63,794 nucleotides of DNA, taken from contig JAOPYC010000025.1 in NCBI GenBank assembly GCA_025964795.1, forward strand, positions 1 through 63,794, written 5' to 3'. This DNA comes from Marmoricola sp. (GTDB lineage: Bacteria; Actinomycetota; Actinomycetes; Propionibacteriales; Nocardioidaceae). The notes beneath the pieces were generated by a model. The model was not told the DNA's origin and made no database searches. It was given only the letters and a program-made list of their open reading frames with translations. Below, piece by piece: positions 1 through 63,794 of this stretch; position 1 is the first letter of the stretch; each line of letters starts with the position of its first letter. Made by a program: the position numbers and the translations under genes.

Positions 1-1221
1 CAGGTGCACATCGACGCCGACGTCGCCTACGCGCTCGCGCAGTACGTCGCCGCGTCCGGCGACTGGGGCTTCCTGGTCCGCGACGGCATCGACATCCTCG
101 TCGAGACCTCCCGGATGTGGGCCGAGCTCGGCTTCTGGCGCAGCAACGGCACCCCGTCGTTCCACATCCACGGCGTGACCGGACCCGACGAGTACACGAC
201 CGTGGTCAACAACAACCTGTTCACCAACGTGATGGCGCGCTTCAACCTCGAGCAGGCGGTGGAGTCCCTCGAGCGGATCCGCGAGGAGCACCCGACGGAG
301 TACGCCCAGCTCGTCACCCGCCTCGACCTCAGCGACGAGGAGGTCGAGGAGTGGCGGGAGTGCGCGAAGGGGATGGCCATCCCGTTCGACGAGGGGCTCG
401 GCATCCACCCGCAGGACGACTTCTTCCTCGACCGCGAGGTGTGGGACCTCTCCGAGACCCCGGACGAGCTGCGGCCGCTGCTGCTGCACTACCACCCGCT
501 GGTGATCTACCGGTTCCAGGTGCTCAAGCAGGCCGACGTGGTGCTCGCGCTGTTCCTGCAGGGCGACCGGTTCACCGACGAGGAGAAGCGCGCCGACTTC
601 GAGTACTACGACCCGATCACCACCGGGGACTCCACCCTGTCGGCGGTCGTCCAGTCGGTGATCGCCGCCGAGGTCGGCTACCACGAGGTCGCCCACGACT
701 ACTTCCAGCAGGCGCTCTACGTCGACCTGGTGAACCTCCACGGCAACACCGTCGACGGCCTGCACGTCGCCTCCACGGGCGGCGTCTGGAGCGCGCTGGT
801 GTTCGGCTTCGGTGGGATGCGCGACCGCGGCGGCATGCTCGCCTTCGACCCGCGGCTGCCCGCCCAGTGGCCGTCCCTGCGCTTCCGGATCGCCTGGCAC
901 GGCTCCCGGCTGCTCGTCGAGCTGACCCAGGACGAGCTCGCGATCACCGTCGAGCAGGTGGGTGAGGACGAGGTCCGGCTGACGGTGCGTGGCCAGGAGT
1001 ACGCCGTGTCCGCCGACTCCCCGCTCCGCGTCCCGCTCGCGCACCAGGGCGACCGGATCGACGGGCTGCTCGGCGACAAGCCGATCCTGGGCGGCACCCG
1101 TGCCGACGGCACCCGGATCACCGCCGGCGTGCCGGAGCCGATCGCCTTCGAGGAGCTCGGCGTCGCCGAGGGCGACTTCCCCGACATGGCGAGCCTGGGC
1201 CCGCAGGTGCCGCAGAGCTGA
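1..1221 (+). CDS. Glycoside hydrolase family 65 enzyme (trehalose/kojibiose phosphorylase type), 5' end missing
   Basis: The reading frame is open from the first base, so only the C-terminal ~406 residues of a family that usually runs to 750-800 aa are visible. The catalytic-acid segment GVTGPDEYTTVVNNN is present, with its Glu codon at 190-192. Other GH65 signatures follow: KQADVVLALFLQG, a DPITTGDSTLS stretch and DGLHVASTGGVW near the phosphate-binding region. The end of the protein is a small beta-rich domain. GH65 enzymes phosphorolyse, or in some actinobacteria hydrolyse, alpha-glucosides such as trehalose, kojibiose or maltose, and which of these applies cannot be read from the sequence. 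A beta-phosphoglucomutase often lies just upstream, beyond this window. A link to the trehalose-consuming GlgE pathway at 41-48 kb is inference. Confidence 0.88.
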   Translation, partial: QVHIDADVAYALAQYVAASGDWGFLVRDGIDILVETSRMWAELGFWRSNGTPSFHIHGVTGPDEYTTVVNNNLFTNVMARFNLEQAVESLERIREEHPTEYAQLVTRLDLSDEEVEEWRECAKGMAIPFDEGLGIHPQDDFFLDREVWDLSETPDELRPLLLHYHPLVIYRFQVLKQADVVLALFLQGDRFTDEEKRADFEYYDPITTGDSTLSAVVQSVIAAEVGYHEVAHDYFQQALYVDLVNLHGNTVDGLHVASTGGVWSALVFGFGGMRDRGGMLAFDPRLPAQWPSLRFRIAWHGSRLLVELTQDELAITVEQVGEDEVRLTVRGQEYAVSADSPLRVPLAHQGDRIDGLLGDKPILGGTRADGTRITAGVPEPIAFEELGVAEGDFPDMASLGPQVPQS

Positions 1222-1231
1222 GCCCTGGAGC

Positions 1232-2314
1232 TCAGACCGCCGCGGCGCGCACCGCCATCACGTCCGGCAGGTTGGCGACGATCTGCGACCAGGACTCCCC
1301 GGCGTCGCGACTGGCCCAGACCGACCCGTTGCGGGCCCCGAAGTAGAGACCCGGCGACTCGTGGGCGTCCGCCCACATCGCGTCGCGCATCACCCCGACG
1401 TAGAACTCGTCCGGCAGCCCGTCCCCGAGCTCCTGCCAGGTGTCCCCGGCGTCCTGCGAGCGCCACACCCGCGCCTTGGCCTCCGGCGGGTAGCGCCTGT
1501 CCCCACCGTTGATCGGGAAGACGAAGACGGTGTCGGGCTCGTGCGGGTGCACCACGATGGGGAAGCCGAAGTCGGCCGGCAGCCCCTCGGCGATGGAGGT
1601 CCACGACCCGCCCTCGTCGTCCGAGCGGTAGACCCCGCCGTGGTTCTGCAGGTACATCCGCTCGGGCCGCGCCGGGTGCCGGGTGACCTTGTGCACGCAC
1701 TGGCCGAACTCGGGGTACTGCTCACCCTCGGGCAGGAACTCGGCCCGGATCCCGTGGTTGCGCGGCGACCACGAGCCGCCGCCGTCGCGGGTCTGGTAGA
1801 CGCCACCGGTGGAGAGCGCGACCGTGACCGAGTCGGGGTCGGTCGGGTGCGGCAGGATCGTGTGGAACGCCTGACCGCCGAAGCCGGCCGCCCACTGGGG
1901 ACGGTGGGGGTGGTCCCAGAGCTGCTGCTCCAGCGCGAAGGTCTCGCCCCGGTCCTCGGACCTCCAGACGGCGCCCGGCTCGGAGCCGGCGTAGACGACC
2001 TCGTCGCGGGCACCGGGGGTCAGCTGCCAGATCCGCTCGACGCTGGCCTCGGCGCCGTCCGGGAAGCGCACCCCACCGTCGGGCGACTCCGCCCAGGTCT
2101 CACCGAGGTCGTCGGAGCGGCGTACGCGCGGTCCGAGCCAGCTCGAGGACGCGCCGGCGAGCAGCCGTGGTGTCTCGCCGCGGGTGTCGATCATGCAGGA
2201 GTAGACCTCCTCCATGTCGAAGTGCGGCCCCGTCCACGTCCAGTCGATCCGGGCCTCGTCGGACCGCCCGACCCACAGTCCCTTGCGCGTGCCGACCATC
2301 AGCAACGTCTCCAT
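1232..2314 (-). CDS. BNR/Asp-box repeat beta-propeller protein (sialidase-like fold)
   Basis: A 360-residue protein. I chose the ATG at 2314 because a purine-rich site (GAGAGGTGG) precedes it and the family typically begins METLLMVGTRKGL; the frame stays open further upstream without a better site. At least six Asp-box motifs of the form SxDxGxTW are visible: RSDDLGETW, RSEDRGETF, TRDGGGSW, RSDDEGGSW, RSQDAGDTW and SRDAGESW. This is the pattern of six- or seven-bladed propellers of the sialidase/VPS10/photosystem-assembly superfamily. No signal peptide or membrane segment is seen, so it is probably cytoplasmic. Asp-boxes are structural and do not show sialidase activity, so the substrate is unknown. 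It converges on the GH65 gene with an 11-base gap. Confidence 0.85.
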   Translation of the reverse strand: METLLMVGTRKGLWVGRSDEARIDWTWTGPHFDMEEVYSCMIDTRGETPRLLAGASSSWLGPRVRRSDDLGETWAESPDGGVRFPDGAEASVERIWQLTPGARDEVVYAGSEPGAVWRSEDRGETFALEQQLWDHPHRPQWAAGFGGQAFHTILPHPTDPDSVTVALSTGGVYQTRDGGGSWSPRNHGIRAEFLPEGEQYPEFGQCVHKVTRHPARPERMYLQNHGGVYRSDDEGGSWTSIAEGLPADFGFPIVVHPHEPDTVFVFPINGGDRRYPPEAKARVWRSQDAGDTWQELGDGLPDEFYVGVMRDAMWADAHESPGLYFGARNGSVWASRDAGESWSQIVANLPDVMAVRAAAV

Positions 2315-2476
2315 GCCCGCCCACCTCTCGCTTCCTCTTCCTAGAACATCAACCCGATCCGTCCGTGGGTCAAGACCTCCCGGCGAGGCAGAACTCATCG
2401 TCATCGGGTGATCGCGTGCCCTGGTGGAACCGGGTACGGAAGTTGCCAGTTCAACGTGCGGTTTTGTTCACAGACC

Positions 2477-2494
2477 CGTCACATTCACGTGACG
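2477..2494. promoter_or_regulatory. Inverted repeat CGTCAC-N6-GTGACG, possible operator
   Basis: A perfect 6-bp inverted repeat with a 6-base spacer, containing an inner TCACGTGA palindrome. It sits between the divergent propeller gene (start 2314) and the 72-aa gene (start 2563). The position suits a regulator-binding site, but no cognate regulator is adjacent, so the role is inferred from symmetry alone. Confidence 0.3.
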
Positions 2495-2562
2495 CTGCGG
2501 ACTCCCCCGGCGCCTACGTTCTTCCCAAGCGTTCAGCCAGCAGCGTTCTTGGGAGGGCCAGG

Positions 2563-2781
2563 ATGAACCAGCTCATCGAACCGATGTTGCGGCCACTGGC
2601 GAGGTGGGCCGAGCAGAGTCAGCAGCAGGCGTGCCGCAACGCGATGATCGCCTCGACCGCCCTGACCGCCGGCCGGCGCGAGCGCGACGAGGTCCAGGAG
2701 TTCGTCGAGGCCGCGCTGGCCCGACGCAAGCCCCGAGTCGGTGCCGCGCCTCCCAGCATCCCAGCGGCCCGGCTCGGCTGA
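2563..2781 (+). CDS. Small hypothetical protein (72 aa)
   Basis: The ATG at 2563 is preceded by GGGAGGGCCAGG, a good ribosome-binding site, although the frame is open further upstream. The product is 72 residues and mostly helical by composition, for example MNQLIEPMLRPLARWAEQ followed by a charged RRERDEVQEFVE stretch. The tail is Pro/Arg-rich. There is one Cys, no signal peptide and no membrane segment. I do not recognise the family. It lies alone between the propeller gene and an alpha/beta hydrolase, behind a 248-base intergenic region holding an inverted repeat at 2477-2494. The start site and actinobacterial codon use favour a real gene. Confidence 0.6.
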   Translation: MNQLIEPMLRPLARWAEQSQQQACRNAMIASTALTAGRRERDEVQEFVEAALARRKPRVGAAPPSIPAARLG

Positions 2782-2893
2782 CGTCGTACGAACTGGTTGT
2801 CCGGGCGTCCGGGGCGGATGACGTCCCAGGGTTTCCGGTGATCTGAGGCACCAATCCGGTTGCCGGCGGCCTCGCTGGGGCAGAATCCCCGGC

Positions 2894-3817
2894 ATGGCTA
2901 CCGCTGCGGTCCCCCTCCACGTCGCTCCGTCGGACGATGACGGGCTGGCGCTGCGCTACTACCCGGTGACCAGCGCGGACGGCACGGTCGTCGAGGCGTG
3001 GACCAACGACGTCGAGGGTCCGACGGTGCTGCTGTGCAACGGCCTCGGCACCAACCCCTACGCGTGGCCGGCCCTGCTCGACCCCGGGTGCGGCGTGCGC
3101 GTGATCTCCTGGAACCACCGCGGCACCGGCGACTCCGAGCGGCCGGTCGACATCGAGCACGTCGGCATCGACGCCTTCGCCGAGGACGCCATCGCTGTGC
3201 TGAACGACGCCGGCGTCGAGTCGTGCGTGTTCATGGGCTGGTCCATGGGCGTCAACACGATGTTCGAGGTGGCGGTCAACCACCCGCACAGGGTGAAGGG
3301 GCTCCTCGCCGTGGGTGGCGTGCCCGGGGACACCTTCGCCTCGATGGGCGCGCCGATCTTCATCCCGCGACCGCTGCGCAAGCCGTTCACCGTCAACGTC
3401 GCCCGTGCGCTCAAGCTCGTCGGCAGGCCACTGACCGAGATCGCCAAGCGGCTGAGCGTCGGTGAGCTCACCATCGACCTGCTCTCGCACTCCGGCTTCA
3501 TGCTCCCGGTGGCCGACCCGGTCCTGGCCCGGCGCGCGGTCAAGGAGTTCCTGAGCACGCCGACGGACTGGTACATGCACCTCGCCCTGCACTCCTCCCT
3601 GCACCTGCGGGTCTCGCTGCGCAACATTTCGGTGCCGACCAGCTTCGTCGCCGGGAAGTACGACATCCTCGCCTCCTCCCACGACATGTTCACCGCCGCC
3701 GAGCGGATCGAGGGCGCGACCTACCAGGAGCTCCGCGCGACCCACTTCCTGCCGATGGAGAAGCCCGACGAGGTCCACGAGGCGCTGCTCGACCTCCTCG
3801 ACGCCACGCCCGAGTAG
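2894..3817 (+). CDS. Alpha/beta-fold hydrolase
   Basis: A 307-aa cytoplasmic alpha/beta hydrolase. The nucleophile elbow GWSMG places the catalytic Ser near residue 117. The strand-loop LLCNGLGTNPYAWP supplies the oxyanion-hole region, SWNHRGTGDSERP is the typical GxGxS-like loop of the family, GKYDIL carries the likely catalytic Asp, and ATHFLPMEKP the catalytic His. All triad elements are therefore present in the usual order. The substrate is unknown; esterase, lactonase or epoxide-hydrolase-like activities all fit. A 23-base gap separates it from the sugar dehydrogenase gene downstream, with which it may be co-transcribed. Confidence 0.87.
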   Translation: MATAAVPLHVAPSDDDGLALRYYPVTSADGTVVEAWTNDVEGPTVLLCNGLGTNPYAWPALLDPGCGVRVISWNHRGTGDSERPVDIEHVGIDAFAEDAIAVLNDAGVESCVFMGWSMGVNTMFEVAVNHPHRVKGLLAVGGVPGDTFASMGAPIFIPRPLRKPFTVNVARALKLVGRPLTEIAKRLSVGELTIDLLSHSGFMLPVADPVLARRAVKEFLSTPTDWYMHLALHSSLHLRVSLRNISVPTSFVAGKYDILASSHDMFTAAERIEGATYQELRATHFLPMEKPDEVHEALLDLLDATPE

Positions 3818-3840
3818 CCGCCCCTCGCTAGGGTCGAGGA

Positions 3841-4992
3841 ATGTTGCGGCCGGCCTCGCTGATCGTCATCTCCCTGCTCGTGCTGGGCGGCTGCGGGAAG
3901 CCGGCGCCCGGCAGTCTGGAGAAGACCGAGGGGCACGGCTCCAGCCCGTCCGCCTCCGCGTCCACCTCACTGTCCACGTCACCGTCGGGCTCCCCCTCGT
4001 CCCCGGCGCCGAGGCCCACGGCCCCGTCCGCGCAGCCGAAGGTCATCGGCACCATCGCCAGCAACCTCGCGGTGCCCTGGGGCATCGCCTTCCTGCCGGA
4101 CCGCTCGGCCCTGGTGACCGAGCGGGACAGCGGGAAGGTCCTGCAGGTCACCGGGACGTCGGTCCGTGAGGTGGGTCAGGTCGAGGAGGCCAGGGCCGAC
4201 AACGAGGCCGGGCTGCTGGGCGTGGCCGTCTCCCCGTCGTACGCCGAGGACCACCTGGTCTTCTTCTACGCCAGCACCGGCGAGGACAACCGGGTGCTCC
4301 GCACCACCTTCCAGAACGGGAGGCTCGGCGCGCTGAAGCCGATCCTGACCGGGATCCCGCTGGGCACCAACCACGACGGCGGCCGGATGGTCTTCGGGCC
4401 CGACAAGATGCTCTACGTCTCGACAGGTGAGTCCGGACGGCCTGAGCTCGCCCAGGACCGCGGCTCGCTCGGCGGCAAGATCCTCCGCATCACCCCGGAC
4501 GGCGAGCCGGCCCCCGGCAACCCCGACGCGAGCTCACCGATCTGGACGTGGGGCCACCGCAACGGGCAGGGCCTGGCCTTCGACGCCGACGGCAACCTGT
4601 GGGCCTCGGAGTTCGGGCAGGACACCTACGACGAGCTGAACCCGATCCAGAAGGGCCACAACTACGGGTGGCCGACGGTGGAGGGCAAGGGTGACCAGCC
4701 CGGGATGACGAACCCGCAGGTCACGTGGTCGACCGACGAAGCGTCCCCCTCGGGGCTGGCGTTCCTCGACGGCCGCCTCTGGCTCGGGGCGCTCAAGGGT
4801 CAGCGGCTGTGGCGGGTCGACGTCGCCGGTCGCCGGGCCAGCGCGGAGAAGGGCTTCTTCGTGGGGAAGTACGGCCGCATCCGCACCGTCGTCGCCGCCC
4901 CCGACGGCAATCTGTGGGTCACCACGTCGAACCGCGACGGCCGCGGCGACCCGGCCGGCGACGACGACCGGATCCTGCTCGTCCGTCCCTGA
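3841..4992 (+). CDS. PQQ-dependent sugar dehydrogenase-type lipoprotein (GSDH/YliI family)
   Basis: A 383-aa exported lipoprotein. Residues 1-19 form a lipoprotein signal ending in the lipobox LGGC, followed by a Ser/Pro/Thr-rich linker to about residue 60. The rest is a six-bladed propeller of the glucose/sorbosone dehydrogenase family, with motifs VPWGIAFLPD, NHDGGRMVFGPD, WTWGHRNGQGLAFD, SEFGQDTYDELN and GHNYGWPTVEG. In characterised relatives PQQ is the cofactor and aldose sugars are oxidised in the periplasm or at the cell surface. Substrate and cofactor are inferred here. It ends 13 bases from the convergent cobalamin-transport operon. Confidence 0.87.
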   Translation: MLRPASLIVISLLVLGGCGKPAPGSLEKTEGHGSSPSASASTSLSTSPSGSPSSPAPRPTAPSAQPKVIGTIASNLAVPWGIAFLPDRSALVTERDSGKVLQVTGTSVREVGQVEEARADNEAGLLGVAVSPSYAEDHLVFFYASTGEDNRVLRTTFQNGRLGALKPILTGIPLGTNHDGGRMVFGPDKMLYVSTGESGRPELAQDRGSLGGKILRITPDGEPAPGNPDASSPIWTWGHRNGQGLAFDADGNLWASEFGQDTYDELNPIQKGHNYGWPTVEGKGDQPGMTNPQVTWSTDEASPSGLAFLDGRLWLGALKGQRLWRVDVAGRRASAEKGFFVGKYGRIRTVVAAPDGNLWVTTSNRDGRGDPAGDDDRILLVRP

Positions 4993-5005
4993 GGTCGGGC
5001 TCGGT

Positions 5006-5821
5006 TCAGGCCGGGCTCACTGTGGCCCGTCGTACGGCGCGGCGCAGGGTGGTCAGCACCGCCGGCCCCAGCACGACGAGCGCGATCGTGTTCGTGATCG
5101 CGCGTCCGGTGTCCCAGCTCCCGGTCGAGGTCAGCAGGGTGTAGACGCCGAAGCGGTGCAGGTTCTCCAGGAGCGGCGCGCCCGGCACGAACGAGAGCCC
5201 GCCGGAGTGGCCGGGCACCTCGATGCCGAGCGTGAACGGCCAGCTGGACAGGTTCATCACCAGCCCGAAGGCGTAGGCCGCGACGATGCCGTAGACCACC
5301 AGCATCGCGATCTCGCGCGCTCCCCGCACCCGGCGCGGCAGCAGGCCGGCCCCCATGCCCACCCAGGCCGAGGCGAGCATCTGGAACGGCAGCCACGGGC
5401 CGACACCGGCCGTCAGCAGGGCCGAGGCGAACAGCGACGTGCAGCCGAGCACGAAGCCGAACCCCGCCCCGAAGACCCGGCCACCGAGGATGAGCAGGAA
5501 GAAGACCAGCTCGACGCCCGCCAGGCCCGCGCTCAGCCCGCGCATCACCACGTTGATCGCGGTCAGCACGCCGAGCATCGCGAGCACCTTTGAGTCCATC
5601 CCGCCCTCGGTGAACTCCGCGAGGCACACCACGATCACCACGGGGAGCAGCAGCACGAAGACGAACGGCGGCGCGATGGCCTGGTCGTCCGGCCGGACGC
5701 GGACGAGCAGCGGCCACAGGAACATCAGCAGGCCGGCGAGCGAGGCCACCAGGAGCACCGCCGCCGAGCGGAGCCGGAGCGGGACCGCGGCGGCCGCCGT
5801 CCGTGAGGTGAGCGCGCTCAT
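5006..5821 (-). CDS. ECF transporter S component (substrate-binding membrane subunit), probable cobalamin
   Basis: A 271-aa integral membrane protein and the last gene of a five-gene operon. Its ATG at 5821 overlaps the stop of the ATPase gene as ATGA. Six or more hydrophobic segments are visible, including AVLLVASLAGLLMFLWPLL, FVFVLLLPVVIVVCL, VELVFFLLILGGRVFGAG and EIAMLVVYGIVAAYAFGLV. The arrangement resembles ECF S components of the actinobacterial group encoded with SCO2322-like proteins. Identification as the vitamin-binding S subunit rests on the neighbouring T and A subunits, and cobalamin as substrate is inferred from the riboswitch that leads the operon. Confidence 0.8.
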   Translation of the reverse strand: MSALTSRTAAAAVPLRLRSAAVLLVASLAGLLMFLWPLLVRVRPDDQAIAPPFVFVLLLPVVIVVCLAEFTEGGMDSKVLAMLGVLTAINVVMRGLSAGLAGVELVFFLLILGGRVFGAGFGFVLGCTSLFASALLTAGVGPWLPFQMLASAWVGMGAGLLPRRVRGAREIAMLVVYGIVAAYAFGLVMNLSSWPFTLGIEVPGHSGGLSFVPGAPLLENLHRFGVYTLLTSTGSWDTGRAITNTIALVVLGPAVLTTLRRAVRRATVSPA

Positions 5822-7416
5822 CCGGCTGCCTCCACGACCTGCTCGACGGTGAGCCACCCGTCGCCGAGGATCTTCAGCACCTGGGGGGCGAACGCCGGCG
5901 ACTCGGCGACGACCTTGGCGGTGGGACCGGCCGAGACCACCTCCCCCTCCGCGAGCACCACGACCCGGTCGGCCACCTGCGCCACGAACTCCACGTCGTG
6001 GGTCGCGACCAGCACCGCGCAGCCGTCGGCCTTCAACGAGGCCAGGATCGCCGCGAGCGCGAGCTTGCCCGGGTAGTCGAGCCCCCTCGTCGGCTCGTCC
6101 AGGCAGATCACCGCCGGCCGCGAGGTGAGCACGATGGCGAGGACCAGCGCCAGGCGCTGTCCCTCGGAGAGGTCACGGGGATGCACGCCCGGGTCGATGC
6201 CCGGAGCGAGGCGCTCGAGCAGCAGCCGTGCGGTGCCGCGCCTGACCCCGGCCTCCCGGTCGGCGGCCGCGCACTCGTCCGTGACGCGCTCGAGGTAGAG
6301 CAGGTCCGCCGCTGTCTGGGGCACCAGCGCGACCAGCTCACGGCGAGCCTCGGGACCGAGCTCGGCCGGGTCCTTCTCGCTGACGCGGACCGACCCCTGC
6401 ACCCGCTTGCGCGAGCCCTGGAGCGCCCAGAGCAGCGTGGACTTGCCCGATCCGTTGCGGCCCATCAGCGCGGTGACCTCGCCGGCCGCGAGGTCGAGGT
6501 CGACGTCGCGGACCGCGACGTGGCGGCCGTAGGTGACGGTGACCGCCCGCGCGGTGAGGGCGGCGGCGCTCCCGGTGTCGGTCCCCGGCCCCGTCTCTGC
6601 ACTCGGGCCATGGACCAGCGTCAGTCCGGCCGCCCGGCGGCGGGCCTCGCGGACACTGAGCGGCAGTGGCGACCAGCCGGCCCACCGGCCGAGCTCGACG
6701 ATCGGCGGCGCCACCGGGGAGTGCTCCAGCATCGCGGCCGGCTCCCCGACGCGTACGACGCCGGCCTCGACCAGCACGATCCGGTCGGCGAACGGCACCA
6801 CCCGCTCGAGACGGTGCTCGGCGAGCACGACGGTGACCCCGAGGTCGTGGACCAGCCGGGTCAGGGTGGCCAGCACCTCCTCGGCGGCGGTCGGGTCCAG
6901 CGCGGAGGTGGGCTCGTCGAGCACCAGCAGGCGCGGGTGCATGGTCAGCACCGAGCCGATGGCCACCCGCTGCTGCTGACCGCCGGACAGGGTCCGCAGG
7001 TCGCGGGCCCGGAGCTCGGCGATGCCGAGCAGGTCGAGCGTCTCCTCCACCCGGCGGCGCATCGTGGGGCCGTCGAGACCGAGCTGCTCCATCCCGTAGG
7101 CGAGCTCCTCCTCGACGGTGTCCGTCACGAAGCCGGCGGTCGGGTCCTGTCCGACGTACCCCACCACGTGGGCGCGGTCCCGCGGCGGCAGGTGGATGAT
7201 GCTCGCACCGTCGAGGAGCACGTCGCCGGTCAGCCGGCCGCCGGTGAAGGCCGGGACCAGCCCGTCGAACACCCCGAGCAGGGTCGACTTGCCCACGCCG
7301 GTCCGGCCCGCGACGAGCACGAGCTCGCCCTCCTCGAGGGTCAGGTCCACGTGGCTGAGCACGTCCGGGCCCTGGCCCGGCGCATAGCTGAAGGTGAGGT
7401 CACGCAGCTCGAGCAT
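5818..7416 (-). CDS. ECF transporter energy-coupling ATPase with two fused ABC domains
   Basis: A 532-aa cytoplasmic protein with two complete ABC ATPase domains in one chain. Domain 1 has Walker A GRTGVGKST near residue 37, signature LSGGQQQR and Walker B LLVLDEPTSALD. Domain 2 begins near residue 285, with Walker A GRNGSGKST, a less canonical signature LSEGQRLAL and Walker B VICLDEPTRGLD. This corresponds to the A and A' subunits that power group I or II ECF vitamin transporters. The start at 7416 overlaps the T-component stop by 17 bases, and the end overlaps the S-component start as ATGA. Tight coupling supports a stoichiometric complex. Confidence 0.93.
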   Translation of the reverse strand: MLELRDLTFSYAPGQGPDVLSHVDLTLEEGELVLVAGRTGVGKSTLLGVFDGLVPAFTGGRLTGDVLLDGASIIHLPPRDRAHVVGYVGQDPTAGFVTDTVEEELAYGMEQLGLDGPTMRRRVEETLDLLGIAELRARDLRTLSGGQQQRVAIGSVLTMHPRLLVLDEPTSALDPTAAEEVLATLTRLVHDLGVTVVLAEHRLERVVPFADRIVLVEAGVVRVGEPAAMLEHSPVAPPIVELGRWAGWSPLPLSVREARRRAAGLTLVHGPSAETGPGTDTGSAAALTARAVTVTYGRHVAVRDVDLDLAAGEVTALMGRNGSGKSTLLWALQGSRKRVQGSVRVSEKDPAELGPEARRELVALVPQTAADLLYLERVTDECAAADREAGVRRGTARLLLERLAPGIDPGVHPRDLSEGQRLALVLAIVLTSRPAVICLDEPTRGLDYPGKLALAAILASLKADGCAVLVATHDVEFVAQVADRVVVLAEGEVVSAGPTAKVVAESPAFAPQVLKILGDGWLTVEQVVEAAG

Positions 7417-8518
7417 CGGCCACCTCCGGGAGCGGTCGGGCCGGCACCTCGGCGAGGACCGGTGGTGGCGACACGAACGCCGCGACCGTGCCGAGCAGCA
7501 CGATGACCAGCGCCTCGCCTGTGACCGTCGGCCAGGCGTCGAGCGCCGGCTGGAGCAACGCGTCTCCCCGGAGGAACCCGAGGACGCCCACGGCCACCGC
7601 GGCCCCGCTCAGGGCCACGCCGACCTCGGCCGGTCGCCAGTGGTCGGGCCGGTAGCGGCTGCGCTGCACGCGACGCCCGGCGGACCAGAAGCCTCCCGCG
7701 GCCAGGGCGGCTCCTCCCACGAGGCCAGGAAGCACCAGCCAGCGGGGAGCGGTCTGGTCGAGCAGCGCGTAGGTGCCGACGCAGATCCCGACCAGGCCGG
7801 CCAGCATCAGCGTCCCCGTCGAGCGACGCCGACCGGCAGTCAGGTTGCCGGCCCGGCCGTAGCCACGCGCGTCCATCCCGGCGGCGAGTGACATCGAGCG
7901 CTCGAGCGCGTCCTCCATCACGGGTACGACGACCCCGCGCAGCCTCCCGAGCCGACCTCCCGGCACCCCCCTGAGCTGGCGAGCCGCCCGGACCCGCCGC
8001 AGGCTGTCGGCCAGCTGCGGCAGCAGGGCGACGGCCACCACGATCGCGGTGCCGATCTCGTAGAGCGCTGGCGGCATCGACTTCAGCAGCCGCTTCGGGT
8101 TGGCCAGGGAGTTGGCGGCCCCGACACAGATGACGATGGTGGCCAGCCGCATCCCGTCGTACAGCCCGGCCAGGAGGCACTCCAGGGTGACCGGGCCGAG
8201 CAGCCGGATGCCCGCTACCCAGTCGGGGAGCGGGACCGTCGGCAGGTGCACCAGAACGACCTCTCCGTAGCCGCCGCCGAGCAGCACCCGGAAGACCACC
8301 CGGATCACCACGATCACCAGGCCGAAGGCGAGGTAGAGCCGGAACGACCGCGACCACGGGTGGTCCGAGCGGCGCAGGGACACCGTGACCGCCGCGATGC
8401 CGACGATCACCAGCAGGAGCAGTGGGTTGGTGGTGGCGGTGGCCGCAGCGGCGAGGCCCATCGCCCAGAGCCACCAGGCTCCGGGATGCAGGTCCCTGGC
8501 CAGCCGCGGTGCGCTCAC
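7400..8518 (-). CDS. ECF transporter T component (CbiQ/EcfT family)
   Basis: A 372-aa membrane protein starting at a GTG (8518) that overlaps the preceding stop as GTGA. Hydrophobic segments such as LLLLVIVGIAAVTVSL, LYLAFGLVIVVIRVVFRVLL and GLVGICVGTYALL mark the membrane domain. The coupling helices of the EcfT family carry Ala-Arg-Gly signatures, and here AARQLRG and MDARGYGR are visible, matching the AxRARG-type motifs that contact the ATPases. It is longer than typical EcfT (about 260 aa) because of extra C-terminal membrane segments and a Pro-rich tail. The role, transmitting ATPase movement to the S component, is family knowledge. Confidence 0.88.
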   Translation of the reverse strand: MSAPRLARDLHPGAWWLWAMGLAAAATATTNPLLLLVIVGIAAVTVSLRRSDHPWSRSFRLYLAFGLVIVVIRVVFRVLLGGGYGEVVLVHLPTVPLPDWVAGIRLLGPVTLECLLAGLYDGMRLATIVICVGAANSLANPKRLLKSMPPALYEIGTAIVVAVALLPQLADSLRRVRAARQLRGVPGGRLGRLRGVVVPVMEDALERSMSLAAGMDARGYGRAGNLTAGRRRSTGTLMLAGLVGICVGTYALLDQTAPRWLVLPGLVGGAALAAGGFWSAGRRVQRSRYRPDHWRPAEVGVALSGAAVAVGVLGFLRGDALLQPALDAWPTVTGEALVIVLLGTVAAFVSPPPVLAEVPARPLPEVADARAA

Positions 8519-9441
8519 GACGCGGCCGGTCTCCGTCGCCACCAGAGGATGCCGCCGGCGGCCCCGGCGAGTACGACGATCACCGCGACCGGGACCCAGG
8601 CCGGGAGCCCGTCGTCGTTGCTGTTCTCGGAGGAGGCGAGCGTCCCGTCGAGGTCGCCGGTGCCGGCCTGCGGCTCGGTCTCGGCGGTGTCCGTCACCGT
8701 TGCCGTCGGCGTCGCGGCAGCGCTGGGCGCCGCCGAGGTGCTGGGTCCGGCGGGAGCCGCCGAGGCCGTCGCCTTCGCGGTGGCCTTGGCGGGGGCCGAC
8801 GCCTGGCCGCTGACGGCGGCCTGTGGGGTCGGGGAGGCGGCCGTGGCCCGCGGCTTGGTCACGCCGGGGGCCTTCGTCGGCTGGGGCTTCCTGGTCGGCG
8901 TCTTCGTGGGGGCCTTGGTCGGTGCCTTGGTCGGCGCCTTGGTCGGCGCCTTGGTCGGAGTGGGCCTCGAGTTGACCGGAGACGCCGCCGGGTTCCGGCG
9001 GTTGTTGCTGCTCTGCCAGGCGAAGGCGAGGAAGCCGCCACTGGGCACGTCGAGCCCACTCACTCCGGCGGAGGCGTAGGTCCACTTGCCCGACTTTCCA
9101 TCGGACCAGAACAGCCCCCAGTAGGCGTTTGCGGGTGGGGTGGAGTTGCAGCTCTCGGGTCCGGGCTTGCCGCCGACTCGGCATACGAAGCCGGAACCCC
9201 TGACGTAGGTGAGCGGGAACCCGGCCGCAGGGAAGACCTGGTCGGCCGACTTCCCGGCATCGGAGGCATCGCACGCCTTCTGGACGCCACCACCGAGACC
9301 GCCGAAGTCGACGACGACGTTGACGCCCGAGCCGGAGCAGTACGCAGCCCCGGCTGGTGCGGTTGAGAACCCGACCAGCCCGGCCGCCGCGGTCAGAGCC
9401 ACGGCGACCAGGCCGGCCAGACGAGTGCGTGCTGAGGTCAA
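8515..9441 (-). CDS. Secreted, membrane-anchored SCO2322-like surface protein
   Basis: A 308-aa exported protein. Translation most likely begins at the TTG at 9441, which overlaps the upstream stop as TTGA and gives a clean signal peptide (Arg-containing start, hydrophobic core LVAVALTAAAGLVGF, cleavage near APAGAA). A small Cys-containing domain follows to about residue 140, with WGLFWSDGKSGKWTYAS near its end. Next is a Thr-Pro-Lys low-complexity stalk with PTKA repeated several times, a Ser/Thr/Ala-rich region and a C-terminal membrane helix (WVPVAVIVVLAGAAGGIL) ending in WWRRR. The compact domain resembles SCO2322-type and DUF4430/transcobalamin-C-like domains. I infer a cell-surface vitamin-capture partner of the ECF transporter. 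Confidence 0.75.
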   Translation of the reverse strand: MTSARTRLAGLVAVALTAAAGLVGFSTAPAGAAYCSGSGVNVVVDFGGLGGGVQKACDASDAGKSADQVFPAAGFPLTYVRGSGFVCRVGGKPGPESCNSTPPANAYWGLFWSDGKSGKWTYASAGVSGLDVPSGGFLAFAWQSSNNRRNPAASPVNSRPTPTKAPTKAPTKAPTKAPTKTPTRKPQPTKAPGVTKPRATAASPTPQAAVSGQASAPAKATAKATASAAPAGPSTSAAPSAAATPTATVTDTAETEPQAGTGDLDGTLASSENSNDDGLPAWVPVAVIVVLAGAAGGILWWRRRPAAS

Positions 9442-11054
9442 CGCACGACCTTGATCCTCGTCGCCCCCGACCGGATGTCGGAGAACTGGCCGTAGCCGGT
9501 CAGCCACTTCTTGCCCTTGGCACGGCCGACGTCGAACCTGGCCAGGAAGTTGCCCTTGGCTCCGGCGACGCCCTGACGGACCAGCGCGCCCTTGTAGTAG
9601 ATCCGAGCCGTCTCACCCGGGGCCAGGCCCTTGAGCGTGGCCAGGACGACGCGCCCGCGCTTGACCTTCGCCCTCGACTTCGCGACGGTCAGCTTCTTGG
9701 CCCCCAGCACCTTCAGGGCCTGGGTGTCCTTGTGACCGAACGGGTCGGTGAGCGTGTAGACCCGCGTTGCGGTCCCCGCGGGCAGCGTCACGGTCGACTT
9801 CAGCCCGTTCGCAGCCGCGATGCCTCGTGTCGAGGCACCGGGACCGGTCACGCACAGCACGGTTCCCACGTCGGCTCCGGTGGCCTGGAGGGCGACGTTG
9901 GAGCGCGCCTTCAGGTAGCTCGCCGGACCCGTCAGGGAGATGGCGGGCGTGGGGGACGCGGAGTACGCCTTGATGCCGATCGCGGCCTGGCTGGTCGCGC
10001 GACGCCACTGATCCTCGACGCCGGTGGTGATCGCGTTGGTGCGGCCCGCAGCGAGCGCGGCGTCGTCGTAGGCGATGGCACCGGTCTGGCTCGCGAGCGA
10101 GTTGCCCGAGTCGGCGCTCGTGGCCTGGTGCGCGCGCAGCCACGTGGCGGCCTGGCGCGAGGCCGGGCTGTCACCCAGGGCCCAGGCGATCACCCCGGTG
10201 CTGTTGGCGTTGGACCCGGTCGTGGTGGGTCCACCGCCGAAAGATCCGTCGCAGCGCTGCTGGTCGACCAGCCAGGACTTGGCCTTGGTGATGGCGGTCC
10301 CGACGTTCGTCGTGCTGCTCTGCGAGGCAAGGAAGAGCACGGCGATGGCCGTGGCGTCCGGGTCAGCCGGGTCGGTCCCGTTGGTGCAGGACTGGTTGGT
10401 GGCTGTCTTGCTGGAGGTGAAGTTCAGTCGGAAGTAGCCGCTCGAGCACTGCTGCTTCAGCAGGAAGTCGGTCACGGCGTCGGCCTTGCTCGAGTGAGCG
10501 GCCGAGAGCGCCGCGGCCGCATAGGCCTGACCGAGGACGTTCGCCGCGTCGTCGTCGAACTGCGAACCAGCGGTGTAGCCGGTGTCCTGGAGGCGTCCGG
10601 CGATGGGCGCCGCGCTGGCCACGCGGGCCTCCAGCTGGGTGACCAGGTTCTGGGAGCCGAAGCTGGTGTCGGCGGGGTAGCCGACGAACGCGGCGAGCTT
10701 GGCCAGGCTGCCGGTGTAGGAGTGCGGCCCGCCGAAGGGCGTCACGTAGTCGTCGACGTGGTCGGCGAGGGCGTCCTTGATGTCGCTCACCGCCGTGCTG
10801 TGGCCGCCGATGTCGGTGAGGGCGAACCCGGTGTCGACCGACAGGCCGTAGTCGTCGAAGCCGCCGAAGTTGGGGTTGTGCATGAGCCCGCCGGTGAGCT
10901 GGCCGTCGAGCCAGGTGGCGGCCTCGGCGGCCGGGGTGGCGGGCGGCGGAGCGGACTGGGCCGGGGTGACGGCCAGGAGGGTGCCGGAGATCGCCAGGCC
11001 GGCGGAGGCGACGTACGCCGCGGCCCGGGTGGTCCTGCGCGCGTTTCCACGCAT
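9438..11054 (-). CDS. Secreted prenyltransferase/terpene-cyclase-fold (alpha-alpha toroid) protein, possible cobalamin-binding protein
   Basis: A 538-aa exported protein with a signal peptide ending near AQSA (residue ~35). Residues ~40-380 contain at least five helical-hairpin repeats with QQ or Gly-Ser-Phe signatures, such as LLKQQCSSGYF and WLVDQQRCDGSFGGG. This is the repeat style of squalene-cyclase, prenyltransferase-beta and transcobalamin toroids. The C-terminal ~150 residues look like one or two beta-sandwich domains rich in Lys and Val. It is the first gene behind a cobalamin riboswitch and is coupled to the surface protein and ECF genes. Intrinsic factor and transcobalamin use the same toroid fold to bind B12, so a vitamin-capturing role is a reasonable inference. 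A terpene cyclase is unlikely because the protein is secreted. Confidence 0.8.
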   Translation of the reverse strand: MRGNARRTTRAAAYVASAGLAISGTLLAVTPAQSAPPPATPAAEAATWLDGQLTGGLMHNPNFGGFDDYGLSVDTGFALTDIGGHSTAVSDIKDALADHVDDYVTPFGGPHSYTGSLAKLAAFVGYPADTSFGSQNLVTQLEARVASAAPIAGRLQDTGYTAGSQFDDDAANVLGQAYAAAALSAAHSSKADAVTDFLLKQQCSSGYFRLNFTSSKTATNQSCTNGTDPADPDATAIAVLFLASQSSTTNVGTAITKAKSWLVDQQRCDGSFGGGPTTTGSNANSTGVIAWALGDSPASRQAATWLRAHQATSADSGNSLASQTGAIAYDDAALAAGRTNAITTGVEDQWRRATSQAAIGIKAYSASPTPAISLTGPASYLKARSNVALQATGADVGTVLCVTGPGASTRGIAAANGLKSTVTLPAGTATRVYTLTDPFGHKDTQALKVLGAKKLTVAKSRAKVKRGRVVLATLKGLAPGETARIYYKGALVRQGVAGAKGNFLARFDVGRAKGKKWLTGYGQFSDIRSGATRIKVVR

Positions 11055-11062
11055 GGTGTGTT

Positions 11063-11086
11063 CCTTCCCGCTGCACAGGCGGGAGG
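11063..11086 (-). promoter_or_regulatory. Hairpin masking the ribosome-binding site (riboswitch expression platform)
   Basis: In the transcript, CCTCCCGC pairs with GCGGGAAGG across the loop CTGTGCA. The right arm contains the AAGGA ribosome-binding site of the toroid gene (ATG at 11054). It lies immediately downstream of the cobalamin aptamer. This suggests translational control, in which ligand binding would favour the hairpin and hide the site. Confidence 0.5.
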
Positions 11087-11089
11087 CGG

Positions 11090-11266
11090 TGTCGCCAGCC
11101 CGCTGCTTTCCACGACAGCGTGTCTTTCGAGGACGTCGCGTAGCGGGTGCTCCGGCTCGTCGTCACCGAGATGACGACCTACGGTTGCGGGTCAGCGCCG
11201 GACTTGGACCGGCTTTCCCCGACCACGGACGTGATGGTTGTGGAGGGTTGCCCCGACGGGGCCGTC
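11090..11266 (-). promoter_or_regulatory. Cobalamin (B12) riboswitch
   Basis: The minus-strand leader of the ECF operon contains the conserved cobalamin aptamer blocks in order. GGGGAAAGCCGG lies at 11209-11220. CAAGTCCGGCGCTGA follows. GACCCGCAACCGTA, the hallmark GCNACNGT region, lies at 11180-11193. GAGCCGGAGCACCCGC lies at 11143-11158. The order and spacing match class I (adenosylcobalamin-type) riboswitches. The outer boundaries are approximate. It should repress the five downstream genes when cobalamin is plentiful. Confidence 0.9.
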
Positions 11267-11315
11267 TGAGATTAACACCGCCACCGCCCGACGCCGACCG
11301 GACCAGCAGCGGGAC

Positions 11316-12830
11316 TCAGCCGAGGCGCTCCAGGATCAGCTCCCGCACGCGGCCGGCGTCGGCCTGGCCGCGCATCTCCTTCATCACGGCGCCGATCAGG
11401 GCACCGGCGGCGGCGACCTTGCCGTCGCGGATCTTCTCGGCCACGTCGGGGTTGGCCGCGATGGCGCGGTCGACGGCCTCGCCGAGAGCGCCCTCGTCGG
11501 AGACGACGGCCAGCCCACGGGAGGCGACGACCTCGTCGGGGGTGCCCTCGCCGGCAAGCACGCCCTCGAAGACCTGCCGGGCGAGCTTGTCGTTGATCGC
11601 ACCCTCGTCGATCAGCGCCTGGATCCGGGCGACGTCGGCCGGGGTGATCGGCAGCGCGGAGAGCTCGGTGCCGAGCTCGTTGGCGCGGCGGGCCAGCTCC
11701 GAGAGCCACCACTTGCGGGCGGCCTGGGGGGCGGCCCCGGCGGTGATGGTCTCCTCGACCAGCGGCAGCGCCCCGGCACCGACGGTGTCGCGCATCTCCA
11801 GGTCGGTGAAGCCCCAGTCGGCCTGCAGCCGGGCGCGACGCTCCCGCGGCGGCTCGGGCAGCGCGATCCGAAGCGACTCCACCCACTCGCGCGCGGGCGC
11901 CACCGGGACGAGGTCGGGCTCGGGGAAGTAGCGGTAGTCCTCCGCGTCGGACTTCTCGCGCCCGGACGTGGTGACCCCGGTGTCCTCGTGCCAGTGGCGG
12001 GTCTCCTGCAGGATCGAGCCGCCGCCGGCCAGGATCGCGGCCTGGCGGCCGATCTCGTAGCGGGCCGCGCGCTCCACCGAGCGCAGTGAGTTCACGTTCT
12101 TGGTCTCCGTGCGCGTGCCGAGCGACCCGTCGCCGGCCGGAGCCAGCGAGAGGTTGACGTCGCAGCGCAGCGACCCCTGCTCCATGCGTACGTCGGAGAC
12201 ACCGAGCCCCAGCAGCAGCTCACGGAGGTGGGCGACGTAGGCCCGAGCGACGGCCGGTGCCTTCTCGCGCGCCCCCATGATCGGCCGGGTGACGATCTCG
12301 ATCAGGGGGATGCCGGCTCGGTTGTAGTCGACCAGCGAGTAGTCGGCGCCGTGGATGCGGCCGGTGGCCCCCCCGACGTGCAGCGACTTGCCGGTGTCCT
12401 CCTCCATGTGGGCGCGCTCGATCTCCACCCGGAAGGTCTCCGGCCCCTCGTCGCCGATGATCTCGACGTCGGTCCAGCCGTCGAACGCGATCGGCTCGTC
12501 GTACTGGCTGGTCTGGAAGTTCTTCGGCATGTCCGGGTAGAAGTAGTTCTTCCGCGCGAACCGGCACCACTCCGCGATCGAGCAGTTCAGCGCGAGGCCG
12601 ATCCGGATCGCCGACTCGACGGCCTTGCCGTTGACGACCGGCATCGAGCCGGGCAGCCCCAGGCAGGTCGGGCAGGTCTGGGTGTTGGGCTCGCCGCCGA
12701 AGTTGGCGGGGCAGCCGCAGAACATCTTGGTGTTGGTGTTCAGCTCGACGTGGACCTCGAGGCCCATCGCCGGGTCGAACCGCTCGAGGGCGTCCTCGAA
12801 GGTCAGCAGCTCCGGTGCGGTGTGGCTCAT
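11316..12830 (-). CDS. gatB: Asp-tRNA(Asn)/Glu-tRNA(Gln) amidotransferase subunit B
   Basis: A 504-aa protein, the usual GatB length, starting at the ATG at 12830 that overlaps the gatA stop as ATGA. The N-terminal kinase-like catalytic half includes [10 protein letters not shown], a Cys cluster ([17 protein letters not shown]) that binds zinc in homologues, and the strongly conserved [17 protein letters not shown] and [12 protein letters not shown] segments. The C-terminal helical/YqeY-like tail begins near residue 355 and contacts tRNA. With GatA and GatC it converts misacylated Glu-tRNA(Gln) and Asp-tRNA(Asn) to the correct Gln- and Asn-tRNAs, phosphorylating the acyl group with ATP. Confidence 0.97.
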
Positions 12831-14353
12831 CGCGCGAGCTCCTTGTCGAGCTTCTCAGGGTCGATCAGGGGGCCGCCCCACTGCCGCTCGAGCGCCGCCT
12901 CGAGGGCCGCGCCCACGCGGTAGAGGCGGTCGTCGGCGAGGGCCGGGGCCACGATCTGGAGCCCGACCGGGAGGCCGTCCTCCTGCGCGAGGCCGACCGG
13001 GACCGAGATGCCCGGGACACCGGCGAGGTTGGCGGGGATGGTGGCGATGTCGTTGAGGTACATCGCCAGCGGGTCGTCGAGCTTCTCCCCCAGCCTGAAG
13101 GCCGTGGTGGGGGCGGTCGGCGAGACCAGCACGTCGGCGGCCTCGAAGGCGCTCGCGAAGTCGCGGCTGATCAGCGTGCGCACCTTCTGGGCCTGCCCGT
13201 AGTAGGCCTCGTAGTAGCCGCTGGAGAGCGCGTAGGTGCCGATGATGATGCGCCGCTTCACCTCATCGCCGAAGCCCTGGTCACGCGTCGCGCGCATGAC
13301 CTCCTCGGCGCTCGGGGCCTCGACCCCCTCGGGCAGGACCCGCAGGCCGTAGCGCATCGCGTCGAAGCGGGCGAGGTTGGAGGACGCCTCGCTCGGCATG
13401 ATCAGGTAGTAGGCCGCGAGCGCGTGCACGAAGTTGGGGCAGGAGACCTGCACGACCTCGGCCCCGGCCTTCACGAGCAGCTCCACCGCCTCGTCGAAGC
13501 GCTGCTGCACCCCGGCCTGGTAGCCCTCCCCGCCGAGCTCGGTGACGACCCCGACCTTGAGGCCGGTGAGGTCACCCGTCGCGCCGGCGCGGGCGGACTC
13601 CTCGACGAGCGGCACCGGCTGGTCGATGCTCGTCGAGTCGAGCGGGTCGTGCCCGCCGATGATCTGGTGCAGCAGGGCCGCGTCGAGCACCGTGCGCGTC
13701 ACCGGACCGGCCTGGTCGAGCGAGTTCGCCATCGCGACCAGGCCGTAGCGCGAGACCCCGCCGTACGTCGGCTTCACGCCGACGGTGCCGGTGACCGCAC
13801 CGGGCTGGCGGATCGAGCCGCCGGTGTCGGTGCCGATCGCCAGCGGCGCCTCGAAGGCGGCCACGGCCGCGGCCGATCCACCGCCGGAGCCGCCGGGGAT
13901 CCGGTCGAGGGCCCACGGGTTGTACGTCGGCCCGTAGGCGGAGTGCTCGGTGGAGGAGCCCATCGCGAACTCGTCCATGTTGGTCTTGCCGAGGATCGGC
14001 AGGCCGGCGGCGCGCAGCAGCCGCACCACCGTGGCGTCGTACGGCGGGACCCAGCCCTCGAGGATCCTCGAGCCACACGTGGTGGGAAGCCCCTCGGTGG
14101 CCAGCACGTCCTTGACCGCGACGGGGACGCCGTCGAGGGCCGAGGCGATCTCACCCGCGGCGCGGCGCTGGTCGGAGGCCGCGGCCGCCGCCAGGGCGCC
14201 CTCGGGGTCGACGTGCAGGAACGCGTGGATGTCGGAGTCGACCGCGGCGATCCGGTCGAGGAAGAGCTGGGTCAGCTCGACGCTGGTGGTCTCGCCCTCG
14301 GCGAGGGCCTGGGCGAGCGCAGCGGCGCTGCGCTGGATGAGGGGGAGGCTCAC
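12827..14353 (-). CDS. gatA: Asp-tRNA(Asn)/Glu-tRNA(Gln) amidotransferase subunit A
   Basis: A 508-aa amidase-signature enzyme that releases ammonia from glutamine for the GatB reaction. The catalytic Lys is in VPVAVKDVL (K81). The cis-Ser is in PGGSGGGSA (S156) and the nucleophile Ser in [10 protein letters not shown] (S180), so the Ser-cisSer-Lys triad is intact and evenly spaced. The gene overlaps gatC upstream and gatB downstream by four bases each (ATGA), giving a translationally coupled gatC-gatA-gatB operon. Confidence 0.97.
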
Positions 14354-14649
14354 TGCTCATCACCCAGGATGCGCGGGACGAGGAACCGCTGACCCTCGAC
14401 GGCGGGGGCGCCGGAGAGCGCCTGCTCGGCGGTCAGCGAGGGGCGTACGACGTCCTCGCGGAACACGTTGACGACCGGCAGCGGGTGCGAGGTCGGCGGG
14501 ATCTCGTCGGCGGCGACCGCGCTGATCGAGGCGACGGACTCGAGGATCACCGACAGCTGCGGCGCCAGGTGGTCGAGCTCGGCGTCGTCGAGCTCGATCC
14601 GGGCGAGGTCGGCGAGGTGACGGACTTCGTCGCGACTGATGTCAGGCAT
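14350..14649 (-). CDS. gatC: Asp-tRNA(Asn)/Glu-tRNA(Gln) amidotransferase subunit C
   Basis: A 99-aa protein, the normal GatC size. The ATG at 14649 gives the family start [20 protein letters not shown]; the frame is open upstream but no homology is visible there. Later conserved features are [21 protein letters not shown] and the C-terminal FLVPRIL segment that wraps around GatA. It is the first gene of the gatCAB operon. GatC stabilises the GatA-GatB complex. Confidence 0.95.
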
Positions 14650-14807
14650 GGATCGACCCAGCGGTTTCAGGCATGCGATCCATCCTAGTGGCCGCCGCTC
14701 CACGCTTTCGTGGGGCCGTCGCCCCCCAGGACTGGACCACTCGAGGTCCACCTGTATCAACCTCTCGTGCCACCGCTCCTCCTGATCAGCAGGCACCAGG
14801 AGGCCAG

Positions 14808-15980
14808 ATGACCAGCACCCTGCCCATCGTGAGGCAGCCCGTCGACAGGCGGGGCAGCACCGAGGTCACCCCCACTCTCGCGACCCCCCGGCTCGAGCTG
14901 GACGTGTCCGTGGCCGTCGACCGCTTCGTCCGGCTGGCCGCGGCGCTGCCGGGCACGGGGGTGCACTACGCGGTCAAGGCCAACCCGCACCCGCGGCTGC
15001 TCGCGGAGCTGGCGGCCGTCGGCTGCCGGTTCGACGTCGCCAGCCCGGCCGAGGTCCGAGCCGCCGTCCGGGCCGGCGCCGATCCGGCGTCGCTCGTCTA
15101 CTCCAACCCGGTGAAGCGGCGTGACCACGTCGCCGAGGCGACCGCCCTGGGGGTCCGGCTGTTCGTCGTCGACTCCCTGCCGGAGACCGTGAAGCTCGCG
15201 GAGGCGGCGCCCGGCTGCCAGGTGCTGAGCCGGCTGTCCACGTCGGGCGAGGGGTCGGACTGGCCGCTGTCGCGCAAGTACGGCTGCTCCCCCGAGGAGG
15301 CCGTGCGCATCCTGCTCACCGCCGACCGGCTCGGGCTCGAGGTCGCCGGCCTGTCCTTCCACGTCGGCTCCCAGCAGCGCGACCCCGAGGCCTGGGCGGC
15401 CCCGATCGTCTCCGCGGCCCGGGTCTTCGCCCTGCTCCGCGACAACGGCCTGAGCCCGTGGCTGCTCGACCTCGGCGGCGGCTTCCCGGCGTCGTACGAC
15501 GGTGGCTGCCCACCGGTCACGGCGTACGGCGAGGCCATCGACCGTCGGCTCGACGACGCCTTCGGCGACCACCGCCCCGAGACCATCGTCGAACCCGGCC
15601 GCGGCATCGTCGGCGACGCCGGCACCCTCGTCTCGACGGTCATCGGGGTCGTCCACCGGGGCGGCGTCCGCTGGGTCTTCCTCGACGCGGGCGTCTTCAC
15701 CGGGCTGGTGGAGACCCTCGACGAGGCGATCCGCTACCGGCTGCAGACCACCGCACGTGGCGCCGAGACCGGGCCCTGCGTGCTGGCGGGGCCGACCTGC
15801 GACAGCGCCGACGTGCTCTACGAGCAGCAGATGGTCCAGCTCCCGCTGGACCTCGCCGAGGGCGACGAGGTGCGGCTGCAGTCGGCCGGGGCCTACACCA
15901 CCTGCTACTCCAGCGTCGGCTTCAACGGCTTCGCGCCGCTGCCGACGCGGATCACCGGGCCCGTCGCCGGGGTCTCCTGA
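14808..15980 (+). CDS. Ornithine/lysine decarboxylase-like PLP enzyme (fold type III)
   Basis: A 390-aa enzyme. The ATG at 14808 has a strong site (CAGGAGGCC) six bases ahead. The N-terminal alanine-racemase-like barrel carries the PLP Lys in [10 protein letters not shown] (K~65). Further signatures are [28 protein letters not shown] and [12 protein letters not shown]. The C-terminal beta domain has [10 protein letters not shown], whose Cys-Asp pair is typical of ornithine decarboxylases, and a YSSVGFNGF end motif. The likely reaction is ornithine (or lysine) to putrescine (or cadaverine). The CDS motif favours ornithine decarboxylase over diaminopimelate decarboxylase, but specificity is not proven. 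The MFS gene begins one base after its stop. Confidence 0.85.
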
Positions 15981-15981
15981 A

Positions 15982-17358
15982 GTGGCACCCCTGGACCGAC
16001 TCACCCGCCGCGTCATCGCCTCGCACGCGATCGCGGCCCTGGCCGTGGCCCTCCCCTGGCCACTCCTGCTGGTCCTGGTCGACGAGCAGAGCGGCGACCC
16101 GCTGCTGCTCGGGGTGGTAGGCGCCGCCCGGATGCTGCCCTACGTCGCGTTCTCGTGGGCCACGGCCCGACTGGCCGACCGGCTGCGGCGCGACCTGATC
16201 GTGCGCGTCACGCTGGTGCTCCGCGCGGCCCTGCTGCTGGCCGGGGCCCTCGCGGTCGTGACGGACCATGTCTGGATGGCGGTGGCGGCCTGCACGCTCA
16301 CGGTGGCCGTGGGCACCCCGGCCTACCCCGCGCAGGTCGCGGCGATGCCCGGCATCGCCGGGCCGGAGCGCCGCAAGGCCACCGACCTGCTCGTCACCAT
16401 CGAGGTCGCCGCCTTCGTCGTCGGCGCCGCCCTCGGCGGGCTGCTGCTGCACCCGGCCACCCGGGGGCTGCTGCCCTGGCTGCCGGTGGCGATGACCGTC
16501 GTCGCCCTGGCGATGATCTTCCCGGTCTCGATGCCGGCGCCGGTGCGCGCCGCCGGTGCCGAGCAGCGCATCTCCCCCTCGGCAGCGCTGCGCCGGGCAC
16601 CGGCGGCCCTGCGGGCCATCGCCGTGATGGCCGCGGTCAACTTCGTGATCGCCCTGGTGGCGGTGGCCCTGCTCCCCCTGGCCCTCGAGGGCTGGTCCTC
16701 CGACGCGGCGGGATACGGCCTGGCCACCGGGGTGCTCGGCTTCGCCGCCTTCGGGGCGCCGGTGCTGCGCCGACTGGGCCGGACCACCGAGCACTCCATC
16801 GGCTGGGGGCTGGTGCTGCTCGCGCTCGGCCTGGTGCTGGTGATCCCGGTCCCGACCGTCGGCTGGGCGCTGGCCCCGCTCGCCCTGGCCGGGGCGGCCG
16901 CGGTGAGCGTGGAGGCCGGTGCCACCGCGGTCCTGCAGGAGAACGTGTCCGACGAGGTCCGGGCGAGCGTCCTCGGCATCAACGACACCGTGATCATCGC
17001 GGCGGCGCTCGCCGGCTCGCTGATCGCCCCGGTCGCCGTCGAGGTGGCCGGTGGAGGGCTGCTGCTCGGCATCCTGTCGGTCCTCGTGCTCCTCGTCGCG
17101 GCCTGGGCCCGGCCCACCCGCGAGCCCGCCTCGCCCCGGGGACGCCACCAGGTCCGGGCTACCGTCGGGCCCACCAGACTGGAGGCACATGTATCGGCCC
17201 ACCCCCGGGTCAGCCCTGCGGTTGACCGTGCTGCTCGTCGCGCTGCTGTGCGCCGTCAGCGCCTGCTCGCGCTCGAGCGACGGCAGCGCGCCCTCGGCGG
17301 CGTCCCCCACCAGGTCGACCCAGCCGCCAGCCCCGTTGAGGTACGTCGCGCTCGGTGA
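15982..17358 (+). CDS. MFS transporter
   Basis: A 458-aa membrane protein that probably starts at the GTG at 15982, one base after the decarboxylase stop, so translation is likely coupled. Twelve or so hydrophobic segments can be traced, from AALAVALPWPLLLVLV to LLLGILSVLVLLVAAW. The MFS loop-2 pattern appears as SWATARLADRLRRDL. The adjacent decarboxylase suggests a polyamine exporter or a precursor/product exchanger, by context only. The last membrane segment ends near residue 375. The remaining tail of about 80 residues is Arg-rich and low in hydrophobicity, and it overlaps the next gene by 170 bases in another frame. The annotated C-terminus is therefore doubtful. Confidence 0.8.
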   Translation: MAPLDRLTRRVIASHAIAALAVALPWPLLLVLVDEQSGDPLLLGVVGAARMLPYVAFSWATARLADRLRRDLIVRVTLVLRAALLLAGALAVVTDHVWMAVAACTLTVAVGTPAYPAQVAAMPGIAGPERRKATDLLVTIEVAAFVVGAALGGLLLHPATRGLLPWLPVAMTVVALAMIFPVSMPAPVRAAGAEQRISPSAALRRAPAALRAIAVMAAVNFVIALVAVALLPLALEGWSSDAAGYGLATGVLGFAAFGAPVLRRLGRTTEHSIGWGLVLLALGLVLVIPVPTVGWALAPLALAGAAAVSVEAGATAVLQENVSDEVRASVLGINDTVIIAAALAGSLIAPVAVEVAGGGLLLGILSVLVLLVAAWARPTREPASPRGRHQVRATVGPTRLEAHVSAHPRVSPAVDRAARRAAVRRQRLLALERRQRALGGVPHQVDPAASPVEVRRAR

Positions 17359-18094
17359 CTCCTACGTCTCCGCACCCCTGGTGCCCGTCACCGACATCGC
17401 GAACGGCTGCCTCCGGTCCTCCAACAACTACCCGACGCTGGCCGCCAAGGCGCTCGGCGCCACCCTCGACGACCACAGCTGCGCGGGAGCCCGGACCGAG
17501 GACCTCACCACCAGCCAGCACCCCGACGTGCCGCCGCAGCTGTCCGCGGTGAAGCCCGGGGTCGACCTGGTGACCATCGGGATCGGCGGCAACGACGGCG
17601 GTGTCTTCGGCCAGTTCACCAGCCGGTGTCCCCAGCTGCGGGCGCAGGACCCGAAGGGTGCCCCCTGCGAGGCGGCGATGTCCCGCGGAGGCCGCGACAT
17701 GCTGCTCACGGCGTTGGACACCACCCGGGTCAAGGTCACGGCGGCCCTGCGCCGCGTGCACCAGCTGGCGCCGCAGGCCACGGTGCTGGTGGTGGGCTAC
17801 CCCCAGATCATCGCTCCCGGCGACTCCTGCTCGAAGCTGCCACTGGCCGCCGGTGACTACGCCTACGCCGCCAAGGTCAACCAGGCGATGGCCACGATGC
17901 TGCAGCGTGCCGCCGAGGCGACCGGGTCGTCGTACGTCGACGTGTTCACCGCCAGCAAGGGCCACGGCGTGTGCTCGGCCGACCCGTGGACCAACGGCTC
18001 GGTCAACGACCAGAAGCGGGCCGCCGCCTACCATCCGTTCGCGGTCGAGCAGAAGGCCGTCGCCGAGCTCGTCGTGGCCGCCGCGAAGGGCTGA
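17189..18094 (+). CDS. SGNH/GDSL-family esterase, lipoprotein
   Basis: A 301-aa exported lipoprotein. The start at 17189 follows GGAGG and gives a lipoprotein signal (LTVLLVALLCAVSAC, lipobox VSAC, Cys near residue 27). SGNH blocks are present. Block I is YVALGDSYVSAP with the nucleophile Ser. Block III is GIGGNDGG with the oxyanion Asn. Block V contains AYHPF with the catalytic His shortly before the end. Several Cys residues (NGCLRSS, HSCAG, RCPQL, SCSKL, GVCSAD) suggest disulfides, as in Streptomyces secreted lipases of this group. It overlaps the upstream MFS frame by 170 bases and ends three bases before the convergent ligA. Confidence 0.88.
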   Translation: MYRPTPGSALRLTVLLVALLCAVSACSRSSDGSAPSAASPTRSTQPPAPLRYVALGDSYVSAPLVPVTDIANGCLRSSNNYPTLAAKALGATLDDHSCAGARTEDLTTSQHPDVPPQLSAVKPGVDLVTIGIGGNDGGVFGQFTSRCPQLRAQDPKGAPCEAAMSRGGRDMLLTALDTTRVKVTAALRRVHQLAPQATVLVVGYPQIIAPGDSCSKLPLAAGDYAYAAKVNQAMATMLQRAAEATGSSYVDVFTASKGHGVCSADPWTNGSVNDQKRAAAYHPFAVEQKAVAELVVAAAKG

Positions 18095-18097
18095 GCC

Positions 18098-21006
<2,909 letters not shown>

Positions 21007-21077
21007 CCCCCCGATTGGAAACCGTGGCCCCGGACAGGCAAGGTGGTCTCAACGCCGTCGTCGACCCCACGGGAACC

Positions 21078-21830
21078 ATGTCAGAGGAAAAGCCAGAACG
21101 CACCACGCTCGGGCTCTCGCCTGCCCAGGTCGCGGGCAGCGCCCTGGCGGCGGTGTCCGGGGCCCTGCTGGCGTCCTTCGCGGGTACGACGGGCACGATC
21201 ATCGGCACCGCGATCGGCAGCATCGTGGCCACCGTCGGGGCGGCGATCTACACCTGGTCGCTGCGCCGGACCAGTGCCGCCGTACGCCGCACCGCCGCCC
21301 AGGTCCGGCAGACGGCCCTGATCACCGGCCAGCTCCCGCGGTCGGCGACCGACGGACCGGCACGCTTGCGGGGGCGGGCCGGCCGGCGGGCCGAGGACAT
21401 CGTGGCGGTCGACCTGGGCGACGACGAGTCCCTGGACGGGACCGGCCGGAAGATCCCCTGGGTCAAGGCGCTGCTCGCCAGCGCCGTGATCGCGTTCGCG
21501 GCCCTGGGCGGCATCACCGCGGTCGAGGCGGTCACGGGCAAGCCGGTGTCGTCGTGGTTCGGCGGTGACGAGCAGGGCACCAGCGTCGGCCACCTGGTCG
21601 GGACCGACAAGTCGAAGAGCACCTCGGGCACGGACCGCTCGAAGAACCGCGACAGCCCGGCCACCACGCCCTCACCGACGCCCTCACCCACCGGGTCGGC
21701 GACCCCGACACCCACCCCGACCCCGACGCCCACGCCGACGCCGGCTCCGACTCCGACGCCCACGGAGCAGCCGTCGGGCTCGGTCCAGCCCGCGCCGAGC
21801 CAGGCCCCGCAGCCCTCCGCGGGCCCCTGA
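21078..21830 (+). CDS. Membrane protein with Thr-Pro-rich C-terminus
   Basis: A 250-aa protein of unknown function. The chosen ATG at 21078 has only a weak site (GGGAA). A Gly/Ala-rich amphipathic region (GSALAAVSGALLASFAGTTGTIIGTA) spans residues ~17-60 and could be a glycine-zipper-like membrane segment. An Arg-rich cytoplasmic stretch follows, then a second clear membrane helix near residues 135-155 (LLASAVIAFAALGGITAV). After a Lys/Ser linker comes a long Thr-Pro alternation (about 12 TP units) and a Gln/Pro/Ser tail, which looks like a wall-spanning stalk. A strong hairpin follows the stop. Confidence 0.7.
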   Translation: MSEEKPERTTLGLSPAQVAGSALAAVSGALLASFAGTTGTIIGTAIGSIVATVGAAIYTWSLRRTSAAVRRTAAQVRQTALITGQLPRSATDGPARLRGRAGRRAEDIVAVDLGDDESLDGTGRKIPWVKALLASAVIAFAALGGITAVEAVTGKPVSSWFGGDEQGTSVGHLVGTDKSKSTSGTDRSKNRDSPATTPSPTPSPTGSATPTPTPTPTPTPTPAPTPTPTEQPSGSVQPAPSQAPQPSAGP

Positions 21831-21839
21831 CGAGTCGGT

Positions 21840-21881
21840 CCATGCCCACTGGGCCAGGAAAACCTGGACCAGTGGGAATGG
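21840..21881 (+). terminator. Hairpin terminator after the Thr-Pro-rich protein gene
   Basis: CCCACTGGGCCAGG, loop AAAA, then CCTGGACCAGTGGG: a 14-bp stem with one mismatch, extendable by outer CCAT/ATGG pairs. No run of T follows, which is common for high-GC actinobacteria. It lies ten bases after the stop and before the tetR operator. Confidence 0.6.
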
Positions 21882-21912
21882 ATTCTCCCTGCCCTCGGTT
21901 GCGCCCTAGGCT

Positions 21913-21939
21913 GATGAAACGGAACCGTTTCGTTTCATC
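21913..21939. promoter_or_regulatory. Operator for the TetR/MFS operon
   Basis: Two nested inverted repeats occur here. GAAACGG-AA-CCGTTTC is perfect at 21916-21931. A wider pair, GATGAAAC and GTTTCATC, lies at 21913-21920 and 21932-21939. The site is ~27 bases before the tetR start, the usual position for autoregulation by a TetR-family repressor. Assignment to this regulator is inference from position. Confidence 0.7.
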
Positions 21940-21965
21940 CATGTGAACAGGACTGGAGGAGGGCC

Positions 21966-22610
21966 ATGCGCAAGCCGACGTGCACACCGCGCCCCCGGGT
22001 CGAGGGCGACCGGGAGGACGAGATCCTCGACGCCACGCTCCACCTGCTCCGCGAGGTGGGCTACGACCGACTCACGATGGACTCCGTCGCCCGGCGGGCC
22101 CGGGCCAGCAAGGCCACGCTCTACCGTCGCTGGGAGAGCAAGCCCAGCCTCGTCGTGGACGCCATGGTGCGGGCCAAGGAGGCGCCGTCCGTGGACGCGC
22201 ACGACACGGGCTCGTTGCGCGGCGACCTGGTCAGCACCTTCTGCGGCTCCCACGGCATGGCCCACAGCGACGCCACCGGCCTGCTCGGCTCCGTGATCAC
22301 CGCGCTGTCCAGCGACCCGGAGTTCGCGGCCCGCTTCCGGACCCAGTTCATCGAGCCGAAGGTCGCCGTCTCGCACGCGATCTACACCCGTGCCATCGAG
22401 CGCGGGGAGATCTCGGCGGACCTCGACATCGACATGATCGCCCCCGCCCTCGCGGGGATCCTCCTCCACCGCTCCTTCGTGCTCGGCGTCCTCCCCGACG
22501 ACGAGACCGTCGAGCGCGTCATCGACCACGTCATCCTTCCGGCGGTGGGCCACCCCGCAGCCGGCACGCAGAACTCGAGCACGACCAAGCAGAGAGCCAG
22601 GACGTCATGA
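21966..22610 (+). CDS. TetR-family transcriptional regulator
   Basis: A 214-aa regulator with a strong ribosome-binding site (GGAGGAGGGCC). The N-terminal helix-turn-helix is typical: ILDATLHLLREVGYDRLTMD followed by VARRARASKATLYRRWESK, the last being the DNA-reading helix. The ligand domain (residues ~65-200) resembles the TetR_C type seen with efflux regulators. It overlaps the downstream DHA2 transporter gene as ATGA, and a nested palindrome sits upstream. The simplest model is a drug- or metabolite-responsive repressor of its own operon. Confidence 0.92.
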   Translation: MRKPTCTPRPRVEGDREDEILDATLHLLREVGYDRLTMDSVARRARASKATLYRRWESKPSLVVDAMVRAKEAPSVDAHDTGSLRGDLVSTFCGSHGMAHSDATGLLGSVITALSSDPEFAARFRTQFIEPKVAVSHAIYTRAIERGEISADLDIDMIAPALAGILLHRSFVLGVLPDDETVERVIDHVILPAVGHPAAGTQNSSTTKQRARTS

Positions 22611-24259
22611 CCGACATCACCGAAGCACCAGACGATCGGGACGAGGCGACGCCGGTCGCTGGAACCCACGACCACATCCACCTGGGATGGGCACTGACGC
22701 TCATCACGGTGGCCCAGCTGATGGTGGTGCTCGACAGCACCATCGCCAACATCGCCCTGCCCTTCATTCAGAAGGACCTCGACATCTCGCAGGCGAACCT
22801 GCAGTGGGTCGTCACCGGCTACGCGCTCGCGTTCGGTGGCCTGCTGCTGCTCGGCGGCCGACTCGGTGACCTCTACGGCCGCCGGCGCATCTTCATCATC
22901 GGCGTCACCGTCTTCGCGATCGCCTCCGGGCTCGGCGGGTTCGCGCAGAGCGAGCTCATGCTGCTCGGCTCGCGTGGCCTCCAGGGACTCGGTGCGGCGC
23001 TCGCCTCACCCGCCGCCCTGGCGCTGATCACCACCAACTTCCCGGCCGGCCCGCAGCGCAACCGGGCGTTCTCGGTGTACGCCGCCATGTCCGGCGCCGG
23101 CGCAGCGGTCGGCCTCATCCTCGGTGGCTGGCTGACCGGCCTGCACCCCGACCTCCTCGGCGTCAGCGTCGACGGATGGCGGCTCACCTTCCTGATCAAC
23201 CTGCCGATCGGCATCGCCGCCGCGATCGCCGCGCCCCGCCTGCTCGCCGAGAGCGAGTCCAACCGCGGTGGCCTCGACGTGCCCGGTGCCCTCTCCGGCA
23301 CCTTCGGCCTGGTCGCGATCGTCTTCGGCCTCTCCCGAGCCGGCCAGCCGAGCCACGGCTGGGGCGACACCTGGACCATCACCTCACTCGTCGTGGGCGT
23401 CCTGCTCCTGGCCGCCTTCGTGCTGATCGAGAGCCGCGTGGCACACCCGCTGCTGCCCTTCCGGATCCTGCTCAACCGCACCCGGGCCACCGCGTTCGTC
23501 ACCATGATGATCGTTCCCGCCGCCATGTTCGCGATGTTCTACTTCCTCTCGCAGTTCGTGCAGAACGACATGGGCTACTCGCCGCTGCAAACCGGTGTCG
23601 CGTTCCTGCCCTTCAGCTTCGGCATCGTGATCGCCGCAACGATCACCTCCAAGCTGATGGCGGTCATCGACCCGCGCTGGATCGCCGGCATCGGCACGGC
23701 CATGGCCGGCTTCGCCCTGCTCGGGTTCTCCCGGCTCGACGTCGACTCCAGCGCCGCGCACATCCTCAAGTCGGCCACCAACGGTGACCTGCACCTCGGC
23801 TCCGGCATCAACTACTGGACCGAGATCTTCCCCTTCATCGCGCTGATGTCGCTGGGCATGGGCGCGACCTTCGTGCCGATGACCCTCGCGGCCGTGCACG
23901 GTGTCGGCAAGAGCGACAGCGGCATCGGGTCCGGCGTACTGAACACGATGCAGCAGGTCGGCGGCGCGCTCGGCCTGGCCGCGCTCTCCACGGTGGCCGT
24001 GCACTTCTCCACCAAGAGCGTCCAGGACATCGGCGCCTCCCTCCAGTCGGCCGCCTCCGGTGGCGCGCCGAGCAAGGCGATGCAGGCGGCGGTCAACAAC
24101 CTGGCCTACCAGGGCGCGTTCACCGACGGAGCCGTCAAGGCCTTCCTCGCCGGCGCCTTCCTGATCTGGGTCGGCAGCCTGATCGTCTGGATCTTCCTCA
24201 ACGTCAAGCACGAGGAGCTGGCGACCGAGGAGACCGAGGGGCTCCCGGTCGGGGTCTGA
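22607..24259 (+). CDS. MFS transporter, DHA2 (14-helix) drug efflux family
   Basis: A 550-aa integral membrane protein. DHA2 signatures are clear: LDSTIANIALPFIQKDL in helix 1 (motif D1), WVVTGYALAFGGLLLLGGRLGDLYGRRR (motif A region) and a GAAVGLILGGWL motif C before the sixth helix. Fourteen hydrophobic segments can be followed to the C-terminal IWVGSLIVWIFLNV. Such proteins export toxic organic compounds in exchange for protons. The start overlaps tetR, so the two genes are co-regulated. A perfect 48-base palindrome terminates it. Confidence 0.93.
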   Translation: MTDITEAPDDRDEATPVAGTHDHIHLGWALTLITVAQLMVVLDSTIANIALPFIQKDLDISQANLQWVVTGYALAFGGLLLLGGRLGDLYGRRRIFIIGVTVFAIASGLGGFAQSELMLLGSRGLQGLGAALASPAALALITTNFPAGPQRNRAFSVYAAMSGAGAAVGLILGGWLTGLHPDLLGVSVDGWRLTFLINLPIGIAAAIAAPRLLAESESNRGGLDVPGALSGTFGLVAIVFGLSRAGQPSHGWGDTWTITSLVVGVLLLAAFVLIESRVAHPLLPFRILLNRTRATAFVTMMIVPAAMFAMFYFLSQFVQNDMGYSPLQTGVAFLPFSFGIVIAATITSKLMAVIDPRWIAGIGTAMAGFALLGFSRLDVDSSAAHILKSATNGDLHLGSGINYWTEIFPFIALMSLGMGATFVPMTLAAVHGVGKSDSGIGSGVLNTMQQVGGALGLAALSTVAVHFSTKSVQDIGASLQSAASGGAPSKAMQAAVNNLAYQGAFTDGAVKAFLAGAFLIWVGSLIVWIFLNVKHEELATEETEGLPVGV

Positions 24260-24266
24260 AGTTTCA

Positions 24267-24278
24267 CTGGTTAACCAG
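24267..24278. repeat. Perfect palindrome CTGGTTAACCAG
   Basis: A 12-base perfect palindrome directly before the terminator hairpin. It shares the GGTTAACC core with the palindrome at 35217-35232, which also adjoins a terminator between convergent genes. The function is unknown. Confidence 0.5.
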
Positions 24279-24279
24279 A

Positions 24280-24327
24280 AAAACAGCCACTTCCCCCACG
24301 TTGCAACGTGGGGGAAGTGGCTGTTTT
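24280..24327. terminator. Bidirectional terminator, perfect 48-base palindrome
   Basis: Two 24-base arms match without a mismatch, from AAAACAGCCAC to GTGGCTGTTTT, centred on TTGCAA. Each strand ends in a T run, giving rho-independent termination in both directions. It separates the convergent DHA2 transporter and PfpI-like genes. Confidence 0.88.
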
Positions 24328-24343
24328 GGTGGGTGAGTGGTGC

Positions 24344-24883
24344 TCAGCCGACCAGGGCGGCGCCGATCGCCTCGACGAAGGCGGGCAGGTCGTCGGGGTT
24401 GCGGCTGGTGATCAGCTTCCCGTCGACGACGACCTCCTCGTCCACCCAGGTCGCGCCGGCGTTCTCGAGGTCCAGGGACAGGCTGGGATAGCTGGTCAGC
24501 CTGCGCCCGTCGGCGAGGCCGGCGTTGACCAGCAGCCAGGGTCCGTGGCAGATGACCGCGAGCACCTTCTCACTGTCGAACGCCTCCTTGACGATGCTCT
24601 GGGCGTCCTCGTCGAGGCGCACGTGGTCGGCGTTGACGGTGCCGCCGGGCACCACCACGGCGTCGACGCCGGCGACGTCGAGGTCGCCGAGGCTGCCGTC
24701 CACGTCGACCTTCTGGGTCGGCTCGGTGTCACCCTTCACCGCCTGGATGGGGTCGCCGCTCGGGGAGTAGATCTTCACCTCCGCGCCCGCCTTGATCAGC
24801 TCGTCACGCGGGGTGACCAGCTCGGCCTCCTCGAAGTGGTCGCTGGCGATGATGGCGATCTTCTTGCCGGTGAGGTCTTCCAT
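24344..24883 (-). CDS. PfpI/DJ-1-family type 1 glutamine amidotransferase-like protein
   Basis: A 179-aa protein of the PfpI/YhbO branch. The nucleophile elbow is VICHGPWLL, with Cys112 followed by His113. The acidic partner is probably Glu17 or Glu18 in DHFEEAEL. Family members have been reported as proteases, deglycases or glyoxalase III-like stress proteins; which applies here is not visible. It follows the mnmA group on the same strand but is separated from it by a hairpin, and it ends near the bidirectional terminator, so it is probably a monocistronic stress gene. Confidence 0.9.
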   Translation of the reverse strand: MEDLTGKKIAIIASDHFEEAELVTPRDELIKAGAEVKIYSPSGDPIQAVKGDTEPTQKVDVDGSLGDLDVAGVDAVVVPGGTVNADHVRLDEDAQSIVKEAFDSEKVLAVICHGPWLLVNAGLADGRRLTSYPSLSLDLENAGATWVDEEVVVDGKLITSRNPDDLPAFVEAIGAALVG

Positions 24884-24900
24884 GACTGCTCCTTCACGTC

Positions 24901-24923
24901 GGGGTACTGCTTCGCCGTACCCC
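24901..24923 (-). terminator. Hairpin between the MetE-like and PfpI-like genes
   Basis: GGGGTAC and GTACCCC form a 7-bp stem around a nine-base loop, 20 bases after the MetE-like stop. No T run follows, so termination is plausible but not certain. Confidence 0.45.
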
Positions 24924-24943
24924 GCGACGCTGCCGCCAAGCGG

Positions 24944-25915
24944 TCAGCCGAGCTCCGCAGCCGCTTCCCGTACGACGCGCAGCGCCCCTTCGGCGTACGA
25001 CGCACTGGCGCCCGCCAACCCGCACGCGGGCGTGAGCACCAGTTGGCCGGCGACCTCCTCGGGGTCGAACCCGAGCATGTCCAGGAGCCGGAGCACCCGC
25101 TCCAGCGGCCCCTTCGCCGACGGGGCCCGCTCACCGGTCGAGGGGACGACGCCGAGGTGGACCCGGGAGCCCTCGTCGATCGCCGTGGCGAACTGCTCGT
25201 AGGCGCTCGCGGGCAGCACCGCCAGGTCGACCGAGACTCCCCCGGCGCCCGAGCGACGCAGCAGGTCGATCGGCACCTCTGCCGCGCAGCAGTGCACCAC
25301 CGTCGCGAGGTCACCGGCCGCGCCGAGCACCCACTCCAGCGCGTCCTGCGCCTCGGGCGGCTTGACCGAGCGGTGGCGGCTGAAGCCCGACGCGGTGGGG
25401 ACCTGCCCGCCGAGGACGAAGGGCAGCGCAGGCTCGTCGAGCTGCAGCACCAGCTCGGCCCCGGGGAGGCGCCGCCCGACGTCGGCCAGGTGCACCCGCA
25501 CCCCCTCGGCCAGGGCCTGCGCCAGGTCGCGGCGGGCCCCCTGGTCGGAGAGGACCTTGTCCCCGCGCGGCTTCTCGATCGTCGCGGCCAGCGTCCACGG
25601 CCCGGCCACCTGCACCTTGAACCGTCCCGCGTAGCCCTGGAGCTGCTCCTCGAGCACGTCCAGGTCCTGGGCCAGCAGCGAGCGGGCCCGGCGGTGGTCG
25701 ACGCCGGGCGCATCGGTGAGCCGCCACCCGGCCGGCTGGAGGTCGAAGCCGAGGTGGCTCACGACCGCGGCCGCACGACCGGTCAGGTCCGCGATCGGGC
25801 CGCGCGCCGGCAGCTCGGGCAGGAACGGCAGGTCGGGCAGCACCTCGGCGACGAGCTGCACCGTGCGGGTGAAGTCCTCGCCGGGCATCGACCCGATGCC
25901 CGTGGCTGCGGTCAC
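24944..25915 (-). CDS. Cobalamin-independent methionine synthase (MetE C-domain) family protein
   Basis: A 323-aa single-domain protein starting at a GTG (25915) that overlaps the mnmA stop as GTGA. It matches the catalytic half of Met[11 protein letters not shown] start, [19 protein letters not shown], and the zinc ligands His208 and Cys210 in VHCC with Cys298 in LTPACGL. Full MetE is ~750 aa with a folate-binding N-half, which is absent here. It may therefore use another methyl donor, such as a corrinoid protein or a small methyl compound, or do another thiol-methyl reaction. Its position after mnmA is conserved in actinobacteria. Confidence 0.85.
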
Positions 25916-27021
25916 CCTGTGACCTCGGCAGCGGCGCGGCGGGTGGAGGAGATCGTCGCGGACCCCACGACCCGGGAGCCGTCGTAGACCACCACCGCCT
26001 GGCCGGGGGCGATGCCCTGGGCCGGGTCGAGCAGCTCGACGGACACGTCGTCGCCGTCCACCGCGAGCACCGCGCGGTATTCCTCGCCGTGGGCGCGCAG
26101 CTGCACCGAGCACTCCAGGCGGGTGCCGGCCGCGGGGGCCGTGCCGCACCAGCGCGGCCGGATCGCCTCGAGCCCGTCGACGGACAGGGAGGCACGCGGG
26201 CCGACGGTGACCGTGCCGGACACCGGCTCGATGTCGAGCACGTAGCGCGGCCTCCCGTCCTGGGCCGGCGTGCCGATCCGGAGTCCCTTGCGCTGCCCGA
26301 TCGTGTAGCGCCACGACCCCTCGTGCTCGCCGAGGGTCTCGCCGTCCTCGGTGACGATCGAGCCACCGCGGTTGACGTCGGAGAGCTTGTCGGCGAGCCA
26401 GCCGCCGGTGTCGCCGTCGCTGATGAAGCAGATGTCGTGGGAGTCCGGCTTGGCGGCGACGGCCAATCCACGCCGGGCGGCCTCCTCGCGGATCACGGAC
26501 TTGGGGGTGTCGCCCAGCGGGAACATCGAGTGGGCGAGCTGGTCCTGGGTGAGCACCCCGAGCACGTAGGACTGGTCCTTGGTCATGTCCTCGGCCCGGT
26601 GCATCTCGATCAGGCCGTCGGCGCCGGTGCGCAGCTGCGCGTAGTGGCCGGTGACGACCGCGTCGAAGCCGAGCCCGATCGCCCGGTCGAGCACGGCGGC
26701 GAACTTGATCTTCTCGTTGCAGCGCAGGCAGGGGTTCGGGGTGCGGCCCTCGGCGTACTCGCTGAGGAAGTCCTCGACCACGTCCTCGTGGAACCGCTCG
26801 CTCATGTCCCAGACGTAGAACGGGATGCCGATGACGTCTGCCGCGCGACGGGCGTCGTTGGCGTCCTCGATGGTGCAGCAGCCGCGCGCCCCGGTGCGGT
26901 AGGACTTCGGGTTGCGTGAGAGCGCGAGGTGGATGCCCGTGACGTCGTGGCCCTGCTCTGCGGCGCGAGCGGCGGCCACGGCCGAGTCGACGCCGCCCGA
27001 CATCGCTGCCAGGACGCGCAT
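25912..27021 (-). CDS. mnmA: tRNA-specific 2-thiouridylase
   Basis: A 369-aa enzyme that thiolates U34 of tRNAs for Lys, Glu and Gln. The PP-loop is MSGGVDS near the start. The two catalytic Cys are in [12 protein letters not shown] and in the HDICFI segment, and [14 protein letters not shown] is the tRNA-binding loop. Two adjacent ATG codons (27024 and 27021) are possible starts; the first overlaps the cysteine-desulfurase stop. Sulfur comes as persulfide from the upstream desulfurase, so the gene order matches the pathway. Confidence 0.95.
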
Positions 27022-28214
27022 CATCGCCCCGATCTCGAGGACAGTGCGGCGTTGCGGGCGCGGTCGACGACCGGGCGGATGGCGGCGACCAGGGCGTCCA
27101 CGTCGGCCTGCGTCGAGGTGTGGCCCAGCGAGAAGCGGAGCGAGGACCGGGCGAACTCCTCCGAGGAGCCCATGGCCAGCAGCACGTGGGAGGCCTGGGG
27201 CACCCCTGCGTCGCACGCCGACCCGGTGGAGCACTCGATGCCGCGAGCGTCGAGCAGCATCAGCAGCGAGTCGCCCTCGCAGCCCGGGAACTCCAGGTGG
27301 GCGTTGCCGGGCAGCCGGTGCTCGGGACCGGACTCGGGGTCGCCGTTGTAGATCGCGTCAGGCACCTCCCGGCGTACGCCGGCCACGAGCGCGTCGCGCA
27401 GGTCGGAGAGCCGCTCGGCGAGCTCCCCCTGGTGTGCGACGGCCGAAGCGCAGGCCACGGCGAACCCGGCGATCGCGGGCGGGTCGATGGTGCCCGAGCG
27501 GATGTCACGCTCCTGGCCGCCACCGTGGAGCAAGGCGGTGGGCTTGAGCTCGCGGCGTACGAGCAGGGCACCGACGCCGTAGGGGCCGCCGATCTTGTGC
27601 CCGGTGACCGTCATCGCGTCGACGCCCGACCCCGCGAAGTCGAGCGGCAGCTGTCCGAGCGCCTGCACGGCGTCGGTGTGCACCGGGATGCCGTGGGCGT
27701 GCGCGATCTCGACCACCTCACGCACGGGCTGCACGGTGCCGACCTCGTTGTTGGCCCACATCACGGTCACCAGGGCGACGCTCTCGGGGTCGGCCTCCAC
27801 GGTCGCCCGGAAGGCGTCGAGGTCGAGGCGACCGAGCCGGTCGACGTCGACCAGCTCGACCTTGGCGCCTTCGGTGGCCAGCCACGTCAGTGGGTCGAGG
27901 ACCGCATGGTGCTCGATGGGCGTGCTCAGGATGCGCACGCGGCGGGGGTCCTCCGCTCGCCGGGACCAGAACAGGCCCTTGATCGCGAGGTTGTCCGACT
28001 CGGTGCCGCCGGAGGTGAACACCACCTCGCCCGGCCGGCAGCTGAGGGCCTGCGCGATCGCCTCCCGCGACTCCTCGACCAGGCGCCGGGCGGCGCGGCC
28101 GCTGGCGTGCAGGGAGGACGCGTTGCCGACCCGACCCAGCTGGGCCGTCATCGCCGCCGCGGCCTCGGAGAGGATCGGCGTGGTCGCCGCGTGGTCGAGA
28201 TAGACGACGCTCAT
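27021..28214 (-). CDS. Cysteine desulfurase (IscS/NifS family)
   Basis: A 397-aa PLP enzyme releasing sulfur from cysteine. It starts at the ATG at 28214, after GGGGA. The family start [12 protein letters not shown], the PLP Lys in TVTGHKIGG (K207), the cofactor-contact HTDAVQALG and the catalytic Cys in [10 protein letters not shown] (C334) are all present. It is co-transcribed with mnmA, so supply of persulfide for tRNA thiolation is the most likely role. Other sulfur acceptors cannot be excluded, since actinobacteria use SufS for most Fe-S clusters. Confidence 0.95.
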
Positions 28215-28389
28215 TCGGGGTCCCCGGCGAAACGGGAGCGCAGCGAGCGTCTTGGTGGGGTGATCATCGCCTGCCAAGCGTACGCGGTGGGCGGGACGCG
28301 GCCGACGCCGCTTCGCGCCGGGCGCCCCGGCGCCGACGTGGGTAGGATCACCACCCGGCTCTCCCCCTCCTGCCCGCCCGAGGATCAGC

Positions 28390-28734
28390 TTGCTCACCGT
28401 CGACCACCACGCCGCCGAGCCGCCGTACGAACAGGTCCGCGAGCAGGTCCGGACCCAGGTCCGCACCGGCGAGCTGGCGCCCGGGACCAAGCTGCCCACC
28501 GTGCGGCAGCTGGCCGCCGACCTCGGCATCGCCACCAACACGGTGGCCCGGGCCTACCGGGAGCTCGAGGCGCTCGGGGTGATCGAGACCCGCGGTCGCG
28601 CCGGCAGCGTGGTCACCGGCGGCGGCGTCGAGCGCGCCGCCCGGGAGGCGGCCCACGAGTTCGCCGAGCGGATGCTCGCGCTCGGGGTCGGCGAGGCCGA
28701 GGCGATCGACCTCGTCCGCCGCGCCTTCCCCTAG
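28390..28734 (+). CDS. GntR-family regulator (YtrA subfamily)
   Basis: A 114-aa regulator starting at a TTG (28390) with GAGG at a suitable distance. The N-terminal winged helix is characteristic: [20 protein letters not shown], then [25 protein letters not shown], then a wing. Only about 40 residues follow, too few for a FadR or HutC ligand domain, which places it in the short YtrA subfamily. These often control ABC transporter operons, but none adjoins it. It is divergent from the desulfurase gene (175 bases between). Confidence 0.9.
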
Positions 28735-28742
28735 AAACGCCA

Positions 28743-28790
28743 GGACGTCATCCGAAACGGCTGCAGCAGGCACCGTTTCGGATGACGTCC
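28743..28790. terminator. Terminator hairpin between gntR and etfA
   Basis: GGACGTCATCCGAAACGG and CCGTTTCGGATGACGTCC form a perfect 18-bp stem with a 12-base loop. It lies between two convergent genes and could stop transcription from both sides. There is no T run. Confidence 0.75.
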
Positions 28791-28804
28791 GAGGGGCTGG
28801 TGGA

Positions 28805-29767
28805 TCAGCCCTTGCGCTTGGTGATCTCCTCGGTGGCGGTGGGCAGGACCGTGTGCAGGTCTCCCACGACGCCGAAGTCGACGAGCTCGAAGATCGGGGC
28901 CTCTTCGTCCTTGTTGACGGCCACGATGGTCTTCGATGTCTGCATGCCGGCGCGGTGCTGGATCGCACCGGAGATGCCGTTGGCGACGTAGAGCTGCGGG
29001 GAGACGACCTTGCCGGTCTGGCCGATCTGGAAGGCGTGCGGCTTCCAGCCGGAGTCGACCGCGGCCCGCGAGGCGCCGACGGCGGCACCGAGCGAGTCGG
29101 CGAAGCCCTCGACCTCCTCGAAGTTGCCGCCGGTGCCACGACCACCGGCGACCACGATGGCGGCCTCGGTGAGCTCGGGACGCCCGGACGCGGCGCGGGG
29201 CTGGGAGGCCACGATCTTGGCCTTCTTCGCCGAGTCGGAGATCGTCGCTGCGAACTCCTCCACGGTGCCGGCACCCTCGGACTCCTCCGGGGCGGCAGAG
29301 TTGGGCTTGACCGTGATGATCGGGGTGCCCTGGGTGATCTTGGACTGGACGGTGTAGCTGCCGGCGAAGACCGACTGCGTGGTCACCGGACCCTCCTGCA
29401 CGTCGACCGCGTCGGTGATCAGGCCGGAACCCAGCTTGATCGCCAGGCGACCGGCGATCTCCTTGCCCTCGGCGTTGGAGGGGATCAGGATCGCCGCCGG
29501 TGAGGCCTTCTCGGCGATCTGCTGCAGCGCCTCGGCCTTCGGGGCGACCAGGTAGCCCTTGATCTGCGCGTCGTCGACGACGTAGACCTTCTCGGCGCCG
29601 TACTTCTTCACCGCGGCGACGACCCCATCAGCACCGTCGGACTTGCCAGGATCCCCGATGAACACCGCGGAGGGCTCACCGAGCCGCTTGGCGATGGTGA
29701 GCAGCTCGAACGTGGGCTTGCGGACCTTGCCGTCGACGTGATCGACGAGAACCAGAACCTCAGACAT
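28805..29767 (-). CDS. etfA: Electron transfer flavoprotein subunit alpha
   Basis: A 320-aa protein of normal EtfA length. The C-terminal FAD-binding half is unmistakable: [44 protein letters not shown], and a final [13 protein letters not shown]. With EtfB it accepts electrons from acyl-CoA and related dehydrogenases and passes them to the quinone pool through ETF:quinone oxidoreductase. It is 34 bases downstream of etfB in the same operon. The enoyl-CoA hydratase 1.2 kb away fits a fatty-acid oxidation theme. Confidence 0.96.
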
Positions 29768-29801
29768 AGCTCTTCAGACTCCTGTAGCTCAGATGAACTT
29801 C

Positions 29802-30596
29802 TCAGATGAATTTCTTGGACGCGAGGAAGTCGACGAGCGCCTTGGCACCCGACCCGTCCTCGTCGGTGACGACCTCACCGGCGGTGCGCGGGGGCCGCTC
29901 CTCGGTGTTCTCCACGGCGGTCCAGGCGGCATCCAGCCCGACCTGCCCGGCGTCGACGCCGATGTCGCTCAGCGACCAGGTCTCCAGCGGCTTCTTCTTC
30001 GCCGCCATGATCCCCTTGAACGAGGGGTAGCGGGCCTCACCGGACTGGTCGGTGACCGACAGCACGAGCGGGGCGGTGGCGCCGATGACCTCGGTGGAGG
30101 TGTCGCCGTCGCGCTTGATCCGGAACTCCTTGCCCTGCGACTCGATGACCGAGCCCAGGGTGACCTGCGGCAGGTCGAGGCGCTCGGCCAGCATCGCCGG
30201 GATCACGCTGCCGGTGGCGTCGGTGGAGGCCATCCCGCAGATGACCACGTCGACCTCGGACTCCTCGCCGATCTTGGTGATCGCGGCGGCCAGCACCTGC
30301 GAGGTGGCCAGGTAGTCCGAGCCGGCGATCGCGTCGTCGACCACGTGGACACCCTTGTCGGCACCCATCTGCAGCGCCTTCTTGATGGCCTCGGAGGCGT
30401 CCTCGGGGCCGACGGTGAGCGCGGTGACGACTGAGTCCTCGTTCTTCTCCTTCAGCTGGAGAGCCTGCTCGACGGCGTACTCGTCGAGCTCGGAGAGCAG
30501 GCCGTCGACACCGACCCGGTCCACGGTGTTGTCGGACTCGAAGTGCCGATCGCCAGTGGCGTCGGGGACGTACTTCACACAGATGACAATGTTCAT
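29802..30596 (-). CDS. etfB: Electron transfer flavoprotein subunit beta
   Basis: A 264-aa protein and the first gene of the etfBA pair. The start MNIVICVKYVPDA is typical. The AMP-binding region (VTALTVGPEDASEAIKKALQMGADKGVHV) and the conserved VVICGMASTDATGSVIPAMLAERL segment, which carries the recognition loop, are present. It forms a heterodimer with EtfA and holds AMP. Conserved order and spacing with etfA support the assignment. Confidence 0.96.
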   Translation of the reverse strand: MNIVICVKYVPDATGDRHFESDNTVDRVGVDGLLSELDEYAVEQALQLKEKNEDSVVTALTVGPEDASEAIKKALQMGADKGVHVVDDAIAGSDYLATSQVLAAAITKIGEESEVDVVICGMASTDATGSVIPAMLAERLDLPQVTLGSVIESQGKEFRIKRDGDTSTEVIGATAPLVLSVTDQSGEARYPSFKGIMAAKKKPLETWSLSDIGVDAGQVGLDAAWTAVENTEERPPRTAGEVVTDEDGSGAKALVDFLASKKFI

Positions 30597-30640
30597 GACT
30601 CACACGGCCCTGGGCGGGCCCCTCCTGAACTAGAGACGGA

Positions 30641-30655
30641 TGAGGTAACTCCTCA
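30641..30655. promoter_or_regulatory. Inverted repeat TGAGG-N5-CCTCA upstream of etfB
   Basis: A short symmetric site 45-60 bases upstream of the etfB start, inside the 183-base etfB leader. Its position suits an operator, but five-base arms are weak evidence and no regulator is adjacent. Confidence 0.25.
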
Positions 30656-30779
30656 GAAGCTGCGCAGCCCGAGCCGGCACCTTCGCGGGAACCCCGGTTG
30701 AGGTTACCGCCGAGTTGCACATGCAGATACAGCAGGCCGGGTGGGTTCAGTCACATGGACCCAGCCCGCCCCGGCGGGT

Positions 30780-31157
30780 TCAGCGCGAGCTCTTGGGCGC
30801 GATCGCGTTGGCCAGCAGCCGGCCCACGACCAGGTAGAGGATCGCGGCGATACCCCAGTTGAGCAGGGCGTTCTTGGCCTCGGCGTGCTTGCCGCTGAAG
30901 TCGAACACGCCGTCCTTGAGGCTGAACGGTCCCGAGACCGCGTCCGCGACGTTGGTGATGAACTCCACGACGGAGTTCTGCTCGTTGACGTTGTTGCGCA
31001 GCACGACCAGCACCGCCCCGAGCGCCAGGATCGTGGCCAGGGCGGCGAACACGATGCGGATGATGCGCGCGGCTCGGGCACGGACCGCGACCTGGGTCGA
31101 GTTGAGGCGCGACTTGCCGCTCCCGCTGGTCTCGTCGGTGGTGACTTTCGGCGACAC
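30780..31157 (-). CDS. Hypothetical two-helix membrane protein (125 aa)
   Basis: The GTG start at 31157 is preceded by AGGAG seven bases away. The N-terminal ~30 residues are charged and cytoplasmic-looking. A first membrane helix covers IIRIVFAALATILALGAVLVVL (residues ~32-53). The external loop holds FITNVADAVSGPFS, and a second helix is LLNWGIAAILYLVVGRLLA near the C-terminus. I do not recognise a named family, although similar small proteins are common in actinobacteria. It is 39 bases downstream of the enoyl-CoA hydratase gene and may share its transcript. Confidence 0.75.
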   Translation of the reverse strand: MSPKVTTDETSGSGKSRLNSTQVAVRARAARIIRIVFAALATILALGAVLVVLRNNVNEQNSVVEFITNVADAVSGPFSLKDGVFDFSGKHAEAKNALLNWGIAAILYLVVGRLLANAIAPKSSR

Positions 31158-31196
31158 GGTGATGCTCCTGGGGGTCGGTCGAGCGATGAAGGGTGG

Positions 31197-31976
31197 TCAG
31201 CGGCCCTCGAACTGGGCCTTGCCCGGACCATTCTCAACGAACGAGTCCATCCCGACGCTACGGTCCCGGGTCGCGAAAAGGGCGGCGAACTGCTGGCGCT
31301 CGATCTCCAGCCCGGTGTCGAGGTCGACCTCGAGACCGCGGTCGATCGACTCCTTGGCCGCGCGGACGGCGTACGACGCGGCCTTGGTGAACTGGCTCGC
31401 CCACGCCACGGCCTCGTCGTAGACCTGGTCGGCGGGGACCAGCCTGTCCACCAGCCCGATGGCCAGGGCCTCATCGGCCTTCACGAACCGGCCGGTGAAG
31501 ATGATGTCCTTCGCCTTGCTGGGACCGACCAGACGGCTCAGCCGCTGGGTGCCGCCGGCGCCCGGGATGATGCCCAGCAGGACCTCCGGCTGGCCGAGGG
31601 TGGCGTTGTCGGCGGCGATCCGGATGTCGGCGCACAGGGCGAGCTCGCACCCGCCGCCGAGCGCGTAGCCGGTGACCGCGGCCACGACCGGCTTCGGGAT
31701 CCGGGCCACGGCGGTGAAGGCGCTGGTCAGCCCGTGGGAGCGCTTGACCATGTCGGTGTGCGACATCTGCGCCATCTCCTTGACGTCGGCGCCCGCGGCG
31801 AAGACCCGCTCCCCGCCGTACACCACGACGGCCTTGACGTCGTCGCGCTCGGTCGCCTCGGCCGCGGCGGCGCGGATCTCCTCCTGCATCTGGGCGTCGA
31901 GCGCGTTCATCTTGGGCCGGTCGAGCCGGATGGTCCCGACCCCGTCGGTGACCTCGAGACGGACGAACTCAGCCAT
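31197..31976 (-). CDS. Enoyl-CoA hydratase/isomerase family protein
   Basis: A 259-aa crotonase-fold enzyme. Oxyanion-hole segments are FAAGADVKEM and GYALGGGCELALCADI. Both catalytic Glu of true hydratases are present: one in GGGCELAL and one in GQPEVLLGIIPGAGGTQRL. This favours 2-enoyl-CoA hydratase activity over a specialised isomerase. The C-terminal helices (FTGRFVKADEALAIGLVDRLV) are complete. Its likely role is the second step of fatty-acid beta-oxidation, which fits the nearby electron transfer flavoprotein genes. Confidence 0.92.
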   Translation of the reverse strand: MAEFVRLEVTDGVGTIRLDRPKMNALDAQMQEEIRAAAAEATERDDVKAVVVYGGERVFAAGADVKEMAQMSHTDMVKRSHGLTSAFTAVARIPKPVVAAVTGYALGGGCELALCADIRIAADNATLGQPEVLLGIIPGAGGTQRLSRLVGPSKAKDIIFTGRFVKADEALAIGLVDRLVPADQVYDEAVAWASQFTKAASYAVRAAKESIDRGLEVDLDTGLEIERQQFAALFATRDRSVGMDSFVENGPGKAQFEGR

Positions 31977-32085
31977 GACTGCTCCTCGGTGACGGGTCCT
32001 CGTGCGGGACGTGTGGGGCCCAACCTAACGCCGGACTCAGGGGTACGGCGGACGCCGGGTTCCGCGACGCCCCATAATCGGGCGG

Positions 32086-34269
32086 GTGACTCCAGGGACG
32101 TGGTCGGCCACCGACGAGCGCATCGCCGTGTGGCCCGGGCGTGCCTGGCCGCTCGGAGCGACGTGGGGCGAGGAGTCGACGAACTTCGCGGTCTACGCGC
32201 CCGAGGCGACGGCGCTGTGGGTGTGCCTGTTCGAGGACTCACCCTCCTCCGAGGAGCCGGTCGAGACCCGGCACGAGCTCACCGAGCAGACCCTGGGCAT
32301 CTGGCACGGGGCGCTCCCGGGGGTGCCCCGCGCCCAGCGCTACGGCTTCCGCGCCGACGGGCCCTGGGATCCCGACGCCGGACTGCGGTTCAACCCGGCC
32401 AAGCTGCTCCTCGACCCCTACGCCCTGGCCGTGTCCGGGGAGTTCCAGACCGAGCCCGCGGTGTTCGGGCACGTGCGCACCGACGACGGCCAGGACCTGC
32501 TGGAGGAGCGCGACGGGCGCGACTCCGCGCCGTACGTCGCGAAGGGGGTCGTGGTCCACGACGAGTTCGACTGGGGCGGCGAGCTGCCGATGCAGCGGCG
32601 CTGGCGAGACACCGTCATCTACGAGCTGCACGTCAAGGGCTTCACCAAGCTGCACGACCGGATCCCCGAGGAGCTGCGCGGGACGTACGCCGGGCTCGGC
32701 CACCACGTGGTCACCGACTACCTGCACGACCTCGGTGTGACCGCGGTGGAGCTGCTGCCGATCCACGAGTTCGTCTCCGAGCCGCACCTGGCCGCGCACG
32801 GGCTGACCAACTACTGGGGCTACAACTCCCTCGGCTACTTCGCGCCGCACTCGGCGTACTCCTCCTCCGGCGACCGCGGCCAGCAGGTCAGCGAGTTCAA
32901 GCAGATGGTCAAGAACCTGCACGCCGCCGGGATCGAGGTGATCCTCGACGTGGTCTACAACCACACCGCCGAGGCGGGGGCCGACGGGCCGACCCTGAGC
33001 TTCCGCGGGCTCGACGACCTCGGCTACTACCAGCGGGTCCACCCGGACCCGCGGGACAGGAAGCAGCCGGACACCTACTGGGACATCACCGGCTGCGGCA
33101 ACACCGTCGACGCGGACCACCCCGCGGCCCTGCGGCTGATCCTGGACTCGCTGCGCTACTGGGTCACCGAGATGCACGTCGACGGTTTCCGGTTCGACCT
33201 GGTCTCGGCGCTCGCGCGCACCGGCCACGAGGTGGACATGAGCTGTCACTTCCTGACCACGATCGGCCAGGACCCGGTGCTGCGGCACGTGAAGCTGATC
33301 GCGGAGCCGTGGGACACCTCGATGGACGGCTACCGGGTCGGTGAGTTCCCGCCGCCGTGGGTGGAGTGGAACGACCAGTACCGCGACACCATGCGTGACT
33401 TCTGGCGCTCCTCGACCGACGGCGTCCGCAACGTGGCGACCCGGCTGGCCGGCTCCTCCGACCTCTACCTGGACGACGGGCGGTCGCCGTACGCCTCGAT
33501 CAACTTCATCACCGCGCACGACGGGTTCACGCTGCGCGACCTCGTCTCCTACGACCGCAAGCACAACGAGGCCAACGGCGAGAAGAACAGGGACGGCACC
33601 GACAACAACCGGTCGTGGAACTGCGGCGTCGAGGGAGAGACCGACGACCCCGAGATCATCGCGCTGCGACACCGGCAGGCGGCCAACCTGATCGCGACTC
33701 TGTGCCTGTCCAACGGGGTCCCGATGATCACCGCCGGCGACGAGCGGGGGCGGACGCAGGGCGGCAACAACAACCCCTATAGCCAGGACAACGAGGTCTC
33801 GTGGATCGACTGGGCGCCGGACGACGCCTGGCTCGGCACCTTCGACATCACCCGGGTGGCCCTGCAGATCCGCCGCGAGCACCCGGCGCTGCGACAGCGG
33901 CACTGGTTCGAGGGCCGGCCCACCATCGTCGGCGGTCCCAAGGACCTGGCCTGGATCCACCCGTCGGGGCGGGAGATGACCGGCGACGACTGGCAGGACA
34001 GCGGCCTGCACGTGGTCGGCATGTTCGTCTCCGGCGACCCCCTGCGCTCCCCCGGCCCCCGTGGCGAGCAGCAGCGCGACAGCAGCTTCCTGCTCTGGCT
34101 CAACGGCTCCCCCTCCGACTGCAAGATCACCTGCCCGTCGAACGAGTGGGTGCAGAAGGGCACCGTCGCCCTCTCAACCGACTTCGGCAACCCCATCGGC
34201 ACCCTGGTCTCCGCCGGCGACACCCTCACCCTCGCCGCCCGGAGCCTGGTGCTGCTGGAGCAGGTCTGA
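32086..34269 (+). CDS. glgX: Glycogen debranching enzyme GlgX (isoamylase-type GH13)
   Basis: A 727-aa protein, normal for GlgX, starting at a GTG. An N-terminal CBM48-like domain (WPLGATWGEESTNFAVYAPEA) precedes the GH13_11 barrel. Barrel motifs include VIYELHVKGFT, VVYNHTAEAGADG, DGFRFDLVSALAR with the nucleophile Asp, LIAEPWDTSMDGYRVGEFPPPW with the acid Glu, and NFITAHDGFTLRDLVSY with the third carboxylate. It cleaves alpha-1,6 branches of glycogen, usually on chains already trimmed by GlgP, which is encoded 1 kb downstream on the other strand. Confidence 0.96.
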   Translation: MTPGTWSATDERIAVWPGRAWPLGATWGEESTNFAVYAPEATALWVCLFEDSPSSEEPVETRHELTEQTLGIWHGALPGVPRAQRYGFRADGPWDPDAGLRFNPAKLLLDPYALAVSGEFQTEPAVFGHVRTDDGQDLLEERDGRDSAPYVAKGVVVHDEFDWGGELPMQRRWRDTVIYELHVKGFTKLHDRIPEELRGTYAGLGHHVVTDYLHDLGVTAVELLPIHEFVSEPHLAAHGLTNYWGYNSLGYFAPHSAYSSSGDRGQQVSEFKQMVKNLHAAGIEVILDVVYNHTAEAGADGPTLSFRGLDDLGYYQRVHPDPRDRKQPDTYWDITGCGNTVDADHPAALRLILDSLRYWVTEMHVDGFRFDLVSALARTGHEVDMSCHFLTTIGQDPVLRHVKLIAEPWDTSMDGYRVGEFPPPWVEWNDQYRDTMRDFWRSSTDGVRNVATRLAGSSDLYLDDGRSPYASINFITAHDGFTLRDLVSYDRKHNEANGEKNRDGTDNNRSWNCGVEGETDDPEIIALRHRQAANLIATLCLSNGVPMITAGDERGRTQGGNNNPYSQDNEVSWIDWAPDDAWLGTFDITRVALQIRREHPALRQRHWFEGRPTIVGGPKDLAWIHPSGREMTGDDWQDSGLHVVGMFVSGDPLRSPGPRGEQQRDSSFLLWLNGSPSDCKITCPSNEWVQKGTVALSTDFGNPIGTLVSAGDTLTLAARSLVLLEQV

Positions 34270-34292
34270 GGCGGGTGCAGGATTGGCCGACC

Positions 34293-34317
34293 ACCCCGTC
34301 CGCTATGTACGCCGGGG
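34293..34317 (+). repeat. Left copy of a 25-base inverted repeat flanking map
   Basis: The sequence runs ACCCCGTCCGCTATG then TACGCCGGGG. A copy in the opposite direction at 35137-35161 matches at 24 of 25 bases. It lies in the 83-base gap between glgX and map. It may be a small dispersed intergenic repeat or part of a past insertion around map. Confidence 0.7.
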
Positions 34318-34352
34318 CGTCAGCGTCACCTGGCTCTCCGTAGGCTCTTCCG

Positions 34353-35120
34353 GTGATCGAACTACGCAGTCCTGCCGAGATCGAGCAGATGAGACCGGCC
34401 GGCCGCTTCGTCGCCGAGGTGCTGACCCGGCTGGAGGCGGCAGCTGACGTCGGTGTGAACCTGCTCGAGCTCGACGCCCTGGCCCACCGGATGATCCGCG
34501 AGCGTGGGGCCGAGTCCTGCTACATCGACTACCACCCCTCGTTCGGCGCGATGCCGTTCGGCAAGGTGCTGTGCACCTCGGTCAACGACGCGGTGCTCCA
34601 CGGACTGCCGCACGACTACACGCTGCGCGACGGCGACCTGCTCAGCGTCGACTTCGCCGCCTCCGTCGACGGGTGGGTGGCGGACTCGGCGCTCAGCCTG
34701 GTCGTCGGTACGCCGGACCAGCGCGACCTCGACCTCATCGACGCCACGCGGGTCGCCTTGGACGCCGGCATCGCCGCTGCGGTCAACGGCAACCGGGTCG
34801 GTGACATCTCCGCCGCGATCGGAGCGGTGGCCGACTCGCGTGGCCTGAAGGTCAACCTGGACTTCGGCGGACACGGCGTCGGGCGAACGATGCACGGCGA
34901 CCCGCACATCGCGAACAACGGCCGGCCAGGCCGCGGCTACCCCCTGCGGCCGGGTCTGGTGATTGCCATCGAGCCGTGGTTCCTGCACACCACCGACCAG
35001 ATCTACACCGACCGCGACGGCTGGACGATCCGCTCGCGCGACGGGTCCCGGGGCGCCCACTCGGAGCACACCATCGCGATCACCGAGGACGGCCCGCTGG
35101 TGTTCACTGCCCGCGACTGA
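34353..35120 (+). CDS. map: Methionine aminopeptidase, type I
   Basis: A 255-aa enzyme starting at a GTG (34353). The dimetal ligands appear in the expected order: LLSVDFAASVDGWVADSA (two Asp), GGHGVGRTMHGDP (His), AIEPWFLH (Glu) and SEHTIAITEDGPLV (Glu). The substrate-contact His is in AVLHGLP. It removes the initiator Met from new proteins. Actinobacteria often carry two map genes, one with the ribosomal-protein operon; this copy stands alone among glucan genes and is flanked by a 25-base inverted repeat. Confidence 0.95.
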   Translation: MIELRSPAEIEQMRPAGRFVAEVLTRLEAAADVGVNLLELDALAHRMIRERGAESCYIDYHPSFGAMPFGKVLCTSVNDAVLHGLPHDYTLRDGDLLSVDFAASVDGWVADSALSLVVGTPDQRDLDLIDATRVALDAGIAAAVNGNRVGDISAAIGAVADSRGLKVNLDFGGHGVGRTMHGDPHIANNGRPGRGYPLRPGLVIAIEPWFLHTTDQIYTDRDGWTIRSRDGSRGAHSEHTIAITEDGPLVFTARD

Positions 35121-35136
35121 CCCACTGGCGGATCGG

Positions 35137-35161
35137 CCCCGGCGTACAAAGCGGACGGGGT
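35137..35161 (-). repeat. Right copy of the 25-base inverted repeat flanking map
   Basis: The inverse of the copy at 34293-34317, differing by one base (CTTTG for CTATG). It lies 17 bases after the map stop. Confidence 0.7.
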
Positions 35162-35169
35162 TCTCAGTC

Positions 35170-35217
35170 GATCCCTGCACTTCTCAGGCGAAGCATCACC
35201 CGAGAAGTGCAGGGATC
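35170..35217. terminator. Hairpin terminator between map and glgP
   Basis: GATCCCTGCACTTCTC and GAGAAGTGCAGGGATC form a perfect 16-bp stem with a 16-base loop. It separates the convergent map and glgP genes and could act in both directions. There is no T run. Confidence 0.75.
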
Positions 35218-35232
35218 CCCGGTTAACCGGGG
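35217..35232. repeat. Perfect palindrome CCCCGGTTAACCGGGG
   Basis: A 16-base palindrome that shares its first base with the right arm of the terminator. The GGTTAACC core also occurs in the palindrome at 24267-24278, likewise next to a terminator. Confidence 0.55.
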
Positions 35233-35245
35233 AAACCTGCACCCC

Positions 35246-37843
35246 CTACGCCAGCACCACCAACCCCAGCTCCGCCGGGGAGGCGAGGTGGGGGTTGCGG
35301 GGGAGGATGCGCACGGTGTAGCCGAAGGAGCCGGCGCGGGCGAGCTGGACGTGGCCGTCGAAGCGGTGCCGGCCGCCCTCGTAGGTCTCGCCCAGGGTCA
35401 GCGACGAGGTCGTGGTGTCGACGAGCTGGTCCTCGCCCTTGACCCGGCCGTGGACCACCTCGACGTCGACGTCCCCGGGGGCGAGCGAGCCGAGCGAGAC
35501 GAAGACGTGCAGGTCCATCCCGCCGCCGATCTCGGGGCTGTCGGAGAGGCCCTCGGTCTCGACGTGGTCGATCTTCACCTCGGACCAGCCGCCCTTGACG
35601 CGCGACTTCCACGACGCGAGCTCGGTGGCCCCGGCGTAGGAGTCGTTCATCGCCCGCGACGCGACGGCGGCCGGGGCGTAGAGCCGGTTGACGTACTCCC
35701 GCAGCATCCGCGTCGAGAGCACCTTCGGGCCGAGCGACTTCAGGGTGTGCCGGACCATCTCGATCCAGCGCGGCGGGACGCCGGTCTCGTCGACGTCGTA
35801 GAACCGCGGCGCGACCTCGTTCTCGATCAGCTCGTAGAGCGCGGCGGCCTCGATGTCGTCACGCTGGTCGGGGTCCTCGACGCCGTCGGCGGACGGGATC
35901 GCCCAGCCGTTGCTGCCGTCGTACCACTCGTCCCACCAGCCGTCGAGGATCGACAGGTTCAGGCCGCCGTTGAGCGCGGCCTTCATCCCTGACGTGCCAC
36001 ACGCCTCGTAGGGACGCAGCGGGTTGTTCAGCCACACGTCCGTGCCGGGGTAGAGCGGCTGCGCCATCGCGATGTCGTAGTTGGGCAGGTAGGCCACGCG
36101 GTGCCGCACCTCCGGGTCGTCGGCCAGCTGCACGATCGCCTGGATCAGCTTCTTGCCGCCGTCGTCGGCGGGGTGCGCCTTGCCGGCCATGATCAGCTGG
36201 ATCGGCCGCTCCGGGTGCAGCAGCAGCCGCTTGAGCCGCTCGGGGTCGCTGAGCATCAGCGTCAGCCGCTTGTACGACGCCGCGCGGCGGGCGAAGCCGA
36301 TCGTCAGCACGTCGGGGTCCAGGGCGGTGTCGATCCAGCCGAGCTCGGCCGCCGACTGGCCACGCTTGAGGCACGACTTGCGCAGCCGGCCCCGGGCGTC
36401 CTCGACGAGGCGCTTGCGCAGCTCGCGCTTGGTCGACCACAGGTCGGACGAGGGGACCTCGTCGACGACGCTCCAGACCTCGGCGGCGTCGGAGTCTGCC
36501 CCGAAGTCAGCCACCCTGGCACCCTGCTTCTTGGCCAGCTCGAAGACCTCACGGGCCACCCAGGTCGGCGCGTGCACGCCGTTGGTGATCGAGGTGATCG
36601 GCACCTCGGCCTCGTCGAACGCGGGCCACAGGCCGTTGAACATCCCGCGGCTGACCTCGCCGTGGAGCTCGGAGACGCCGTTGGCGCGCTGGGCGAGCCG
36701 GAAGCCCATCACGGCCATGTTGAACACGCCGCCGTCGCCGCCCTGGTAGTCCTCCGCACCGAGGTGCAGGATCCGGTCGGTCGGTACGCCGGGCACGGGG
36801 GTCTGCGGCCCGAAGTACTGCTCGATCAGCTCGCGGGGGAACCGGTCGATGCCCGCCGGGACGGGGGTGTGCGTGGTGAACACGGTGCCGGCGCGGGTGA
36901 CCTCGACGGCGGTGTCGAAGTCGAGGCGCGGCCCGTCCTCGGCCACGGTGAGCTCGCGGATCCGCTCGAGGCCCAGGAAGCCGGCGTGGCCCTCGTTGGT
37001 GTGGAACACCTCGGGGGCCTCGGCGCCGGTGATCCGGGAGAAGGCGCGGAGCGCACGGACGCCGCCGATGCCGAGCAGCAGCTCCTGGAGGAGGCGGTGC
37101 TCGCTGGTGCCGCCGTAGAGCCGGTCGGTCACCTCGCGCAGCGGCCCGGGGTTCTCCTCGATGTCGGTGTCGAGCAGCAGCAGCGGGACGCGCCCGACCT
37201 GCGCGACGAAGATGCGCGCGGCGAGCTCGTTCTCGCCGGGGACGGCGATCCGGATCTGGGCCGGGGTGCCGTCCTCCTCACGCAGCAGCGTGATCGGCAG
37301 GCCGTCGGGGTCCAGCACCGGATAGCTCTCCAGCTGCCAGCCCTCGCGGGAGAACTGCTGGCGGAAGTAGCCGTACTGGTAGAGCAGGCCCACCCCGATC
37401 AGCGGGACGCCGAGGTCGCTGGCCGTCTTGAGGTGGTCGCCGGCGAGGATGCCGAGGCCACCGGAGTACTGCGGCAGCACCGAGGTGATGCCGTACTCCG
37501 GGGAGAAGTAGGCGATCGCCGTCGGCAGCGCGGCTCCCTCGGCCTTCGAGGCCTTCTGGAACCACCGCTCGCCGGTGAGGTAGTGCTGCAGGTCGGCGTG
37601 GGCGGCCTCGAGCATCTGCAGGAACGCCGCGTCGCCGGCCAGCTCGTCGAGCCGGGCCGTGGTGACGGCCCCCAGTGTCTTGACGGGATCGTGCCCGTCG
37701 CGCCAGATCTCGGGGTCCATGGCCGCGAAGACGTCCTGCGTCTCCGGGTGCCAGGACCACCTCAGGTTGGTGGCCAGGTCGCCCAGGGCTCGCAACGGCT
37801 CCGGCAGCACCGGACGGACGGTGAATCGTCGAATGGCTCGCAC
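35246..37843 (-). CDS. glgP: Alpha-glucan phosphorylase (GT35)
   Basis: An 865-aa enzyme of the actinobacterial alpha-glucan phosphorylase group, whose N-terminus has LRWSWHPETQDVFAAMDP. Central signatures are YFSPEYGITSVLPQYSGGLGILAGDHLK and FHTNEGHAGFL. The PLP-binding region is in YEACGTSGMKAALNG, followed by LNLSILDGWWDEWYDG. It releases glucose 1-phosphate from the non-reducing ends of glycogen or GlgE-type alpha-glucan, and in some species maltose 1-phosphate is also processed. It is divergent from the metallopeptidase gene, with a palindrome in the shared 137-base region. Confidence 0.95.
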   Translation of the reverse strand: MRAIRRFTVRPVLPEPLRALGDLATNLRWSWHPETQDVFAAMDPEIWRDGHDPVKTLGAVTTARLDELAGDAAFLQMLEAAHADLQHYLTGERWFQKASKAEGAALPTAIAYFSPEYGITSVLPQYSGGLGILAGDHLKTASDLGVPLIGVGLLYQYGYFRQQFSREGWQLESYPVLDPDGLPITLLREEDGTPAQIRIAVPGENELAARIFVAQVGRVPLLLLDTDIEENPGPLREVTDRLYGGTSEHRLLQELLLGIGGVRALRAFSRITGAEAPEVFHTNEGHAGFLGLERIRELTVAEDGPRLDFDTAVEVTRAGTVFTTHTPVPAGIDRFPRELIEQYFGPQTPVPGVPTDRILHLGAEDYQGGDGGVFNMAVMGFRLAQRANGVSELHGEVSRGMFNGLWPAFDEAEVPITSITNGVHAPTWVAREVFELAKKQGARVADFGADSDAAEVWSVVDEVPSSDLWSTKRELRKRLVEDARGRLRKSCLKRGQSAAELGWIDTALDPDVLTIGFARRAASYKRLTLMLSDPERLKRLLLHPERPIQLIMAGKAHPADDGGKKLIQAIVQLADDPEVRHRVAYLPNYDIAMAQPLYPGTDVWLNNPLRPYEACGTSGMKAALNGGLNLSILDGWWDEWYDGSNGWAIPSADGVEDPDQRDDIEAAALYELIENEVAPRFYDVDETGVPPRWIEMVRHTLKSLGPKVLSTRMLREYVNRLYAPAAVASRAMNDSYAGATELASWKSRVKGGWSEVKIDHVETEGLSDSPEIGGGMDLHVFVSLGSLAPGDVDVEVVHGRVKGEDQLVDTTTSSLTLGETYEGGRHRFDGHVQLARAGSFGYTVRILPRNPHLASPAELGLVVLA

Positions 37844-37864
37844 CGGAGAACGCTAACCCACGAG

Positions 37865-37880
37865 TTTGGATCGATCCAAA
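37865..37880. promoter_or_regulatory. Palindrome TTTGGATCGATCCAAA, probable operator between glgP and the M36 gene
   Basis: A perfect 16-base palindrome 22 bases before the glgP start and about 100 bases before the divergent metallopeptidase start. An AT-rich symmetric site in such GC-rich DNA resembles a LacI-family or similar sugar-responsive operator. The regulator is not identified. Confidence 0.5.
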
Positions 37881-37980
37881 CAAGCCCGAAACACAGTGTT
37901 CACACATTGCCGTGTAACCAACTCGCACCTCGCCAGTTAGTCGCACCACCAGCGCCCTTCCTGCCAGCAGCGGAGTCCTC

Positions 37981-40900
37981 ATGTCCACCAAGCCCCTCCG
38001 GCTCCTCGGAGTCGCCACGGTCACGGTCCTGATCGCCGGTCTCGCCCAGACGTCCGGACAGGCGGCCTCCGCCGCCCCCCGGCTCAGCGACGCCCTGACG
38101 AGCACGCTCGAAGGGGCCACCGCCGGCCTCGCCGACGTCGACACCCGCGGCGTGGCGCTGCCCTCGGCCACGCAGAAGTCGGCCGCCGCCGCGCTGGGTG
38201 GCCAGGTCCGCTGGAACGACTTCGGCACCCCCGCCACCATCTCCCCCCTCACCGGCACCCTCGGCAAGGCGAGCTCCACCGACGCCGTGGCCGCGGCCCG
38301 CTCCTGGCTCGGTGCGCACGCGAACCTGTTCGGCCTCTCCGCCGCGCAGCTGACCGGGCTGACCCTGGTGCGCAACCAGAAGCTCGCCGGCAGCGAGGCC
38401 CGCGCGGTGCTCTTCCGCCAGGACTTCGGCGGTCCCGCGCCCGCGCTGGACAGCATGGTCACCGTGGGCATCGGCGGTGGTGCCGTGCAGTACGTCTCGT
38501 CGTCGCTGGTCCGCACGAGCAAGCCGGTCCCCGCCGCCACGCTCTCCCCCGCCGCCGCCTGGATCAAGGCCGCCGCCAACGTCGGTCGCACCGTCCCCAC
38601 CACGGCCCTCGACAAGCTCACCGACAAGCTCGGCTGGACCCGGTTCAAGGTCGCCGGGTTCGCCCAGGAGCAGCAGGTCCGGCTCCGCTCCCTGGCGTAC
38701 GCCGACGGCACGGTGCGCCCGGTCTTCGAGGCCAACGTCGTCGACGTCAAGGGCGGCTCCGCCTCGGCGTACACGCTGCTCGTGGACGGGGTGAGCGGCA
38801 AGATCCTGGTCCGCCAGAACAAGGTCGACCAGAGCAGCGACGCCTTCCAGTTCCAGGGCACCGTGACCGCGACCGCATGCGGACCCAAGCACCAGTTCGA
38901 GCTCAAGGACGCGAACACCAAGTCGATCGTGGCCACCGCCGCCGAGGCGATCACCACCAACGACATCGAGGTGAAGATCCTCAGCCCCAGCGGCGCGCTG
39001 CTGGCCAGCGGCGACACCGCCACCAGCCCGGAGGTGGCCACCTACACCGCGGCCTCGATCCCCCAGGGCATCTACTCCATGCAGGTCTGCCCGTACGCCG
39101 ACCCGACCGCGCCGTTCATCGCCCCCGGCACCTACGCCGCCGGCGTGACCACCAGCGACTCCGGCGCCCCCACCACGCCAACGCTGGGCAACCCGAAGTG
39201 GCGCTACTTCGCCGCCAACCCGAGCCTGGACTGGTCGCCGACGACGACGCCGACCAACACCGTCGTCGGCTGCTGGACCGCGGCCACCGGCTGCACCACG
39301 CCGACCGGCCCCTTCCGCAACGTCGCGGCCGCGGGTCCGTGGGACTTCGTGGCCAAGACCGGCACCCCGACCTTCACCACGACCGGCAACAACGCCGTCA
39401 CCCACGAGGCCTGGCTCGACCCGGACGCCCCAGGCGGCCTGCTGCAGGCACCGATCTCGGCCACCCGTGAGTACACCGAGGCCTTCAAGGACGCCTGGAA
39501 CAACTCCAAGTGCAGCCCGACCCAGCTGGTTCCGGGCGGCAACGACATCAACGCCTCGGTCACGAACCTGTTCGTGGCGCACAACCGGATGCACGACTTC
39601 GCCTACTACCTCGGCTTCACCGAGGACAACTACAACCTGCAGACCGACAACCTGGGCCGCAACGACGACCCGACGCGCGGCAACGACCCGGAGATCGGCA
39701 ACGCCCAGGCGGGCGCCATCTCGGGCGGGCAGCCGACGTACCTCGGCCGGGACAACGCCAACCAGATCGCGCTGCAGGACGGCATCCCCGGCATCACCAA
39801 CCAGTACCTCTTCCAGCCGATCGCCGGCTCGTTCTACTCGCCCTGCACCGACGGCGCGCTCGACATGAGCATCGTCGGCCACGAGTACACCCACGCGATC
39901 AGCAACCGGATGATCGGCGGCCCCGACGAGGGCATCACCTCCGAGCAGGGCGGCGCCATGGGCGAGTCCTGGGGTGACCTGACCGCCGGCGAGTACATGT
40001 TCGAGCACGGCTACTCCAACGGTGCCAACCCGTGGGCCGTCGGTCCCTACGCGACCGGCAACAAGGTCACCGGCATCCGCGACTACGCCATCGACCAGAA
40101 CCCGCTGAACTACAGCGACTACGGCTTCGACACCACCGGCGCCGAGGTCCACGCCGACGGCGAGATCTGGAACGGCACCATGTGGGAGGTCCGCAAGGCC
40201 CTCGTCGCGAAGTACGACGCGCAGTACCCCTCCACCGACAAGGCGCTCAACCTCCGGTGCGCGCAGGCCACGGCGACCTCCACCCCCACCCCGGCCACCC
40301 AGTGCCCGGGCAACCGCCGCTGGCTGCAGCTGGTCTTCGACGGGTTCCTGCTCCAGCAGGGCGCCACGAGCATGCTCGACGCCCGCGACGCGATGCTCGC
40401 GGCCGACCGGATGCGCTTCGGCGGGGCCAACCAGGCCGCGCTGTGGGACGCCTTCGCCCGCCGCGGCATGGGCAGCAACGCCTCCACCCCCGACGCCGAC
40501 TCGGGCGACCCGACGCCGGGCTTCGCCTCGCCGAAGTCGACGCCGGCCACCGTCAAGGTCGTCGCCACCGTCCCCGCGGGTTCCCCCGCCGCGGTCGGCA
40601 AGGCCTACATCGGTGACTACGAGGCCCGGGCCACCCCGGTCGCGGACACCGACCCGAAGACGGCGCTCCCCGACACCGCCCAGCTGACCGCGGGCACCTA
40701 CGACGTGGTCTTCGCGGCGCCGGGCTACGGCCTGACCCGGGGCACCATCACGGTCACGGCCGGGCAGAAGGTCACCAAGACCCTGGCCCTGAAGCCCAAC
40801 CTCGCCTCGGCGAAGAACGGCGCCAGCGTGCTCACCTCCAGCGCCGGCAGCCTGAACGCCGGTGCGCTGATCGACGACACCGAGGCCACCAACTGGGCCG

Positions 40901-41406
40901 GGGTCAACGCGTCGGCCTCGGTCGACGCGAGCAGCCCCTACGTGGCCGTCGACCTCGCCGGCTCCGCGCCCCGCACGATCAGCTCCGTGCGGGTCTCGGC
41001 GCTGCTCCGCCCGGCCGACCCGGCCCCGAGCGACGGCCTGCCGCTGCTGGCCGACGACGACCCCGACTCGGGGGCCCGGTTCACCGCCCTGCGCCGCTTC
41101 GCGGTGGAGGTCTGTACGACGGGCTGCTCGGCCGCCAACGCGACCTGGAAGCGGATCTACACCAGCGCCGCCGACGCCTTCCCGGGCACCGCACCGCGGC
41201 CGGTGGCGCCGAACCAGACGCTGCGCACCTTCGACGTCCCGGACACGACTGCCTCGGCGGTCAGGCTGGTCGCGCTCGAGAACCAGTGCACCGGTGCGGC
41301 CGCCTACGCCGGTGAGCAGGACAGCGACCCGCTCAACGACACGGACTGCAAGGCGGCCTCCGACGCCGACCTGTCCGTCCGGGCCAGCGAGTTCCAGGTC
41401 TTCTAG
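37981..41406 (+). CDS. Secreted M36 (fungalysin) zinc metallopeptidase with C-terminal accessory domains
   Basis: A 1141-aa exported protease. The signal peptide (LLGVATVTVLIAGLA, cleaved near AASAAP) is followed by an FTP-type propeptide (ARSWLGAHANLFGLS and PVFEANVVDVKGG). The zinc site is GHEYTHAIS with His634, Glu635 and His638; the third ligand is in GGAMGESWGD. A proprotein-convertase-P-like or pre-peptidase segment (residues ~290-380) is inserted before the catalytic part. After ~residue 850 come a carboxypeptidase-regulatory-like beta domain (VGKAYIGDYEARATP, LTAGTYDVVFAAPGYG) and a discoidin-like domain (TEATNWAGVNASASV) that may bind sugars or the cell wall. It probably degrades external protein. 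It splits the glucan genes. Confidence 0.92.
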   Translation: MSTKPLRLLGVATVTVLIAGLAQTSGQAASAAPRLSDALTSTLEGATAGLADVDTRGVALPSATQKSAAAALGGQVRWNDFGTPATISPLTGTLGKASSTDAVAAARSWLGAHANLFGLSAAQLTGLTLVRNQKLAGSEARAVLFRQDFGGPAPALDSMVTVGIGGGAVQYVSSSLVRTSKPVPAATLSPAAAWIKAAANVGRTVPTTALDKLTDKLGWTRFKVAGFAQEQQVRLRSLAYADGTVRPVFEANVVDVKGGSASAYTLLVDGVSGKILVRQNKVDQSSDAFQFQGTVTATACGPKHQFELKDANTKSIVATAAEAITTNDIEVKILSPSGALLASGDTATSPEVATYTAASIPQGIYSMQVCPYADPTAPFIAPGTYAAGVTTSDSGAPTTPTLGNPKWRYFAANPSLDWSPTTTPTNTVVGCWTAATGCTTPTGPFRNVAAAGPWDFVAKTGTPTFTTTGNNAVTHEAWLDPDAPGGLLQAPISATREYTEAFKDAWNNSKCSPTQLVPGGNDINASVTNLFVAHNRMHDFAYYLGFTEDNYNLQTDNLGRNDDPTRGNDPEIGNAQAGAISGGQPTYLGRDNANQIALQDGIPGITNQYLFQPIAGSFYSPCTDGALDMSIVGHEYTHAISNRMIGGPDEGITSEQGGAMGESWGDLTAGEYMFEHGYSNGANPWAVGPYATGNKVTGIRDYAIDQNPLNYSDYGFDTTGAEVHADGEIWNGTMWEVRKALVAKYDAQYPSTDKALNLRCAQATATSTPTPATQCPGNRRWLQLVFDGFLLQQGATSMLDARDAMLAADRMRFGGANQAALWDAFARRGMGSNASTPDADSGDPTPGFASPKSTPATVKVVATVPAGSPAAVGKAYIGDYEARATPVADTDPKTALPDTAQLTAGTYDVVFAAPGYGLTRGTITVTAGQKVTKTLALKPNLASAKNGASVLTSSAGSLNAGALIDDTEATNWAGVNASASVDASSPYVAVDLAGSAPRTISSVRVSALLRPADPAPSDGLPLLADDDPDSGARFTALRRFAVEVCTTGCSAANATWKRIYTSAADAFPGTAPRPVAPNQTLRTFDVPDTTASAVRLVALENQCTGAAAYAGEQDSDPLNDTDCKAASDADLSVRASEFQVF

Positions 41407-41462
41407 GAGGCGCCGCAACAGACGGTTTGCGTGTTGGGCGCGGATTCGGAAGTCTGGGGAGC

Positions 41463-43477
<2,015 letters not shown>

Positions 43478-43481
<4 letters not shown>

Positions 43482-45277
43482 GCGAGATGCTCGTGCCCGT
43501 GGAGCCCCAGGAGGACGGCCCGGTCATCGAGGGCTTCGAGCAGCCGGACTGGTTCAAGACCGCCGTGTTCTACGAGGTCCTGGTGCGCTCGTTCAAGGAC
43601 TCCAACGGCGACGGCGTCGGCGACTTCCGGGGACTGACCGAGAAGCTCGACTACCTGCAGTGGCTGGGCGTCGACTGCCTGTGGGTGCCGCCGTTCTTCA
43701 GCTCCCCGCTCCGCGACGGCGGCTACGACATCTCCGACTACAACAACATCCTCCCCGAGGCCGGCACGGTGGACGACTTCCACCACTTCCTCGACGAGGC
43801 CCACAAGCGCGACATCCGCGTGATCATCGACTTCGTGATGAACCACACCAGCGAACAACACCCGTGGTTCCAGGCCAGCCGGGAGGACCCCGAGGGACCC
43901 TACGGCGACTTCTACGTGTGGTCCGACACCGACGAGCTCTACGAGGAGGCCCGGGTCATCTTCGTCGACACCGAGCCGTCCAACTGGACCTGGGACCCCG
44001 TGCGCCAGCAGTACTACTGGCACCGGTTCTTCGCCCACCAGCCCGACCTGAACTTCGACAACCCCAAGGTGATGGAGGCGATGCTGGAGGCGATGAGCTT
44101 CTGGCTCGACATGGGCCTCGACGGCTTCCGCCTCGACGCCGTGCCCTACCTCTACGAGCGCCCCGGCACCAGCGGCGAGAACCTCCCCGAGACCCACGAG
44201 GCCCTGCGCCAGGTGCGCCGCTACGTCGACCAGAACTACCCGGGCCGGGTGCTGCTCGCCGAGGCCAACCAGTGGCCCTCCGACGTCGTCGACTACTTCG
44301 GCGGCCAGCGCGACCCCGAGACCGGCGACTACGTCTCCGCCGGCGACGAGTGCCACATGTGCTTCCACTTCCCGGTGATGCCCCGCATCTTCATGGCCGT
44401 ACGCCGGGAGAACCGGTTCCCGATCTCGGAGATCCTCGAGCAGACCCCGGCCATCCCGGACGGCTGCCAGTGGGGCATCTTCCTGCGCAACCACGACGAG
44501 CTGACCCTCGAGATGGTCACCGACGAGGACCGCGACTACATGTGGGACGAGTACGCCAAGGACCCACGGATGAAGGCCAACATCGGCATCCGCCGGCGGC
44601 TGGCCCCCCTGCTCGACAACGACGTGAACCGGATGGAGCTGTTCACCGCGCTGCTGCTCTCGCTGCCCGGGTCGCCGGTGCTCTACTACGGCGACGAGAT
44701 CGGGATGGGCGACAACATCTGGCTCGGCGACCGGGACGGCGTACGCACCCCGATGCAGTGGACCCCCGACCGCAACGCGGGGTTCTCGGTGGCCACGCCC
44801 GGCAAGCTGCACCTGCCGGTCAACCAGGACCCCGTCTTCGGCTACCAGCGCGTCAACGTCGAGACCGAGCTGGACAACTCCTCCTCGCTGCTGCACTGGA
44901 CGCGGCGGATGATCATGAACCGCAAGCAGCACCCCAGCTTCGGGCTCGGCAGCTTCACCGACCTCGGCGGCTCCAACCCGTCGGTGCTGTCCTACGTGCG
45001 TGAGCACACCGACGAGACTGGCTACACCGACACCGTTCTGTGCGTGAACAACCTGAGCCGTTTCCCGCAGCCGGTGCAGCTCGACCTGCGCCGGTGGGAG
45101 GGCGTGCGGCCCGTCGAGCTCCTCGGCGGGGTGCGCTTCCCCGAGATCGGCGAGCTGCCCTACCTGCTGACGCTCGGCGGCTACGGCTTCTACTGGATCC
45201 GGCTGCCGCAGACCGAGGCCCAGGTCGAGGCCCACCTGGAGACGCAGCAGCAGGCGTCCGAGGGGAGCCTCGCATGA
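43478..45277 (+). CDS. treS: Trehalose synthase (maltose alpha-D-glucosyltransferase)
   Basis: A 599-aa GH13_16 enzyme interconverting trehalose and maltose. It has the classic TreS start ([22 protein letters not shown]) and barrel motifs [27 protein letters not shown] (nucleophile Asp220), [11 protein letters not shown] (acid Glu) and [13 protein letters not shown]. The C-terminal beta domain ([18 protein letters not shown]) is complete. It overlaps glgE and mak by four bases each. It usually forms a complex with maltokinase, which pulls the reaction toward maltose 1-phosphate. Confidence 0.97.
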
Positions 45278-46695
45278 CGCCGGACGACACCACCGCCGCT
45301 CCCACCTCGGAGCCGCTCGAGCCCGCGCTGGTGGAGTTCATCAGCCAGGCGCGGTGGTTCGGCGGCAAGGGCCGCGCCTTCGCGGTCACCGACGTCCGCG
45401 TGGTGCTCGTCCGCGACGGCGAGCCCCGCGTGGCCATCGCCCTGATCACGCTGGCCTTCGACGACGGCGGGACGGACGTCTACCAGGCCCCCGTCGCGTC
45501 GTACGCCGAGCCGCAGGACCGCCTCGGGCACGCGTTCATCGCGGTCGTCGAGGGGCGCCACGTCTACGACGCCCTGCACGACCGGGACGCGACCCACGTC
45601 TGGCTGCAGTCCTTCGACGAGGCCGCCGTCGCCGGTGGGCTCACGACCGGGTCCGGCCTGACCTTCCACCGGTGCGGGGAGCACGACCTCGACCTGACCA
45701 CCCACTCGACCCTGTTCCGCGGCGAGCAGAGCAACTCCTCGGTGGCCTTCGGCGACGACGCGCTGATGAAGGTCTTCCGCCGGATGACGCCGGGCATCAA
45801 CCCCGACATCGAGATCCACGAGGTGCTGACCCGCAGCGGCACGCACAGCATCGCCGAGCTCTACGGCTGGCTCGAGCTGGCGCCGAGCACGCCCGGCGGG
45901 GAGCCGCTCCAGCTCGCGATGCTGCAGCAGTTCCTGCGCACCGCCAGCGACGGCTGGGAGCTGGCCCTGTCCAGCGCCCGCAATCTGTTCGCCGAGGGCG
46001 ACCTGCACGCCGACGAGGTCGGCGGCGACTTCGCGGGCGAGGCCCACCGGCTCGGCGTGGCGGTGAGCGAGGTCCACGAGATCCTCCGCGAGCAGTTCGG
46101 CTCCGCGCCCCTGGACGCCGCCGCCACCGCCGAGCGGATGCGGGCCCGGCTGGCCGAGGCGACCGCCGTCGTCCCCGAGCTGGCCCCGCACACCGCCCAC
46201 CTCGAGGACGTCTTCGCCCGCGTGGCCGACGCCTCCGGCGACGTGCAGCGTGTCCACGGCGACCTCCACCTCGGCCAGACCCTGCGGACCTCCCTGGGCT
46301 GGAAGCTCGTCGACTTCGAGGGCGAGCCGGCCAAGCCCCTGGCCGAGCGACGCCTGTCCGACTCGCCCTGGCGCGACGTCGCCGGCATGCTCCGCTCCTT
46401 CGACTACGCCGCCAAGTCGGTGGTCAAGGACATGCACTCCCACGAGGAGCCCAGCTCCCAGATCGCCTACCGGGCCAAGGAGTGGCTGCAGCGCAACCGC
46501 GCCGCCTTCCTCGAGGGCTACGTCGAGCGCCGGGTCGCGCGCGGCGAGTCCGTGCTGACCGCCGCCGAGCAGGCCGTCATCGACGCCTACGAGGCCGACA
46601 AGGCCGTCTACGAAGTGATCTACGAAGCACGCAACCGCCCCACCTGGGTGGACATCCCCCTGCAGGCAATCGACCGGATCGGAGCGCAATCATGA
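45274..46695 (+). CDS. mak: Maltokinase
   Basis: A 473-aa kinase (also called Pep2) that phosphorylates maltose to maltose 1-phosphate. The N-terminal cap ([15 protein letters not shown]) is characteristic. The aminoglycoside-phosphotransferase-like lobe carries [17 protein letters not shown] with the ATP-contacting Lys, then [11 protein letters not shown] with the catalytic Asp and VDFEGEP with the metal-binding Asp. It is a stand-alone protein here, not fused to TreS as in some actinobacteria. The gene is coupled to treS and glgB by ATGA overlaps. Confidence 0.95.
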
Positions 46696-48572
46696 GCGAG
46701 CCCACGATCGGTGAGCTGGACATCCACCTCATCAACGAGGGCCGTCACGAGCAGCTGTGGCAGGCCCTCGGCGCCCACGTTCTCCCGGGAGGCACCGCGT
46801 TCCGGGTGTGGGCTCCCGCGGCCCTCGAGGTCCAGGTCCGCGGCGACTTCAACAGCTGGGACGGCAGCCGCAACCCGCTGGTGCAGGTCGGCACGTCCGG
46901 GGTCTGGGAGGCGTTCGTCCCCGGCATCGGCTCGGGCGAGGGCTACAAGTTCCACATCCGCGGCGCGGACGGCGAGTGGCGCGACAAGGCCGACCCGATG
47001 GCCACCTTCACCGAGGTGCCCCCGGCCACCGCCTCCCGGGTCTTCGCGACCCAGCACGAGTGGACCGACGGCGAGTGGATGACCGGGCGGGCCGCGGAGC
47101 TGCGGCCCGACCAGCAGCCGATGTCCGTCTACGAGGTGCACCTCGGATCGTGGCGCAAGCACGAGAGCGGAGGCCCGCTCAGCTATGACGAGCTGGCCGA
47201 GCAGCTCACGGAGTACGTCTCCGAGATGGGCTTCACCCACGTCGAGATGCTCCCGGTGATGGAGCACCCCTTCGGCGGGTCGTGGGGCTACCAGGTCACG
47301 TCGTACTACGCGCCCTCCTCACGCTTCGGCGACCCCGACGGCTTCCGCCGGCTGGTGCAGGCGCTGCACAACGCCGGCATCGGGGTGATCGTCGACTGGG
47401 TCCCCGCCCACTTCCCCAAGGACGAGTTCGCGCTGGCCCGCTTCGACGGGACCCCGCTCTACGAGGACCCGAACCCGAGCCGCGGCGAGCACCCCGACTG
47501 GGGCACCTACGTGTTCAACTTCGGCCGCAAGGAGGTCCGCAACTTCCTGGTGGCCAACGCGCTCTACTGGCTCGAGGAGTTCCACGTCGACGGCATCCGC
47601 GTCGACGCCGTGGCCTCGATGCTCTACCTGGACTACTCGCGCGAGGCCGGCCAGTGGCAGCCCAACGTCCACGGCGGCCGGGAGAACCTCGAGGCGGTGG
47701 AGTTCCTCAAGGAGCTCAACGGCACCGTCTACAAGCGGGTGCCCGGCGCGATCACCATCGCCGAGGAGTCCACCTCCTGGCCCGGGGTCACCCAGCCGAC
47801 CAGCGCCGGCGGCCTGGGCTTCGGCTTCAAGTGGAACATGGGCTGGATGCACGACAGCCTCGACTACATCGGGCGCGACCCGATCCACCGCGGTTACCAC
47901 CACAACCAGCTGACCTTCAGCATGGTCTACGCGTTCTCGGAGAACTACGTGCTCCCGATCAGCCACGACGAGGTGGTGCACGGGAAGGGCTCCTTGCTGC
48001 GCAAGATGCCGGGCGACCGGTGGCAGCAGCTGGCCAACGTGCGCGCGTTCCTGTCCTGGCAGTGGGCGCACCCTGGCAAGCAGCTGGTCTTCATGGGCCA
48101 GGAGTTCGCGCAGGACCAGGAGTGGGCCGAGCAGCGCTCGCTGGACTGGGGGCTCCTGCAGAGCTCCGACCACGCCGGTGTGCAGCGGCTCGTCTCGGAC
48201 CTCAACAGCGTCTACACCGACACCGCGGCCCTGTGGTCGCAGGACACCGCTCCCGAGGGCTTCCAGTGGATCGAGGCCGACGACGCCCAGCGCAACACCG
48301 TGGCCTTCGTCCGCTGGGGCTCCGACGGCAGTGCCCTGGTGTGCGTGACGAACTTCTCCGCGATCCCGCACGAGGGCTACCTGCTGGGGCTCCCGTTCGC
48401 CGGTGAGTGGAGCGAGGTCATCAACACCGACGCCGAGACCTACGGCGGCTCGGGGGTCGGCAACCTCGGCACGGTCACCGCGCACGAGACGCCGCACGGC
48501 GGCCAGCCCGCGTCGGTCCGGCTGCGGGTCCCCCCGCTCGGCACGCTCTGGCTGACCAGCTCGCGTCGTTGA
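46692..48572 (+). CDS. glgB: 1,4-alpha-glucan branching enzyme
   Basis: A 626-aa GH13_9 enzyme that adds alpha-1,6 branches to the GlgE product. It is shorter than the ~730 aa of many GlgB proteins because only one N-terminal CBM48-type domain is present ([22 protein letters not shown]). Catalytic motifs are [17 protein letters not shown] (nucleophile Asp), [13 protein letters not shown] (acid Glu) and [15 protein letters not shown]. The invariant [16 protein letters not shown] is present. It is the last gene of the GlgE operon, and the permease gene follows after a ten-base gap. Confidence 0.96.
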
Positions 48573-48582
48573 GCCCCCGGAG

Positions 48583-49671
48583 TTGAACACCAGCCTCCTC
48601 GACCTGGGCGAGCGCGTCTGGCCGGTGCTGCTGTTCCTGGTGCTGATCCAGGTGGTCGCCGACCTGTGCGACGAGGCGGGCCTGTTCGACGTCTCGGCGC
48701 ACGTGGCGGCCCGGGTCGCCGGAGGCAGCAGGATCGCACTGTTCCTGCTGTTCGTCGCCCTGGCCACGGTCTCGACGTGGGTGCTCAGCATCGACACCAC
48801 GGCGGTGCTGCTCGCCCCGATCGGCCTGGCGATGGCCGCGGAGCTGGGGCTGAGCGCGCTGCCGTTCGCGTTCGCCTCAATCTGGCTGGCCAACTCCGCA
48901 TCCCTGCTGCTGCCGGTCTCCAACCTGACCAACCTGCTGGCGCAGGACCGGCTCGGTCTCGGCGGCGCCGAGTTCGTGCGGGAGACCTGGGTCCCCCAGC
49001 TGGCCGTCCTCGTCGTGGTGGTGGGGGTGCTCGTGATCCGTCACCGGCGGGAGCTGCGCGGCTCCTATGCGGTGCCGACCGGGCTTCCGGCGTACGACCA
49101 GGTGCTGCTGTGGCTCGCCGTCGTGGTGGTCGTCCTGTTCGGTCCGGCGGTCGTCCTGGGCCTCCCGGCGTGGGTCGTGGCCGGGATCGCGACGGTGGTG
49201 CTGGTCGCCGGCTTCGTCGTACGCCGGCGGGAGGTCGTGCACCCATCACGGCTCGTGCGGCTGGTGCCCTGGTCGGTGCTGGGCTTCGCGATCGCGCTGT
49301 TCGTGGTCGTCGACCTGCTGGTCGAGCACAGCTCCGGCCTGCTGTCGTCGGTGTTCGGGTCGGGCTCCTCCCTGGCCGACCTGGCCCGCCTGGCCGGGGT
49401 GTCCACGGTGCTGGCCAACGTGGTGAACAACCTGCCGGCGTACCTCGTGGTGGAGCCGTTCGCCGACGGCTCCGCGCGCCTCGTCACGGCGCTGGTCGCC
49501 GTCAACGTGGGCCCGATGCTGCTGGCCTGGGGCTCGCTGGCCAACCTGCTCTGGCTACGTGCCTGCCGCACCCGCGGCCTGCCCGTCTCCATGGTGCGGT
49601 TCGGCCTCGAGGGGCTGCTCGTCGTGCCGCTGGCCGTCGCCGCCGGAGTCCTCGCCGTGTGGCTCACCTAG
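48583..49671 (+). CDS. ArsB/NhaD/SLC13-superfamily permease
   Basis: A 362-aa membrane protein with about ten hydrophobic segments. The two internal pseudo-repeats of the ion-transporter superfamily are suggested by matching Asn-containing re-entrant motifs, STWVLSIDTTAVLLAPIGLAMA near residue 65 and LANVVNNLPAYLVVEPF near residue 285. The pair resembles ArsB and NhaD. The substrate could be arsenite, an organic anion or another ion. The TTG start at 48583 directly abuts GGAG, so the true start is uncertain; GTG codons further in are possible. No other arsenic genes are nearby, which weakens an arsenite role. Confidence 0.78.
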   Translation: MNTSLLDLGERVWPVLLFLVLIQVVADLCDEAGLFDVSAHVAARVAGGSRIALFLLFVALATVSTWVLSIDTTAVLLAPIGLAMAAELGLSALPFAFASIWLANSASLLLPVSNLTNLLAQDRLGLGGAEFVRETWVPQLAVLVVVVGVLVIRHRRELRGSYAVPTGLPAYDQVLLWLAVVVVVLFGPAVVLGLPAWVVAGIATVVLVAGFVVRRREVVHPSRLVRLVPWSVLGFAIALFVVVDLLVEHSSGLLSSVFGSGSSLADLARLAGVSTVLANVVNNLPAYLVVEPFADGSARLVTALVAVNVGPMLLAWGSLANLLWLRACRTRGLPVSMVRFGLEGLLVVPLAVAAGVLAVWLT

Positions 49672-49681
49672 GGTTGTGCCT

Positions 49682-50470
49682 GTGCCAGCCGAACTCTCCC
49701 CCGTCGCCCCCGGCGTCGTCCGCGTCTCCTGGACCAGCGATCTCCAGGAGCAGGGGCTCCGGGCCTCGGCCGACGAGGTACGCCGCGTGGTCGAGTCGGC
49801 CTTCGAGGACGGCAGCACCCGGGTCGAGACCCACGTCGACCCCGAGGACGAGACCGCCCAGCGGGTGGCCACCTTCGCCGGCCTGATGCGGGAGGGCGTC
49901 GCGCGCGGCGTCTCCGAGACCTCCGACCGGATCGTCTACGCGCGCCTGGCCGACGACGTCCCCGTCGAGGACCCCAAGGGGTTCCGCTCGCTGCTCAACT
50001 CCTTCCTCCCCCGCAAGCGCGCCATCAGCCAGCTGCTCGTCCGCTCCACCGACGGACGGGTGCTGCTGTGCCAGCTGACCTACAAGCGCGACCTCGACCT
50101 GCCCGGCGGCGTGGTCGAGGTCGGTGAGTCCCCCCAGCTCGCGGTCGAGCGCGAGGTCGAGGAGGAGCTCGCCCTCACCATCACCGCAGGGCCGCTCCTG
50201 CTCACCGACTGGCTTCCCCCGTGGGGCGGCTGGGACGACGCGATCTGCCTGGTCTTCGACGGGGGCGAGGTCGACCCCGGGGTGGTGGACACGATCGTGC
50301 GCCAGGAGCGCGAGATCCGCTCGGCCGGTTTCTACACGTTGGCCGAGGTCCAAGAGAAGTGCGCCGACTTCACGGCCCGGCGGATCGAGTCGGCGCTGCG
50401 GAACCTCCCCGGCGCCGGTGGCCGGCCCGGGCCGTCGTACACCGAGAGCGGCCGGGGCCTGCCTACCTGA
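49682..50470 (+). CDS. Nudix hydrolase with an N-terminal extension
   Basis: A 262-aa protein starting at a GTG (49682), with AGGG eight bases before it. Residues 1-~120 form an acidic domain of unknown fold (DEDETAQ and SETSDRIVYARLADDVP). The Nudix domain follows. Its box is GGVVEVGESPQLAVEREVEEELAL, read here as G-x5-E-x7-REVEEE-x-A, so all metal-binding Glu are kept but the usual Gly near the end is Ala. The likely reaction is hydrolysis of a nucleoside-diphosphate derivative, with substrate unknown. It overlaps the convergent membrane-protein gene by eight bases at the 3' ends. Confidence 0.86.
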   Translation: MPAELSPVAPGVVRVSWTSDLQEQGLRASADEVRRVVESAFEDGSTRVETHVDPEDETAQRVATFAGLMREGVARGVSETSDRIVYARLADDVPVEDPKGFRSLLNSFLPRKRAISQLLVRSTDGRVLLCQLTYKRDLDLPGGVVEVGESPQLAVEREVEEELALTITAGPLLLTDWLPPWGGWDDAICLVFDGGEVDPGVVDTIVRQEREIRSAGFYTLAEVQEKCADFTARRIESALRNLPGAGGRPGPSYTESGRGLPT

Positions 50471-50849
50471 GGTCGTCGTCCTCGAGGTCCTCGACCGGCC
50501 GCGGCGCGATGGTCCGCCAGCCCGCCCGGAGCACCTTCTGCAGCATCTGGGCGTTGATCCACGCCGTCGCGGTCCACACGGCGACCCACACGATCGCCGC
50601 CGGCCAGGAGAGGCCGTCCGCCCCGCCCCCGACCGCGAAGCCCACGGCCAGCCCGGCGTAGAAGCCGACCCACAGGGCCAGCAGGCTCAGCGGCAGCGCC
50701 AGCACCACGAGCGCGACGTACCACGCGTTGGAGCCCTCGGTCACGCTCATCACGGCCATCGCCCCGACCGTGGTCACGTAGAGCTGTCCCAGCCCCGACA
50801 GCCGCATCGTCGGCAGCGTCGCAGCGGGCCCGTCGTTCATGGGGATCAT
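50463..50849 (-). CDS. Hypothetical membrane protein (128 aa)
   Basis: A small integral membrane protein with three or four hydrophobic stretches: LYVTTVGAMAVMSV, WYVALVVLALPLSLLALWVGFYAGLAVGFAV and AAIVWVAVWTATAWI. The C-terminal tail is charged and acidic (RPVEDLEDDDLR). The start could be the ATG at 50849 or the one at 50840. I do not recognise the family. It converges with the Nudix gene with an eight-base overlap, and the co-chaperone gene ends 41 bases upstream of its start on the same strand. Confidence 0.7.
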   Translation of the reverse strand: MIPMNDGPAATLPTMRLSGLGQLYVTTVGAMAVMSVTEGSNAWYVALVVLALPLSLLALWVGFYAGLAVGFAVGGGADGLSWPAAIVWVAVWTATAWINAQMLQKVLRAGWRTIAPRPVEDLEDDDLR

Positions 50850-50889
50850 GGTGGCACGGTCCGAGCCGGGCGGGGCCTCTCACGTCAGG

Positions 50890-51825
50890 TCAGAAGAGCG
50901 CGGAGGCGAGGTTGCGCCGGGCCGCCATCACCCGCGGGTCGTCGTTGCCGACGGCCCCGAACAACCCGATGAGGTGGGTCCTCGCGGCGTCGCGCTCGGC
51001 CCCCGACGTACGCCGGACCAGCCCGACGAGGCGGTCGAACGCGTCCTCGACGTGTCCCCCGAGCAGGTCGAGGTCGGCCACCAGCGTCTGGGCCTCCACG
51101 TCGTCGGGACTCTCGGCGGCAGCGGCCCGGGCCTGGTTGAGGTCGACGCCGTCGGTGCGCTTGAGCAGACGCGCCATCGCCAGGCCGGCCGCCGCCTCCG
51201 AGTCCGCCGGGTTGGCGTCGACGAGCTTCTGGTACTCCGCGACGGCGCCGTCGATGTCGCCGCGCTCCAGGGCGTCCTGGGCCGGGTAGTAGCGCGGGTC
51301 CAGCTTCTCCTCGCCCGTCTCCTCGTCCACGGTGCCCGTCCCGCTGCGCGGCTGGTGCCGCCCGGTGAACCCACTGGCGGTCAGCTGCTGGAGCACCTGG
51401 GTGATCGCCTGGCGGAGCTCCTCGAGCGGAGCGGTGTTCTGGAGCAGCGGCATCGGACGCCCCTGCGCGACCAGCACGACGAGGGGGACCGAGGGGATCT
51501 GCATCGCCTGCGCGATCTCCGGCGACACGTCAATGTCGACGCGGCCGAGCAGGAACCGGCCCTCAAACTCGGTCGACAGCGCCTGCATCGCCTCGGCGAG
51601 CTGGACGCTCTCGGGTGATCGTGAGGGGCTCTCGAAGGACAGCAGGACCGGGGCGGTCCGCGAGGTCTCGAGCACTTCCTGGAAGCTCTGCTCGGTGATC
51701 GGGACCGCGTAGGCGGCACTGGCGCCGACGGCACCGTGAGGCCCACCGGCAGGAGGGCTCGGGGCAGTTCCCTGCAATCCGGACAGATCGACCGCACCGG
51801 GTCGAGAAAAAGGCTGCTGGCTCAT
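50890..51825 (-). CDS. Thioredoxin-fold/TPR co-chaperone (YbbN/CnoX family)
   Basis: A 311-aa cytoplasmic protein. Residues ~40-145 have a thioredoxin fold (VLLSFESPSRSPES, GRVDIDVSPEIAQAMQIPSVPLVVLV) but lack the redox CxxC, which is replaced by SPSRSP. The C-terminal half (from LDPRYYPAQDALERGDIDGAVAEYQKLVDANP) is a set of TPR-like helical hairpins. This layout matches YbbN, which helps hand clients to chaperones without reductase activity. It is divergent from the histidine-kinase gene; 48 bases separate the two starts. Confidence 0.9.
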   Translation of the reverse strand: MSQQPFSRPGAVDLSGLQGTAPSPPAGGPHGAVGASAAYAVPITEQSFQEVLETSRTAPVLLSFESPSRSPESVQLAEAMQALSTEFEGRFLLGRVDIDVSPEIAQAMQIPSVPLVVLVAQGRPMPLLQNTAPLEELRQAITQVLQQLTASGFTGRHQPRSGTGTVDEETGEEKLDPRYYPAQDALERGDIDGAVAEYQKLVDANPADSEAAAGLAMARLLKRTDGVDLNQARAAAAESPDDVEAQTLVADLDLLGGHVEDAFDRLVGLVRRTSGAERDAARTHLIGLFGAVGNDDPRVMAARRNLASALF

Positions 51826-51873
51826 GGCTCCATCGTCTCAACTGGTCAATTCCCGCGACACACGCGGTTGGTG

Positions 51874-53949
51874 ATGACGATACTGACTGCCGTGGGGACG
51901 GGAGAACCGCGCGGGTCCCGTGTGCCCGCGGGACCGCGCACTGTGCTCTGGCTGGCTGCCTACCTGGTGGCCAGCCTCCTCGGGCGTGCCGTGGTCGTCG
52001 GCCCCGAGAAGATCGGCCTGGTCTGGCCTGCGGCCGGCCTCGGCCTGATCTGGCTGGCCAGCAGCAACCGCCGGCTGTTCCCGATCGACGTCGCGCTGAT
52101 GTCGGTGGCCACCGTCTTCACCCTGGCGGTCACCGAGGGCGGCTTCACCCGCTCGGCCCTCGCCCTGTCCGTGGTCGTGCAGAGCGTGCTCGCGCTGTGG
52201 CTCCTGCGTCGCTACGTCCCGGGCGTGTGGGGCACCGGGGGCCGGGCGGCCTTCAGCCGGCTCGGCCAGTACGGCTGGGCCCTGGTCTCGGTGATCATCG
52301 CCGCCCTGGTCGCCCAGGTGCTCCGCTCGGTCGTCGGGACCCTGTCCGGCACGGAGGAGACCCTGGAGCTCCTCGTGGGGCGGATCGGCCGCCAGGCCGC
52401 CGCGATGGCGACCATCGGCATCTTCGGGCTCCTGCTGGGCGGGTGGCTCGCCGAGCGCCGCGACCAGGACCTCCCGCCGTACGCCCCGCTCGGTCGGCAG
52501 GACGCCGGGCACCTGATCGGCATCGAGGCCGTGGCCGCGGTCATCTTCGTGGGATTCTGGCGCAACCCCGAGATCCCCACCACCTACATCCTGAGCCTGA
52601 CCGTGGTGTGGGCCGCGCTGCGCTTCAGCCCGCTCGTCACCGCCGGGCACTGCGTGCTCATCGGCCTGGTCAGCGTGTGGATGACCATCCTGGGCTACGG
52701 CCCGATCGCGAACGTCGATGATCCCCAGACCCGGGCCCTGCTGGCGCAGTTCTTCGTCGTGATCCTGATGGTGACGGGGATGACGATCTCCCTCATCCGC
52801 CGCCAGATCACCGACACCATCGGTCGGCTCGAGCACTCCGAGGCGGCCCTGGCCCTGCGCGCCAACGAGCTCGACCTGGTGATGTCCCACCTCGAGGACG
52901 GCGTCGCCATCATCGAGGAGGGCGGCCGCATCGTGCACACCAACACCGCCATCCGTACCGCCTTCGGCACCAGGCCGGAGCAGCCCCTCGAGCAGGTGGC
53001 GGAGGAGGGCGAGCGCGACGGACAGGCCTTCCACCCGGACGGCCGGCCGCTCGCGGAGAGCGAGAACCCGCTCCACCGGGCCCTGGCGGGCGAGGTCATC
53101 GACGGCGAGGAGTACCACCACGTCGACGGCGAGGGCGTGGCCCGCTGGCTGCAGGTCTCGGCCTTCCCGATCCCGCACGCCGCGGACGCCCCGCCCCGGG
53201 CGATGATCGTCATCCGGGACACCACCGCCGCGACGACCCATCGCGAGTCCCTGATCTCCTTCGCCGGCACCGTGGCCCACGACCTCAACAACCCGCTCAG
53301 CGTGATCGACGGCTGGGCCGAGGCGCTCGAGGAGGACTTCGCCGCCAGCGACTCCCCCGTCGCGACCCGTGCCGCGCCGATGGTCCAGCACATCCGCGCG
53401 AGCGTCCACCAGGCGCGCGGCTTCATCCAGGACCTGCTCGCCCACACCGTCGCCCGCGACCAGGCCCTGGACTGCGAGTCGATCGCCCTGGACAACCTGG
53501 TCAAGCACGTCGCCGGCACCCGCGACCGTCCCCGCAACGGCGGCGAGATCGTGGCCGGCCCCCTCGTCGACGTCTGGGCCGACCGCGTGCTGCTGCACCA
53601 GGTGCTCGACAACCTGGTCGGGAACGCCTTCAAGTACGTCGAGCGCGGCACCACCCCACGGGTGCTGATCGAGGCCGAGCGCATCGATCCCGGCTGGGCG
53701 CGCGTGCTGGTCCGCGACAACGGCATCGGCATCCCGGCGTCGCAGCGTGAGCGGGTCTTCGACAGCTTCCACCGGGTGGTGCCAGACGGCTACCAGGGCA
53801 CCGGTCTCGGGCTGGCCATCTGCAAACGCATCATCCAGCGCCACGGCGGCAACATCCGCGTGACGGAGAACCCCGACGGTGTCGGCAGCTGCTTCGAGTT
53901 CACCCTGCCCACCAACGCCGAGGCGCTGAAGCGCGCCACGATGATGTAG
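51874..53949 (+). CDS. Sensor histidine kinase with MASE1 membrane domain and PAS domain
   Basis: A 691-aa membrane kinase. The start is the ATG at 51874 or the GTG just before it; no clear ribosome-binding site is visible. Residues ~20-315 form a MASE1 sensory domain with about eight helices and the sequence GLVWPAAGLGLIWLASS. A PAS domain follows (ANELDLVMSHLEDGVAII to MIVIRDTT). HisKA has FAGTVAHDLNNPLS with phospho-acceptor His469. The HATPase_c domain shows NLVGNAFKYV (N box), VRDNGIGIP (G1) and YQGTGLGLAIC (G2). No response regulator lies next to it, so it is an orphan kinase. The signal is unknown. Confidence 0.92.
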   Translation: MTILTAVGTGEPRGSRVPAGPRTVLWLAAYLVASLLGRAVVVGPEKIGLVWPAAGLGLIWLASSNRRLFPIDVALMSVATVFTLAVTEGGFTRSALALSVVVQSVLALWLLRRYVPGVWGTGGRAAFSRLGQYGWALVSVIIAALVAQVLRSVVGTLSGTEETLELLVGRIGRQAAAMATIGIFGLLLGGWLAERRDQDLPPYAPLGRQDAGHLIGIEAVAAVIFVGFWRNPEIPTTYILSLTVVWAALRFSPLVTAGHCVLIGLVSVWMTILGYGPIANVDDPQTRALLAQFFVVILMVTGMTISLIRRQITDTIGRLEHSEAALALRANELDLVMSHLEDGVAIIEEGGRIVHTNTAIRTAFGTRPEQPLEQVAEEGERDGQAFHPDGRPLAESENPLHRALAGEVIDGEEYHHVDGEGVARWLQVSAFPIPHAADAPPRAMIVIRDTTAATTHRESLISFAGTVAHDLNNPLSVIDGWAEALEEDFAASDSPVATRAAPMVQHIRASVHQARGFIQDLLAHTVARDQALDCESIALDNLVKHVAGTRDRPRNGGEIVAGPLVDVWADRVLLHQVLDNLVGNAFKYVERGTTPRVLIEAERIDPGWARVLVRDNGIGIPASQRERVFDSFHRVVPDGYQGTGLGLAICKRIIQRHGGNIRVTENPDGVGSCFEFTLPTNAEALKRATMM

Positions 53950-53954
53950 CCCAC

Positions 53955-53978
53955 CCGCCCCGCTTCCCATCCGGGCGG
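53955..53978 (+). terminator. Possible terminator after the histidine kinase gene
   Basis: CCGCCC and GGGCGG can pair around a 12-base loop just after the stop. Six GC pairs without a T run are weak evidence. Confidence 0.3.
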
Positions 53979-53998
53979 ACCCCCCGTACCGAACAACC

Positions 53999-54640
53999 GT
54001 GGTGAGACTCCTCGACGCTCGGGCCTGGGTCATGCAGAAGACCGCGCCGCTGACCGTCAACTACGGGCGTGCGCTGGAGCTGGCGGGCCAGCACCTGCCG
54101 CCCCCCGTGTCGCTTCGCGTCCCCACCCGCCACGGCCCGGTGCGGATCAGGATCCAGCGGCCCACCGGCAGCAGCACACCGCCGGTCTACGTGCACCTGC
54201 ACGGCGGCGCGTTCATCATGCGGCACCCGCGGATGGACGACTTCTTCGCCCGCTTCCTGGTGAGCGAGGCGGCCGTGGCCGTGGTGTCCGTGGACTACGA
54301 CGTCGCCCCGCAGGTCCGCTACCCGGTCGCCCAGGAGGAGGTATACGACGTCGCGGCCTTCCTCGCGGAACGGGGCCGCGAGCTCGACCTCGACGGCAGC
54401 CGGCTGGCCCTCGGCGTCGCCGAGGCGTACGCCGACAAGCAGCCGACCGGGTCACCGATGCTCACCCCGGCGATCCTCGACCTGGTCCGGGCGACGTACT
54501 TCCGCGACGTCGCCCGTCGTCACGGGGTCGTCGTCCGGCACCGCGTCGTCCCGCGGGCCGACCACTACTTCCTGACGCCGGAGAACGCCACCGCCGAGAT
54601 GGGCCTGATCGCGCGCGTGCTGCGCAGCCACCTGACCTGA
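53999..54640 (+). CDS. Degenerate alpha/beta hydrolase, HSL-like, probable remnant
   Basis: An open frame of 213 aa starting at one of two tandem GTG codons. The first 139 residues match hormone-sensitive-lipase-type hydrolases: VYVHLHGGAFIMRHPRMDDF (oxyanion motif HGGAF, residues 68-72) and VDYDVAPQVRYPVAQEE. The text then jumps from GSRLALG straight to VAEAYADKQPTGSPMLTP, so the nucleophile elbow (normally GxSxGG) is absent. A second jump near residue 170 removes the segment with the catalytic Asp, while the His in VVPRADHYFLTP remains. Normal length would be ~310 aa. Two in-frame deletions without a stop suggest a decaying gene or a noncatalytic product. Confidence 0.7.
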   Translation: MVRLLDARAWVMQKTAPLTVNYGRALELAGQHLPPPVSLRVPTRHGPVRIRIQRPTGSSTPPVYVHLHGGAFIMRHPRMDDFFARFLVSEAAVAVVSVDYDVAPQVRYPVAQEEVYDVAAFLAERGRELDLDGSRLALGVAEAYADKQPTGSPMLTPAILDLVRATYFRDVARRHGVVVRHRVVPRADHYFLTPENATAEMGLIARVLRSHLT

Positions 54641-54643
54641 TCC

Positions 54644-56326
54644 TCAGAAGCGCGCGGGCTCGCGGTACTCGCCCCACTCCTGGCGCAGCGCGTCGCAGAT
54701 CTCGCCCAGCGTCGCCTCGGCCCGGCAGGCCTCCAGCATCGAGGGGATCATGTTGCGGTCCTCACGGGCGGCCGCCAGCATCTCGTCGATCGCGGCGGTG
54801 ATGGCGGACTCCTCGCGGCCGCTCTTGCGCTCGGCCAGGATCCGGACCTGCTCGGTCTCCACCTCGTGGGAGACGCGCATGATCTCGAGGTCGCTGGTGA
54901 CCGACTCGTGCAGCAGGTTCACCCCGACGACCTTCTTCTCGCCCTTCTCCAACGCGATCTGGTAGGCGAACGCGGCGTCGGCGATCTCGGACATGAACCA
55001 GCCGTCCTCGATCCCGCGCAGCAGGCCCTGGGTGACCGGGACCTCGCCGTTGCGGGCCGACTCGGCGAGGGCCTCGGTCTGGTCGTGGCGCAGCGAGGAG
55101 CCACCCATCTCGAGGATCTTGTCGAAGATCGCGTTGGCCTCGGCCTCGATGCGGTCGGTGAGCGCCTCGACGTAGAAGGAGCCGCCCAGGGGGTCCGCGA
55201 CGTTGATCACGCCGGTCTCCTCCATGATCACCTGCTGGGTGCGCAGCGCGATCTCGGCCGCCTGCTCGCTGGGCAGCGCCAACGTCTCGTCGAGGGCGTT
55301 GGTGTGCAGCGAGTTGGTGCCGCCGAGCACCGCGGCCAGCGCCTCGATGCCGGTGCGCACCACGTTGTTGTAGGGCTGCTGGGCGGTCAGCGAGACCCCG
55401 GCGGTCTGCGTGTGGAACCGCAGCCACTGCGCCTTGTCGGTCTTCGCGCCGTAGACGTCGCGGACCCAGCGCGACCAGATCCGCCGCGCGGCGCGGAACT
55501 TGGCGATCTCCTCGAAGAAGTCCAGGTGGCTGTCGAAGAAGAAGCTCAGCCCGGGGGCGAAGCTGTCGATGTCGAGACCCCGCGAGAGGCCCAGCTCGAT
55601 GTAGCCGAACCCGTCGGCCAAGGTGAAGGCCAGCTCCTGCGCGGCCGTCGAGCCGGCCTCGCGGATGTGGTAGCCCGAGACACTGAGCGGCTTGTACGCC
55701 GGGATGTTCTCCCCGCAGTACTCCATCAGGTCGCCGATCAGCTTCAGGTGCGGCTCGGGGCCGAACAGCCACTCCTTCTGGGCGATGTACTCCTTGAAGA
55801 TGTCGGTCTGCAGGGTGCCGTTGAGCTTGGTGGTGTCGGCGCCCTGACGCTCGGCGGCGACGAGGTACATGCAGAACACGGGCACGGCCGGGCCGCTGAT
55901 CGTCATCGACGTGGTGACCTCGTCGAGCGGGATCTCGTTGAACAGGACGTCCATGTCGGCCGCGGAGTCGATCGCCACGCCGCAGTGCCCGACCTCGCCG
56001 AGGCTGCGGGGGTCGTCGGAGTCGCGACCCATCAGGGTCGGCATGTCGAAGGCGACGCTCAGACCGCCCCCGCCCCGCCCGAGGATCATCTGGTAGCGCT
56101 CGTTGGTCTGCTGGGCGTTGCCGAAGCCCGCGAACTGCCGGATCGTCCACGTGCGGCCGCGGTAGCCGGTCGCGTAGAGCCCGCGCGTGAACGGGAACTC
56201 GCCGGGCCACTCGGAGTCGTCGGTGCCGTACGCCGGCTCGACCTCCATCTGCGAGAGGGTCGTGAAGTCGGCCTCCCGGACCCGTGACTTGGAGTAGCGG
56301 TCCTGCCAGCGCTCGCGTGCGTTCAT
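54644..56326 (-). CDS. icmA: Acyl-CoA mutase large subunit, isobutyryl-CoA mutase (IcmA) type
   Basis: A 560-aa protein covering only the substrate-binding barrel of B12-dependent acyl-CoA mutases. The C-terminal cobalamin domain (DxHxxG) is absent, as in Streptomyces IcmA. The active-site segment reads [11 protein letters not shown], with Phe65 where methylmalonyl-CoA mutase has Tyr; Phe is the isobutyryl-CoA mutase signature. Other conserved segments are [33 protein letters not shown] and [28 protein letters not shown]. The likely reaction is isobutyryl-CoA to butyryl-CoA, used in valine metabolism. The small B12-binding subunit must be encoded elsewhere. Other mutase specificities remain possible. 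Confidence 0.82.
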
Positions 56327-56368
56327 CCCTCGATAGTAGGACGTCCTACTAAAATTGCCCAGCCCGGC

Positions 56369-57562
56369 TCACGGGCTCGGCGCGGAGCCCGGCGCCCGTC
56401 TGTCCGGAGCCGCGCTCTCGACCCGCCCCAGGAACCGCAGGGTGACCCGTCGGATCCGGCGCGGCACCGCGCGCGCCACCGCGACCGGCGCCGTTCGAGC
56501 GCTGTTGCCGGCGAAGGTGTCCGGTGGGACCACCGCCACGGCAAGAGTGCGGACGACGTTGGTGGTCCCATGATCGCTGGCCAGGCTGTAGTGCGCGGCC
56601 CGATAGGTGCCGACCCCCGCCGGACGGTGCATCCGGATCGGCTCGTCCTGGGCACGCAGGGCCACGCGTACCGCACTCGCTGCTCGCCGCGGAGAGGCGC
56701 GGCTTCCCTCGGCCCCCGGAGGGAGGCCGAGCGTGGACTCCAGCACGGCCACCGTCGCCTCCTCGACGGGCGCACCGCTCCTCGGGGGCAGCAACGCGGT
56801 CTCGCGCAGCAGCCGGTGCACGTCCACCAGGCTGCGCAGGGACAGCCAGCGGTCCTTGGCGGCGTGCTGGCAGGAATGGTCCAGTGCGTCCGCGAGGCCC
56901 AGCGTCGCGAACGCGGCACCACCGACCTCGACCTCGCTCCGACGCGACCACAGCACGTCGAAGCCGGGCAGCGCGTGCCGTGCAGGGACCAGGCGCCAGT
57001 GCAGGTCCACCCTGCCGAGCCGCCCGTCCAGAGCCAGCTCGCACCCGCCCCAGCGCAGGTAGTGCCACCCGAAGGATCGCTCATCGGTGGGTTGACCGGG
57101 CTGCCTCGACCAGCCCGCACGCTCGAGAGCCTCGACGACACCAGCCACCTCCTCCGGGGCGACCAGCACGTCGATGTCCCCGGCGTCCCGGGCGCTCGAG
57201 TCACCGGTCGTCTGCACCGCCAGGCACGGCCCCTTGAAGAAGATCGCCGGGACGCCGCACCCGTCGAGCACGCGCGCGACCTCGGTCAGGGAGCGCACCT
57301 GGCGAAGGGACCTCAGTCGTGCCCATCGGCGCACCTCGAGGAGGCCGTCGCTCACCTCCGCCGACAGGCCGATGGCGGCGGCCTGCTGGGCGAGCACTGC
57401 GGTGACCCGCTGCCGTCGGGCCGCGGCCAGGAAGTCGACAGCTCCCACGGCGACCGGCGAGGGCAGCACGATTGCCAGGCCGGCCTCGGACTGCAACGCG
57501 AGGCGCGTGGCGTCGCGTACGGCCACGGTGGCCGCCGGACTGGGTCCGGTCGGGACGGGCAT
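56369..57562 (-). CDS. Nucleotidyltransferase-family protein of the lasso/RiPP-associated type
   Basis: A 397-aa protein. The nucleotidyltransferase-5-like core shows FFKGPCLAVQTTGDSSARDAGDIDVLVAPEE. Lys110-Gly111 and the Asp129-x-Asp131 pair form the usual GDxD metal site. HWRLVPARHALPG and LDHSCQHAAKDRWLSLRSLVDVHRLL are further family features. The last ~100 residues are an Arg-rich extension. The start is the ATG at 57562, which has a weak site. Homologous proteins occur in lasso-type peptide clusters beside HPr-kinase-like tailoring kinases. It is the last gene of the minus-strand arm and lies ten bases after the kinase stop. Its substrate, perhaps a phosphorylated peptide, is inferred. 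Confidence 0.78.
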   Translation of the reverse strand: MPVPTGPSPAATVAVRDATRLALQSEAGLAIVLPSPVAVGAVDFLAAARRQRVTAVLAQQAAAIGLSAEVSDGLLEVRRWARLRSLRQVRSLTEVARVLDGCGVPAIFFKGPCLAVQTTGDSSARDAGDIDVLVAPEEVAGVVEALERAGWSRQPGQPTDERSFGWHYLRWGGCELALDGRLGRVDLHWRLVPARHALPGFDVLWSRRSEVEVGGAAFATLGLADALDHSCQHAAKDRWLSLRSLVDVHRLLRETALLPPRSGAPVEEATVAVLESTLGLPPGAEGSRASPRRAASAVRVALRAQDEPIRMHRPAGVGTYRAAHYSLASDHGTTNVVRTLAVAVVPPDTFAGNSARTAPVAVARAVPRRIRRVTLRFLGRVESAAPDRRAPGSAPSP

Positions 57563-57572
57563 CGCCGGCGAC

Positions 57573-58376
57573 CTAGGCCTCACGCGCTCGCCCCGCCACC
57601 AGCTCGATGACCAGATCTGCCAGCACGGCTCGCGTCTCGGTCCGCGACGGCCGCTCAACGTCGACCATCGTGACCGAGGACCGGGCCACCTCACCCATGG
57701 TGCGCAGGAAGACCTCGGTGCCGAGCACCGCCCCGGTCATGCTGCTCAGGTAGCGGTTCTCGTGGAGCCCGAGGAAGCGGTCCAACCCGGCTCGCGGTGC
57801 GGAGACGGCCAGCTCCGCCCTCACCGAGCTGAGCAGGACGACGGCCGCCAGCGGGACCGGCGCGTGGACCCACGGTCGGCGTACGACGTCGATGTCATCC
57901 CAGGCCCAGACCGAGTCCGCAGCCGGCAGGCAGTACGGCACTCCCGCCTCGACGACGACCGGCGCAACTCCGTCGGCCACCAGGTCCCAGCCGCGGTCCA
58001 GCAGCTCGGAGACCAGGCTGGATTTGCCGGCCCCTGCGTGACCACAGACGGCCACAGCACCGTCGGGGCCGGCGGCCACGGAGGCTCCGAGCACCGCCAC
58101 ACCACGCATCATCCAGAGGGCGGCCACGGGCGCCGCCAGCAGGTGACGCTCGACCGCAGCGAGACCGGCGCCGCCGGGGGCGTCCTGCACGGTGATCGTG
58201 GCACCGTCCTCCACCAGGTAGTCGGCGACTTCGGGCACGTGCAGCCAGAACCTTCGTCCTTCCGCACGCCACAGGACGCCCGCGTGCCGCGCGGTCGTGG
58301 GGACCCGCACGTCACCTCGGGTCACGACGACGTCGCCCAACCCGGGCGGCAGCGTGTCAGGTCCTGGAGAGGTCAC
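57573..58376 (-). CDS. HPr-kinase-like P-loop protein 1 (RiPP cluster)
   Basis: A 267-aa protein starting at a GTG that overlaps the B2 stop as GTGA. Walker A is CGHAGAGKSSLVSELL (residues ~111-120). The segment that in HPr kinases reads LVADD here is LVADGVAPV (residues 133-139), so the second Asp is replaced by Gly and catalysis may be weak or altered. The N-terminal part (FWLHVPEVADYLVEDGATITV) is similar to the cap of peptide-tailoring kinases. Related kinases phosphorylate the C-terminal Ser of lasso peptides such as paeninodin. Whether this copy is active or a regulatory partner of the second kinase is open. Confidence 0.8.
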   Translation of the reverse strand: MTSPGPDTLPPGLGDVVVTRGDVRVPTTARHAGVLWRAEGRRFWLHVPEVADYLVEDGATITVQDAPGGAGLAAVERHLLAAPVAALWMMRGVAVLGASVAAGPDGAVAVCGHAGAGKSSLVSELLDRGWDLVADGVAPVVVEAGVPYCLPAADSVWAWDDIDVVRRPWVHAPVPLAAVVLLSSVRAELAVSAPRAGLDRFLGLHENRYLSSMTGAVLGTEVFLRTMGEVARSSVTMVDVERPSRTETRAVLADLVIELVAGRAREA

Positions 58377-58819
58377 GCGGGTGAGACCCGGTAGGACGCG
58401 ACCATGGTGAACCGTCGGTGTCCGGCTGCACCGACGAGGATCCGTTCGCCTGCGACGGTCCATGAGTGCGCGTCGTAGCCGTCCTCCTTCGGCGCCAGGC
58501 CGAGGTGTGTCACCGAGCCGAGCCCTCGACGGCGCAACAGCGTCGCGACCGTGAGGGACTGCATCAGGCACGTGCTCTTCCAAGGGGTACGGCGCCCCAC
58601 CGCGCTCACCAGGCGTCCCACGTCGCGGGCCACGGCGAGCTGTTCGTCGTCGAGGGCCGAGGGTTTGGCGTTCCCGCTCTCCCAGCCATGCCAGGCCGCC
58701 ACTCGCCAGAACGGCACGAGGCGGACCTGGAGGAGCGCTGAGACCAGGCCTGCGGCAGCCTCCAGGACCAGCCGTCGCTGGGCCCACGTCAGTCGCCGGA
58801 CGCGCTCGAGGGTCCTCAC
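58373..58819 (-). CDS. Lasso-type B2 leader peptidase (transglutaminase-like fold)
   Basis: A 148-aa protein starting at a GTG (58819) that overlaps the sulfotransferase stop as GTGA. The sequence has the hallmarks of lasso peptide biosynthesis B2 proteins: RRLTWAQRRLVLEAA, PFWRVAAWHGW, the catalytic Cys84 in KSTCLMQSLTVATLLRRRG and the catalytic His118 in GYDAHSWTV. B2 proteins cleave the leader from a precursor held by a B1 recognition protein, here probably the PqqD-like product at 60724-61035. The split B1/B2 arrangement is usual in actinobacteria. The expected cyclase is missing from the neighbourhood. Confidence 0.85.
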   Translation of the reverse strand: MRTLERVRRLTWAQRRLVLEAAAGLVSALLQVRLVPFWRVAAWHGWESGNAKPSALDDEQLAVARDVGRLVSAVGRRTPWKSTCLMQSLTVATLLRRRGLGSVTHLGLAPKEDGYDAHSWTVAGERILVGAAGHRRFTMVASYRVSPA

Positions 58820-59658
58820 GCGGTCTCGAGGTAGCCGAAGCGGCTCATGGTCACTCGGTGCTCGCGCTCCACCAGACGTGCCAGCCCCGGATCCAGCTCT
58901 TCGCGCCAACCGCCTGCGACGCCTCGCCGGAAGAAGCGGTCCGTGCTGCGCATCGGGCGCTCCCGGAACGGGGAGATCGCCTCCTGCTCCTGCAGGCGCA
59001 CGAGGGACGAGTGGTCCACGGCTCTGCGAACTCGGAAATCGTCCGGGTCGTGGCCGGCGAACCTCAGCACCTGGGCGAACACCTCGACCGTCTGCGAGAG
59101 CAGATCCTCGTAGCGAACGACGAGGACGGGGATGTCCAACTGGTCGACCCACGACCGGACGTGGCCGCTCCAGCTGCCCACGCGTTGCGGGAGCTGGAGG
59201 GCAGGGTGCTTGCGGGCCAGTCCGGCGGCGGGATCGTTGATCCGGCGCACCGACCTTTCAGGTGGGATGCCGGCGTGATGCGCGTAGGACACCGCGACGT
59301 CCCGGGGGTCACGGACGAGGTAGACCACGCCCCAGGACACGTCGGCCGGGAAGATCGGCTCTCCGGTGTCGGTGAGCCGGAAGCTGTCGTGCGCCTTGAT
59401 GCGCATAGTCTGCGCGCCCGCTCGGGCCGCGAGCCTGTAGACCTCCGGCCGCAGCCGCTCGACCACGGTCGCCGGGAGGCTGGCCGACCGCACTCCCGCC
59501 GCCTGGTCGAAGAGGTCGCGCGAGCTGCAGATCGGGTCGCCTCCGAGGGCGTTGATATCAGCCGGGAGGGGGGAGTCACCCAGGTAGTTCGTCAGCAGGA
59601 TGCGCAGCCAGGTGTTCCCGGACTTCGGGTAGGACGCCAGCCAGAGAATGTCGCCCAT
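58816..59658 (-). CDS. Sulfotransferase (PAPS-dependent) in the RiPP cluster
   Basis: A 280-aa enzyme and the first gene of the minus-strand arm. The 5'-phosphosulfate loop is LASYPKSGNTWLR (residues 7-19). The 3'-phosphate-binding region is VVYLVRDPRDVAVSYAHH. The conserved RIKAHDSF segment may hold the catalytic His, and the C-terminal FRRGVAGGWREEL corresponds to the RKGxxGDW-like PAPS motif. The fold is complete. It is coupled to the B2 protease gene, so sulfation of the peptide product, probably on a Tyr or another hydroxyl, is the natural hypothesis. Small-molecule or glycan sulfation is the alternative. Confidence 0.87.
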   Translation of the reverse strand: MGDILWLASYPKSGNTWLRILLTNYLGDSPLPADINALGGDPICSSRDLFDQAAGVRSASLPATVVERLRPEVYRLAARAGAQTMRIKAHDSFRLTDTGEPIFPADVSWGVVYLVRDPRDVAVSYAHHAGIPPERSVRRINDPAAGLARKHPALQLPQRVGSWSGHVRSWVDQLDIPVLVVRYEDLLSQTVEVFAQVLRFAGHDPDDFRVRRAVDHSSLVRLQEQEAISPFRERPMRSTDRFFRRGVAGGWREELDPGLARLVEREHRVTMSRFGYLETA

Positions 59659-59782
59659 GGGCCTGAGTATCCACCTCGTCACTGGATCCCGTCCCCGCAC
59701 CGTAGAGTCCGCCTCAGCGGGACAGTCGTCCAGACCGCGGGCGACCCGACCAGCATCTCCCGACGAGCTGAGAGGTCGGATC
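59659..59782. promoter_or_regulatory. Divergent promoter region of the RiPP cluster
   Basis: 124 bases lie between the divergent sulfotransferase (start 59658) and second kinase (start 59783) genes. They must hold the promoters of both arms. I could not pick out convincing -35/-10 pairs or palindromes. No small open frame with a precursor-like sequence was seen here. Confidence 0.4.
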
Positions 59783-60727
59783 GTGCCGGAGTACGAGTGC
59801 TACGGACTGCTGTTGAGGTCTGAGCTCGACCTGCCTGGGCTCCCCAGGTCCGAGCGAAACCCGCCACCCCCCGCGAGCGAGGTGACCGTCGAGCTCCGGA
59901 GCCTGCCTGCGTCACCGGCGGCCGACCTGGTCATGGTCCGCCCAGGGCGGCTGTGGGTGGGCTCGGCGGTGATGAGGCTGCATATCGAGGGTGTGGCGAC
60001 CTACGAGGTGCGTGACGGCCGCCACGTCGTCGTGGATGCGACCCCCGCTGCGCACCCCGACGAGGTGAGGCTCTTCCTGCTCGGCACCTGCCTGGGCGCG
60101 GTGCTCCAGCAGCGGAGGATGCTCGTGCTGCATGGCAACGCCGTCAGGATCGACGACGGCTGCGCGGTGGTCCTCGGGCGCACGGGGGCCGGGAAATCCA
60201 CCGTGTCCGCCGAGTTCGTCCGGCGGGGCCTGGACCTGCTGGCCGACGACGTGGTGCCGGTGGACCATCTGCTGCGTGCGCTGCCCGGCTTTCCGCGGAT
60301 CAAGCTCTGGTCCGATGCAGCCGATCGACTGGGGATCGATGTCAGCGGCCTACGGCGGGTCCGCCCCGAGGATGCGAAGTACGACGTCCCGGTGGGACGG
60401 GGACCGCTGGGGCCGCTTCCCGTGCGCTGGGTCTACGTGCTCGAGAGCTCCGAGGAGCCGCTGCTTCGCCTTGAGACGGCTCGGGGTCTGGCGCGCTTCG
60501 ACGTGCTCCGGGAGCACACCTATCGCTCCGGCCTGCTCCAGGGTCCCGCCCGCGCCCACCATCTCGAAAGATGTCACACGCTGCAGGAGCAGGTGCGACT
60601 GGTGCGCGTGCTGCGCCCCGAGCACACGATGACCCCGGCCGCCACGGCTGAAGCGATTCTCGACGACATCGCCTGCCACCGGTCCGGCCCCGTCCAGCAA
60701 CACCAACAACCCCAGGAGGCACGATGA
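59783..60727 (+). CDS. HPr-kinase-like P-loop protein 2 (RiPP cluster)
   Basis: A 314-aa protein starting at a GTG (59783), with GAGAGGT eight bases upstream. Walker A is VLGRTGAGKSTVS (residues ~132-140) and the HPr-kinase catalytic Asp pair is intact in LLADDVVPVDH (residues 154-156). This contrasts with kinase 1. The N-terminal domain (YECYGLLLRSELDLPGL) and the sequence LVLHGNAVRIDDGCAVV match peptide-tailoring kinases of lasso-type clusters. It overlaps the PqqD-like gene as ATGA. If the 47-aa precursor is real, its terminal Ser is a candidate phosphorylation site. Confidence 0.83.
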   Translation: MPEYECYGLLLRSELDLPGLPRSERNPPPPASEVTVELRSLPASPAADLVMVRPGRLWVGSAVMRLHIEGVATYEVRDGRHVVVDATPAAHPDEVRLFLLGTCLGAVLQQRRMLVLHGNAVRIDDGCAVVLGRTGAGKSTVSAEFVRRGLDLLADDVVPVDHLLRALPGFPRIKLWSDAADRLGIDVSGLRRVRPEDAKYDVPVGRGPLGPLPVRWVYVLESSEEPLLRLETARGLARFDVLREHTYRSGLLQGPARAHHLERCHTLQEQVRLVRVLRPEHTMTPAATAEAILDDIACHRSGPVQQHQQPQEAR

Positions 60728-61035
60728 CCGCCCCAGTGCGCTACGTCCGCTCCATCGGCGCCCTGAGCGTCGAGATCGCCGGTGAGCACGTGATGCTCGG
60801 CCCGCGGATGAACGAGTACTTCGGCTTCCGGGACGTGGCCGCGTTCATCTGGGAGCAGCTCGCTCAGCCACGCACGCTCGATGACCTGTGTGCGGCCGTC
60901 GTGAGCGAGTACGCCGTCGACGACGCGACCTGTCGCCACGACACCGAGGTGTTCCTCGACGAGCTCCTCGAGCAGCGTCTGGGTCAGGTCGAGGGCGAGT
61001 ACCGACTCTCCGACGGCCACATGCAGACGACGTAG
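60724..61035 (+). CDS. PqqD/B1-like RiPP recognition protein
   Basis: A 103-aa protein with the RRE (PqqD-type winged helix) pattern: an initial beta-rich part (LSVEIAGEHVMLGPRMNEYFGF), then VAAFIWEQLAQPRTLDDLCAAVVSEYAVD and TEVFLDELLEQRLGQ. These correspond to the recognition-helix scaffold of PqqD and lasso B1 proteins, which bind the leader peptide and present it to the B2 protease. It is coupled to kinase 2 and lies one base from the tail of the 47-aa candidate precursor gene on the other strand. Confidence 0.85.
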   Translation: MTAPVRYVRSIGALSVEIAGEHVMLGPRMNEYFGFRDVAAFIWEQLAQPRTLDDLCAAVVSEYAVDDATCRHDTEVFLDELLEQRLGQVEGEYRLSDGHMQTT

Positions 61036-61036
61036 C

Positions 61037-61180
61037 TCAGCTGACGTAGATGTCGTCCGCTGCCGGGGTGGGCAGGCTCAGCGTCGCGCGCGCGTCCAGC
61101 CTGATCAGGTGGGGAGCGGCGTACGGCCGGCCCTCCAGCGAGGCGAGAACGGCGTCGGCTGGGTCCGCAGGGAAGCTCAT
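61037..61180 (-). CDS. Candidate RiPP precursor peptide (47 aa) with lasso-type leader motif
   Basis: The ATG at 61180 overlaps the stop of the MmcQ/YjbR frame (ATGA). The product starts MSFPADPADAVLASLEG. Next comes RPYAAPHLIRLDARATL, which fits the YxxPxL leader motif (Tyr20, Pro23, Leu25) recognised by lasso B1 proteins, with a Thr (residue 33) where lasso leaders keep a penultimate Thr. The remainder is SLPTPAADDIYVS. If cleavage follows Leu34, the core has Ser1, Asp8 and Asp9, a Tyr with acidic residues before it and a C-terminal Ser. No ribosome-binding site of its own is visible. The motif match and the location support it, but expression is unproven. Confidence 0.6.
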   Translation of the reverse strand: MSFPADPADAVLASLEGRPYAAPHLIRLDARATLSLPTPAADDIYVS

Positions 61181-61625
61181 GGAGCGACGGTACGCGCCAT
61201 TGCCCGTCCCGGCGCATCGTCGCGCCCACGGATCCAGCGATAGAGCCGTCCGTCGCGGACCTCGACCTCCGTCGGCGGCCTCGGGGTGGGCCGGTCGGCG
61301 AGGTCGTGCAGCATCGCCGGCACGCACATCCGCCAGGCGTCGACGACCAGCTCGCGCATCTCGTCCTCCGGTAGCGCGGGGAGTCGCGCGCACACCCACT
61401 GGTAGCGCAGGTCGCCCTGGGAGGGCAGGAAGAGGATGTCCGGGTCCGAGGCGACCAACCCGTCGCGCTCGGCCTTCGGGTAGCCGAACCCATCGACTGC
61501 TCGTCCTTGGAGAACGCCACGAACACGATCTGCTTGACCTTGAGCTTGGCTCGTCCGCGCACCTCCCGCTCGTAGGCACGGGGCAGCGCGAGCCCGACCC
61601 GGCGTACGGCGTCCGCGGTCGTCAT
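61177..61625 (-). pseudogene. MmcQ/YjbR-family gene with a frameshift
   Basis: The first part (MTTADAVRRVGLALPRAYER to VFVAFSKDEQSMG) and the second part (FGYPKAERDGLVASDPDILF to WIRGRD and the stop at 61177) belong to one MmcQ/YjbR-like protein but lie in different frames. The family normally reads MGFGYPK at the join. Here ATGGGTTCGGC lacks one base near 61488-61490. The rest is well conserved, so this is either a recent mutation or a sequencing error. Such proteins have a double-wing DNA-binding-like fold of unclear function. It follows the MarR gene by nine bases. Confidence 0.75.
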
Positions 61626-61634
61626 CGCCGTGCC

Positions 61635-62147
61635 TCAGAAGTCGCCGTTGGTCTGGCGGATCGGCCGCAGCAGGGTCGACAGCTCCTCCAGCCCCTGCTC
61701 GTCCAGGGCACTCAGGCCGAAGTCGGCGCCGACGAGCTCGGTCGTGGCCCGCTCGACGAGGTCCCTTCCCTCGCTGGTGATCTCGGCGAGCACGGCCCGG
61801 CCGTCGTCGGGGTGCCGGCGACGTACGACCAACCCGGCGGCCTCCAGCCGGTCGACGATCGAGGTCACCGAGGTGGGGTGCACCTGCAGCCGCTCCCCCA
61901 TCTTGCCCAGCGGCAGCGACCCGCGCGAGGAGAACGTGAGCAGCACCAGCGCCTCGTAGCGCGCGAACGTCAGCCCCAGTGGCTTGAGCAGCGCATCGAG
62001 CCGCCCGATCACCAGCTGCTGCACGCGCATCAGCGAGGTCACCGCGTGCATCTGTGGTACGCCGTCCCAGCGGGCGGCCCACTGCCGGGCAGCCTCGTCG
62101 ATCGGGTCGAAGGGCAGGCCCGATTGAGCTCGATCGGGGGTCGCCAT
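61635..62147 (-). CDS. MarR-family transcriptional regulator
   Basis: A 170-aa winged-helix regulator starting at the ATG at 62147. The DNA-binding core is typical: LKPLGLTFARYEALVLLTFS, LPLGKMGERLQVHPTSVTSIVDRLEAAGLVVRRRHPDDGRAVLAEIT, where the last part is the wing with the DxR motif. The start of the dimerisation region (QMHAVTSLMRVQQLVIGRLDALL) is present. It appears to lead a small operon with the MmcQ/YjbR gene and perhaps the 47-aa frame. Targets and ligand are unknown. Confidence 0.92.
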   Translation of the reverse strand: MATPDRAQSGLPFDPIDEAARQWAARWDGVPQMHAVTSLMRVQQLVIGRLDALLKPLGLTFARYEALVLLTFSSRGSLPLGKMGERLQVHPTSVTSIVDRLEAAGLVVRRRHPDDGRAVLAEITSEGRDLVERATTELVGADFGLSALDEQGLEELSTLLRPIRQTNGDF

Positions 62148-62388
62148 GCGCCGCACCCTACTCAGTCCCTCCGCCACCGCGGCCGGGCAAGCGGACGTCG
62201 CAACCCCAACCACGCTCGGGTCCGGCTCGCAGAGCGCGAGTTGATCGTCCTTGTGGCGAGGGAGGGTTCGAGAGCTCGCTGCCCTCGCTCCTCGACCACC
62301 GCGGGTCACTTGGCGGGACCCGTCGTGGGCGCGGATCGGGGACCAGTAGTCTCCCCCGGGGAGCCCACCGGAGACCCGAGGAGAGTTC

Positions 62389-63794
62389 GTGCCTGCGAAG
62401 AACGTCGACGTCAAGCCGCTGCAGAAGGTGCTGATCGCCAACCGAGGCGAGATCGCCGTGCGCGTGATCCGGGCCTGCAAGGACGCCGGGATCGGCAGCG
62501 TGGCGGTGTACGCCGAGCCCGACCGCGACGCCCTGTTCGTCCGGCTTGCCGACGAGGCGCACTCGCTCGACGGCGCGACGCCCGCCGACTCCTACCTCGA
62601 CATCGGCAAGATCGTGGCCGTGGCCGAGAAGTCGGGCGCTGACTCGGTCCACCCGGGCTACGGCTTCCTGGCCGAGAACCGCGACTTCGCCCAGGCCGTC
62701 ATCGACGCGGGGCTGGTGTGGATCGGCCCGCCGCCCGAGGCCATCGAGAACCTCGGAGACAAGGTCAAGGCGCGTCACATCGCCGAGAAGGTCGGCGCTC
62801 CCCTGGTCGCCGGCACCAAGGACCCGGTCGAGAACGCCGAGGAGGTCGAGAAGTTCGCCGACGAGTACGGCCTGCCGATCGCGATCAAGGCAGCCTTCGG
62901 CGGCGGTGGTCGTGGCCTGAAGGTGGCGCGCAAGCGCGAGGAGGTCGCCGAGCTCTTCGAGTCGGCCGTCCGTGAGGCCAAGAGCGCCTTCGGCCGGGGC
63001 GAGTGCTTCGTGGAGAAGTACCTCGACAAGCCGCGCCACGTCGAGACTCAGTGCCTGGCCGACCAGCACGGCAACGTCGTCGTCATCTCGACCCGCGACT
63101 GCTCGCTGCAGCGTCGTCACCAGAAGCTGGTCGAGGAGGCGCCCGCGCCGTTCCTCACCCAGGACCAGGTCAACACGCTCTACGAGTCGTCCAAGGCGAT
63201 CCTGCGCGAGGCGAAGTACGTCGGCGCGGGCACCTGCGAGTTCCTCGTCGGCCAGGACGGCACCATCTCCTTCCTCGAGGTCAACACCCGCCTCCAGGTC
63301 GAGCACTGCGTCTCCGAGGAGGTCACCCGCATCGACCTGGTGCGCGAGATGTTCCGAGTCGCCGCCGGTGAGGAGCTGGGGTACGACGACCCGCGCGTCG
63401 AGGGTCACTCCATCGAGTTCCGCATCAACGCCGAGGACCCCGGAGCCAACTTCATGCCCGCCCCCGGCACGCTGTCCGAGTGGGCGCCCCCGTCCGGACC
63501 AGGCGTCCGGCTCGACGGCGGCTACGAGAAGGGCGAGACCATCCCCGGCGCCTTCGACTCGCTGGTCGCCAAGCTGGTCGTCACCGGACGTGACCGCACC
63601 CAGGCGCTCGAGCGCTCGCGTCGCGCACTCTCGGAGTTCCGCGTCGAAGGCATGCCGACCGTGATCCCGTTCCACGCGGCCGTGGTCAGCGACCCCGCCT
63701 TCATCGGAACCCCCGTCGAGGCGCCCGAGGGGTTCAGCGTCTACACGTCGTGGATCGAGACCGAGTTCGACAACCAGATCCCGCCGTACGCCGG
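62389..63794 (+). CDS. Acyl-CoA carboxylase biotin-carboxylase subunit, 3' end missing
   Basis: The frame is open from a GTG at 62389 (with AGGAG upstream) to the end of the window, giving 468 residues of an expected ~590. The biotin-carboxylase start [22 protein letters not shown] is followed by [14 protein letters not shown], the ATP-grasp loop [12 protein letters not shown] and catalytic-site motifs [17 protein letters not shown] and [12 protein letters not shown]. The C-terminal biotin carboxyl carrier domain lies beyond the window. Actinobacterial alpha chains of this type (AccA, PccA or AccA3) serve acetyl-CoA or propionyl-CoA carboxylases, and which beta chain it pairs with is not visible. 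The 241 bases upstream contain no gene. Confidence 0.94.

Follow-up and report, generated by a model that had tools for sequence, protein, structure and literature searches.

The window, i.e., the whole stretch of 63,794 nucleotides of actinobacterial DNA that was analysed, contains a gene cluster in which a lasso-type recognition protein and leader peptidase occur together with a sulfotransferase, two HprK-like proteins and a nucleotidyltransferase, raising the question of what kind of peptide such a gene set might produce. We favour, with a probability of roughly 55%, a RiPP cluster that descends from lasso (paeninodin-like) clusters but works without a cyclase, and the product of which would be the linear 13-mer SLPTPAADDIYVS, carrying a phosphorylated serine at its C-terminus and probably glycosylated and sulfated.

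Gene content and operon structure

Six proteins on two divergent arms had been described by the original prediction, and profile searches agree with those assignments (NTP_transf_5, NF033537, Sulfotransfer_1 and PqqD, with HprK weak). The minus-strand arm consists of a PAPS-dependent sulfotransferase (58816..59658; PF00685, 7.6e-24; a longer GTG start is possible at 59700), a B2 leader peptidase of the transglutaminase-like Cys protease type (58373..58819; PF13471, 2.9e-20), HK2, a degenerate HprK-like protein (57573..58376), and an uncharacterised nucleotidyltransferase, NT (56369..57583; PF14907, 133 bits; NTP_transf_5 family, 1.7e-38). The plus-strand arm consists of the HprK-like peptide kinase HK1 (59783..60727) and PqqD/B1, a discrete RiPP recognition element (60724..61035; PF05402, 1.6e-18). 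The gene starts of the two arms are separated by 124 bp (59659..59782), presumably the promoter region of both. GTGA overlaps join the sulfotransferase to B2 and B2 to HK2, and an ATGA overlap joins HK1 to PqqD, as predicted. The HK2/NT junction is without GTGA: the HK2 stop is TAG, and NT either overlaps it by 11 bp from a GTG start at 57583 or follows it from an ATG at 57562.

A seventh gene, missed or at most implied by the original prediction, encodes a 47-aa precursor peptide (61037..61180, minus strand), its start being the coordinate at which that prediction ended. All seven frames are open, with GC3 values of 0.84–0.90. The frame of the gene upstream of the precursor appears broken. 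None of the cluster genes had an exporter among its Pfam or NCBIfam matches, and none was seen by eye directly beside the cluster.

B2 scored 74.1 bits on the lasso B2 model NF033537 (cut-off 33); its Cys and His are conserved in the alignment, and a search against PDB sequences gave no match. PqqD scored 67.2 bits on PF05402, above the cut-off, and only 50.2 bits on the lasso-specific NF033536 (cut-off 80); its PDB relatives are 9x90, 5v1u, 9x8z and 6jx3. PqqD Asp73 matches the Asp of TbiB1, where PbaB1 has Gln, and Asp occupies this position in 30/30 of the canonical loci described below, which fits a Tyr leader.

A canonical cassette in the family

The original prediction was to be given up if B2 and PqqD homologs of related genomes never lay beside each other or a conserved short frame, or if profiles put the proteins outside RiPP families. 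Neither is the case: among the 39 PqqD places fetched, 30 have both genes together beside such a frame, and the proteins fall into RiPP families. PqqD matches were present in 50 family genomes, including that of the window; the 39 places came from 38 genomes (G227 contributed two), leaving aside 11 genomes with weaker matches. The 30 canonical loci (L033–L062) share a compact arrangement, with NT on the minus strand and precursor-B2-HprK-PqqD on the plus strand. The remaining nine (L063–L071) are of other types, and for L067 and L071 the PqqD match was not recovered in the local search. NT, B2, an HK1-type kinase and PqqD are present in every canonical locus, as is a small ORF with invariant Tyr, Pro, Leu, Leu and Thr in its leader and a C-terminal Ser (30/30 for each). 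The genome searches scored the best few candidates per genome, and the cassette count is a lower bound, at least 30 of the 294 sampled family genomes.

The precursor peptide

A leader matrix built from the 30 relatives, with the window peptide left out, gave the window peptide 20.3 bits and placed it first among 108,179 positions; in a Markov control, none of 200 regions reached this score. The leader stretch YAAPHLIRLDARAT (residues 20–33), together with the Leu that follows it, reads YAAPHL...AT-L, i.e., YxxPxL with Thr at −2 of the inferred cleavage site, which is predicted after Leu34 and would leave the 13-residue core, SLPTPAADDIYVS. This core does not resemble the cores of the 30 relatives. 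When the window peptide was left out of a full-length precursor profile, the profile did not recover it at E ≤ 10; the match obtained with the peptide included (E 8.8e-7) is circular and was discarded. No clear Shine-Dalgarno sequence was seen by eye before the precursor. Six peptides were tried against the NCBIfam lasso precursor models and none reached a cut-off, with nothing meaningful for the window peptide; two relatives scored 21.0 and 11.4 bits on the PadeA model (cut-off 27).

No lasso cyclase found near the cluster

B1 and B2 had been interpreted as the lasso pair for leader recognition and removal. The leader-dependent peptide pathway and the RiPP families hold; the lasso frame does not, as no cyclase was found. 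Three lasso-cyclase queries had no match in the 30 canonical loci, for each of which 9–16 kb was fetched, or in the 63.8-kb window, while the same queries do match four other family loci (L063, L064, L066 and L070). In the whole source genome, Asn_synthase gave a single match, on another contig. This 619-aa frame begins with VCGI, which we take as the start of a glutamine-using Asn synthetase. Since no lasso cyclase was found in the window or in the 30 canonical loci, lasso biosynthesis is the wrong frame, and we rejected the reading of the locus as a lasso cluster.

A true lasso peptide might still arise if the cyclase worked in trans or were missing from the assembly, which we consider very unlikely. 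The precursor leader, B1 and B2 are all lasso-type, residues 8 and 9 of the window core are both Asp, Asp or Glu occurs at positions 7–9 in 19/30 relatives, and the completeness of the source genome is 92.39%. However, a ring acceptor at these positions is missing from 11/30 relatives, and a ring would leave a tail of 4–5 residues in so short a core. In addition, several of the canonical loci lacking a cyclase match within the 9–16 kb fetched belong to single-contig genomes, and the sole Asn_synthase match is the VCGI frame elsewhere. We prefer a cyclase-free pathway; the conserved cassette, with no cyclase found nearby, suggests a use of B2 outside lasso formation.

HK1 and HK2

Both HprK-like proteins scored weakly on PF07475 (28.9 and 18.1 bits; cut-off 33.3) and far below the threshold of 200 bits for the HprK_rel_A equivalog TIGR04352 of the HPr-rel-A system (24.1 and 21.3 bits). 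HK1 holds the intact His-Lys-Asp-Asp quartet of the PadeK/ThcoK type, described for HprK peptide kinases in the available part of PMC9266682, and groups with the 11 canonical kinases (of 30) taken into the tree, with support of 100/98. The kinase alignment covered 29/30 canonical loci; HK1 of L056 was not cleanly cut out.

HK2 retains the Walker A/P-loop, and is without the catalytic His (LGASV for LHGNA) and the second Asp (ADG for ADD). Its predicted fold is HprK/PEPCK-like and well predicted. Two HPr-like kinases had been proposed; both proteins are HprK-like, but HK2, with two of its four catalytic residues gone, is probably not a working kinase, judging from its motifs. Among 391 genomes of the order, the best HK2 match reached 63.6 bits (570 against itself), the stronger matches being HK1-type kinases, and HK2 was found in the same company in no other sampled genome. 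HK2 was also considered as an orthologue of sulfotransferase-adjacent kinases; this was rejected, as the tree does not place HK2, which sits on a long branch.

The lost residues and the long branch could mean that HK2 is an eroding duplicate in a decaying cluster, the divergent and displaced precursor of which is no longer a substrate; the broken look of the frame upstream of the precursor would agree. We regard decay as unlikely, given the seven open frames of coding-type GC3, and the retained P-loop and well-predicted fold of HK2. Furthermore, Thalassobaculum L215 encodes an HprK with a comparable loss (Gln for His, ADG) directly before a sulfotransferase, alongside an intact HprK.

The sulfotransferase and its pairing with HprK

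The sulfotransferase contains YPKSGNTW, K-x-H and RDPRDVAVS, the first and last of which we take to be 5'-PSB-like and 3'-PB-like motifs; PAPS-binding core residues and the catalytic His are invariant across nine aligned sulfotransferases, and an APS kinase was found in the source genome. By both sequence and fold, its nearest solved structures are Teg12, Teg14 and StaL, with 24% identity in the fold alignment to Teg12. These glycopeptide enzymes act on peptides, sulfating phenols of non-ribosomal products.

A coupled sulfotransferase had been called unusual, but its position beside an HprK is not unique. Among the matches listed, a related sulfotransferase directly follows an HprK at 11 places, spread over 10 other loci; PqqD is present in 9/10 of these loci and a lasso-cyclase match in 8/10, while the window cluster has none. 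The shared features are HprK beside a PF00685 sulfotransferase, PqqD and often B2, in proteobacterial cases seen here, and in L206 sulfotransferase and HprK are fused. The named locus search covered at least 52 loci, and, where plasmid records matched the sulfotransferase, the best 4 of 9 were examined. The sulfotransferase was found in the same company in no other of the 294 sampled family genomes. The available text of PMC4289311 had already noted HPr kinase with sulfotransferase in some lasso clusters of anaerobes in 2014, and that of PMC8498205 reports Firmicutes lasso clusters with a sulfotransferase.

The sulfotransferase and HK2 may instead serve another substrate, a glycan or small molecule, and share an operon with B2 by chance. 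Many small molecules are substrates of PF00685 enzymes, and some sulfotransferase-bearing clusters are without a core Tyr; the overlapping GTGA junctions of ST, B2 and HK2, the HprK-adjacent sulfotransferases just described and the L206 fusion nevertheless make this unlikely. A recurring module of adjacent or fused HprK and sulfotransferase, in which HprK is sometimes a non-catalytic guide, might make sulfated and phosphorylated ribosomal peptides and be joined here to a cyclase-free, B2-processed family of Nocardioides-like actinobacteria; we propose this generalization tentatively and hold it doubtful. We found no paper describing cyclase-free, B2-processed precursors of such actinobacteria.

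The window core contains DDIY, with Tyr45 in an acidic context, whereas Tyr occurs in 0/30 cores of the relatives without sulfotransferase. We dropped the idea that core Tyr and the sulfotransferase go together throughout, since the pattern was not clean: core Tyr is missing from the putative precursors near the sulfotransferases of L215, L216 and L217, and is present in several clusters that lack a sulfotransferase. Because candidates in this survey had been pre-filtered for a terminal Ser, that residue is no evidence in their favour; L136 and L138 yielded no convincing candidate, and no precursor was recognised in the upstream stretch of Leucothrix L116.

Proposed pathway

We infer the chemical steps, their order and sites, and the function of the product, from the observed gene content, precursor and leader conservation, motif state and lack of a cyclase match nearby. 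PqqD would bind the Y-x-x-P-x-L leader and present the precursor, and HK1 would phosphorylate, possibly polyphosphorylate, the C-terminal Ser47. NT, by analogy PsmN/LppN-like, would transfer a sugar or nucleotidyl group onto phosphate, placing a hexose or nucleotidyl group on Ser47. The sulfotransferase would add sulfate, probably with the degenerate HK2 as a non-phosphorylating partner. Tyr45 is the favoured site, consistent with DDIY and with the phenol specificity of the nearest solved enzymes. Sulfation of the sugar or of Ser/Thr instead is a reasonable possibility, though on the less probable side; the Tyr-less candidates of L215–L217 speak for it, as does the NT homologue PsmN, which puts hexose on phosphate according to the parts of PMC8498205 and PMC9266682 available. 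B2 would finally cleave one residue past Thr33, releasing the linear 13-mer. For this predicted core the calculated [M+H]+ is 1348.6631, rising to 1428.6294 with HPO3, 1428.6199 with SO3 and 1508.5862 with both groups. The original prediction placed cleavage before modification; studied relatives phosphorylate before leader cleavage, as far as the consulted portions of PMC10368454 and PMC13381572 describe.

Comparison with known systems

A 2026 report describes linear, lasso-related phosphopeptides, the linear polyphosphorylated peptides (LPP), as confined to Bacillota and as using another leader peptidase (PMC13381572, here and below from the part available). The cluster resembles an LPP variant, by its sequence, with B2 as leader peptidase and a sulfotransferase and second HprK added. 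Common to both are a discrete RRE, an HprK-like kinase, an NTP transferase, a Y-x-x-P leader and no cyclase. In contrast to LPP, with its SipW-like LppS (SpI) and MsbA-like exporter, this actinomycetotal cluster has the B2 cysteine peptidase, no signal peptidase match among its proteins (Pfam, NCBIfam) and no exporter recognised among its genes. Its leader matches only the YxxP part of the LPP leader YxxPxVLxHQxIxFETxxS, and its core is much shorter. With the paeninodin and pseudomycoidin lasso clusters, as they appear in the portions of PMC9266682 and PMC8498205 at hand, it shares B1, B2, an HprK with the H-K-D-D quartet, NT and the C-terminal Ser, but has no macrolactam cyclase match and no exporter recognised among its genes, Tyr for the leader Trp, and another core.

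With no cyclase found near a cassette present in at least 30/294 family genomes, our results extend the LPP idea to Actinomycetota. Through the HprK-sulfotransferase pairing, the making of a ribosomal peptide with sulfate on it can be tested directly; to our knowledge, bacteria rarely carry out this modification. The mass shifts of phosphate (+79.9663) and sulfate (+79.9568) are readily mistaken for each other, so products of this kind may have escaped notice. Finally, the 13-residue step from Tyr or Trp to Thr is common to the window leader and Bacillota precursors, e.g., that of L118.

Gene organization and related cassettes

The six genes of the original prediction were all found intact in the window sequence. 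On the minus strand, in transcription order, these encode a sulfotransferase (ST; 58816-59658), the lasso-type leader peptidase B2 (58373-58819), an HprK-like protein (HK2; 57573-58376) and a nucleotidyltransferase (NT; 56369-57583), while a further HprK-like protein (HK1; 59783-60727) followed by the B1/RRE protein PqqD (60724-61035) is encoded on the plus strand. The proposed overlaps are present, with GTGA at ST/B2 and B2/HK2 and ATGA at HK1/PqqD. Family membership of B2, PqqD, ST and NT was backed by Pfam and NCBIfam; the HprK-like assignment of HK1 and HK2 drew weak matches, both under the cut-offs. Among the 204 contigs of the host genome (completeness 92.39%, contamination 3.88%), the one carrying the cluster is 63.8 kb long.

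A PqqD search of 294 family genomes gave matches in 50, including the window's own, and 39 places from 38 of the other genomes were examined. Thirty of these (L033-L062; 9 genomes from the window's genus, 19 from genus g6 and 2 from genus g19) share one canonical arrangement, i.e., a minus-strand NT and a divergent plus-strand precursor-B2-HprK-PqqD. B2 was detected in all 30 by a profile to which most of them contribute, and each encodes a small ORF between NT and B2, preceded in most cases by an AGGAG-like sequence as judged by eye. The leaders of these ORFs contain invariant Tyr, Pro, Leu, Leu and Thr, and the final residue is Ser (30/30). Many cores are alternating Asp/Glu-Ile/Leu runs, e.g., DIDIDIDITLGLGS, an unusual amphipathic pattern.

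Precursor peptide and leader recognition

No canonical-type small ORF was seen between the two arms of the window. A seventh gene, encoding a 47-residue precursor, is located just downstream of PqqD and convergent with it (61037-61180, minus strand); the frame contains YAAPHLIRLDARAT and ends in Ser. Using a leader matrix built from the relatives' leaders alone, this precursor scored 20.3 bits and ranked first among 108,179 window positions (runner-up 11.0). Across 200 Markov copies of this region, 20.3 bits was never reached. By the same matrix the relatives' own leaders scored at least 36 bits, and the top non-precursor among 1,010,299 positions of the 39 loci scored 18.6 bits. Speaking against the assignment, a full-length precursor profile built without the window peptide did not find it, because the core differs. 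The Tyr/Trp-to-Thr spacing of 13 equals that of paeninodin-like precursors of Bacillota, e.g., that of L118. The proteobacterial locus L114 (12.7 kb), with an HprK-like kinase, PqqD, B2, a weak NT match and no cyclase match, encodes a closely similar leader, YAAPQLIELAVRET, scoring 22.0 bits. Directly upstream of the window precursor, with an ATGA overlap, is a YjbR-like frame (61177-61626, minus strand; PF04237 E 0.031, under cut-off), apparently broken across two reading frames by either a true frameshift or an assembly error.

The solved relatives nearest PqqD are 9x90 (PbaB1), 5v1u (TbiB1), 9x8z (LppB) and 6jx3 (TfuB1), the names PbaB1 and LppB following PMC13381572. According to this paper, LppB D70 is an Asp that grips the Tyr of the leader, as also occurs in a lasso RRE of actinobacterial origin. 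Asp73 of PqqD aligns to Asp in TbiB1 and Gln in PbaB1, and the position is Asp in 30/30 canonical loci. We infer that Asp73 is the counterpart of LppB D70, in which case leader and RRE would be consistent.

Cyclase, exporter and published clusters

Three lasso-cyclase queries (from L118, L140 and L145) matched neither the window nor the 30 canonical loci (9-16 kb each); the same queries match four further PqqD loci from this family (L063, L064, L066 and L070). The host genome has one Asn_synthase match, on a contig other than the cluster's, and its stronger APS-kinase match lies ~8 kb away on that contig (G000:C112:27829-37593). Asp/Glu at core positions 7-9 is present in 19 and absent in 11 of the 30 canonical cores. 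A linear product is the simplest reading. No exporter was seen by eye in or directly beside the cassette among composition-predicted genes of six relatives and the window; in the canonical locus L058, ABC-type genes occur at least 6.6 kb beyond PqqD. Three loci of other Actinomycetota (L201, L202, L204) have B2, HprK and NT matches and no cyclase match in 14-17 kb, with a PqqD match in L204 only.

In the literature searched, whose reach mostly excluded subscription papers and preprints, we came across no account of Actinomycetota carrying a cyclase-free B2/HprK/NT cassette and no experimentally tested sulfotransferase in such clusters. PMC4289311 notes that certain lasso clusters from anaerobes include an HPr kinase and a sulfotransferase, and PMC8498205 that certain Firmicutes clusters include a sulfotransferase gene.

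Kinases and sulfotransferase

HK1 retains the intact His-Lys-Asp-Asp quartet described for HprK peptide kinases in PMC9266682, and clusters with 11 canonical kinases in the tree (support 100/98). HK2 retains the P-loop and first Asp, with LGASV replacing LHGNA and ADG replacing ADD. Structure prediction for HK2 (mean pLDDT 84.8) gave a model resembling the folds of PEP carboxykinase and HprK, at modest TM-scores (0.3-0.5 by query length). When HK2 was searched against 391 genomes of the order, its top matches scored far below the self-score, the stronger ones falling on HK1-type kinases. Thalassobaculum (L215) likewise combines an intact HprK with a degenerate one (Gln; ADG), and the degenerate HprK sits directly before a sulfotransferase.

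The PAPS-binding and catalytic residues of ST are invariant across nine aligned relatives, and its predicted fold has a mean pLDDT of 89.9. By sequence and predicted fold, its closest matches among solved structures are the glycopeptide-antibiotic enzymes Teg12, Teg14 and StaL, which sulfate phenolic residues, plus many animal SULTs. An APS kinase is encoded in the host genome. In a search of 396 Actinomycetota genomes, only the sulfotransferases of the window and of L206, both part of the query alignment, exceeded 350 bits; since the next match reached only 107, this ST type seems to be rare in Actinomycetota. It may plausibly have been acquired horizontally from a proteobacterial-type donor.

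The HK1-alignment search yielded at least 52 named loci, and six among the 52 listed have HprK directly followed by a related sulfotransferase (L115, L136, L137, L138 twice, L140, L141), as do 4/4 plasmid places examined of nine matched records (L214-L217). PqqD was matched in 9/10 and lasso cyclase in 8/10 of these loci. The quartet is intact in 8/11 HprKs preceding a sulfotransferase (L115, L136, L137, L138 twice, L140, L141, L216), the others being the degenerate L215 protein, L217 with Gln for His and L214 with DE for DD. In the actinomycetote L206, HprK and sulfotransferase form one 601-aa frame (272-2074), sulfotransferase N-terminal, with both domains exceeding Pfam cut-offs; a PqqD match and a weak lasso-cyclase match lie nearby.

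Proposed pathway

Drawing on the cluster evidence and studied relatives, we propose that the leader would be captured by PqqD, that HK1 would phosphorylate the C-terminal Ser47, that NT may transfer a group to the phosphate by analogy with its homologue PsmN (PMC8498205, PMC9266682), that ST would sulfate the peptide, with Tyr45 as the favoured candidate site, and that B2 would cut the leader. Deletion of lppN, the NTP transferase gene of the linear polyphosphorylated peptides (LPP) of Bacillota, caused no change in the LPP test, according to PMC13381572. Core Tyr occurs in 0/30 canonical relatives, which lack the sulfotransferase, versus DDIY in the window core, a sequence difference that favours Tyr as the sulfation site. 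The association of core Tyr with a sulfotransferase is broken by clusters elsewhere. On Tistrella mobilis plasmid pTM1 (L214), cyclase, B2 and PqqD were not matched in 12.8 kb, and the machinery is perhaps borrowed from elsewhere in the genome. The locus (3400-7736) encodes HprK-sulfotransferase-NT and an annotated second sulfotransferase, and has two precursor-like short frames, both with a core Tyr.
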